Source: an uncultured Alcanivorax sp. (lineage in GTDB: Bacteria; Pseudomonadota; Gammaproteobacteria; Pseudomonadales; Alcanivoracaceae). Taken from it: a DNA stretch of 42,209 nt. Of the stretch, positions 1-42,209 are shown in pieces. The notes under the pieces are model-generated. The model was not told the origin of the DNA, did no database searches, and worked only from the letters and a program-made list of their open reading frames with translations. Within the stretch, counting starts at the first letter, position 1. Each line of letters begins with the position of its first letter. The position numbers were made by a program, and so were the translations under genes. Location of the stretch: the NCBI GenBank assembly GCA_913055795.1, contig CAJXLA010000009.1, forward strand, positions 1 through 42,209, given 5' to 3'.

Positions 1-77
1 GCGCGAGGCGCGAGGCGCGAGGCGCGAGGCGCGAGGCGCGAGGCGCGAGGCGCGAGGCGCGAGGCGCGAGGCGCGAG
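1..77. repeat. Heptanucleotide tandem array, 11 copies of GCGCGAG
   Basis: Eleven uninterrupted perfect copies of the 7-base unit GCGCGAG (CTCGCGC on the other strand) run from the first base to position 77, so the array may continue outside the window. The unit belongs to the same CTCGNNC family as the shorter degenerate arrays at 191-211, 334-368, 10049-10083 and 18727-18800. No open frame or terminator is associated with it here. Confidence 0.95.
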
Positions 78-190
78 CAGGATGTCCTTGCTGCGGTGAA
101 GAGTGTCAAACGGTTCCGGTTGGGAGCCTGGAAGCGGTAGCTGACCCGATCCCCTGCAAAGGAAGAGCGCGTTCTACGGTTTTCTTGCGC

Positions 191-211
191 CTCGACCCTC
201 GCCCCTTTGCC
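191..211. repeat. Short CTCGNNC heptamer array
   Basis: Two CTCGNNC heptamers (ctcgacc, ctcgccc) are followed by a ctttgcc unit in the same seven-base phase. The ending with a CTTT heptamer matches the arrays at 334-368 and 18767-18800. Confidence 0.6.
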
Positions 212-222
212 AGTCAATCCGA

Positions 223-281
223 AAGGTGCGCACAGCGCACCCTACAGGAATACGTGCCGTAGGGAGCGCTGTGCGCACCTT
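223..281. repeat. REP-like palindrome, 23-bp arms
   Basis: The arms 223-245 and 259-281 are inverted complements with one mismatch (239/265) around a 13-base loop. The outer 16 bases of each arm are perfect (AAGGTGCGCACAGCGC and its complement). It has no T-run and is not directly next to a stop codon, so it looks like a dispersed REP-type intergenic element rather than a terminator. Confidence 0.85.
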
Positions 282-333
282 CACGCAAGGTATAAAAAAG
301 CCGATCCAGAACACAAACTTTGATTTCTTCTTC

Positions 334-368
334 CTCGCTCCTCGGCCCTCGCACCTCGCTCCTTTTCG
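334..368. repeat. CTCGNNC heptamer array beside the DUF2452 stop codon
   Basis: Four in-phase heptamers (ctcgctc, ctcggcc, ctcgcac, ctcgctc) end in cttttcg. They lie two bases from the stop codon of the minus-strand gene that ends at 370. Positions 1-5 (CTCG and the final C position) are conserved while the two inner bases vary. Confidence 0.85.
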
Positions 369-369
369 C

Positions 370-966
370 TTATCCTGCCTCCTCCCCGGAACGAGCCTCT
401 CCTGACGATTGATCGGGCAGTACGCCCTGCGCCTGCTCGTACGTCATCTGCTTGATGCCCGATTTCTCCATGGACACGCCCAGTGAATGCGCCAGCGCGA
501 AGGCGTAGGCGCGGCGATAGAAGCCGAAATCCTTGCGGTGGCCGGGCAGGATATCCTCGACCGCTTCGGCCTCTTCCAGCTGCTGTTCAAAGGCGTTTTT
601 CTTGTCCTGGAGGTATTGAATCAGTTCCTCGTCCTCGGAGGCCTCCTCGGACAATTCCAGGGTCCAGGTGATGTCCTCGTGCAGCATGCACTCGCCGATA
701 AACTGGCCATATTGTTCCGGACCCCACTCATGGGGGCCAATGGGCGAGAGCCAGAAGCGCTCGTTCTTGCGGTAGAGCCAGTAGGAGCGTCCGGCCACCG
801 CCTTGAACTTGAACTCGCTTTCCAGCACGAACAGAGAGGTGAACAGCTCGTTGGAGATCTGTTCGATGTGCTTGGCCGGTACATGCTGCGCCGCCGCGCG
901 TACGCTCGACAGCTGCGCGAGTACCGGGACGAGGCCCTTGCCCTGTGGATTGGGATTTTCCGGCAT
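370..966 (-). CDS. DUF2452 family protein
   Basis: This 198-residue soluble protein has no signal peptide or membrane segment. The N-terminus (MPENPNPQGKGLVP...) and overall length resemble the DUF2452 family of proteobacterial proteins, whose function is unknown; I assign this from memory of the family. The middle is aromatic-rich (SYWLYRK, RFWLSPIGPHEWG), followed by an acidic, helix-forming section (residues about 105-140) and a short charged tail. The start codon is ATG at 966. A candidate -10 (TACAAT on the minus strand, 1016-1011) lies about 45 bases upstream, in the space shared with the divergent adenylate cyclase gene. The stop at 370 abuts a heptamer array. No biochemical role can be given. 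Confidence 0.7.
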   Translation of the reverse strand: MPENPNPQGKGLVPVLAQLSSVRAAAQHVPAKHIEQISNELFTSLFVLESEFKFKAVAGRSYWLYRKNERFWLSPIGPHEWGPEQYGQFIGECMLHEDITWTLELSEEASEDEELIQYLQDKKNAFEQQLEEAEAVEDILPGHRKDFGFYRRAYAFALAHSLGVSMEKSGIKQMTYEQAQGVLPDQSSGEARSGEEAG

Positions 967-1073
967 GAATAAATCGGTACAGTTGTACGGGATGCTTCAA
1001 TCGGAGCGCGATTGTAACCCAAAAGCCCGGCCCCGTCCCGGCGGGGACGCCGGACGGCGCCGAAGCAGGCCCC

Positions 1074-1080
1074 GGAGGAG
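1074..1080 (+). promoter_or_regulatory. Shine-Dalgarno site that fixes a TTG start
   Basis: GGAGGAG lies six bases before TTG at 1087. It is the only strong ribosome-binding site near the beginning of the cyclase frame and supports the TTG initiation codon. Confidence 0.75.
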
Positions 1081-1086
1081 GGCGAC

Positions 1087-2382
1087 TTGTCCAACAATAA
1101 TCGGGAAAACGAGGCCGCCGGCACGGCGGAGCCCGGCCTGAGCCGCTATCTGCGCAAACCGGACGCGCGCTTCTGGCTGGAGCTGCTGAGCCCGCCGCCC
1201 GTGGCCGGCGCGGCGGCGGCCGTGCGCCGACGCCGGGTAACCCGTTTCGCACTGGGCGTGGCCACGGTGGTGGCCCTGCTCTACGCGGTCCCCGCGCTCT
1301 TTCTGGTGCCCGAGTCTTTCTGGCCCGGCATTGTGGTGAATGGGCTGGCGGCGGCGTCCTATGGCGTGGGCATGTGGATGGCGTCGCTGGGCCAGCCCAA
1401 TTCCCCCCGGGTGATCCTGATCCTGACCCTGGTGCTGCACAACGGGCTGCTGCTCTGGCTGGTGGGCAATCAGGTGCTGATCGTGGTGTTCGCGCCCCTG
1501 ATCGCGCTGCTGGGGCGGGCGCTGATTCCCGAGCACCGGCGCCTGGGCCGCACCGGCTGCTACGTCATGTCCCTGGTGCTGATCCTGGCCGCGCTGGGCC
1601 CCTGGTTTCCGGGCGTGCTGGATTTCTCGCGGATTCCGCCGGGGCTGACCGCATTCACCCGCTGGACGAATCCGGTGGTGGCCCTGCTCGCAGCGGTGGC
1701 CCTGCTGGCCACCTTCGACAAGGAGGTGCTGCGCAGCGAGGCGGATTTGATCCAGGAACGGGAGCGCTCCGACCGGCTGCTCCATGCCGTGCTACCGCAC
1801 AGCATCGCCGCCGAGCTGCGGCAGCAACAAGGCATGATCGCCCGACGTCATCCCGAAGTGAGCGTGCTCTTCGCCGATATTGTCGGCTTTACGCCCTGGG
1901 CGGCGGAGCGGGATCCGGAAGAGGTCATTGAACTGCTGGAGCGGATCTTTTCCCGGTTCGATGACGAGGTTCAGCGTCTGGGCGCCGAAAAGATCAAGAC
2001 CATTGGTGATGCCTATATGGCGGTATCGGGCGCGCCCGAGCCACGAGCCGATCATGCCGAGGTGATCGCTCGTCTGGCCCGGGGTTTTCTCGATGCATTA
2101 CAACAGATCCGCGAGGAAACCGGACTGGATCTGGATGTGCGTGTGGGCATTCACACCGGCCCGGTCATTGCCGGTGTGATCGGTTCCACGCGCTTCAGCT
2201 ATGACGTCTGGGGCGACACCGTGAACACCGCCAGCCGGATGGAATCGTCCGGCGAAGCGGGCCGGATCCAGATCACCGCCGCCACGCGCGAAGCGCTCGA
2301 CGAGAATTTTGTCTGCCATCCGCGCGGGGAGGTGGAGGTCAAAGGGAAAGGTTTGCTTTCCACTTGGTGGTTGGAAGACTAG
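1087..2382 (+). CDS. Membrane-bound class III adenylate cyclase
   Basis: The product makes cyclic AMP from ATP. The 431-residue protein has about six hydrophobic segments between residues 52 and 208, then a coiled linker (RERSDRLLHAVLP) typical of receptor-type cyclases, then one catalytic domain (about 255-431). The catalytic residues are all visible: metal ligands D264 (FADIVGF) and D308 (KTIGD), the adenine-specifying pair K304 and D373 (YDVWG), and the transition-state pair N380/R384 (NTASR). K and D at the specificity positions predict ATP rather than GTP. The start is TTG at 1087, supported by GGAGGAG six bases upstream; no suitable ATG is near. No sensor domain other than the membrane part is present. 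It is divergent from the DUF2452 gene, and its stop codon overlaps an AGACGAA repeat array. Confidence 0.93.
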   Translation: MSNNNRENEAAGTAEPGLSRYLRKPDARFWLELLSPPPVAGAAAAVRRRRVTRFALGVATVVALLYAVPALFLVPESFWPGIVVNGLAAASYGVGMWMASLGQPNSPRVILILTLVLHNGLLLWLVGNQVLIVVFAPLIALLGRALIPEHRRLGRTGCYVMSLVLILAALGPWFPGVLDFSRIPPGLTAFTRWTNPVVALLAAVALLATFDKEVLRSEADLIQERERSDRLLHAVLPHSIAAELRQQQGMIARRHPEVSVLFADIVGFTPWAAERDPEEVIELLERIFSRFDDEVQRLGAEKIKTIGDAYMAVSGAPEPRADHAEVIARLARGFLDALQQIREETGLDLDVRVGIHTGPVIAGVIGSTRFSYDVWGDTVNTASRMESSGEAGRIQITAATREALDENFVCHPRGEVEVKGKGLLSTWWLED

Positions 2383-2403
2383 ACGAAAGACGAAAGACGA
2401 AAG
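2381..2403. repeat. AGACGAA heptamer array, 3 copies
   Basis: There are three perfect AGACGAA units plus two further bases. The first unit begins inside the TAG stop codon (2380-2382) of the adenylate cyclase. The period is again seven bases, although the unit is unrelated to the CTCGNNC family. Confidence 0.85.
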
Positions 2404-2480
2404 AAAGCAACACACTCTCTGGCCCACCCGACTGTCAAGCGCCTGAATCAACTCCGCATTGCCTGACCCCAAGAAAGCAA

Positions 2481-2497
2481 GGGCGCCGAAGGCGCCC
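2481..2497 (-). terminator. UUCG-type terminator hairpin
   Basis: A perfect seven-base stem (GGGCGCC / GGCGCCC) has a GAA loop on the plus strand. On the minus strand the apex reads C-TTCG-G, a stable tetraloop, and a T-rich stretch (TTGCTTTCTT) follows. It lies 34 bases past the stop of the 3D-domain lipoprotein. On the plus strand it is followed by ATTATTTCTTT, so it may also end cyclase transcripts. Confidence 0.75.
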
Positions 2498-2530
2498 TGC
2501 ATTATTTCTTTCCGCTTGGGTCTTTCAGCT

Positions 2531-2935
2531 TTATTCTTCCGTTGGCGGATTCGTCCAGTGAATGGTGACGGTTTTCTTGCCCCATTCCAGCGCCTTTTCC
2601 TTGTCCTTGCCCATGAAGATGTCGATCTTTTTCTTCCAGCGCTTGTTCATCTTGTCGCGTACGATATAGGTGCCGTCCAGACCCTCGATCCTGACTTCGG
2701 TCTTGTGGTCCAGGCCCTCGTCGATGAGATCGCGCGAGACGGCAATGGCCTTCATGCCCGGCTCGAGCTGATCGCCCCAGGCGGCGAGCCCCACATTGCC
2801 CTTCTTGGTTTCGTCCTCGGCCATGGTATAGGCGGTGGCGGTGACTTCCATGGTTTGCGGGCCTTCGCCGCGGCCGCAGCCCAGCAGCACGAGCGGCAGA
2901 GTCAGCATCAGGCCCCGACGCAGGATGGCTTTCAT
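2531..2935 (-). CDS. 3D-domain lipoprotein
   Basis: The 134-residue protein begins with a lipoprotein signal (MKAILRRG...LPLVLLGC, Cys about 20), so it is probably anchored in the envelope. The mature part matches the 3D (three-Asp) domain found at the C-terminus of MltA and in stationary-phase or cell-wall proteins: it starts VTATAYT, carries Asp in the YIVRDKM segment and in KKIDIFMG, and ends with EWGKKTV. In 3D domains the aspartates form the presumed active site; a role in peptidoglycan or polysaccharide binding or cleavage is inferred. The frame is open further upstream, but ATG at 2935 is chosen because it starts the signal peptide and has GGAG at proper spacing. It lies 70 bases downstream of bioD and could be cotranscribed. 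Confidence 0.82.
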   Translation of the reverse strand: MKAILRRGLMLTLPLVLLGCGRGEGPQTMEVTATAYTMAEDETKKGNVGLAAWGDQLEPGMKAIAVSRDLIDEGLDHKTEVRIEGLDGTYIVRDKMNKRWKKKIDIFMGKDKEKALEWGKKTVTIHWTNPPTEE

Positions 2936-3005
2936 CAGGGACTCCTTTTTGAAGTACAGCAGGCAGGAAAACCCGATCGGCGTCAAGCCGGGGTGAATGC
3001 GCGGA

Positions 3006-3653
3006 TCAGGTCCGGCCCGTGCGCCCCAGGCAGGGCGCGTGCAGCATGGCTTCCAGGGTTTGGACATTCTCTTCGCCGGCAGTCATGTCCCCGTGCAGGA
3101 AGTTGGCGATCCAGCCGGCCAGTTCCAGGCCGTCGCGGCGGATGGCTTCGGCGGTGAGCAGGGCGTGATTCAGACAACCCAGTTCCATGCCCACCACCAG
3201 GATCACGGGCAGCTCGAGCCGCAGGGCCAGATCGGCCAGGGTCTCGCGTTGGTTGATGGGCACATACCAGCCGCCCGCGCCTTCCACCAGCACCAGATCC
3301 GCCTTCTGCGTCATGAGGGCGCCGTTGACATAGCCGGCCAGGCGTTCGGCGGTCAGGTTCATGCCCTGGCGTTGCGCCAGGATGTGCGGCGCCACCGGTT
3401 CGCGGAAGGCCACCGGATTGACCCGATCATAGTCCAGCTTGATCGAGGCGGCTTCGAGCAGGGCCTCGGCATCTTCATTGCGCAGCCCGTGGGCGGTGTC
3501 CTCGCTGCCGGCGGCAATGGGCTTGAGCCCGTAACACGACCAACCAGCCTCGCGCGCCGCTTGCAGCAGCCGGACACTCACCCAGGTTTTGCCCACATCG
3601 GTATTGGTGCCGGTGACGAAATAGCGACCGCGCAGTGCACTCAGGCCTTGCAT
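3006..3653 (-). CDS. bioD: Dethiobiotin synthetase BioD
   Basis: This enzyme closes the ureido ring of dethiobiotin from diaminopelargonic acid, CO2 and ATP, the penultimate step of biotin synthesis. The 215-residue protein has the P-loop FVTGTNTDVGKT (residues 12-23) and the family motifs GLKPIAAG and VEGAGGWYVP. It is close to the usual length of about 225, with a short C-terminus. It is the last bio gene of the operon, and its start overlaps the end of bioC by 13 bases, suggesting translational coupling. bioA, which supplies its substrate, is not in this window. Confidence 0.96.
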   Translation of the reverse strand: MQGLSALRGRYFVTGTNTDVGKTWVSVRLLQAAREAGWSCYGLKPIAAGSEDTAHGLRNEDAEALLEAASIKLDYDRVNPVAFREPVAPHILAQRQGMNLTAERLAGYVNGALMTQKADLVLVEGAGGWYVPINQRETLADLALRLELPVILVVGMELGCLNHALLTAEAIRRDGLELAGWIANFLHGDMTAGEENVQTLEAMLHAPCLGRTGRT

Positions 3654-4441
3654 GATTGTTCCTCCTTTTCCGCCACCATGTGCAGCACCTGCCAGGTCAG
3701 TGGCAGTCCGGCCTCGGTCCGACGCCGCTCATAGGCGTCCACCAACCGGCGGAAACGGCGCCGGCCGGTCAGGCCGGTCTCGCCCGGACGATCCACCCGG
3801 TGCGCGCCCGTATTCCGCAGCATGCGGGCAATAGCCCCTACGTCCGGATAATAACGGCGACGGATTTCCGGGTGCCATGCACGGATTTGCAGGCCGCTAC
3901 GCTCAAGCGCCTGGCGCCAGGTCTGCGGCGTGGCCAGTTCATTGACGTGAATCCCGGTATCCACTTCCGCCCAGCTGGCCTGGAGCTCCTGCAGGCTGCC
4001 GGCTACGGGCACGCTCACCGCCAGCACACCCTCCGAGCGCAGCGCGCGCGCCAGCTGCGCTACCACCTTCGCCGGGCGTGCACTCCACTGCAACGCAAAG
4101 CAAGAGTACACCAGCGCCAGCCGCTCGTCGGCCAGGGGCAGCGCTTCCAGATCCGCGGCTACGGGCGCGAAATCCGGGCCCAGGCGCTGCCGCGCCAGGG
4201 CCTGACGGAGCATGGGCTCGGCGATGTCCAGCGCCAGCCAGCGCCGGTCGGGCCAGCGGCGGATCAGTTGCCGGGCCAGCGGCGCCGTGCCCGCGCCCAG
4301 ATCCACCGCCGGACCGGGCGGCAGCGCATCCGGCACCAGCGCGGCCAGGGCCTCGCCGGCCTCGAATTGAAGCTCGGCGTGATCATCATAGGTGGCGGCG
4401 GCCCGGCCGAAGGCCGCGCCCACGGCCCGGCTAGACAGCAT
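3641..4441 (-). CDS. bioC: Malonyl-ACP O-methyltransferase BioC
   Basis: BioC methylates malonyl-ACP with S-adenosylmethionine so that fatty-acid synthesis can build the pimeloyl chain of biotin. The 266-residue protein begins near MLSSRAVGAAFGRAAATYD, typical of BioC, and has the SAM-binding motif VDLGAGTAPLA and the LALDIAEPML acidic loop. ATG at 4441 is preferred to the upstream frame extension, which reads as out-of-family sequence overlapping bioH; with this start the overlap with bioH is 11 bases. The gene lies between bioH and bioD in the operon. The demethylating partner BioH is encoded immediately upstream. Confidence 0.95.
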   Translation of the reverse strand: MLSSRAVGAAFGRAAATYDDHAELQFEAGEALAALVPDALPPGPAVDLGAGTAPLARQLIRRWPDRRWLALDIAEPMLRQALARQRLGPDFAPVAADLEALPLADERLALVYSCFALQWSARPAKVVAQLARALRSEGVLAVSVPVAGSLQELQASWAEVDTGIHVNELATPQTWRQALERSGLQIRAWHPEIRRRYYPDVGAIARMLRNTGAHRVDRPGETGLTGRRRFRRLVDAYERRRTEAGLPLTWQVLHMVAEKEEQSCKA

Positions 4442-5249
4442 GAAGGACTCCGTGGTCGCGGTAGAAGTCCAGCAGGGCCCGGGTGAAGAGATCGGGCGTG
4501 GAGACAAAGGGCACATGGGCCACATCGCGCAGCAACGCCAGCTGAATGCCGGGCGCGAGTTGTTCCAGTTCGGCCATGACGGCCGCGGGTACGAGGTTGT
4601 CGTTCTCCCCGAAGAGCATAAGCGCCGGCGGTTGGAGTTGCGGCAGTTCGGCGCGCAGATCCGTGTCCCGCAGGATCTCCAGGCCGCCGCGCAGCGCCCG
4701 CTGGGCGGGCAGGCCGCAGAAATAGAGAATCTCTTTCAGCAGTTCCACATCCGCGCGCATGGTGGCACTGCCCTTGCAGTTGAGCGCGAGAAAGCGCACC
4801 AGGGTGCCTTCGTAGTCTTCCTCCATGAGTTCGGCGAACTTGGCCAGGATGTCGGGTTTCATGGCCGTGGGCCAGTCGTCGGAGGCGGTAAAGCGCGGGG
4901 TGGTGGCCACCGTGGCCAGCGACTGCACGCGTTGCGGTTCGTCCAGCGCGATCTTCAGCGCCACCAGCCCGCCCAGGGACCAGCCCAGCAGATGGCAGCG
5001 TTCGGGCAGCACCCGCCGGATCTGGCCCGCCACGAAATCCAGATCATAGTCCCCGTTGGGCAGCGGACTCTGCCCCATGCCGGGCAGATCGATCACGGTG
5101 ACCCGGAAGTGCTCCAGCAACGCGGGCATGATGGGGTCCCAGGCAATGGAGTGCAGGCCCCAGCCATGGAGCAGGACCAGATCCTCCGCCGCGTCGTTGT
5201 CGACACCGGTGGGCTTGTAGATATTGTGGAAAGGGATCAGCGCCGTCAT
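4431..5249 (-). CDS. bioH: Pimeloyl-ACP methyl ester carboxylesterase BioH
   Basis: BioH removes the methyl group from pimeloyl-ACP methyl ester, ending chain elongation and giving BioF its substrate. The 272-residue alpha/beta hydrolase shows the nucleophile elbow GWSLGG (S91), the catalytic Asp in FGENDN (D217), His in DVAHVPF (H245), and the oxyanion HGWG motif (29-32). ATG at 5249 has GGAGG about seven bases upstream. The frame runs open 75 bases farther upstream, but that part lies in the repeat-containing spacer. A 144-base gap with a REP-like palindrome separates it from bioF, the only real gap inside the operon. Confidence 0.95.
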   Translation of the reverse strand: MTALIPFHNIYKPTGVDNDAAEDLVLLHGWGLHSIAWDPIMPALLEHFRVTVIDLPGMGQSPLPNGDYDLDFVAGQIRRVLPERCHLLGWSLGGLVALKIALDEPQRVQSLATVATTPRFTASDDWPTAMKPDILAKFAELMEEDYEGTLVRFLALNCKGSATMRADVELLKEILYFCGLPAQRALRGGLEILRDTDLRAELPQLQPPALMLFGENDNLVPAAVMAELEQLAPGIQLALLRDVAHVPFVSTPDLFTRALLDFYRDHGVLHAV

Positions 5250-5311
5250 GGACGCACCCTCCGGGCTTCGCGTACCGTAATGAATGGCGCCCCCTCCGCA
5301 TGGATCCAGAT

Positions 5312-5380
5312 GTGGGAGGCGCATCCCTGCGCCGACCGGCCAGGAGGAATGAGCGGTCGCGGCAGGGATGCCGCTCCCAC
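5312..5380. repeat. REP-like palindrome inside the bio operon
   Basis: The arms 5312-5338 and 5354-5380 pair at 23 of 27 positions around a 15-base loop. The four mismatches are two symmetric GC-versus-CG dinucleotides. There is no T-run. It lies between bioF (ends 5394) and bioH (starts 5249), where it could act as an mRNA-stability or attenuation hairpin. Confidence 0.85.
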
Positions 5381-5393
5381 ATGCGGATTCAAC

Positions 5394-6548
5394 CTATTGG
5401 TGGGCATGATCGAGTGCCTCCAGCAGTGCATCCACATCGGTTTCCTCGTGGGCGGCGGACAGAGTCACGCGCAGCCGGGCGGTGCCCTCGGGTACGGTGG
5501 GTGGCCGGATGGCGGTCACCAGACAACCCTGCTCACGCAGTTTGTCACTGATTCGCAGGGCCGTTTCGTCGTCGCCCACCTGAAGGGGCTGAATGGGTGT
5601 GGCCGAAGGCATGAGCTGGTACCCCCGTTCAGCAGCTCCCGCGCGGAAACGGCTGATCAGGGTCTGCAAGTGCTCACGTCGCCAGGCCTCGCCGCGTGCC
5701 AGCTCCAGGCTCTTCAGGGTGGCGGCGGCCACCGCCGGCGGTAGCGCCGTGGTGTAGATGTAGGTGCGCGCGAACTGGATCAGGGTCTCGATCAGCGCTT
5801 CGTCGCCGGCGACAAAGGCGCCGCCGGTGCCGAAAGCCTTGCCCAGGGTGCCCACCAGTACGGGCACCCGCTCACCCTCGCCCGTGGTCTCGACCAGACC
5901 ACCACCGCCTTCGCCCAGCACGCCCAGTCCGTGGGCGTCATCCACCATGAGCCCGGCGCCGTGCGCCTCGCAGGTATCCGCCAGCTCCGCCAGGGGCGCG
6001 GCATCGCCATCCATGCTGAAAACGCCGTCTGTAACCACCAACTGACGGCCCTGGCCGCCCGCGAGTTTGCTTGCCAGATGGGCGCTCTGGGCGTGCGCGT
6101 ACCGGCGGAAACGGGCACCGCTCAGCAGGCCGGCATCCAGCAGGGAAGCGTGGTTGAGCCGGTCTTCCAGCACGGTATCGCCCCGGCCCACCAGCGCCGA
6201 CACCGCGCCCAGGTTGGCCATGTAGCCGGTGGAGAACAGCAATGCCCGTTCACGACCGGTGAAATCCGCCAGCGCCTCTTCCAGTTCATGATGGGGGCGC
6301 TGGTGACCGCAGACGAGATGAGAGGCGCCGCTGCCGGCACCGTAGTGCTCGGCACCCGTGCGCAGCGCGGCCACCACGTCCGGGTGGTTGGCCAGCCCCA
6401 GATAGTCGTTGCTGCAGAAATTGCGCCAGCAGCGGCCGTCCACCGTCACCGCGGGCCCGGTGGGGCTGTCCACCGTGCGGCGCTGGCGGTAGCGCTGTTG
6501 CCGGCGCCGTTCGGCCAGCGCCGGCTCCAGATCCCAGGGCAGGCTCAT
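5394..6548 (-). CDS. bioF: 8-amino-7-oxononanoate synthase BioF
   Basis: BioF condenses pimeloyl-ACP with L-alanine in a PLP-dependent decarboxylative reaction, the first step of biotin ring assembly. The 384-residue protein has the alpha-oxoamine synthase features: [10 protein letters not shown] near residue 47, [11 protein letters not shown] (73-82), the PLP-ring partners in DDAHGLGV (D203, H206), and the PLP lysine K237 in [12 protein letters not shown] at 6548 gives the standard length; longer upstream reading enters bioB in another frame. It starts eight bases after the bioB stop and is clearly cotranscribed with it. Confidence 0.97.
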
Positions 6549-6556
6549 GGGCCCGC

Positions 6557-7660
6557 TCAGTGCTGGGCTGTCTCGGTCTGTCCACTCTGCAGGGCGTCGT
6601 ACCAGGGCGCGCTCTGCGCCGCCACATCCGCCCGCAGGGCGTGCTCGGTGGACTCGTCCGAGGCCTCGACGCGCGGGTCCAGCGGGTGGATGCCCAGGCG
6701 CTCGAACAACGCCCGGTCGTGCTGCGCTTCCGGGTTGTCCGTGGTCAGCAGCCGTTCGCCGTAGAAGATGGAGTTGGCGCCGGCGAAGAAGCACAGGGCC
6801 TGGGTCTCGTCGTTCATGTCCTCGCGGCCGGCGGACAGGCGCACATGGGCCGCGGGCATGAGAATGCGCGCTACGGCAATGGTGCGGATGAACTCGAAGG
6901 AATCCAGGTCCTCGACGTTTTCCAGGGGCGTACCCGGAATCTTGATGAGCATGTTGATGGGCACGGATTCCGGATGATGCGGCAGGTTCGCCAGCTCCTG
7001 CAGCAACCCGGCGCGGTCGTTGCGCTCTTCGCCCATGCCCACAATGCCGCCACAACAGACCTTCATGCCGGCGTCGCGCACATTGGCCAGGGTCTCCAGC
7101 CGGTCATTGTAGGTGCGGGTGGTAATCACCTGACCGTAGTATTCCGGCGAGGTGTCGAGGTTGTGGTTGTAGTAGTCCAGCCCGGCCTCGGCCAGCTGAT
7201 CCGCATCCTCGCGGGTGAGCATGCCCAGGGTCATGCAGGTTTCCAGGCCCAGCTCTTTAACCTGACGAACCATGTCCAGCACATAGGGCATGTCCTTCTG
7301 GCGGGGACTGCGCCAGGCCGCGCCCATGCAGAAACGCGATGCGCCCAGCTCCCGGGCCGCGCGGGCTTCTTCCAGTACCTTTTCGACTTCCAGCAGCTTT
7401 TCCTTTTCCAGATCCGTGTTGTAGTGACCGGACTGGGGGCAATAGGCGCAGTCCTCGGGGCAGGCGCCGGTTTTGATGGACAGCAGCGTGGAAATCTGCA
7501 CCGCATTGGGGTCAAAGAATTGCCGATGAACCTGGGCGGCACGAAAGATCAGCTCGTTGAAGGGCAGCTGGAAAAGCGCCTCGATTTCGTCGCGATGCCA
7601 GTCATGTCTTACAAGATCCGACGGCTGGGACCTACGTTGCTGGGCCTGCGTATCTGTCAT
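6557..7660 (-). CDS. bioB: Biotin synthase BioB
   Basis: BioB is the radical-SAM enzyme that inserts sulfur into dethiobiotin. The 367-residue protein has the CX3CX2C cluster motif for the SAM 4Fe-4S centre (C67, C71, C74) and the later Cys residues and Arg (e.g. [20 protein letters not shown]) that hold the sacrificial 2Fe-2S cluster. Residues after about 320 form a slightly long, variable tail. ATG at 7660 has GGGGGAG at good spacing; an upstream extension of the frame runs into the promoter and was rejected. It is the first gene of bioBFHCD and divergent from comF. The promoter region carries a BirA-type operator. Confidence 0.97.
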
Positions 7661-7694
7661 GGTGGGCTCCCCCGGGAATGGCGTAATTGTAAAC

Positions 7695-7723
7695 AGAATA
7701 GATACCGGTCTCATGGCCGTCAA
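7695..7723 (-). promoter_or_regulatory. Predicted bioB promoter
   Basis: On the minus strand, TTGACG (7723-7718) and TATTCT (7700-7695) are separated by 17 bases, a good sigma-70 arrangement. Transcription would start near 7688, about 28 bases before the bioB ATG. The -35 lies in the first codons of the divergent comF gene. Confidence 0.6.
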
Positions 7724-8459
7724 CCAGAGCACTATTGCAAGGGTTTACAACTGGCTGATCGGTTTCGTGGCCTGGCCGGAGCCCTGCGCGCTCTGCGGCT
7801 CCGCGCTGGCGCCGGCGGAGCTGGTGTGCGGCTATTGCCGGGCGGTATTCACCAGCCCGGGCAAACACCTGTGTCAGTGCGGGCTGGATAGTGCCCTTGC
7901 GCCGCCGGCACCGGACCGGCCCGAACCCTGTGGGCGCTGCCTGACCCGACCGCCGCCCTTCGATGCCGTCTGGCCCGCGCTCTACTATGAGCCGCCGCTG
8001 GATCAATTGATCCAGCAATACAAGCATCAGGGCCGGCTCGAGCGCGAAAGGCTGCTGTTGCGGCTCTGGCTCGAGGAGCTGGCCCGTCGGCCGCCGCCCA
8101 AACCCGATCTGGTGGTGCCTCTGCCCTGTCACTGGCGCCGGCACTGGCGGCGGGGCTTTAGTCAGGCCGAGCGCCTGGCGGCGGAACTGGGCCGGGCACT
8201 GGCGCTACCCGTCCATGCCCTTCTGGTGCGGCGGCGGGCGACACCCGCGCAGCAGGGGCTGTCGCGCGCGGCCCGTGAGCGCAATCTGGCCGGTGCCTTT
8301 CACTGCCAGCGCTCGCTGACCGGGCTGCACGTGGCGCTGGTGGACGATGTCATGACCACGGGCAGCACGGCACGCACGGCCGCGCGTGCGCTGCGCGAGG
8401 CCGGGGCGGCGCGTGTGGATATCTGGGTGCTGGCGCGGACCCCGCCGGGCCGCACCTGA
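7713..8459 (+). CDS. comF: ComF family amidophosphoribosyltransferase-like protein
   Basis: ComF-type proteins combine an N-terminal zinc-binding region with a phosphoribosyltransferase fold. They are needed for DNA uptake in competent bacteria, though their exact reaction is unsettled. The 248-residue protein has four Cys pairs or Cys-X-Cys sites in the first 80 residues (CALC, CGYC, CQCG, CGRC) and the PRPP-binding motif [14 protein letters not shown] near residues 208-221. ATG at 7713 is used because upstream sequence in the frame reads through bioB. No clear ribosome-binding site precedes it. Divergent placement next to bioB is the same as in Pseudomonas. The first codons carry half of the BirA-type operator. 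Confidence 0.9.
7717..7750 (-). promoter_or_regulatory. BirA-type operator over the bioB -35 box
   Basis: Reading the minus strand from 7750, a perfect half-site TTGTAAACC is followed by 16 bases and then GGTTGACGG (7725-7717), which matches the second BirA half-site GGTTTACAA at 6 of 9 positions and contains the -35 hexamer. The known enterobacterial operator has the form TTGTAAACC-N16-GGTTTACAA. A third, 8-base half-site (7687-7694) lies directly downstream of the -10. Repression of bioBFHCD by biotinoyl-AMP-bound BirA is inferred. Confidence 0.6.
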
Positions 8460-8481
8460 TCCGGAGACTTTTGATTCGGGT

Positions 8482-8533
8482 TAGCAGACTGTTGAAAAAA
8501 TCTTGCGCGCTCAGGCTTTCCAACAGCCTGCTA
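8482..8533. repeat. Palindromic repeat with GACTGTTGAAAAA core (copy 1)
   Basis: Outer arms TAGCAGACTGTTG (8482-8494) and its near complement (8521-8533) flank a 26-base centre. The segment 8491-8520 is nearly identical to 41996-42026 near the other end of the window. It lies 22 bases after comF and directly abuts the MITE-like element at 8531-8640. Confidence 0.8.
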
Positions 8534-8640
8534 GTCTCCCGTCCGGGCAATTCGTTAAATTTCTGAGCTCCCGAGCGCGTTGAGAGCAAGGCGCGCAGAT
8601 TCACGCCGACATTTAACGAATTCCCCGGACGGGACACTAG
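8531..8640. mobile_element. MITE-like element with 30-bp terminal inverted repeats
   Basis: Positions 8531-8560 and 8611-8640 are inverted complements at 28 of 30 positions, enclosing a 50-base centre. Both ends are CTAG, which may be a 4-base target duplication as made by IS5-group transposases; in that case the inverted repeats are 26 bases. No coding capacity is present. Origin from a non-autonomous transposon is inferred; a large attenuator-like hairpin is the alternative. Confidence 0.75.
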
Positions 8641-8700
8641 ATACAATCACCCGGCTGGTCTGCATAATACGCGTGATAACAATAGACCCCGGGGGACCCC

Positions 8701-9252
8701 ATGAAAAAGATCCTGCTGATGCTGGGCCTGGCCATGGCCCAGGCCGCTTTCGGCCAAGCGCCGCAATACAGCGAAAAGTCCAGCCCGTATGAGGGCATCA
8801 AGGTGCAGCGTGGATTCGTGTTTTCGGGCTATCGTGTGGACCCGTCCGCGAATGTGGATACGGGCTTTGGCTGGGATATCAACTACTCCAGTGTGGCGCT
8901 GAACGGCGGCGTGGCCACCAAGAAATTCGGTGAGTCGGCATTGCGCCCGAGCAGTCGGGACAATCCGAACCCGATCGTGGACGAAGAACGGGTCAATAAT
9001 GTCTATTTCGGCACCGGCTTCAGCCGCATCATTCAGTTTCAATACGGTTATGGTAACCACGGGGATGTGCTGCGCCTGCGCTCGGACTTCAATTTCCGGG
9101 CCATTGCCGACTTCTTCCAGGATAAACACACGCCCAAGCGTCAGCTGACGCTGGCCGACCGGCTGACGTTCACCTACTCCCTGGAGGAATACCTGGATGA
9201 CGACGAAGAAGCTTTCGACAACTTCACCTGGGGGATCGGTCTGCTGTTTTGA
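8701..9252 (+). CDS. Secreted, probable outer-membrane beta-barrel protein of unknown function
   Basis: The 183-residue protein starts with a clear signal peptide (MKKILLMLGLAMAQAAFG, cleavage likely before QAPQ). The mature part has alternating hydrophobic/polar stretches with many Gly and aromatics (FVFSGYRV, GFGWDINYSSVALNG, VYFGTGFSRIIQFQYGYG, FNFRAIADFF) and ends in WGIGLLF. A C-terminal Phe with alternating hydrophobics is the usual signature of a Bam-assembled barrel; about eight strands would fit. I do not recognise the family. Its stop codon overlaps the start of comB by four bases, so the two are translationally coupled. GGGGGA precedes the ATG. Confidence 0.75.
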   Translation: MKKILLMLGLAMAQAAFGQAPQYSEKSSPYEGIKVQRGFVFSGYRVDPSANVDTGFGWDINYSSVALNGGVATKKFGESALRPSSRDNPNPIVDEERVNNVYFGTGFSRIIQFQYGYGNHGDVLRLRSDFNFRAIADFFQDKHTPKRQLTLADRLTFTYSLEEYLDDDEEAFDNFTWGIGLLF

Positions 9253-9956
9253 TCATTGAAATCACCCAGGGCCGCGAACCCCCGAACAACCCGGACGGCA
9301 TTACCGTGGTCATCGATGTCATCCGGGCCTTCACCACGGCCTGGTATGCCTTTTGCGGCGGCGTGCAACGCATTCACCTGGTGGGTTCGGCCGAGGAGGG
9401 CTTTGCCCTGGAAAAGCGCATGCCGGGCGTCCCCCTGGTGGGCGAGGTCGACGCTCTGCCCATTCCAGGCTTCGACTACGGGAACTCACCCTGGGAGATC
9501 AGCCGGGCACGTCTGCCGCAAGAGCTGATCATGCTTACCACCAATGGTGTACGTGCCACCCTGAATGCCCGGGACAGCCGCCGCGTGCTGGTCACGGGGC
9601 TGGTCAACGCCGACGCCACGGTGGCGGCGATCCGTGGACTCAGCACGGGCGAAGACGAGCGGGTCGTGCTGGTTGCCTCCCACCCCACCGGCGACGAAGA
9701 CCTGGCCTGCGCCGAATACATGGTGGAGCAGCTGGGCGGGCCCGGCATCGAACTGGAAGAGGCCGAGGAACGGGTGCGCCGCTGTGAGGCGGCCCAGAAG
9801 TTCCTCCAGCGCCTGCATCCCCGGCTGCACCCGGCGGATGTCCACATGGCGGCCGAAAGCCGGGGCGCGGAAGGCTTTGCCGTTCAGGCACACTATACGC
9901 CCGAGCCGGTCATTCAGCGGCTGGACTGGCCGTTCGACGACGTCGAAAGGTGCTAG
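9249..9956 (+). CDS. comB: 2-phosphosulfolactate phosphatase family protein (ComB-like)
   Basis: The 235-residue protein matches the ComB family: VVIDVIRAFTTA (20-31), GEVDALPIPGFDYGNSP (about 64-80), LTTNGVRA (about 97-104), and the Cys/Glu-containing DLACAEYM near residue 154. ComB hydrolyses 2-phosphosulfolactate to sulfolactate in coenzyme M synthesis; many bacteria without coenzyme M have homologues whose substrate is unknown. The start is TTG at 9249 overlapping the upstream gene's TGA (TTGA), which fits coupling; no ATG is available near the conserved N-terminus. The stop codon lies inside an AGGTGCT repeat array, so array length changes could in principle alter the C-terminus. Confidence 0.85.
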   Translation: MIIEITQGREPPNNPDGITVVIDVIRAFTTAWYAFCGGVQRIHLVGSAEEGFALEKRMPGVPLVGEVDALPIPGFDYGNSPWEISRARLPQELIMLTTNGVRATLNARDSRRVLVTGLVNADATVAAIRGLSTGEDERVVLVASHPTGDEDLACAEYMVEQLGGPGIELEEAEERVRRCEAAQKFLQRLHPRLHPADVHMAAESRGAEGFAVQAHYTPEPVIQRLDWPFDDVERC

Positions 9957-10003
9957 GTGCTAGGTGCTAGGTGCTAGGTGCTAGGTGCTAGGTGCTAGGT
10001 GCT
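9948..10003. repeat. AGGTGCT heptamer array, 8 perfect copies
   Basis: Eight perfect tandem copies of AGGTGCT run without interruption. The first copy encodes the last residues of the ComB-like protein and the TAG stop lies across the first two copies. Confidence 0.95.
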
Positions 10004-10048
10004 TCAAGATCCGCAACCGCGCAAATCCCTGTCAAGCCTCTTGTTTTT

Positions 10049-10083
10049 CTCGCCCCTCGGCCCTCGAGCCTCGCTCCTTGTCA
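10049..10083. repeat. CTCGNNC heptamer array
   Basis: Four in-phase heptamers (ctcgccc, ctcggcc, ctcgagc, ctcgctc) end in cttgtca. The layout is the same as at 334-368, but no gene ends here on the minus strand. It is 45 bases from the AGGTGCT array, so one 240-base spacer holds two unrelated heptamer families. Confidence 0.85.
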
Positions 10084-10108
10084 TTATCCGAGCAATTCAG
10101 TCAGTGAC

Positions 10109-10137
10109 TTGCCGGTCGCGATCTGGGAAACTGTGAT
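10109..10137 (+). promoter_or_regulatory. Predicted promoter of the acyl-CoA dehydrogenase gene
   Basis: TTGCCG (10109-10114) and TGTGAT (10132-10137) are separated by 17 bases, 61 bases before the ATG. The -10 touches the palindrome at 10136-10155. Confidence 0.45.
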
Positions 10138-10155
10138 TCAAACGATTGTTTGATT
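10136..10155 (+). promoter_or_regulatory. PsrA/TetR-type operator candidate
   Basis: The sequence TCAAAC-GATT-GTTTGA is a perfect palindrome (10138-10153) and fits the PsrA recognition pattern (C/G)AAAC-N2-4-GTTT(G/C). PsrA-type TetR regulators repress fatty-acid beta-oxidation genes and are released by long-chain acyl-CoA. The site lies at the expected transcription start of an acyl-CoA dehydrogenase gene, where binding would block initiation. The regulator itself is not in the window. Confidence 0.6.
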
Positions 10156-10198
10156 CCGCCCGTGCGCGGAGTGCCCACCCTCAAACCCCGGAGCCGCC

Positions 10199-11446
10199 AT
10201 GATTGATTGGACCGAACAGCAGCAGATGATCCAGAAAATGGTACGTGATTTCGTGGAAAAGGAAGTCGTACCCAATCTGGACGATATCGAATACAACGGC
10301 GTACCGCCCTACGCCATCCTGCGCAAGATGGTACAGACGTTCGGGCTGGACGTGATGGCGAAGCAGAATTTCGACAAGCAGATCGCGAAGGAAAAGGCGA
10401 AGGCCGCGGGCGAAGCCCCGGACGAGTCGGCAGACAAGGAGGACGACAGCGCCAGTGGCTCGGCGGGCGAGCAGGCGGCCATGCAGATGATCCCCATCAT
10501 TGAGCTGTGCCGGCATGCCCAGGGACTGGTCACCGCCATGGGCGTGTCCATGGGCCTGACCGGCGGCGCCATCATGGGCAAGGGGACCACCGAGCAGAAG
10601 GAACGCTGGGCGCTGCCGCTGCTTACGCTGGAAAAAGTGGGCGCCTGGGCCATTTCCGAGCCCAATGCCGGCTCGGATGCCTTCGGCCAGATGAAGACCC
10701 TGGCCAAACGCGACGGTGACGACTATGTCATCAATGGCTCCAAGACCTGGATCACCAACGGCCCCTACGCGGACACTATTGTGCTGATCTGCAAGCTGGA
10801 CGAGGACGGTGTGGCTCCAGAGGATCGCAAGATTCTGGCCTTCATTCTGGATGCCGGCATGGAGGGACTGGAGCAGTCCGCGCCCTTCAAGAAAATGGGG
10901 ATCGGTTCCTCGCCCACAGGCGAGCTTTTCCTGAATGACGTCCGGGTGGGCAGGGACCGTTTAATGGGCGGCTCCGAGGATGGCTATGGCCGCTCCGGCG
11001 CCAAGGGCGCCTTCATGCAGGAGCGCGCCGGCGTGGCCGCCATGGCCTGGGGCATTGTCGATCGGGCTCTGGAGCTGAGCGTGACCTACGCCAACGAGCG
11101 TCAGCAGTTCGGCCGGACCATCGGCGAGAACCAGCTCATTCAGCTCAAGCTGGCGAAGATGGAAGTCGCCCGCATGAACCTGCAAAACATGGTCTTGCGC
11201 TATATCGAGATGGTGAGCGAGGGCCGGGAGATGACCATGGCCGAAGCTTCGGCCATGAAACTCTACGCCGCCCAGACCGCCATGGAGGTGTCCACCGAGG
11301 CGGTCCAGGTCTTCGGCGGCTTCGGCTATATGCGCGAATCGCGTGTGGAGCAGCTCATGCGCGACGCCAAGATCCTGCAGATCTATGCCGGTACGGACGA
11401 AATGCAGGTTACCGCCATTGCCCGGGATCTGCTCGCCCGCGCCTGA
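10199..11446 (+). CDS. Acyl-CoA dehydrogenase
   Basis: This FAD flavoenzyme oxidises an acyl-CoA to the 2-enoyl-CoA. The 415-residue protein has the signature AISEPNAGSDA (151-161), the substrate/FAD segment WITNG, and the C-terminal signature with QVFGGFGYM. Two features are unusual. At the canonical base position (MCAD Glu376, in YEGT) it has Ala397 (IYAGTDEMQ), while Glu275 in FMQERAG aligns with the alternative base used by isovaleryl-CoA and long-chain enzymes. Residues about 58-95 are an acidic, low-complexity insertion within the N-terminal helical domain. ATG at 10199 has CGGAG six bases upstream. The promoter carries a PsrA-type site. The exact chain specificity cannot be read. Confidence 0.92.
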   Translation: MIDWTEQQQMIQKMVRDFVEKEVVPNLDDIEYNGVPPYAILRKMVQTFGLDVMAKQNFDKQIAKEKAKAAGEAPDESADKEDDSASGSAGEQAAMQMIPIIELCRHAQGLVTAMGVSMGLTGGAIMGKGTTEQKERWALPLLTLEKVGAWAISEPNAGSDAFGQMKTLAKRDGDDYVINGSKTWITNGPYADTIVLICKLDEDGVAPEDRKILAFILDAGMEGLEQSAPFKKMGIGSSPTGELFLNDVRVGRDRLMGGSEDGYGRSGAKGAFMQERAGVAAMAWGIVDRALELSVTYANERQQFGRTIGENQLIQLKLAKMEVARMNLQNMVLRYIEMVSEGREMTMAEASAMKLYAAQTAMEVSTEAVQVFGGFGYMRESRVEQLMRDAKILQIYAGTDEMQVTAIARDLLARA

Positions 11447-11457
11447 GGAGCCCGCAC

Positions 11458-11480
11458 GCCCCGGCCCGCGCGGCCGGGGC
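11458..11480 (+). terminator. GC hairpin after the acyl-CoA dehydrogenase gene
   Basis: A perfect nine-base stem (GCCCCGGCC / GGCCGGGGC) with a five-base loop starts 12 bases after the stop codon. There is no T-run, so it is a weak intrinsic terminator or an mRNA 3' end stabiliser. Confidence 0.45.
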
Positions 11481-11521
11481 GCCATTGGCAGGCGCGCCTG
11501 CACCACCTGTCGCTCTACTCC

Positions 11522-11549
11522 TTGCGGACTAGAACCAAGGTACTAGAAT
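11522..11549 (+). promoter_or_regulatory. Predicted promoter of the desaturase gene
   Basis: TTGCGG (11522-11527) and TAGAAT (11544-11549) are separated by 16 bases, ending 30 bases before the ATG. Confidence 0.45.
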
Positions 11550-11579
11550 ACGACTTCCTTCGTACAGGTCTGCAGTATC

Positions 11580-12404
11580 ATGTCCATCTTTCGTTATCGT
11601 GCGGATATCCCCGCCGTTTTGCTGGTGCTGTCGGTGCTGGCCGCTCAGCTGGTCATTTTCTTTGCCGTGGACAGCCATGCCAGTGCACTGGGCTGGGTGG
11701 TACTGCTGTCCGTAGTCCAGGTCTCCGCGGGCGCCATCTGCCACAACCACCATCATGTGCACACCTTCAACAAGCGCTGGCTGAACCGGCTGTATGAGTG
11801 CGTGCTTTATCTGCAGACCGGCACGAGCCCGCTCAGCTGGACACTGCACCACAATATCGGTCACCACGGGCATTACCTGACCCCGGAGGACGACCCCTCC
11901 GGCTGGCGGCACGCCGACGGCCGCCCCATGGGGCGCCTCTATTACGTGCTCTATAACACGGCCCGGGTGTATCCCGAGATCCGCCGGATCGGCCAGGGAC
12001 ATCCCGAGCTCTACCGGCGCTTCAAGCGCCTGTTTGTGCTGGCCAATCTGGGGCTACTGGTGTTGGCGCTGATCGATCCCGTGCGCACCCTGGTGGTTTT
12101 CGTGCTGCCCATGATGGGCCAGCTGCTGGTACTGCTGGACAACACCTATGGCCAGCATGCCGGCGCGGGCACCCAGGACCACTACCACGCCTCGCGCAAC
12201 GTGGAGCTGCGGTTGTACAACCTCACTTCCTGGAACCTCGGTTACCATACGGCCCATCATCTGCACCCGGGGGTGCACTGGAGTCGGCTGCCCGAGCTGC
12301 ACCGCCGGATCCGCCACCGGATTCCCGAGGCGCTCATCGTCAACACCTGGCTGCTGCAATGGCAACCGGCACGGGAGGCTCGCGAAGCCAACGAGTCCTC
12401 ATGA
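11580..12404 (+). CDS. Membrane fatty-acid desaturase family protein
   Basis: The 274-residue integral membrane protein has the three histidine boxes of the di-iron desaturase/hydroxylase superfamily: HNHHH (about 55-59), HHNIGHHGH (about 90-98) and HTAHHLHP (about 224-231), plus an extra His pair in QDHYHASRN. Hydrophobic segments at about 11-50, 159-175 and 177-195 fit a four-helix membrane core. Such enzymes use O2 and an electron donor to desaturate or hydroxylate lipids; the substrate here is not readable. It is translationally coupled (ATGA) to the small secreted protein that follows. A promoter is visible upstream. Confidence 0.85.
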   Translation: MSIFRYRADIPAVLLVLSVLAAQLVIFFAVDSHASALGWVVLLSVVQVSAGAICHNHHHVHTFNKRWLNRLYECVLYLQTGTSPLSWTLHHNIGHHGHYLTPEDDPSGWRHADGRPMGRLYYVLYNTARVYPEIRRIGQGHPELYRRFKRLFVLANLGLLVLALIDPVRTLVVFVLPMMGQLLVLLDNTYGQHAGAGTQDHYHASRNVELRLYNLTSWNLGYHTAHHLHPGVHWSRLPELHRRIRHRIPEALIVNTWLLQWQPAREAREANESS

Positions 12405-12811
12405 CCAGGTTGTACATCCCGGCGCTGGTGATGCTGCTGATCGCCGGTGCAAGCCGAGCGGAAGGCAGGAACTGCTATGTGCTCTGGCAAGCCCAGTGCT
12501 TCGAGATTCACGACGCGCAGAACCGGGACATTACCCACCATGTTCTCATGACCAACGGGCCCATCCGTCTCCGGGTGCAGGCCGACAGCTGTGATGCGCA
12601 AGCCCCTGTCCTGCAGCGAAAGCCGAGACAGGCGCTGCTGGCCGAGTTTAATCAACGCATGGCCGATATCGACGGCTGTGCGCCGCTGGACAAGCTCAAG
12701 CGCCGGGCCTCGGAGCAGGCCGGGCCGTTGGTGGAGCGCTTTCAGCGCCTCCGGGAGCCGCACGAGCGCCGGAAGGTGCATCTTCTGGATCCGCCCGAGG
12801 CGGGTTCCTGA
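12401..12811 (+). CDS. Small secreted cysteine-containing protein, unknown function
   Basis: The 136-residue protein starts with a signal peptide (MTRLYIPALVMLLIAGASRA, cleavage before EGRN). The mature domain has four Cys (RNCYV, AQCFE, DSCDA, DGCAP), suggesting two disulfides in the periplasm, and a charged helical C-terminal half (KRRASEQAGPLVERFQRLREPHERRK). I do not recognise the family. ATG at 12401 overlaps the desaturase stop codon (ATGA), which implies coupled translation and perhaps a shared role. A hairpin follows the stop codon. Confidence 0.65.
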   Translation: MTRLYIPALVMLLIAGASRAEGRNCYVLWQAQCFEIHDAQNRDITHHVLMTNGPIRLRVQADSCDAQAPVLQRKPRQALLAEFNQRMADIDGCAPLDKLKRRASEQAGPLVERFQRLREPHERRKVHLLDPPEAGS

Positions 12812-12812
12812 A

Positions 12813-12832
12813 AACCGCCGCTCAGGGCGGTT
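12813..12832 (+). terminator. Hairpin after the small secreted protein gene
   Basis: AACCGCC (12813-12819) pairs with GGCGGTT (12826-12832) around a six-base loop, two bases after the stop codon. No T-run follows, so termination is uncertain. Confidence 0.5.
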
Positions 12833-12836
12833 CATG

Positions 12837-13105
12837 GCGCGACAGGCATGGCATTGTCGAGCCCGGATATTGGGGCCAACCGCTGGGCTAATCAGGGCCT
12901 TGGGCCCGCAAATCCCGAGGCGGCAATTCAGAGCCCTGCGCATGGATCAGCGTGCACGCTTGCCACGCCTTTCGCTGGGTCTGGCCGCCGCTGAAGCGCA
13001 CATGGTCGTTTGCGCGTAGCCTTGCTACGCGACGCACTCCCGAGCACGCTCAGCGACGACCAGCCGCGGCGCGACAGGCATGGCATTGGCCCCAACATCC
13101 GGGCT
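12837..13105. mobile_element. MITE-like non-coding element
   Basis: The 330-base gap between genes is almost filled by one structure. Inverted repeats 12860-12879 and 13086-13105 match at 19 of 20 positions and bound a 246-base segment. A 20-base perfect direct repeat (GCGCGACAGGCATGGCATTG) lies at 12837-12856 and 13069-13088, just outside the left arm and running into the right arm. A perfect eight-base hairpin (CGCGTAGC-CTT-GCTACGCG, 13013-13031) is internal. Only short, non-homologous frames occur. A non-autonomous mobile element or complex REP-type unit is inferred. Confidence 0.65.
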
Positions 13106-13141
13106 AGGATAACGGTCGTTACTCGGTTATCGGGGTGGATC

Positions 13142-13867
13142 ATGAACAACAAGAAACGACCCTCGCTGGCCTGGTTGCCCCTGCTCGCGCTGGTGAGCGG
13201 CTGCCAGTCCCTGGAAGGCGAGCGCGAGGGTGATCTCTACCACGCCCCGGCGGGGGCCTACACCATTGATCTGGGCATCAATACCTTCCGCGGCGAAGTG
13301 CTGCTGGACGAGCGCTGTACCCGCACCGGCGGCTCCACGACCTTCTGGGACGGCAACGGCCGGATGTTTCGCGTCGACTACCAGCAGGCGGAAAACAATC
13401 CCATGATCGATGCGCCTCGTTTCGCCTCGGATCTGACGCTGTTGAATCTGACACTGAATGCCTATCTGCGCAAGGTCGTGGCCAAGTCCGACGCAGTCGG
13501 TTCCGCGGAAGCAGCACATCGGGAGTTCCTGCGCAATACGAGCCCGCGTTCGCTGTTTGCGGTGATTAGTCTGAGCGTGAACAGCGATCAGCTGGAAGGC
13601 CAGCCGGAGGTGGAGGGCACTTATTACTACGGCTTTCTGGTCTTCAAGGACGGGCAACGCCTCTATGTGCTCCAGCACCGGCAGCCGGTGCTCGCCCCGG
13701 AGAAGATGAAGACGGTTTTGCTGCGTATTGCGGATGAAATCGAGATCCCCGGCAACAAGCGGGACGACACCGAACTCGAGCGCATGCGCCGGATGCTGAT
13801 CCGGCTGGCCCCCGGGGACCCGCCGGTGGAGGATCCGGTGCGGCTGTGCGAGCCGGTGCCATCATGA
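13142..13867 (+). CDS. Hypothetical lipoprotein
   Basis: The 241-residue protein has a lipoprotein signal with lipobox LVSGC (residues about 19-23). The mature part is soluble, with DLYHAPAGAYTIDLGINTFRGEVLLDE near the start, a central all-beta-like section (GTYYYGFLVFKDGQRLYVLQHRQP) and two further Cys (DERCTR, VRLCEP) that could pair. I do not recognise the family. ATG at 13142 is chosen because it begins the signal peptide and has GGGGTGG upstream; the longer frame enters the MITE-like element. Its stop overlaps the start of the DUF2834 gene (ATGA), so the two are coupled. Confidence 0.75.
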   Translation: MNNKKRPSLAWLPLLALVSGCQSLEGEREGDLYHAPAGAYTIDLGINTFRGEVLLDERCTRTGGSTTFWDGNGRMFRVDYQQAENNPMIDAPRFASDLTLLNLTLNAYLRKVVAKSDAVGSAEAAHREFLRNTSPRSLFAVISLSVNSDQLEGQPEVEGTYYYGFLVFKDGQRLYVLQHRQPVLAPEKMKTVLLRIADEIEIPGNKRDDTELERMRRMLIRLAPGDPPVEDPVRLCEPVPS

Positions 13868-14208
13868 CGCGTCGGCAGGTCGCTTATCTGGTGCTGGCCA
13901 TCGCCGGGCTGGTATTGCCCTGGTATCACAACATCCGGTTCGCGCTGGACGGCGCGGGCTTGAATGACTTCATTCAAGACGCCATGGTCAACCATGCCAG
14001 CAGTTCGCTGACGCTGGATGTCTCCGTGGCGGCGGCCACCTTCGTGGTCTGGATGTGGCACGAGTGCCGCCGGCTGGCCATGCCGGGCCGCTGGCTCTAT
14101 GTAATCGCCACCTTCGGGGTGGCCGTGGCTTTCGCGTTTCCGTTGTTCTTGTTCATGCGGGAACGTCACCTGGTGGCGCAATCCGGCGCCCCGAATACAG
14201 GAGGCTGA
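13864..14208 (+). CDS. DUF2834 family small membrane protein
   Basis: The 114-residue protein has three probable membrane helices (about 6-20, 55-68, 77-99) and the DUF2834-like beginning [21 protein letters not shown] with GLNDFIQDA after it. Family function is unknown. ATG at 13864 overlaps the stop of the lipoprotein gene by four bases. The pterin dehydratase gene begins two bases after the stop codon, so all three are probably one transcript. Confidence 0.75.
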
Positions 14209-14209
14209 A

Positions 14210-14554
14210 ATGGCTCTGCAAAATGAACAATGTCAGGCCTGCTCTGTGGACGCACCCCTCGCCACGGACGCGGAAATCCGGGAATGGCGCCATGAAATTC
14301 CCGACTGGAAACTCATCGAGGAGGACGGCGAGGAAAAGCTACAGCGCGAATTCCGCTTCAAGAACTTCCGTGAAGCGCTGGCGTTTACCAACAAGGTGGG
14401 CGAGCTGGCGGAAACCGAGGATCATCACCCGGCGCTGCTCACCGAGTACGGCAGGGTGAATGTCATCTGGTGGACGCACAAGATCGGCGGCCTGCACCGC
14501 AACGACTTCATCTGCGCGGCCCGTACGGACGAGCTCTACAACGAGGCCCAGTAG
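14210..14554 (+). CDS. phhB: Pterin-4a-carbinolamine dehydratase
   Basis: The enzyme dehydrates 4a-hydroxytetrahydrobiopterin and so recycles the pterin cofactor, classically for phenylalanine hydroxylase; bacterial homologues also occur without that enzyme. The 114-residue protein carries the active-site signature [16 protein letters not shown] followed by [13 protein letters not shown]. The first 15 residues with CQAC are a typical bacterial extension ([10 protein letters not shown]). AGGAGG lies seven bases before ATG 14210. No phhA is nearby. Confidence 0.93.
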
Positions 14555-14602
14555 TAACGTGGTACGCATTTTCGCGCACCGGCAACGGGTTGGCGCAGGC
14601 GC

Positions 14603-15376
14603 ATGAAAGGCTGGTCTGTTCCCGTCAGCATAGCCGTGTTGTTCCTGGCAGCCGGGCTTGCGGCCTGGTGGTTGCCGGAGCGGGCGGCCGAGCCGGAAGC
14701 CGAGCCCGCGCAGGCGCCCGCCGGTTCCGTATCCGAGCGCAAGGCCGCCTTTATCGAGACCATGCTGCCGGCCATCCGCTCACAGAACCAGCGCATACGT
14801 GAGTTCCGTGAACGCATTCGGAAAGCGCACAAGGCGTTGCGCAAGGACCGTACGCTGGCACAAGACGAGCGCGAGTGGCTGCTGAGCATGGCACGCCGAC
14901 ATCGACTCGCCCGTCCGGATGACGGCGAATTGAGCGCGGACTGGACGGTGCAGTTACTGGAGCGCGTGGATGTGATCCCGGCGGATCTGGCGCTGGCCCA
15001 GGCGGCGCTGGAGTCCGCCTGGGGCGAGTCGCGCTTCGCCCGCCAGGGCAACAATTTCTTCGGCCAGTGGTGCTTTACCGAGGGCTGCGGCCTGGTGCCC
15101 AGGCGACGGGCTGAGGGAGCCACCCACGAGGTGCAGGTCTTCGACTCGGTGGCCGCGAGTGTGCAGACCTATATGCGCAACCTGAACAGTCATCCCGCCT
15201 ATACCGAGATGCGCCGGATCCGCGCCAAACTGCGCCAGCAAGGCCAACCGCTGCGCGGCTCGGAGCTGGCCCAAGGCCTGAACAGTTATGCGGGCATCGG
15301 CACCCATTATGCCGAGCGCCTGAGCTCCATGATCGAGCACAATGATCTGGAGCGCTTCCGTAACAACGAGGGCTGA
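14603..15376 (+). CDS. bax: Bax-like glucosaminidase domain protein
   Basis: This is a predicted peptidoglycan N-acetylglucosaminidase acting in the periplasm. The 257-residue protein has one N-terminal hydrophobic anchor (about 7-23), a charged helical linker (about 45-115) and a glucosaminidase domain with ALAQAALESAWGESRFAR (catalytic Glu in LESAWG) and NNFFGQWCF, plus a Cys pair (QWCF, EGCG). Length and order match the E. coli Bax protein family. No strong ribosome-binding site is seen before ATG 14603. It converges on the deacetylase gene with only eight bases between the stops. Confidence 0.85.
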   Translation: MKGWSVPVSIAVLFLAAGLAAWWLPERAAEPEAEPAQAPAGSVSERKAAFIETMLPAIRSQNQRIREFRERIRKAHKALRKDRTLAQDEREWLLSMARRHRLARPDDGELSADWTVQLLERVDVIPADLALAQAALESAWGESRFARQGNNFFGQWCFTEGCGLVPRRRAEGATHEVQVFDSVAASVQTYMRNLNSHPAYTEMRRIRAKLRQQGQPLRGSELAQGLNSYAGIGTHYAERLSSMIEHNDLERFRNNEG

Positions 15377-15384
15377 CTCCGCGC

Positions 15385-16422
15385 TCAGGGCTCGGCGTAC
15401 CAGCCGGAAGCCGACTTGCGCATCCACTGGCGCGAATACCAGTAGAATCGGCCGTCGCCGGCGGACGCGGTGCAGTTGTAGCGCTGCCGACCCTCGCCCA
15501 GCTTCTGACGCGCGCGCACCCGCACTCCGGTCTGGTCCTTGCCAGCCTCAACGCTGATTTCGGCGGGCTGCCCGGCGGCAAAACAGTTCAACTGGCCTTT
15601 TTTCCAGTTACCCGCCAGTTCCAGCCGCAATTCCGGGCGCGGCTGCGTAGCGACGGAATCGGCCGGTGCCGCCGAACGTACCGGTAGCGGCAGAGCCAGG
15701 ACCTTGTTGCGCAAGCCCTGGTCCCAGTCCGCATAACGGCGGTTAATGGCGACACGCGGCGCCTGGTGCCAGTCCGTGTATTCGCCCAGGGCGCCCGTGT
15801 GCTGGCCGAAAGCGGTGAAGTTGAGTTCGTCGACGAGTTGATGAAGCTCGGGCACGGACTCGCCATAGGGATAGGCCAGCACGCGCGGCACCGGTTCACC
15901 CAGCCAATCCTCGAGTTGATCCTGCGCCTCGGTGATTTCGCCACGCATGCGCTGGAGCCAGGCATCACGGGACTCACCGTCAAGACGGCGCACCATATGG
16001 GGGTGGCTGCGCGTATGGTTGGCCAGGGTATGGCCGCTTTCATGCAGCTTGCGCAGCTGCTCCACGGACAGCGTAAAGTCGCCTTCGGTGATCTTGTCCG
16101 TGGTAATGAACCAGGTCGCCTTCCAGCCCTTTTTCTTCAGCGCCGGGAGCGCGTGGTCCCAGGTGTTGGCGTAGCCATCATCAAAGGTGATCGCCGCCAC
16201 CTTCGCGCGCGGGTCCAGTCCGTCTCGCACGGCCTCGATCAACTCGGGCAGCGGCAGCACCCGGAAGCCCTCCCGGTCCAGATGAGCGAGGTGACGGCGA
16301 AACTGTTTCGGCGTCACCGAGGTGGATGGGGGCGTATCAGCGCTCACATGATGGTACTGGAGGATGACGGCGCCATGCGCCATCACCGACGAAAACAGCA
16401 GTGTCAACAAAAGCCAACGCAT
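15385..16422 (-). CDS. Polysaccharide deacetylase (NodB-fold) secreted protein
   Basis: The 345-residue protein has a signal peptide (MRWLLLTLLFSSVMAHG) and a NodB deacetylase domain: the start motif AVILQYHHVS, the metal-binding TFDDGYANTW, HTRSHPHM with the two metal His residues, and RVLAYPYGE. Such proteins remove N-acetyl groups from polysaccharides (PgaB-like) in the periplasm. Residues about 240-345 form a separate basic, Cys-containing C-terminal region that I do not recognise. ATG at 16422 is preferred to an upstream GTG at 16434 because it starts the signal peptide; neither has a strong ribosome-binding site. It stands alone between convergent and divergent neighbours. Confidence 0.85.
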   Translation of the reverse strand: MRWLLLTLLFSSVMAHGAVILQYHHVSADTPPSTSVTPKQFRRHLAHLDREGFRVLPLPELIEAVRDGLDPRAKVAAITFDDGYANTWDHALPALKKKGWKATWFITTDKITEGDFTLSVEQLRKLHESGHTLANHTRSHPHMVRRLDGESRDAWLQRMRGEITEAQDQLEDWLGEPVPRVLAYPYGESVPELHQLVDELNFTAFGQHTGALGEYTDWHQAPRVAINRRYADWDQGLRNKVLALPLPVRSAAPADSVATQPRPELRLELAGNWKKGQLNCFAAGQPAEISVEAGKDQTGVRVRARQKLGEGRQRYNCTASAGDGRFYWYSRQWMRKSASGWYAEP

Positions 16423-16517
16423 GATCACAGGCACCAGGAACTTGTCAGTTTCGGTTAATAGCGGCGACCGCCCTCATTGCTATGATGACGACATCTTCAC
16501 CACTCCGGGAGTCTGTC

Positions 16518-16976
16518 ATGGGCATGACCGAGGAACAACTGGCCACCATCCGCGAGGCCTCGGACAATTCCTTTCCCTTCATCCAGCGTACGGGCGCGAA
16601 AGTGCTCGATCTGGACGTAGGCTATTGCAAGATGATGATGCCCTTCGAGCCCAACAAGAACCATGTGGGCATCATGTACGCGGGCGCGCTCTACACCATT
16701 GCCGAGCTGCCCGCGGGGCCCATCTACATGACCACCTTCGACGCCCAGAACTATTATCCCATCGTCCGGGATATGTCCATCCACTTCAGCCGCCCGGCGC
16801 TGACGGATGTGACCGTGGAGGTGACCCTGGATCCCGCCGAAGCGCAACGCATTCAGGAAGTCACCGATGCTGAAGGCAAGTGCAATTTCGAATGGGATAC
16901 CGAAATTGTCGACGCCAACGGCCAGGTGGTCGCCACCACCCACAATGTCTACCAGTTGCGCAGGATGGGCTCATGA
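16518..16976 (+). CDS. Hotdog-fold thioesterase family protein (DUF4442/YiiD-like)
   Basis: The 152-residue protein has the hotdog-fold core motif NHVGIMYAGALYTIAELPAG (about 54-73), where Asn, His and Glu are the usual functional positions, then VRDMSIHFSRPAL. Acyl-CoA thioesterase activity is inferred from the fold; the substrate is unknown. ATG at 16518 follows GGGAG at seven bases; a frame extension upstream lacks support. The stop overlaps the next start (ATGA), so it is coupled to the acetoacetate-decarboxylase-fold gene. Confidence 0.8.
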   Translation: MGMTEEQLATIREASDNSFPFIQRTGAKVLDLDVGYCKMMMPFEPNKNHVGIMYAGALYTIAELPAGPIYMTTFDAQNYYPIVRDMSIHFSRPALTDVTVEVTLDPAEAQRIQEVTDAEGKCNFEWDTEIVDANGQVVATTHNVYQLRRMGS

Positions 16977-17647
16977 AGGCGCCGGCGCCCTGGCAATTGC
17001 GCGGGCGTGCCTGGATCTGTGCCCTGGAGCTGCCCGAACGGGTACGTGTTGATCAGGGCGGCGCCCCCGAGGTGCTGGGACGGCCCGGCGGACGTTTCAG
17101 TTATCTCATGTTCGTGGATTACCAGATGTCGCCCGTGGGTCCCTACCGGGAACTGTTGATCATTCCCGGCCACTACCGCTTTGCCGACGGACGTCGGCAT
17201 CCGTCCATCGGCCGCATCTACGTGTCCAGCCAGGACAGCGTCACCAACGGGCAAAGGAACTGGGGCATTCCCAAGGACCGGGCGGATTTTCATCTGACCC
17301 GGGAAGATCACCGGGACCGGGTGGAAGTTTCACAAGACGGCCGGGTCTTCGCCCGGCTCGCCTTGCGGCGGCGCGGCCCGGGCCTGCCGGTGCCGGGCGG
17401 CCTGATTCCGGAAAAACAGCGCACCCTGGGTCAGTATCGCGACGAACAGACCTTTCTCTACAGTCCCGCCACGTCCGGCTCGATGCATTACGCGCGCATG
17501 GAACAAGGCTGGGCGGACGGCGTTCACTTTCCCGAAATCCAGCAGGGCCGGGTGCGTGCCTGTGCCTACTTATCGAATTTCGACATGACCTTTCCGCAGG
17601 CACGAACTCTCAACCACACCGGCCAGCCCGAAAGGGCCGCCGATTAA
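16973..17647 (+). CDS. Acetoacetate decarboxylase family protein
   Basis: The 224-residue protein has the acetoacetate-decarboxylase-like fold signatures: FSYLMFVDYQMSPVGPYRELL (about 42-62), GRIYVSSQDSV and NWGIPKDRADF (96-106). The Lys of GIPK (K101) corresponds to the Schiff-base Lys of the classical enzyme, but the next residue is Asp instead of the second Lys. A different carbon-carbon lyase or aldolase reaction is therefore possible. It is coupled to the hotdog thioesterase gene upstream, suggesting a shared acyl substrate. Its stop lies seven bases from the convergent hemE stop. Confidence 0.8.
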   Translation: MKAPAPWQLRGRAWICALELPERVRVDQGGAPEVLGRPGGRFSYLMFVDYQMSPVGPYRELLIIPGHYRFADGRRHPSIGRIYVSSQDSVTNGQRNWGIPKDRADFHLTREDHRDRVEVSQDGRVFARLALRRRGPGLPVPGGLIPEKQRTLGQYRDEQTFLYSPATSGSMHYARMEQGWADGVHFPEIQQGRVRACAYLSNFDMTFPQARTLNHTGQPERAAD

Positions 17648-17654
17648 GAGCCCG

Positions 17655-18707
17655 TTAATCACCACCGCGGCAGACCTCGTCCACAAAGACGGCAACGCTG
17701 TCCGGATCCACTTCCGGGGTCACGCCATGGCCCAGATTGAACACATGACCGGGATGGTCGCCGTAATCGCGGCGAATGCGTTGCACCTCCGCGCGGATCA
17801 CCTCGGCCGGGGCATGGAGCACGGCCGGGTCCATGTTGCCCTGCAGCGCCACGCGCCCGCCCACCTGCCGGCGCCCTTCGCCCATATTCATGGTCCAGTC
17901 CAGACCCACGGCGTCACAACCGCTGGCGGCGATATCGTTCAACCATAACCCGCCGTTCTTGGTGAACAGGATCACCGGCACGTGCCGGCCTTCATGCTCG
18001 CGGATCAATCCGGCGACGATGCGTTCCAAGTAGCGCAGGGAAAATTCGCGGTAGGCGGCATCGGACAGAGCACCGCCCCAGGTATCGAAGATCTGCACCA
18101 CCTGGGCGCCCGCGCGGATCTGGGCATTGAGATAATCCGTGACCGCGCGCGCGAGCTTGTCCAGCAGTTCGTGCGCGCGTTCCGGCGTGGCGTAGATCAT
18201 GGTCTTCAACTGCCGGAAATCGCGGGAACTGCCGCCCTCAACCATATAGGTGGCCAGCGTCCAGGGGCTACCGGCAAAACCGATCAGCGGCACCCGTCCA
18301 CCGAGAGCGCTGCGGATGGTGCTGACGGCGTTCACGACATAGTCGAGGTCCGTGTCCGCATCGGGCACGGGCAGATCACGCACATCCGCTTCGGTGCGCA
18401 CGGTCTTTTGGAACTTCGGCCCCTCGCCCGGCTCGAAATAGAGTCCCAGGTCCATGGCCTCGGGGATGGTAAGAATGTCGGAAAACAGAATGGCCGCATC
18501 CAGCGGGAAGCGCTCCAGCGGTTGCAGCGTGACTTCACAGGCCATGTCCGCGTTGCGGCACAGATTCATGAAGGACCCGGCCTGCTCACGAACGCGCCGG
18601 TATTCGGGCAAATAACGCCCGGCCTGACGCATCAGCCAGACCGGTGCGCGATCTACGGGTTCGCGCGCCAGCGCGCGCAACAAACGATCATTCTGGAGGT
18701 CGGTCAT
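17655..18707 (-). CDS. hemE: Uroporphyrinogen decarboxylase HemE
   Basis: HemE decarboxylates the four acetate side chains of uroporphyrinogen III to give coproporphyrinogen III in haem synthesis. The 350-residue protein has the family signatures [16 protein letters not shown] (22-37), the catalytic Asp in [28 protein letters not shown] and the C-terminal FNLGHGV. Length is normal. ATG at 18707 has AAGGA upstream. It is the last gene of the pil-aro-glt run, separated from gltD by a 90-base spacer holding two inverted heptamer arrays. Confidence 0.97.
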
Positions 18708-18726
18708 AATGATCCTTGGGCAAGGC

Positions 18727-18754
18727 GCGAGCTGCGAGGCTCGAGGTGCGAGGA
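18727..18754. repeat. GCGAGNN heptamer array (inverted partner)
   Basis: Four in-phase units (gcgagct, gcgaggc, tcgaggt, gcgagga) are the complement form of the CTCGNNC family. They face the array at 18767-18794 and could pair with it. Confidence 0.8.
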
Positions 18755-18766
18755 GGCAACAAGGCG

Positions 18767-18797
18767 CTCGCGCCTCGTTCCTCGCGCCTCGGCCCTT

Positions 18798-18800
<3 letters not shown>
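18767..18800. repeat. CTCGNNC heptamer array after gltD
   Basis: Four in-phase units (ctcgcgc, ctcgttc, ctcgcgc, ctcggcc) are followed by cttttaa, whose TTA is the complement of the gltD stop codon. The array thus starts three bases past gltD on its coding strand. Confidence 0.85.
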
Positions 18801-20219
<1,419 letters not shown>

Positions 20220-20236
20220 CTAGCTACTACCTCGTC

Positions 20237-24706
<4,470 letters not shown>

Positions 24707-24785
24707 CAAGACATTTCCTCGTGAGATTCAGGGACGTACAGAAGGTGATCTGTGCCTGGCAAGTGGTGAAGGCGAACGGAGGGAT

Positions 24786-24814
24786 ATTTTACACCGTGGC
24801 CATTAGCCGAACAA
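24786..24814 (-). promoter_or_regulatory. Predicted gltB promoter
   Basis: On the minus strand, TTGTTC (24814-24809) and TAAAAT (24791-24786) are 17 bases apart. A start near 24779 would leave a leader of about 70 bases. The upstream 40 bases are AT-rich, with a small AATACC-N5-GGTATT palindrome (around 24832-24849), a possible regulator site. Confidence 0.5.
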
Positions 24815-24907
24815 ACCGATACGGACGAAAACAATACCGATAAGGTATTCTATCCTGATAGCTCAGGCCTATGGCTTTGGCCCAACCTGGCTGTCCCATG
24901 CAATCAG

Positions 24908-26083
24908 TCAGTCGCGAATCTCGGCCGCAATCTCTTTGACGGAGCGCGGAAAGGGCCCGCGCTCTCGGAAAAAACCCGGCAGTCCGGAGCGTGCGCCCAA
25001 CGCCTGGTCCCGGGAACCATAGGGGCCGGCAAGCACGATATAAACGACTTCCCCGTCGCGGCGGGCGCGATAGTAGGCGCCGCGTTCCGGTCCCAGCCGG
25101 TCGAGCAAATCGCGTGCGCGCTTTTCATCGCCGGCCAGCGCCAGTTGCAGCATCCATCGCTCCGGAGGGCGCATGAGCAACCAGTCTTCGCCCCGATACG
25201 CCAGTTCGGCGTCCAGGCTGGACGGATCCACGGCCGGCTCCGGGGATGCTTGCGGTTCAGGCGTCTCGGCTGGATCCCCCTGCGACTCCGTTGCCATTTG
25301 TTCCGGCTCCCCTGATGTAGCGCTGGAGGGCCGGGGTTGCGTTTGCGCACTGGTGTTCTTTTCCCCCTTTCGAGCATTGTCCGGTACATCCCGGGGATCG
25401 GGGGGTTCATCAACACCGGAGCCGGTTTTTCGGGACTCCGGAGCCGGCAATTCCAGCGAGGTCGTGGACGCGCCACCGGAGGGATCTGCGGGCCAGAAGA
25501 GCCAGACCAGCAGTAACAGGCCCACCACTGCAAGGAGATGCTTCCAGGGTACCAACTCCGGCCAGGGCCGGGTTACCGCCCCCACGGACTCGGGCGCCTC
25601 GGCGGATACCACGGCCTCATCGTCGGCCGTAGCCCGGAACACCGGTTCCAGCCGAGCCTCGCTCAAGAGATCCGCGAGCTCGGGGTCTCCTCCCATCAGC
25701 ACACCCAGTCCGCCACCGGCCTTGGCCAAAAGGTTGCGCAACGTGTCCAGAGCCCGGGACCCCAGGCACTCGCCATTGTCCACCACCAGCGCCAATGGCA
25801 GCGTTTGCGCACGCTCGCGCAGAGCGGCCAACAGATCGTCCGGCACCACATCCAGCGCCCGGGCCAGGGCCTGAACCAGCCCCGATGCGCTGTGGGCCTG
25901 GCTGGCATCCAGTCGCACCACTTCGGTGTCATCCGACAGACGTACGGCCAGCTCACCCAGCCAGACGGACACGGCGTCATCTTCGCCGGTGACCAGCCCC
26001 AACTGTCCGCGCAGGACGGCGGCCTGGAGTTGCTCTTGCATCAACTCGCGATCCAGGCGCTGGTCCTGGTAGTCGCTACTCAT
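24908..26083 (-). CDS. damX: DamX-like cell-division protein with SPOR domain
   Basis: The 391-residue protein is predicted to join the septal ring. Residues 1-175 form a cytoplasmic AAA-like domain, one membrane helix lies at about 183-198, a Pro/Ser/Glu-rich linker follows (about 200-300), and a C-terminal SPOR domain (about 305-385; WMLQLALAGDEKRARDLL, VYIVLAGPYGSRDQA) binds denuded peptidoglycan. The AAA-like part keeps hydrophobic strands (LGLVTGEDDA, LALVVDNGE) but lacks a GKT/S P-loop, so ATP hydrolysis is unlikely. It sits between aroB and gltB as in Pseudomonas, and its ATG overlaps the aroB stop (ATGA). Confidence 0.85.
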   Translation of the reverse strand: MSSDYQDQRLDRELMQEQLQAAVLRGQLGLVTGEDDAVSVWLGELAVRLSDDTEVVRLDASQAHSASGLVQALARALDVVPDDLLAALRERAQTLPLALVVDNGECLGSRALDTLRNLLAKAGGGLGVLMGGDPELADLLSEARLEPVFRATADDEAVVSAEAPESVGAVTRPWPELVPWKHLLAVVGLLLLVWLFWPADPSGGASTTSLELPAPESRKTGSGVDEPPDPRDVPDNARKGEKNTSAQTQPRPSSATSGEPEQMATESQGDPAETPEPQASPEPAVDPSSLDAELAYRGEDWLLMRPPERWMLQLALAGDEKRARDLLDRLGPERGAYYRARRDGEVVYIVLAGPYGSRDQALGARSGLPGFFRERGPFPRSVKEIAAEIRD

Positions 26084-27159
26084 GATGCCGACCGCATCGC
26101 GTCCAGGGTGGCGTCCAGCGCTTGTGGCTCGAAATCCGCGGTGACACAGGCTTCACCGATGCCGTCCATGAGCACCAGGCGCATTTGCCCGCGTTCCACT
26201 TTCTTGTCCTGGCCCATGAGCGAACGAAACTCTTCCGGGCACAGCGCGGGCGGAGCCGTGGGCAGGGACAACTGCCGGAACAACGAAACGATACGGTCCC
26301 GCGCCGGCGCGCCCATGCGACCCTCCCGGACCGACATGTCCGCAGCCATCACCATGCCCGCCGCGACCGCCTCACCGTGCAACCAGCTATTGTAGCCCGT
26401 GGCCGTTTCAATGGCGTGGCCAAAGGTATGCCCCAGGTTCAACAGGGCGCGATCGCCGCGCTCGCGTTCATCGCCGGCAACCACCTCCGACTTGTTATGA
26501 CAGCTCCGGTAAATGGCCTCACGCAGCACTTCCGGATCCCGCTCACTGAGTGCCGGGGCCCGAGCCTCGAGCCAGTCGAAGAATTCGGCGTCGCGAATGA
26601 GGCCGTACTTGATCACTTCCGCCAAACCCGCGCGATATTCACGCACCGGCAGGCTTTCCAGCACATCGGTGTCGATCACCACAGCCACCGGCTGATGAAA
26701 GGCACCGATCATGTTCTTGGCCCGCGGATGATTGACCGCAGTCTTGCCCCCCACGGAGGAATCCACCTGAGCAAGCAAAGTCGTGGGCAACTGGATAAAC
26801 TGGATACCACGCTGGTAACAGGCCGCCGCAAAGCCGGCCATATCGCCAACCACGCCGCCCCCCAGCGCGATAATGGTGGAGTAACGGTCATGGTGACCAT
26901 CCACCAGCGCGTCGAAAATCTTCTCCAGTTCCCGGAGATTCTTGTAGGCTTCTCCATCCGGCAGTTGGACTACATCACACTGAACCCGGGCCAGGTTTCG
27001 CCGTACCGTGTCCAGATAAAGGTCGGACAGAGTGGTGTTGGTAACGATCAATGCCTGGGCACTATCCAGATGCCGGGTATACAGACCCTGTTCCAGCAGT
27101 CCCCGGCCAATGTAAATGGGGTAGGCGCGCTCGCCCAGCTCTACATACAGCGTCCGCAT
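26080..27159 (-). CDS. aroB: 3-dehydroquinate synthase AroB
   Basis: AroB converts DAHP to 3-dehydroquinate, the second step of the shikimate pathway, using NAD and a divalent metal. The 359-residue protein has the NAD-binding GGGVVGDMAGFAA, the substrate loop DSSVGGKTAVNHP and the metal His residues in LNLGHTFGHAIE and LHGEAVAAG. ATG at 27159 follows GAGGAG at good spacing; the open frame upstream overlaps aroK and was not used. It lies 26 bases after aroK and overlaps damX by four bases. Confidence 0.97.
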   Translation of the reverse strand: MRTLYVELGERAYPIYIGRGLLEQGLYTRHLDSAQALIVTNTTLSDLYLDTVRRNLARVQCDVVQLPDGEAYKNLRELEKIFDALVDGHHDRYSTIIALGGGVVGDMAGFAAACYQRGIQFIQLPTTLLAQVDSSVGGKTAVNHPRAKNMIGAFHQPVAVVIDTDVLESLPVREYRAGLAEVIKYGLIRDAEFFDWLEARAPALSERDPEVLREAIYRSCHNKSEVVAGDERERGDRALLNLGHTFGHAIETATGYNSWLHGEAVAAGMVMAADMSVREGRMGAPARDRIVSLFRQLSLPTAPPALCPEEFRSLMGQDKKVERGQMRLVLMDGIGEACVTADFEPQALDATLDAMRSAS

Positions 27160-27185
27160 GACGGGCTCCTCGATCGGAAGCACCA

Positions 27186-27719
27186 TTATCGACGGGCGGA
27201 CAAGCCGGTACAAGCCAGGATCTCGTCCGTCACCCGGCGCATGTTGCCCGATTCCGTGGATACCACCTGATCCGCCACCTCGCGATAGAGCGGGTCACGA
27301 CGATCCAGAATTTCACGCAAGCGCGCCTCCGGATCTCCGGTTTGCAGCAGCGGCCGATTTCGGTCACGACGAGTCCGCGCCATTTGCAGTTCAACCGGTG
27401 TATAAAGATAGACCACCTGTCCACGCTCACGCAGCACTTCACGATTGGCGGGCGTCTCGACCACGCCTCCACCGGTAGCAAGCACGATCGGCGCCAGGTG
27501 GGTTAACTCGGCCACCACGACTGCTTCGCGTTCACGAAAACCGGATTCCCCTTCCACATCGAAAATCCAGGAAATATCGGCACCGGTACGGTGCTCGATT
27601 TCACTGTCCACATCGCGAAAGGGCCAATCCAGAACCCGGGCAAGGTGGCGCCCCAGGGTGCTCTTGCCCGCACCCATGGGGCCCACCAGAAAGAGTCGTT
27701 CGCTTACCTCAGTCCGCAC
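27186..27719 (-). CDS. aroK: Shikimate kinase AroK
   Basis: AroK phosphorylates shikimate with ATP. The 177-residue protein has the P-loop GPMGAGKST (13-21), the shikimate-binding DVDSEIE and GGGVVE, and the lid with RNRPLL. The start is GTG at 27719, whose first base is also the last base of the pilQ stop (TAGTG), so translation is probably coupled to pilQ. No separate ribosome-binding site is evident. It starts the aro part of the conserved pil-aro-damX-glt run. Confidence 0.96.
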
Positions 27720-29878
27720 TAGCGACTGGCAACAGCATCATCGACCAGCTTGGGCGTAATGAAGACCAGCAGCTCCTGTTTGGAATCGCTGCTGACCTTG
27801 CGACGGAAGAGGTTGCCAATCCAGGGCAGATCCCCCAGGAAGGGCGTCTTGGTAACCGAGCGCGTTACCGAGTGCTGAAAAATGCCGCCCAGCACGACCG
27901 TATCACCATTGCCCACCAGAACCGTGGTTTCGAGCCGGTTGGTATCAATGGCCGGACCCGCGTCAGTGTCCTCGCCGCGCGAATCATTATTGACCTTGAT
28001 ATCCATGATGATATTGCCGTCCGGCGTGATCTGGGGCGTGGCCTCGAGCCGGAGTTCGGCCTCAATGAATTCCACCGCAGTTGCGCCGGCGTTAGTGGCC
28101 TGTTCAAAGGGAATCTGCTGACCCGACGCAATAATGGCCGGCTGCTGATCCGCGGTCAGGATCTTGGGCGAGGCCACGATTTCACTCCTGCCTTCTGACT
28201 CCAGGGCCGACAACTCCAGCTGCAGAATCCCCGAATCCAGCCCCACCAGACCCAGCGAGAACCGGCTGGCGTTACTGGAGTCGACCCCGAGATCCACGGC
28301 GAGATCATTGGGTTCTTCGACCTCGATATCATCATTATTGAGAACACCGACGCCAAAGTTCCGAGTCTGCCGGGCCCGCCCGGTTCCTACCAAAGTGCGT
28401 CCGTCCTCGGCCAGGCGATCTCCCTGGAAGGCCAGCCCGCCCCACCGGACACCGATCTGATCCGAAACGTCATCACTGGCTACCACAATCCGGGCTTCAA
28501 TCAGCACCTGCTGCACCGGGATATCCAGAGTAGCAATCAAATCCTGAATATCCGCCAGCGTCCGCTCGGTGTCCTGAACCACCAGGGTATTGGTACGTTC
28601 ATCCACCGTAATGGAACCCCGCTCACTCAAAAGCGAGCCTTCTTCCTGGATCAGTCCTCGCAGGTCGGCAGCCTTGGCATAGTTAATGCGGATGTAACGT
28701 GTCCGCAACGGCGCCAGCGCCTGCTTCTTCTTGCGATTCTCCAGTTCCATCTGCTCACGCTGCGCGATCTCTTCCGCCGGCGCCACCAGCAGGACATTAC
28801 CCACCTTGCGCTTGTCCAGACCCTTGGTCTTGAGAATCAGATCCAGTGCCTGGTCCCAGGGGACATCCTGCAAGCGCAGTGTAATGGTGCCGGTCACCGT
28901 ATCCGATGCGACCAGGTTCAGATCCGTAAAGTCCGCGATCAGCTGCAGTACCGAACGTACTTCAATATCCTGAAAGTTCAACGATAGCTTTTCGCCGGTG
29001 TACTTGAACTCCTGGTCCCCGGCTTGCTGTTTGTCCTCCTCGGTGACTTCCTTGACGTTTATGGTGAAGTTGTTATCCGCTTGGTAGGCCAGATACTCCC
29101 AGTCCCCTTCAGGATCAATCGTCATGACGGCGGAATTGCCATCCTTTTCGGTGTTGATAAACTTAACCGGGGTGCCAAAGTCCGTGACGTCCAGCCGACG
29201 ACGCAGTTTTTCAGGGGTTTCAACGCCCGGGAAACGAGCGATGATTTCACCCCCGTCCTTCTGTACCTCCACCGGGACATTGCGGCTGGGAAGCGTGACC
29301 ACGACTTCACCACCACCATCCGTGCCCCGGCGAAAGTCTATATCCTGAAGACTGCCCGCACCTGCAGAGGAGGAAGAGGCAGTTTTCTGGCCCTGTTGCT
29401 GTCCTTGCGCCTTTTGATCCGTGGACTGCGATGATTGCTGGGCAAAGGTAGGTTGCGAGGCCTTCTGACCGCCCAGCGTAATCCGGACTTTCTGCCCCTC
29501 GACAGCCGTTTCATAGTTGGTCAGACGGGACTGATTGACGATCAGCCGCGTACGCCCCTGGGACTCAACCAGAGCCAGACTCTGGGTGGTGTTGTTACCC
29601 GAACCCAGATCGTGATGGGTCTGATTCACCCCCAGTTCCACATCGCTAAAATCGAGCGAAATCCGGGCGGGCTTCTGGATGGTATACCCTTCCGGTTCCG
29701 GGGGCTGCCCGTCAAAGGACAACAACACCTCCATCCGGTTTTCCGGTAGAGATGTATAATCCACGCCGGTCAGGGTGGCCGCGTGAGCCAGGGAACCGGC
29801 CAGTAGCACCCAACCCCCCAGCAAGGCAACCAGCGGCCTTGTCCAGATCTGCTTTGTATTCTTTTGCACGTTTTTCAT
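27719..29878 (-). CDS. pilQ: Type IV pilus secretin PilQ
   Basis: PilQ forms the outer-membrane pore through which type IV pili pass. The 719-residue protein has a long signal peptide ([12 protein letters not shown]...GSLAHA), then two AMIN domains that bind peptidoglycan (about 35-135 and 175-275), separated by a Gln/Ser-rich linker. An STN/N0 domain ([16 protein letters not shown]), an N1 domain ([17 protein letters not shown]) and the secretin domain (about 455-715, ending [12 protein letters not shown]) follow. Spacing to pilP is 21 bases. Confidence 0.97.
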
Positions 29879-29899
29879 GGCGGGTATCCCCAGCTCGCT

Positions 29900-30445
29900 T
29901 CACTCTTCCAGCCTGATGGTTCTGGCTCTTTCCACCCAGCCGTCCTGGCCATCAGGCACGATTTCCCGGAGTTCAATCTTCGACCCGGTCACCCCGGTGA
30001 CCTTGCCGTAGTTCTTGCCCATATAATCCCCCTCGACCACACGGTTGACCGTGCCGCCGGGATCCTTCACCAGGGCCTCCAGCGGCTGCCCGGGTCGGGT
30101 AATGGTGCCCACCATTCGCAGTGATTCCAGAGAAAACTGCTCCAGATATTCCTCGGATCGCGCAAACTCGGGCTCCACCTGTTGGCCCTCGGGGGTGTCC
30201 CTGTCCTGTTCTTCTTCCTCTTCCTCGCGGGGCGGCGTAAACGGCGAGCGCAGCCGGTGCGCGGAATAGGAAAAGGTGGCAATGGGCTTGAATTCCGGCG
30301 GCGGTTCAATGCGTCCCCGCGGCCGGTTTTCAATTTCGTCCAGTTTATTCCGCAGTTGTTCCATTTCGGAACCATCACTGCAGCCTGTCAACGTTATAAC
30401 CGCGGCCCACAATGCAACAGGGATGAGTACGCTTCTCGCTATCAT
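29900..30445 (-). CDS. pilP: Type IV pilus assembly lipoprotein PilP
   Basis: PilP is the inner-membrane lipoprotein that links the PilMNO platform to the PilQ secretin. The 181-residue protein has lipobox TLTGC near residue 22, a disordered acidic stretch (PPREEEEEEQDRD), then the beta-rich PilP domain from about 95 (LRMVGTITRPGQPLEALVK, NRVVEGDYMGKNYGKV). ATG at 30445 shares one base with the pilO stop (TGATG); a GTG one codon earlier is also in frame. Confidence 0.95.
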   Translation of the reverse strand: MIARSVLIPVALWAAVITLTGCSDGSEMEQLRNKLDEIENRPRGRIEPPPEFKPIATFSYSAHRLRSPFTPPREEEEEEQDRDTPEGQQVEPEFARSEEYLEQFSLESLRMVGTITRPGQPLEALVKDPGGTVNRVVEGDYMGKNYGKVTGVTGSKIELREIVPDGQDGWVERARTIRLEE

Positions 30446-31112
30446 CACTGCCCCCCCTGTTGCCCGTTTCCGCCGGACTGCCCATCCGGGCCGCTGGCGT
30501 ACCGATACGTTTTGGCCGTAACCGTCATCTGCAAGAGTCCACCAGGCTGACCACCGCTGTCCGGAGCGGACGTAATCTCGAAATCATGCAGGGTCACAAT
30601 CCGTGGCAGCGCGGCCACGCCGCTTACAAAAGCCCCGAATCCATGGTAATCGCCCCGGACACTGATATTGATGGGCAACTCCGCATAGAACTGCTTTTCC
30701 TGCTCCTGCGCCAGCGAGATTTCCTGGAACTCCAGGCCACTGCCCAGCCCGGTATGGGTTATATCCTCGAGCAGTCCGGGCACCTCGGTGTCCTTGGGTA
30801 ATTGCTGCAGCAAAGAGCCGAACGATTTTTCCATTTCGGCGAGCTGTTTCTTGTATTCATCCAGGTTTTTCGCCTTGAAGGATTTTTCCTCGAATTCCTT
30901 CATCAGCTCACTCTGCTCGTTTTGGAGGCGCTGAAGCTCCTGGTTGGCCGGTTTGATCGTGACGAAGTAGCCGGCCGCAATCACAAGTGCAAACAACAGT
31001 ATGGCGGCCGCTGCCTTGACCGCTATGGGCCATGCCCCCACGTTCTCAAAATCCAGGTTCTGGAGGCTGTCGACGAGATCCTGGACGTCAAGGTTCTTGA
31101 GTTCATCGAATG

Positions 31113-31116
<4 letters not shown>
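30445..31116 (-). CDS. pilO: Type IV pilus assembly protein PilO
   Basis: PilO pairs with PilN in the inner-membrane alignment complex. The 223-residue protein has one membrane helix (about 35-53), a coiled coil (about 58-100, ELQRLQNEQSELMKEFEEK) and a ferredoxin-like periplasmic domain ending in a low-complexity Gly/Gln tail. It overlaps pilN by four bases (ATGA). Confidence 0.96.
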
Positions 31117-32812
<1,696 letters not shown>

Positions 32813-32836
32813 TTATTTAATCGTTTTTCCCGCAGA

Positions 32837-32866
32837 AATATACACTTACAGCATATTTATGTCTAA
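32837..32866 (-). promoter_or_regulatory. Predicted pilM promoter
   Basis: On the minus strand, TTAGAC (32866-32861) and TATATT (32842-32837) are 18 bases apart in an AT-rich spacer, giving a leader of about 40 bases before the GTG start. Confidence 0.5.
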
Positions 32867-32924
32867 CCACTTTAGGTATCACTTTTAACAGAAAGGGGGT
32901 TAGATCACAACTACGATTCCGACG

Positions 32925-32930
32925 TATAAT
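32925..32930 (+). promoter_or_regulatory. Predicted -10 box of the PBP1A gene
   Basis: A perfect TATAAT stands at 32925-32930. The best upstream match, TTAGAT (32900-32905), has a long 19-base spacing, so the -35 is weak. Initiation near 32937 would leave about 41 bases before ATG 32978. Confidence 0.5.
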
Positions 32931-32977
32931 ACGATTTTCCGTGGCGCCCGTCCCGGGTGTCGCCGTTTCTCCCAAAA

Positions 32978-35539
32978 ATGGCCTTCAAAATCATGCGCTT
33001 ACGCCTACCCTGGCTCAAGGTTCTGGCCTGGCTGACCGGTGCTGGTCTGAGTACGGGCCTGATGCTGCTCGCCGCGAGCTACCTCTACCTGGCCCCGGGC
33101 CTGCCGCCCGCCGCGGAACTGCGCCAGGTGGAATTCCAGATCCCCTTGCGCATCTACAGTACCGAAGGGTCGCTGATCGGCGAGTTCGGCGAACAGCGGC
33201 GCTCGCCGGTGGACTACGCGGAACTGCCTCCCCTGTTCGTCCAGGCTGTGCTCTCCGCCGAGGACGAGCGTTTTTTTGAACACCGCGGCGTGGATATTGC
33301 CGGGCTGATCCGTGCCAGCCTGGAGCTGCTGCGCTACCAGGAAATCCGGTCGGGCGGCTCCACCATCACCATGCAGGTGGCGCGCAATTTCTTTCTCTCC
33401 CGGGATCAGCGCTTTCTGCGGAAGTTCAACGAAATCGTACTCGCTCTGCAGATCGAGAACCTGCTGTCCAAGGAGGAGATTCTGGAGCTCTACCTCAACA
33501 AGATCTATCTGGGACACCGCAGCTATGGTGCCGAGGCCGCGGCCGGGGTCTATTACGGCCGCTCCATCGACGAACTCGGCCTGCCGCAATGGGCGATGAT
33601 CGCGGGGCTGCCGAAGGCGCCCTCGGCCTACAATCCCATCAGCAATCCGGAGCGCGCGCGTCAACGCCGGGACTGGATCCTGGACCGGATGCACAGCAAC
33701 GGCGCTATTAGCGAACAACAGCTTGAGCGTGCCCGGGCGGCGAAGATTACGGCCGCTTACCACGGCCCGACACCTGATCTGGAGGCGAGTTATTTCGCCG
33801 AAATGGTGCGCCGGGAGGTGGTGGAGCGCTACGGTACTGACGCTTATACCCGGGGCATGCGGGTCTACACCACTCTGGAAGACGAGCGTCAGCAGGCGGG
33901 CGTACAGGCGTTGCGAACCGGCCTGCACGAGTATGATGAACGTCACGGTTGGCGCGGCCCGGAAGACACCGTCGATGTCAGCGGCCTGCCGGAGTTGCCC
34001 TTACCGGATTCCGGGAATGAATCCGCAAAATCCGGTAACGCCTTGGAGGATGCAACGAGCGGTGAGGACAAGGCGAACGGCAAACCGCGGAAACCCGAAA
34101 CCAGTCCTGCGAAACGATGGGCGGAAAAGCTGGACGACTACACCACCTTCGGCAACCTCAGACCCGCTTTGGTCACCCGGGTGGCCGACGAGCACGCGCG
34201 AGTGATTCTGCCTGATGCACAACGGCTCAAGTTGCCCATGAGCCGAATGGAGTGGGCACGCCCCTACCTGGACATTGATACCGCGGGTGACCCACCGGAC
34301 AAACCCGCGGACGTGCTCGATGTGGGCGATGTAGTGCGCCTGCGCCCGGTGGACCGGGATGAAGCTCCGCCCTGGCGGCTGGCGCAAATGCCCCGGGCCC
34401 AGGGTGGACTGGTTTCCCTGAACCCGGACGACGGCTCCGTGCGCGCCTTGCAGGGCGGGTACAGCTTCGGTTACTCCAAGTACAACCGGGTCACTCAGAG
34501 CCGGCGTCAGGTAGGGTCCGCGTTCAAGCCCTTCATTTACACGGCGGCCCTACAGCACGGTTTGACCCCCGCCACCATGGTCAATGACGCGCCCATCGTC
34601 TTCGAGGACAAGGAGCTGGAAACCGTGTGGCGCCCCACGGGGGCCGGCAGCCGGTTTTACGGGCCCACCCGGTTGCGCGAGGGGCTGTACCGCTCGCTCA
34701 ACCTGGTTTCCATCCGCGTGTTGCAACAAGTGGGCATCCGGAATGCGCTGGACACTCTGAGCCGCATGGGACTGCCCACGGACCGTTTCCCCCGGGATCT
34801 GTCCCTGGCCCTGGGCAGCGCCAGCCTTACGCCCATGGAACTGGCCACGGCCTACACGATGTTCGCCAATGGCGGCTACCGGGTCGAACCCTGGTTCATT
34901 GAACGGATCGAGAACGACGACGGTGAAGTCATTCAGCGTGCGCCGGCGCGATTGCTTTGTGAAGAAAGCGAGGACGGAGAACAGCGGTGCCACCTTGCCC
35001 ACGGGGGCAAGGATGAAGGGGGCAAGCTCGATTTCCCGCTGGTGCCCATCCGGCATGAACGCGTACTGGATGAACGCACCGCCTGGCTCATGCATACGAT
35101 GCTGCGCGACGTCATCGAGCGAGGCACGGGGCGGCGCGCCAACGCCCTGGGCCGCTCGGATATAGCCGGCAAGACCGGCACCACCAATGATCAGGTGGAT
35201 GCCTGGTTCTCCGGCTACATGCCCGGACTGGTGGCCACCGCCTGGATCGGCTTCGACAACCCCTCCAGTCTGGGTGCCGGGGAATACGGTGGCCGGGCGG
35301 CGCTGCCCATCTGGATGGCCTACATGAAAGAGGCACTCCGGAGCGTCCCCCAGCAGCCGCCGGCCCAACCGAGCGGCATGGTTTCGGTACGTATCAATCC
35401 GGACAATGGCAAGCGTGCGCGGCCGGGCAACGACAAGGCGATCTTCGAATATTTCCGCGAAGGCAACCTGCCCGAGCGCGAGGCCGGCGCAGGCGGCTCG
35501 TCCAGCGAAGAAGGCAACGGGCCCGGCCGACTGTTCTGA
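32978..35539 (+). CDS. mrcA: Penicillin-binding protein 1A (bifunctional)
   Basis: This class A PBP polymerises and cross-links peptidoglycan at the inner membrane. About 853 residues: membrane anchor (about 12-38), glycosyltransferase domain with catalytic Glu in SAEDERFFEHRGVD (about 95) and GGSTITMQ, then the inter-domain region with a low-complexity charged insertion (about 345-385). The transpeptidase domain follows: SAFK nucleophile near 514, SLN, and KTG near 731. ATG at 32978 was chosen because the perfect -10 is at 32925; GTG at 32957 and ATG at 32993 are alternatives, and none has a good ribosome-binding site. Divergent from pilM as in Pseudomonas. The stop is 17 bases from the convergent malic enzyme gene. 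Confidence 0.95.
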   Translation: MAFKIMRLRLPWLKVLAWLTGAGLSTGLMLLAASYLYLAPGLPPAAELRQVEFQIPLRIYSTEGSLIGEFGEQRRSPVDYAELPPLFVQAVLSAEDERFFEHRGVDIAGLIRASLELLRYQEIRSGGSTITMQVARNFFLSRDQRFLRKFNEIVLALQIENLLSKEEILELYLNKIYLGHRSYGAEAAAGVYYGRSIDELGLPQWAMIAGLPKAPSAYNPISNPERARQRRDWILDRMHSNGAISEQQLERARAAKITAAYHGPTPDLEASYFAEMVRREVVERYGTDAYTRGMRVYTTLEDERQQAGVQALRTGLHEYDERHGWRGPEDTVDVSGLPELPLPDSGNESAKSGNALEDATSGEDKANGKPRKPETSPAKRWAEKLDDYTTFGNLRPALVTRVADEHARVILPDAQRLKLPMSRMEWARPYLDIDTAGDPPDKPADVLDVGDVVRLRPVDRDEAPPWRLAQMPRAQGGLVSLNPDDGSVRALQGGYSFGYSKYNRVTQSRRQVGSAFKPFIYTAALQHGLTPATMVNDAPIVFEDKELETVWRPTGAGSRFYGPTRLREGLYRSLNLVSIRVLQQVGIRNALDTLSRMGLPTDRFPRDLSLALGSASLTPMELATAYTMFANGGYRVEPWFIERIENDDGEVIQRAPARLLCEESEDGEQRCHLAHGGKDEGGKLDFPLVPIRHERVLDERTAWLMHTMLRDVIERGTGRRANALGRSDIAGKTGTTNDQVDAWFSGYMPGLVATAWIGFDNPSSLGAGEYGGRAALPIWMAYMKEALRSVPQQPPAQPSGMVSVRINPDNGKRARPGNDKAIFEYFREGNLPEREAGAGGSSSEEGNGPGRLF

Positions 35540-35556
35540 CGGCGGACCCGCGAGCG

Positions 35557-36834
35557 CTACGTGGGCTCCGGGAAAATATCGTTGACCGAGTCAAGCGGAT
35601 AGTGTTCGGGGTAGCCCCGCCGGGCGACACCACTGTCCACGGCGGCGCGGGCCACGGCGGCGGATACGCGGCCCAGCAGGCGCGGATCATTGGGCTTGGG
35701 GATGATGTAGTCCGGCCCAAAGGTAAGCGGCTCACCATCATAGGCCTCCAGCACCACCTCGGGCACGGACTCGCGCACCAGCGCGGCAATGGCATCCACC
35801 GCCGCGATCTTCATGGCCTCGTTGATGGCCGTCGAACGGACATCCAGCGCCCCCCGGAAGATATAGGGAAAGCCCAGCACATTATTCACCTGATTGGGAA
35901 AATCCGAGCGCCCGGTGGCGATGATCAGATCGTCCCGCACCTCACGCGCACGCGAGGGCTGAATCTCCGGGTCCGGATTGGCCAGCGCGAAAATAATCGG
36001 TCGCGGCGCCATGCTGCGCACCATCTCCGGGGTCAGCATGTCCGGCCCGGACACCCCGATAAAGATGTCCGCGCCGTTCATGGCGTCGTCCAGGGTGCGC
36101 TTGTCCGTGTCGTTCGCCAGCGCCGCCTTGTACTGATTGAGATCATCCCGGCGGCTGTGGATCACGCCCTTGCTGTCCAGCACCAGGATGTTGTCCTTGC
36201 GCACCCCCATTTCCACCAGCAGGCGCACGGAGGCCACACCGGCCGCGCCGGCGCCCACACAGACCACGCGCACGTCCTCGATGCGCTTGTCCTGCAACTC
36301 CAGCGCGTTGCGCACGCCCGCGCCCACGACGATGGCGGTACCGTGCTGATCGTCGTGAAACACCGGCACGTCACAGCGCTCCTTGAGCACGCGTTCGATC
36401 TCGAAGCACTCGGGCGCGCGGATATCCTCCAGGTTGATGCCGCCGAAGGTCTTGTGGATGCGTACTACTGTATCGATGAAGGTTTGCGGCTCGTCCGCGT
36501 CCACCTCGATATCGAAGACATCAATGCCGGCAAAGGTTTTGAACAGAATGCCCTTGCCTTCCATGACCGGCTTGGAGGCGAGCGCGCCCAGCTGGCCCAG
36601 CCCCAGCACGGCGCTGCCATTGCTGATCACGGCTACCAGATTGCCCTTGGCGGTGTAGCGATACGCCAGCTCCGGGTCCCGGGCGATTTCGCGTACGGGC
36701 TCGGCGACGCCCGGGCTGTAGGCCAGGGTCAGATCCCGGCTGGTCTGCGCCGGGGTGGTGACCTCGACACTGATCTTTCCGGGGCGTTGCCCGGCGTGAT
36801 AATCCAGCGCCGCTTGCTTGAAGTCATCGGACAT
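35557..36834 (-). CDS. maeB: Malic enzyme, short form
   Basis: The enzyme oxidatively decarboxylates malate to pyruvate with NAD(P). The 425-residue protein has [12 protein letters not shown], the catalytic Tyr/Lys regions ([22 protein letters not shown]), metal-binding ECFEIE and [11 protein letters not shown], and the nucleotide motif [12 protein letters not shown]. It ends after the malic domain and lacks the C-terminal phosphotransacetylase-like domain of E. coli MaeB. Coenzyme preference cannot be read securely. GGGAGGCAGGCTCC-like sequence precedes ATG 36834. Confidence 0.93.
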
Positions 36835-36893
36835 GGAGCCTGCCTCCCTTAACCCGAGGGGCTATACACCCTGTTGCCGGGCCCTGAAACGAG

Positions 36894-36917
36894 GAAAGCA
36901 CCCGGATGGGTGCTTTC
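36894..36917 (-). terminator. Terminator of rpmE
   Basis: A perfect ten-base stem (GAAAGCACCC / GGGTGCTTTC) with a four-base loop lies 41 bases past the rpmE stop. On the minus strand it is followed by a pyrimidine-rich stretch (CTCGTTTC). Confidence 0.75.
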
Positions 36918-36958
36918 TCACAGTAACGCGCGCCATCACGGCTTGCCGATCGCTTTGA

Positions 36959-37183
36959 TCAGCCGCCTTTCTTCTTGGTGCTGACCGCGCCGAAACGCTG
37001 CTTGAACTTGTCGATCTGGCCGCCACTGTCGCGCACTTTCTGGGTTCCCGTATAGAAGGGATGGCACGCGGAGCAGACATCCACGTGCATGTCCTGATCC
37101 AGTGTTGAGTGCGTTTCGATGGTATTGCCGCAACTGCACTGAATGGTTACGGCGTGATACTGAGGATGAATCTCTGCTTTCAT
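36959..37183 (-). CDS. rpmE: 50S ribosomal protein L31
   Basis: The 74-residue protein is a zinc-binding (C+) type L31 of the large ribosomal subunit, with Cys at 16, 18, 37 and 40 and the motif [13 protein letters not shown] at 37183 has AGGAG at eight bases; upstream frame extension is rejected. A promoter and a strong terminator make it a single-gene unit divergent from priA. A zinc-free paralogue is often repressed by Zur in related bacteria, but it is not present here. Confidence 0.96.
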
Positions 37184-37266
37184 GGCTCGACTCCTGTACT
37201 GTTGCCACCCGATCCCGGACGTCGGGCACAACACGAATGACTTGCGCCAGGCGAAACGAATCGCGA

Positions 37267-37294
37267 ATCATATCACCTTCGCATGCACGCGCAA
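37267..37294 (-). promoter_or_regulatory. Predicted rpmE promoter
   Basis: On the minus strand, TTGCGC (37294-37289) and TATGAT (37272-37267) are 16 bases apart, giving a leader of about 77 bases. Confidence 0.55.
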
Positions 37295-37299
37295 GCCAC

Positions 37300-37304
37300 G
37301 GGAG
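37300..37304 (+). promoter_or_regulatory. Shine-Dalgarno site that fixes the priA TTG start
   Basis: GGGAG with a seven-base spacer to TTG 37312. No ATG or GTG with a ribosome-binding site exists near the conserved N-terminus. Confidence 0.65.
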
Positions 37305-37311
37305 CCCTTTT

Positions 37312-39504
<2,193 letters not shown>

Positions 39505-39599
39505 GGATTCCCCGGCACGGCTCCACGTATGAATCCATCAGCGCTTCCTTTAAAATTGCGCCGCTTCGCAATAAAGACGACGCCGCCGCCGAGACCCGC

Positions 39600-41354
39600 A
39601 TGAAAGACCGTATCGCCACATTGCTCACCCGGGCTCTGGAAACCGTGCGCACCCGGGACCAATGGCCCGACGAGCTCACCGCGGACGTCGAGGTGGAGAA
39701 CGCCCGCGACAAGGCCCATGGCGACTTTGCCAGCAATATCGCCCTGAAAATGGGCAAACGCGCCGGCTACCAGCCCCGCGATCTGGCCGAACGGCTGAAG
39801 GCGGCCCTGCCCGAGGACGAGGCCATCGCGCAGGTGGACATCGCGGGGCCGGGTTTCATCAATTTCTTCCTGGCTCGGGACTGGATCGCGCGCCAGGCCC
39901 GGCAGGCCGCGAATGACCATCGGCTGGGCGTGCCCCCGGCGGCCCAACCGGACACCGTGGTGGTGGACTATTCCTCGCCCAATCTGGCCAAGGAAATGCA
40001 TGTGGGGCATTTACGCTCCACCATTATCGGCGACGCCGTGGTGCGCACCCTGGAATTTCTGGGCCACAACGTCGTCCGCCAGAACCATGTGGGCGACTGG
40101 GGCACCCAGTTCGGCATGCTGCTGGCCTATCTGGAAGAAGAAAAAACCGCGGAAAGCGATGAGCAACTGGCCTCGGAACTCAGCGACCTGGAACAGTTCT
40201 ATCAGGCCGCCAAGCAGCGCTTTGACGACGACGATGCCTTCGCCGCACGCGCCCGGGAGCTGGTGGTCAGTCTGCAATCCGGTGACGACTACTGCCTGCA
40301 GTTGTGGCGCGAGTTCAACCGCATTTCCCTGGAGCACTGCTTCGCTGTCTATGAGCGGCTCGGGATCAGCCTTACGCGTGCCGACGTGCGTGGCGAAAGT
40401 GCCTATAACAACGAACTGGCCGATATCGTCGAGCAGCTGGACCGGACCGAGCTGCTCACCCGCAGCGAGGGCGCCGACTGTGTCTTTCTGGACGAATTCC
40501 GCACCCGCGACGACGAAGCGCTGCCGGTGATCGTACGCAAGGCCGACGGCGGCTATCTCTACGCCACCACCGATCTGGCCGCGCTGCGCTATCGTGCCCG
40601 GACCCTCGATGCGGACCGGGTCCTGTACTTCGTGGATCAGCGCCAGGGGCTCCATTTTCAGCAGGTCTTCCGGGTGGCGCGGCTGGCCGGTTTCGTGAAC
40701 GACACCACCGAGCTCGCGCACATGGGCTTCGGCACCATGAACGGCCCGGACGGCCGGCCCTTCAAGACGCGCTCGGGCGGCACCGTGAAACTCACGGATC
40801 TGCTGGACGAAGCCGAAGAACGGGCCTGGCGCCTGGTGCAGGCGAAAAACCCGGAGCTGGACGAGGCCGAGCTGCGCCGCATCGCGCAGGTGGTGGGCAC
40901 GGGCTCCATCAAGTACGCCGATCTGAGCAAGCACCGCGCCAGTGACTATATCTTCGACTTCGATCAGATGCTGTCCTTCGAGGGCAACACCGCGCCCTAT
41001 CTGCTCTATGCCTGGACGCGGGTGTTCAGCATCTTCCGCAAGGCGGGGCTGAACCCGGATGAACTTGATGGCGACATCCGCCTGGACACCGAAGCGGAAA
41101 CCGAGCTGGCCGCGCGGCTGATCCAGTTCGGGCCCGTGCTGGAACAGGTGGGCGAACGGGGCCTGCCGCATCTGTTGTGCAATTATTTGTTCGACATCGC
41201 CGGTCTCTTTTCCAGCTTTTATGAACACTGCCCGGTACTCAGTGCCGAAGGTGAAGAGCAGCGCCAGAGCCGACTGCAGCTCGCCCGGTTGACTGCCGGC
41301 GTGCTGCAGCAGGGGCTGGCGCTGCTGGGCATCTCGACTCTGGAGCGCATGTAA
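39600..41354 (+). CDS. argS: Arginyl-tRNA synthetase
   Basis: ArgRS charges tRNA-Arg. The 584-residue protein has the N-terminal additional domain ([14 protein letters not shown]), the HIGH-type motif in [16 protein letters not shown] (about 123-138), and the degenerate KMSKS region usual for ArgRS (FKTRSGG). The DALR anticodon-binding domain lies from about 470 to the end. Length is normal. A candidate -10 (TAAAAT, 39551-39556) and a small palindrome (ATTGCG-N6-CGCAAT) lie upstream, and the ribosome-binding site is weak. Its TAA overlaps the next ATG by one base. Confidence 0.96.
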
Positions 41355-41968
41355 TGGCGAAAGCGACACGCAATCGCGGCGCGGTCAAGGCGGAATCACA
41401 GCGTCAGGTGCCCGGCTGGGTCTGGCTGTTCAGCGGCGTGGTGACGGGTCTGTTCATCGCCTTTTTGATCCATCTGGCCCAGTTGCAGCGGGAGAATCCG
41501 CCGGAAACACGCGATTCGGTCGCTGAACAACAATCCAGGGATTCGAGCGGTCCGAACCAGAGCGCGGATTCCCAAGGTCCGGAATTCGATTTCTATGCCG
41601 TGCTGCCCAAAATGGAGATGATCGTACCCGAAGGCGACAAGGGCAAAGCCGAAGACCCGGACTCACCAGACCAACAGGATTCGCGCCCGGATCTGTCCCA
41701 CCGGCATGACGAGCATTTCCTGCTGCAGGCCGGCAGTTTCGGCCAGGCCGACGACGCGGACCGGCGGCGAGCGGAACTGACACTGAAGGGCTATAACGTG
41801 CGGATCCAGCAAGCCAAGATGGACGATGGCCGCCGCTTCCACCGGGTCATGGTGGGACCCTTCGACAATATCAACGCCATGCATGACGCCCAGGACAAGC
41901 TCGCCAATACCGGCATCGACACCCTGCCCATCCGGAAGAAGAACGGCGACGGCGAAGACGGGGAATAG
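41354..41968 (+). CDS. FtsN-like SPOR-domain protein
   Basis: The 204-residue protein is predicted to act in cell division. A short cytoplasmic basic N-terminus is followed by one membrane helix (about 23-42), an acidic, Ser/Gln/Asp-rich periplasmic linker (about 45-115) and a C-terminal SPOR domain (about 118-195; FLLQAGSFGQADDADRRRAEL, VMVGPFDNINAM). Position directly after argS (TAATG overlap) is typical for gammaproteobacterial ftsN homologues. A conserved essential FtsN motif in the linker could not be identified by eye. Confidence 0.87.
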   Translation: MAKATRNRGAVKAESQRQVPGWVWLFSGVVTGLFIAFLIHLAQLQRENPPETRDSVAEQQSRDSSGPNQSADSQGPEFDFYAVLPKMEMIVPEGDKGKAEDPDSPDQQDSRPDLSHRHDEHFLLQAGSFGQADDADRRRAELTLKGYNVRIQQAKMDDGRRFHRVMVGPFDNINAMHDAQDKLANTGIDTLPIRKKNGDGEDGE

Positions 41969-41972
41969 CCCG

Positions 41973-42002
41973 TTTCAACAGCCTGTAAGCAGGCTGTTGA
42001 AA
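41973..42002. terminator. Palindrome after the FtsN-like gene, terminator or repeat
   Basis: Perfect 13-base arms (TTTCAACAGCCTG / CAGGCTGTTGAAA) around a four-base loop begin five bases past the stop. It could serve as a terminator, but the right arm is also the beginning of the repeat shared with 8482-8520, so a repeat-element origin is likely. Confidence 0.6.
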
Positions 42003-42026
42003 AACCCGTTGCGTGCTCAGGCTTTC
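41986..42026. repeat. Palindromic repeat with GGCTGTTGAAAAA core (copy 2)
   Basis: This segment matches 8482-8520 with a few substitutions and a one- or two-base length difference: the AGCAG(A/G)CTGTTGAAAAA part and the GCTCAGGCTTTC part are both shared. Confidence 0.8.
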
Positions 42027-42117
42027 AGGCTGGCTCGCAATCGAGGCGCCCTTTTGAAGGCGGGGCTCGGGTCCCGTCGAAAAAGGGCAACGATGCGTGC
42101 GGGCCAGCCTGAAAGCC
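42020..42117. repeat. Large imperfect hairpin element at the window end
   Basis: Outer arms 42020-42034 and 42103-42117 are perfect 15-base complements (GGCTTTCAGGCTGGC). The inside also pairs in part (GCGCCCTTTT against AAAAGGGC). The remaining 90 bases to 42209 include a weaker ACTGGGT/ACCCAGT inverted pair. No gene is seen after 41968. Confidence 0.65.
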
Positions 42118-42209
42118 CCGCAGGGCGCGGCCTGAAGCGCCCATCTGCTGCACTGGGTCGCTCGGAAAGGGAACCACCCTGTCCGTCGCAACCCAGTACA
42201 CCAGCTGCA

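Follow-up and report, generated by a model that had tools for sequence, protein, structure and literature searches.

What places one seven-base word, repeated in strict phase, in spacer after spacer of a bacterial genome, and why beside stop codons? The question is raised by the window analysed here, a stretch of 42,209 nucleotides at the start of contig 9 of its own genome, G000. This genome is an Alcanivoracaceae-type MAG, a draft assembly of 2.78 Mb that is 86.7% complete, with contigs broken by arrays; its GltD shares 84–85% identity with those of Alcanivorax and Alloalcanivorax. A sequence-only reading of the window had described six CTCGNNC arrays (1–77, 191–211, 334–368, 10049–10083, 18727–18754 and 18767–18800). 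All six are present, three-unit matches occur nowhere else in the window, and Markov-shuffled windows contain zero three-unit runs. A run of AGGTGCT (= GTGCTAG) at 9948–10003, the partner of 10049–10076, had been overlooked, and the 191–211 array is one unit longer than described (CTTGCGC at 184–190). The arrays and their neighbouring genes are as follows:

1–77, minus strand: left arm, array of 11 × GCGCGAG (CTCGCGC when read on the minus strand), truncated at the contig boundary
184–208, plus strand: right arm, CTTGCGC CTCGACC CTCGCCC + CTTT
334–364, plus strand: array CTCGCTC CTCGGCC CTCGCAC CTCGCTC + CTT; the minus-strand DUF2452 gene stops 8 bp away
370–966, minus strand: DUF2452 gene; its stop faces the 334 array
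9249–9956, plus strand: 2-phosphosulpholactate phosphatase-like gene; stop inside the 9948–10003 array (..VERC*)
9948–10003, minus strand: left arm, 8 × AGGTGCT (GTGCTAG units; CTAGCAC on the minus strand); source of the phosphatase ORF's TAG stop
10049–10080, plus strand: right arm, CTCGCCC CTCGGCC CTCGAGC CTCGCTC + CTTG; the array at the coordinates of the original observation
17655–18707, minus strand: hemE (uroporphyrinogen decarboxylase); neighbour downstream of the 18725–18798 pair
18725–18753, minus strand: left arm, GCGCGAG CTGCGAG GCTCGAG GTGCGAG; upstream of hemE
18767–18798, plus strand: right arm, CTCGCGC CTCGTTC CTCGCGC CTCGGCC + CTTT; 3 bp from the gltD stop
18798–20219, minus strand: gltD (glutamate synthase small subunit); neighbour upstream of the 18725–18798 pair

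Position 1 of the window falls inside the 11-unit array, and several further contigs start or finish near arrays, so arrays may really be longer than assembled. Two other repeats share the window: a palindrome at 222–290 (GGTGCGCACAGCGCACCCTAC ... GTAGGGAGCGCTGTGCGCACC), flanked by two heptamer arrays and with scattered copies in other G000 spacers, and a dispersed palindromic element of ~250 bp at 41969–42209 and 8460–8700 (start CAGGCTGTTGAAAAACCC), with many copies in G000 spacers.

Layout and placement of the arrays

G000 holds dozens of (CTCGNNC)n arrays; genome-wide, (CTCGNNC)3 has 94 forward and 92 reverse matches, compared with 16 and 2 for the reversed control. Layout was analysed in 435 kb of G000, made up of stretches that include the window and were picked mostly around arrays, with genes called by a simple codon-usage script. 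In this sample all arrays of at least three units are intergenic and none is coding, and their modal length is four units (15 arrays). The pair layout is (GNNCDAG)n, spacer, (CTHGNNC)n, that is, inward-facing inverted arms: among 15 pairs of adjacent arrays, 14 face inward, one has both arrays in the same direction and none faces outward (P = 4 × 10−8 against equal odds). A layout shared between spacers had been proposed, and it exists as an inverted pair bracketing a spacer rather than as a common CTT(T/G) terminus. That terminus is true of the window, but the part that is constant genome-wide is CT alone (37/37, as opposed to 15/37 for CTT and 10/37 for CTT(T/G)). Some arrays are single, without a partner arm, and within pairs the lengths of the two arms are independent of each other. 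The interiors between G000 arms have nothing in common beyond other repeat families; the intergenic DNA of G000 is crowded with other dispersed palindromes.

The arrays hug gene ends, with a median of 5–6 bp from the gene end to the outer array edge and ~150 bp to the inner edge. In 65% the G-rich word reads on the coding strand and the array begins no more than 20 bp from a stop; the share under random placement inside those spacers is 7.7% (highest of 2000 trials, 22.5%). The association with stop codons, first suggested by two cases in the window, is correct and far stronger genome-wide. The sequence-only reading would have been refuted by the lack of a genome-wide excess or by random placement relative to gene ends, and both checks bear it out. 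By spacer type, arrays are most frequent in convergent spacers (8/38) and least frequent in divergent ones (3/54).

Array edges and unit variation

In 43 of 44 arrays the first unit is preceded by AG, and farther out the agreement at the next fixed positions is ~30%, which is background; the sequence of an array is thus AG(GNNCDAG)n. The edges are unchanged when the unit definition is rotated to other phases, and same-word arrays in unrelated gammaproteobacterial families have the AG start in 13 of 16 cases. A stop that touches an array is usually TAG, its AG forming the first two bases of the array. TAG makes up 15 of the 27 array-side stops versus 83 of 403 stops overall (21%, P = 3 × 10−5), and it remains enriched when the four arrays that contain the stop are left out (P = 0.0017).

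The inner bases of the unit had been read as free. Across 218 units of GNNCDAG, collected by a search that fixed the other positions and barred C at position 5, this is true of position 2; 89% have G at position 3, and at position 5 G is most frequent, followed by T and then A. Neighbouring units are identical in 52% of cases versus 13% after shuffling units among arrays, a signature of slippage.

Heptamer arrays in related genomes

Relatives were sampled at 28–230 kb each. Among the 57 genomes searched, CTCGNNC is widespread in G000 only, with a few matches in each of two relatives. Of the periods from 4 to 12, seven is the sole strongly enriched one in the intergenic DNA of three genera of Alcanivoracaceae (g1, g3 and g8), with G000 additionally enriched for period nine; period seven is near zero in coding DNA. 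The enrichment is absent from the sampled parts of sister genera g2, g4, g5 and g6 and rare across 18 other families of the order. The words themselves differ: CAAGGGN in the congener G001, AAAGTTN and GCAAGCN in G003, and CAAGTTN, AGCTNNG and GACGTCN in G008. Each word is specific to a species or a spacer, yet inward pairs sit in the same spacers across species. That related species have different words in the same places speaks for growth of the repeats where they lie and against a fixed signal. In several relatives, for example, the gltD-hemE spacer contains inward arrays of GACGTCN-type or GCGTGNN-type words flanking an ordinary terminator. The terminators between arms in relatives are local and unlike from spacer to spacer, which is not what a copied cassette would give.

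Orthologous spacers also gain and lose whole pairs. One convergent spacer was compared across 13 g8 genomes: its arms are of CGAGCT type in some and of CAAGCT type in others, or an unrelated TGTAGGAGCGGC palindrome takes their place, and these types do not track the species tree. Another g8 spacer is occupied by CGAGTNN arms, by GCGTGNN arms with a terminator between them, or by other palindromes. Given these alternative occupants, such spacers turn over quickly, and heptamer pairs are one occupant among several. We rejected the idea that the words at L200:3951-4142 changed in concert on a branch: the two word types contradict the species tree, and whole-spacer exchange or loss is equally likely. 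The G001 orthologue of the 9957–10198 spacer has no array, and its gene end is too diverged to locate an insertion point.

Comparison with known heptamer repeats

The arrays had been likened to the short tandem heptamers of cyanobacteria, and the comparison is fair: GGGGA(C/T)T of Nostoc/Anabaena and the cyanobacterial STRR are likewise intergenic tandem heptamers, with another word and in another phylum. The G000 arrays fall outside the STRR, since their word differs and the host's GltD is 85% identical to that of Alloalcanivorax. A closer precedent, and the nearest known kind, is the GGGAATC / GGGANTN heptamers of Xanthomonas, likewise arranged as inverted pairs beside stop codons (Rehm et al. 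2015, PMC4692102). They are intergenic, follow the stop on the coding strand at 0–50 bp, in some cases overlapping it, are most commonly four units long and vary in length between species. Both systems have dispersed seven-base units with free positions, convergent inverted pairs, stop-side placement and a four-unit mode, so the period, the pairs, the placement and the length preference were already known. The Xanthomonas word GGGAATC itself has no match in G000 and occurs in none of the 274 genomes drawn. The word in G000, AGGNGCG, has no regular GGG tracts, and, as a further difference from Xanthomonas, the words of Alcanivoracaceae change between species at the same spacers; an AG phase-lock and TAG enrichment were not found described there (PMC4692102). 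We found no description of the AG edge, the TAG excess or the word change at fixed spacers in the openly searchable literature, against which all three appear to be new. Together, the AG phase-lock and the TAG excess make a concrete rule, open to testing, for the points at which such repeats begin. Since words change between sister species while the spacers stay fixed, the long-standing question of why seven bases are preferred in bacterial repeats can be approached by direct comparison.

Two other systems bear comparison. The TAACTGA direct repeats of Beggiatoaceae are also tandem heptamers at many lineage-specific loci but, unlike the G000 arrays, mostly precede start codons in the forward direction, have an invariant unit and form no inverted pairs (PMC4679880). 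Borg tandem repeats likewise form in place beside seed-like partial repeats, recently and independently, but they belong to archaeal extrachromosomal elements, have other unit lengths and are both genic and intergenic (PMC9879509).

Origin of the arrays

We conjecture, with moderate confidence in the mechanism as a whole, that an AG just past a gene end, often that of a TAG stop, would prime the synthesis of GNNCDAG over and over, every product then having the form AG(GNNCDAG)n. Subsequent slippage would lengthen and homogenise some runs. The orientation of the arms suggests that they grow toward each other from both sides of the spacer, as two 3′ ends would across a gap or break: the new strand would extend from each side into the spacer, leaving inward inverted pairs around unrelated interior DNA. 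Placement would be kept because DNA right after a stop codon tolerates insertions, and host function would be unnecessary. Such growth would account for the edges, the TAG excess, the unshared interiors and the independent arm lengths. Slippage alone does not account for five of seven bases common to dozens of spacers, nor for the free position 2. That seven-base reiteration, primed at AG and proceeding in place at gene ends, produced the arrays in full and serves no host function is a tentative reading, plausible but somewhat short of probable; the gain and loss of whole pairs at orthologous spacers and a g8 palindrome built on CGAGTTN, present in many copies with conserved unit order, count against it. 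The heptamers had previously been ascribed to selection or a copying mechanism. Local copying is favoured by the identity of neighbouring units, the AG-locked edges and the lack of free-site pairing between arms (see below).

The strongest rival takes the arrays for small mobile palindromic elements (REP/MITE-like) that would enter gene ends as a whole, the arms serving as their terminal inverted repeats. Its strength lies in the whole pairs that swap between species and in the g8 CGAGTTN element, which keeps its unit order. That element looks mobile, and REP/REPIN-like copying of a palindrome as a unit, which it resembles, was not seen in G000. Like the G000 arrays, REP and REPIN sequences are short palindromic units near gene 3′ ends and genome-specific, but they lack tandem heptamers. 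The other palindromes dispersed through G000 and the alternative families at one site in g8 would suit mobility; the unshared interiors and independent arm lengths in G000 would not, and no target-site duplications were seen, though with no clean empty site to compare. RAYT (Y1_Tnp), the cognate transposase of REP and REPIN, was rejected as the mover: no RAYT-type Y1 transposase was detected in G000 or G001 (86.7% and 89% complete), and it is present in genera without arrays. We consider the mobile-element explanation unlikely, though it deserves to be taken seriously.

Selected tandem binding sites are a still more doubtful explanation. Here, a putative protein that recognises a specific DNA or RNA sequence would bind overlapping AGGNNCDAG sites at gene ends, for boundary, termination or compaction. 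This would fit the contrast of fixed outer and free inner bases, the edges that coincide sharply with whole sites, the single word throughout G000 and the commonest length of four units. The reading fails on the many words, which differ between related species and even between spacers of one genome; moreover, arrays are wholly missing from sister genera, and wide use of this word is confined to G000 among the 57 genomes.

It is improbable that the two arms form an RNA stem, acting as a terminator or as a stabiliser of the mRNA 3′ end. The arms are inverted and at 3′ ends, and the gltD-hemE pair folds strongly (−51 kcal/mol, z −3.8), but any inverted pair with a common word must fold. Arms from the same spacer pair no better than arms from different spacers (P = 0.63 for duplex energy, 0.69 for free-site match); a common word without free-base complementarity makes a selected stem unlikely. 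Some arrays lack a partner, and in several spacers the arms lie outside or downstream of real terminators. The arrays themselves do not have the GC-rich stem and following T run of an intrinsic terminator, none is predicted at 9900–10220, and the arrays have no match in Rfam.

A long shot is a telomerase-like or template-switching enzyme that would extend AG-ending 3′ ends at intergenic breaks by seven-base units; facing arrays would then flank a healed break, and the word, set by the enzyme or its template, would shift as lineages diverge. G-quadruplex formation, proposed for Xanthomonas and Nostoc (for Xanthomonas tentatively, in a report whose authors examined quadruplex capacity as the hallmark of the repeats; PMC4692102), matches in layout and four-unit mode but can be set aside almost entirely, since AGGNGCG has GG pairs only and forms no regular three-tetrad quadruplex, and relatives' words such as AAAGTTN are incapable of one. 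The recurrence of this layout and four-unit mode with such words leads us to argue that the layout stems from how heptamers are made and that quadruplexes are not its cause.

Further observations

A word shared by both arms of a spacer was not significantly frequent (P = 0.21, permuted within genomes, with an automatic pairing that also joined nested-element arms); individual spacers look clearly word-matched between arms, and we claim no statistic for this. The convergent spacer L200:12377-12471 and its orthologues L241–L252 contain several palindrome families, some nested, in 13 species of one genus; L200:12377-12471 and L197 (g8) carry a CGAGTTNCGAGAAGCGAGTTTCGAAA element with heptamer arms in conserved order and many matches across g8 genomes. 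A second tandem family in G000, of period nine (CACAGAGNN), forms intergenic inverted pairs at L171:80-242, L175:14013-14103, L183:17852-18052 and L187:18167-18231. In a class-wide draw, four-unit CTCGNNC runs occur in 10 of 369 genomes, G000 included, and some form inward pairs; one genome of this draw (G184) matches the reversed control pattern 60 times, which hints that a further heptamer word is abundant there. Finally, a single array in G001 (L208:4442-4519) switches midway from CGAGTNG-type to GGGCTAC-type units while keeping the seven-base phase.
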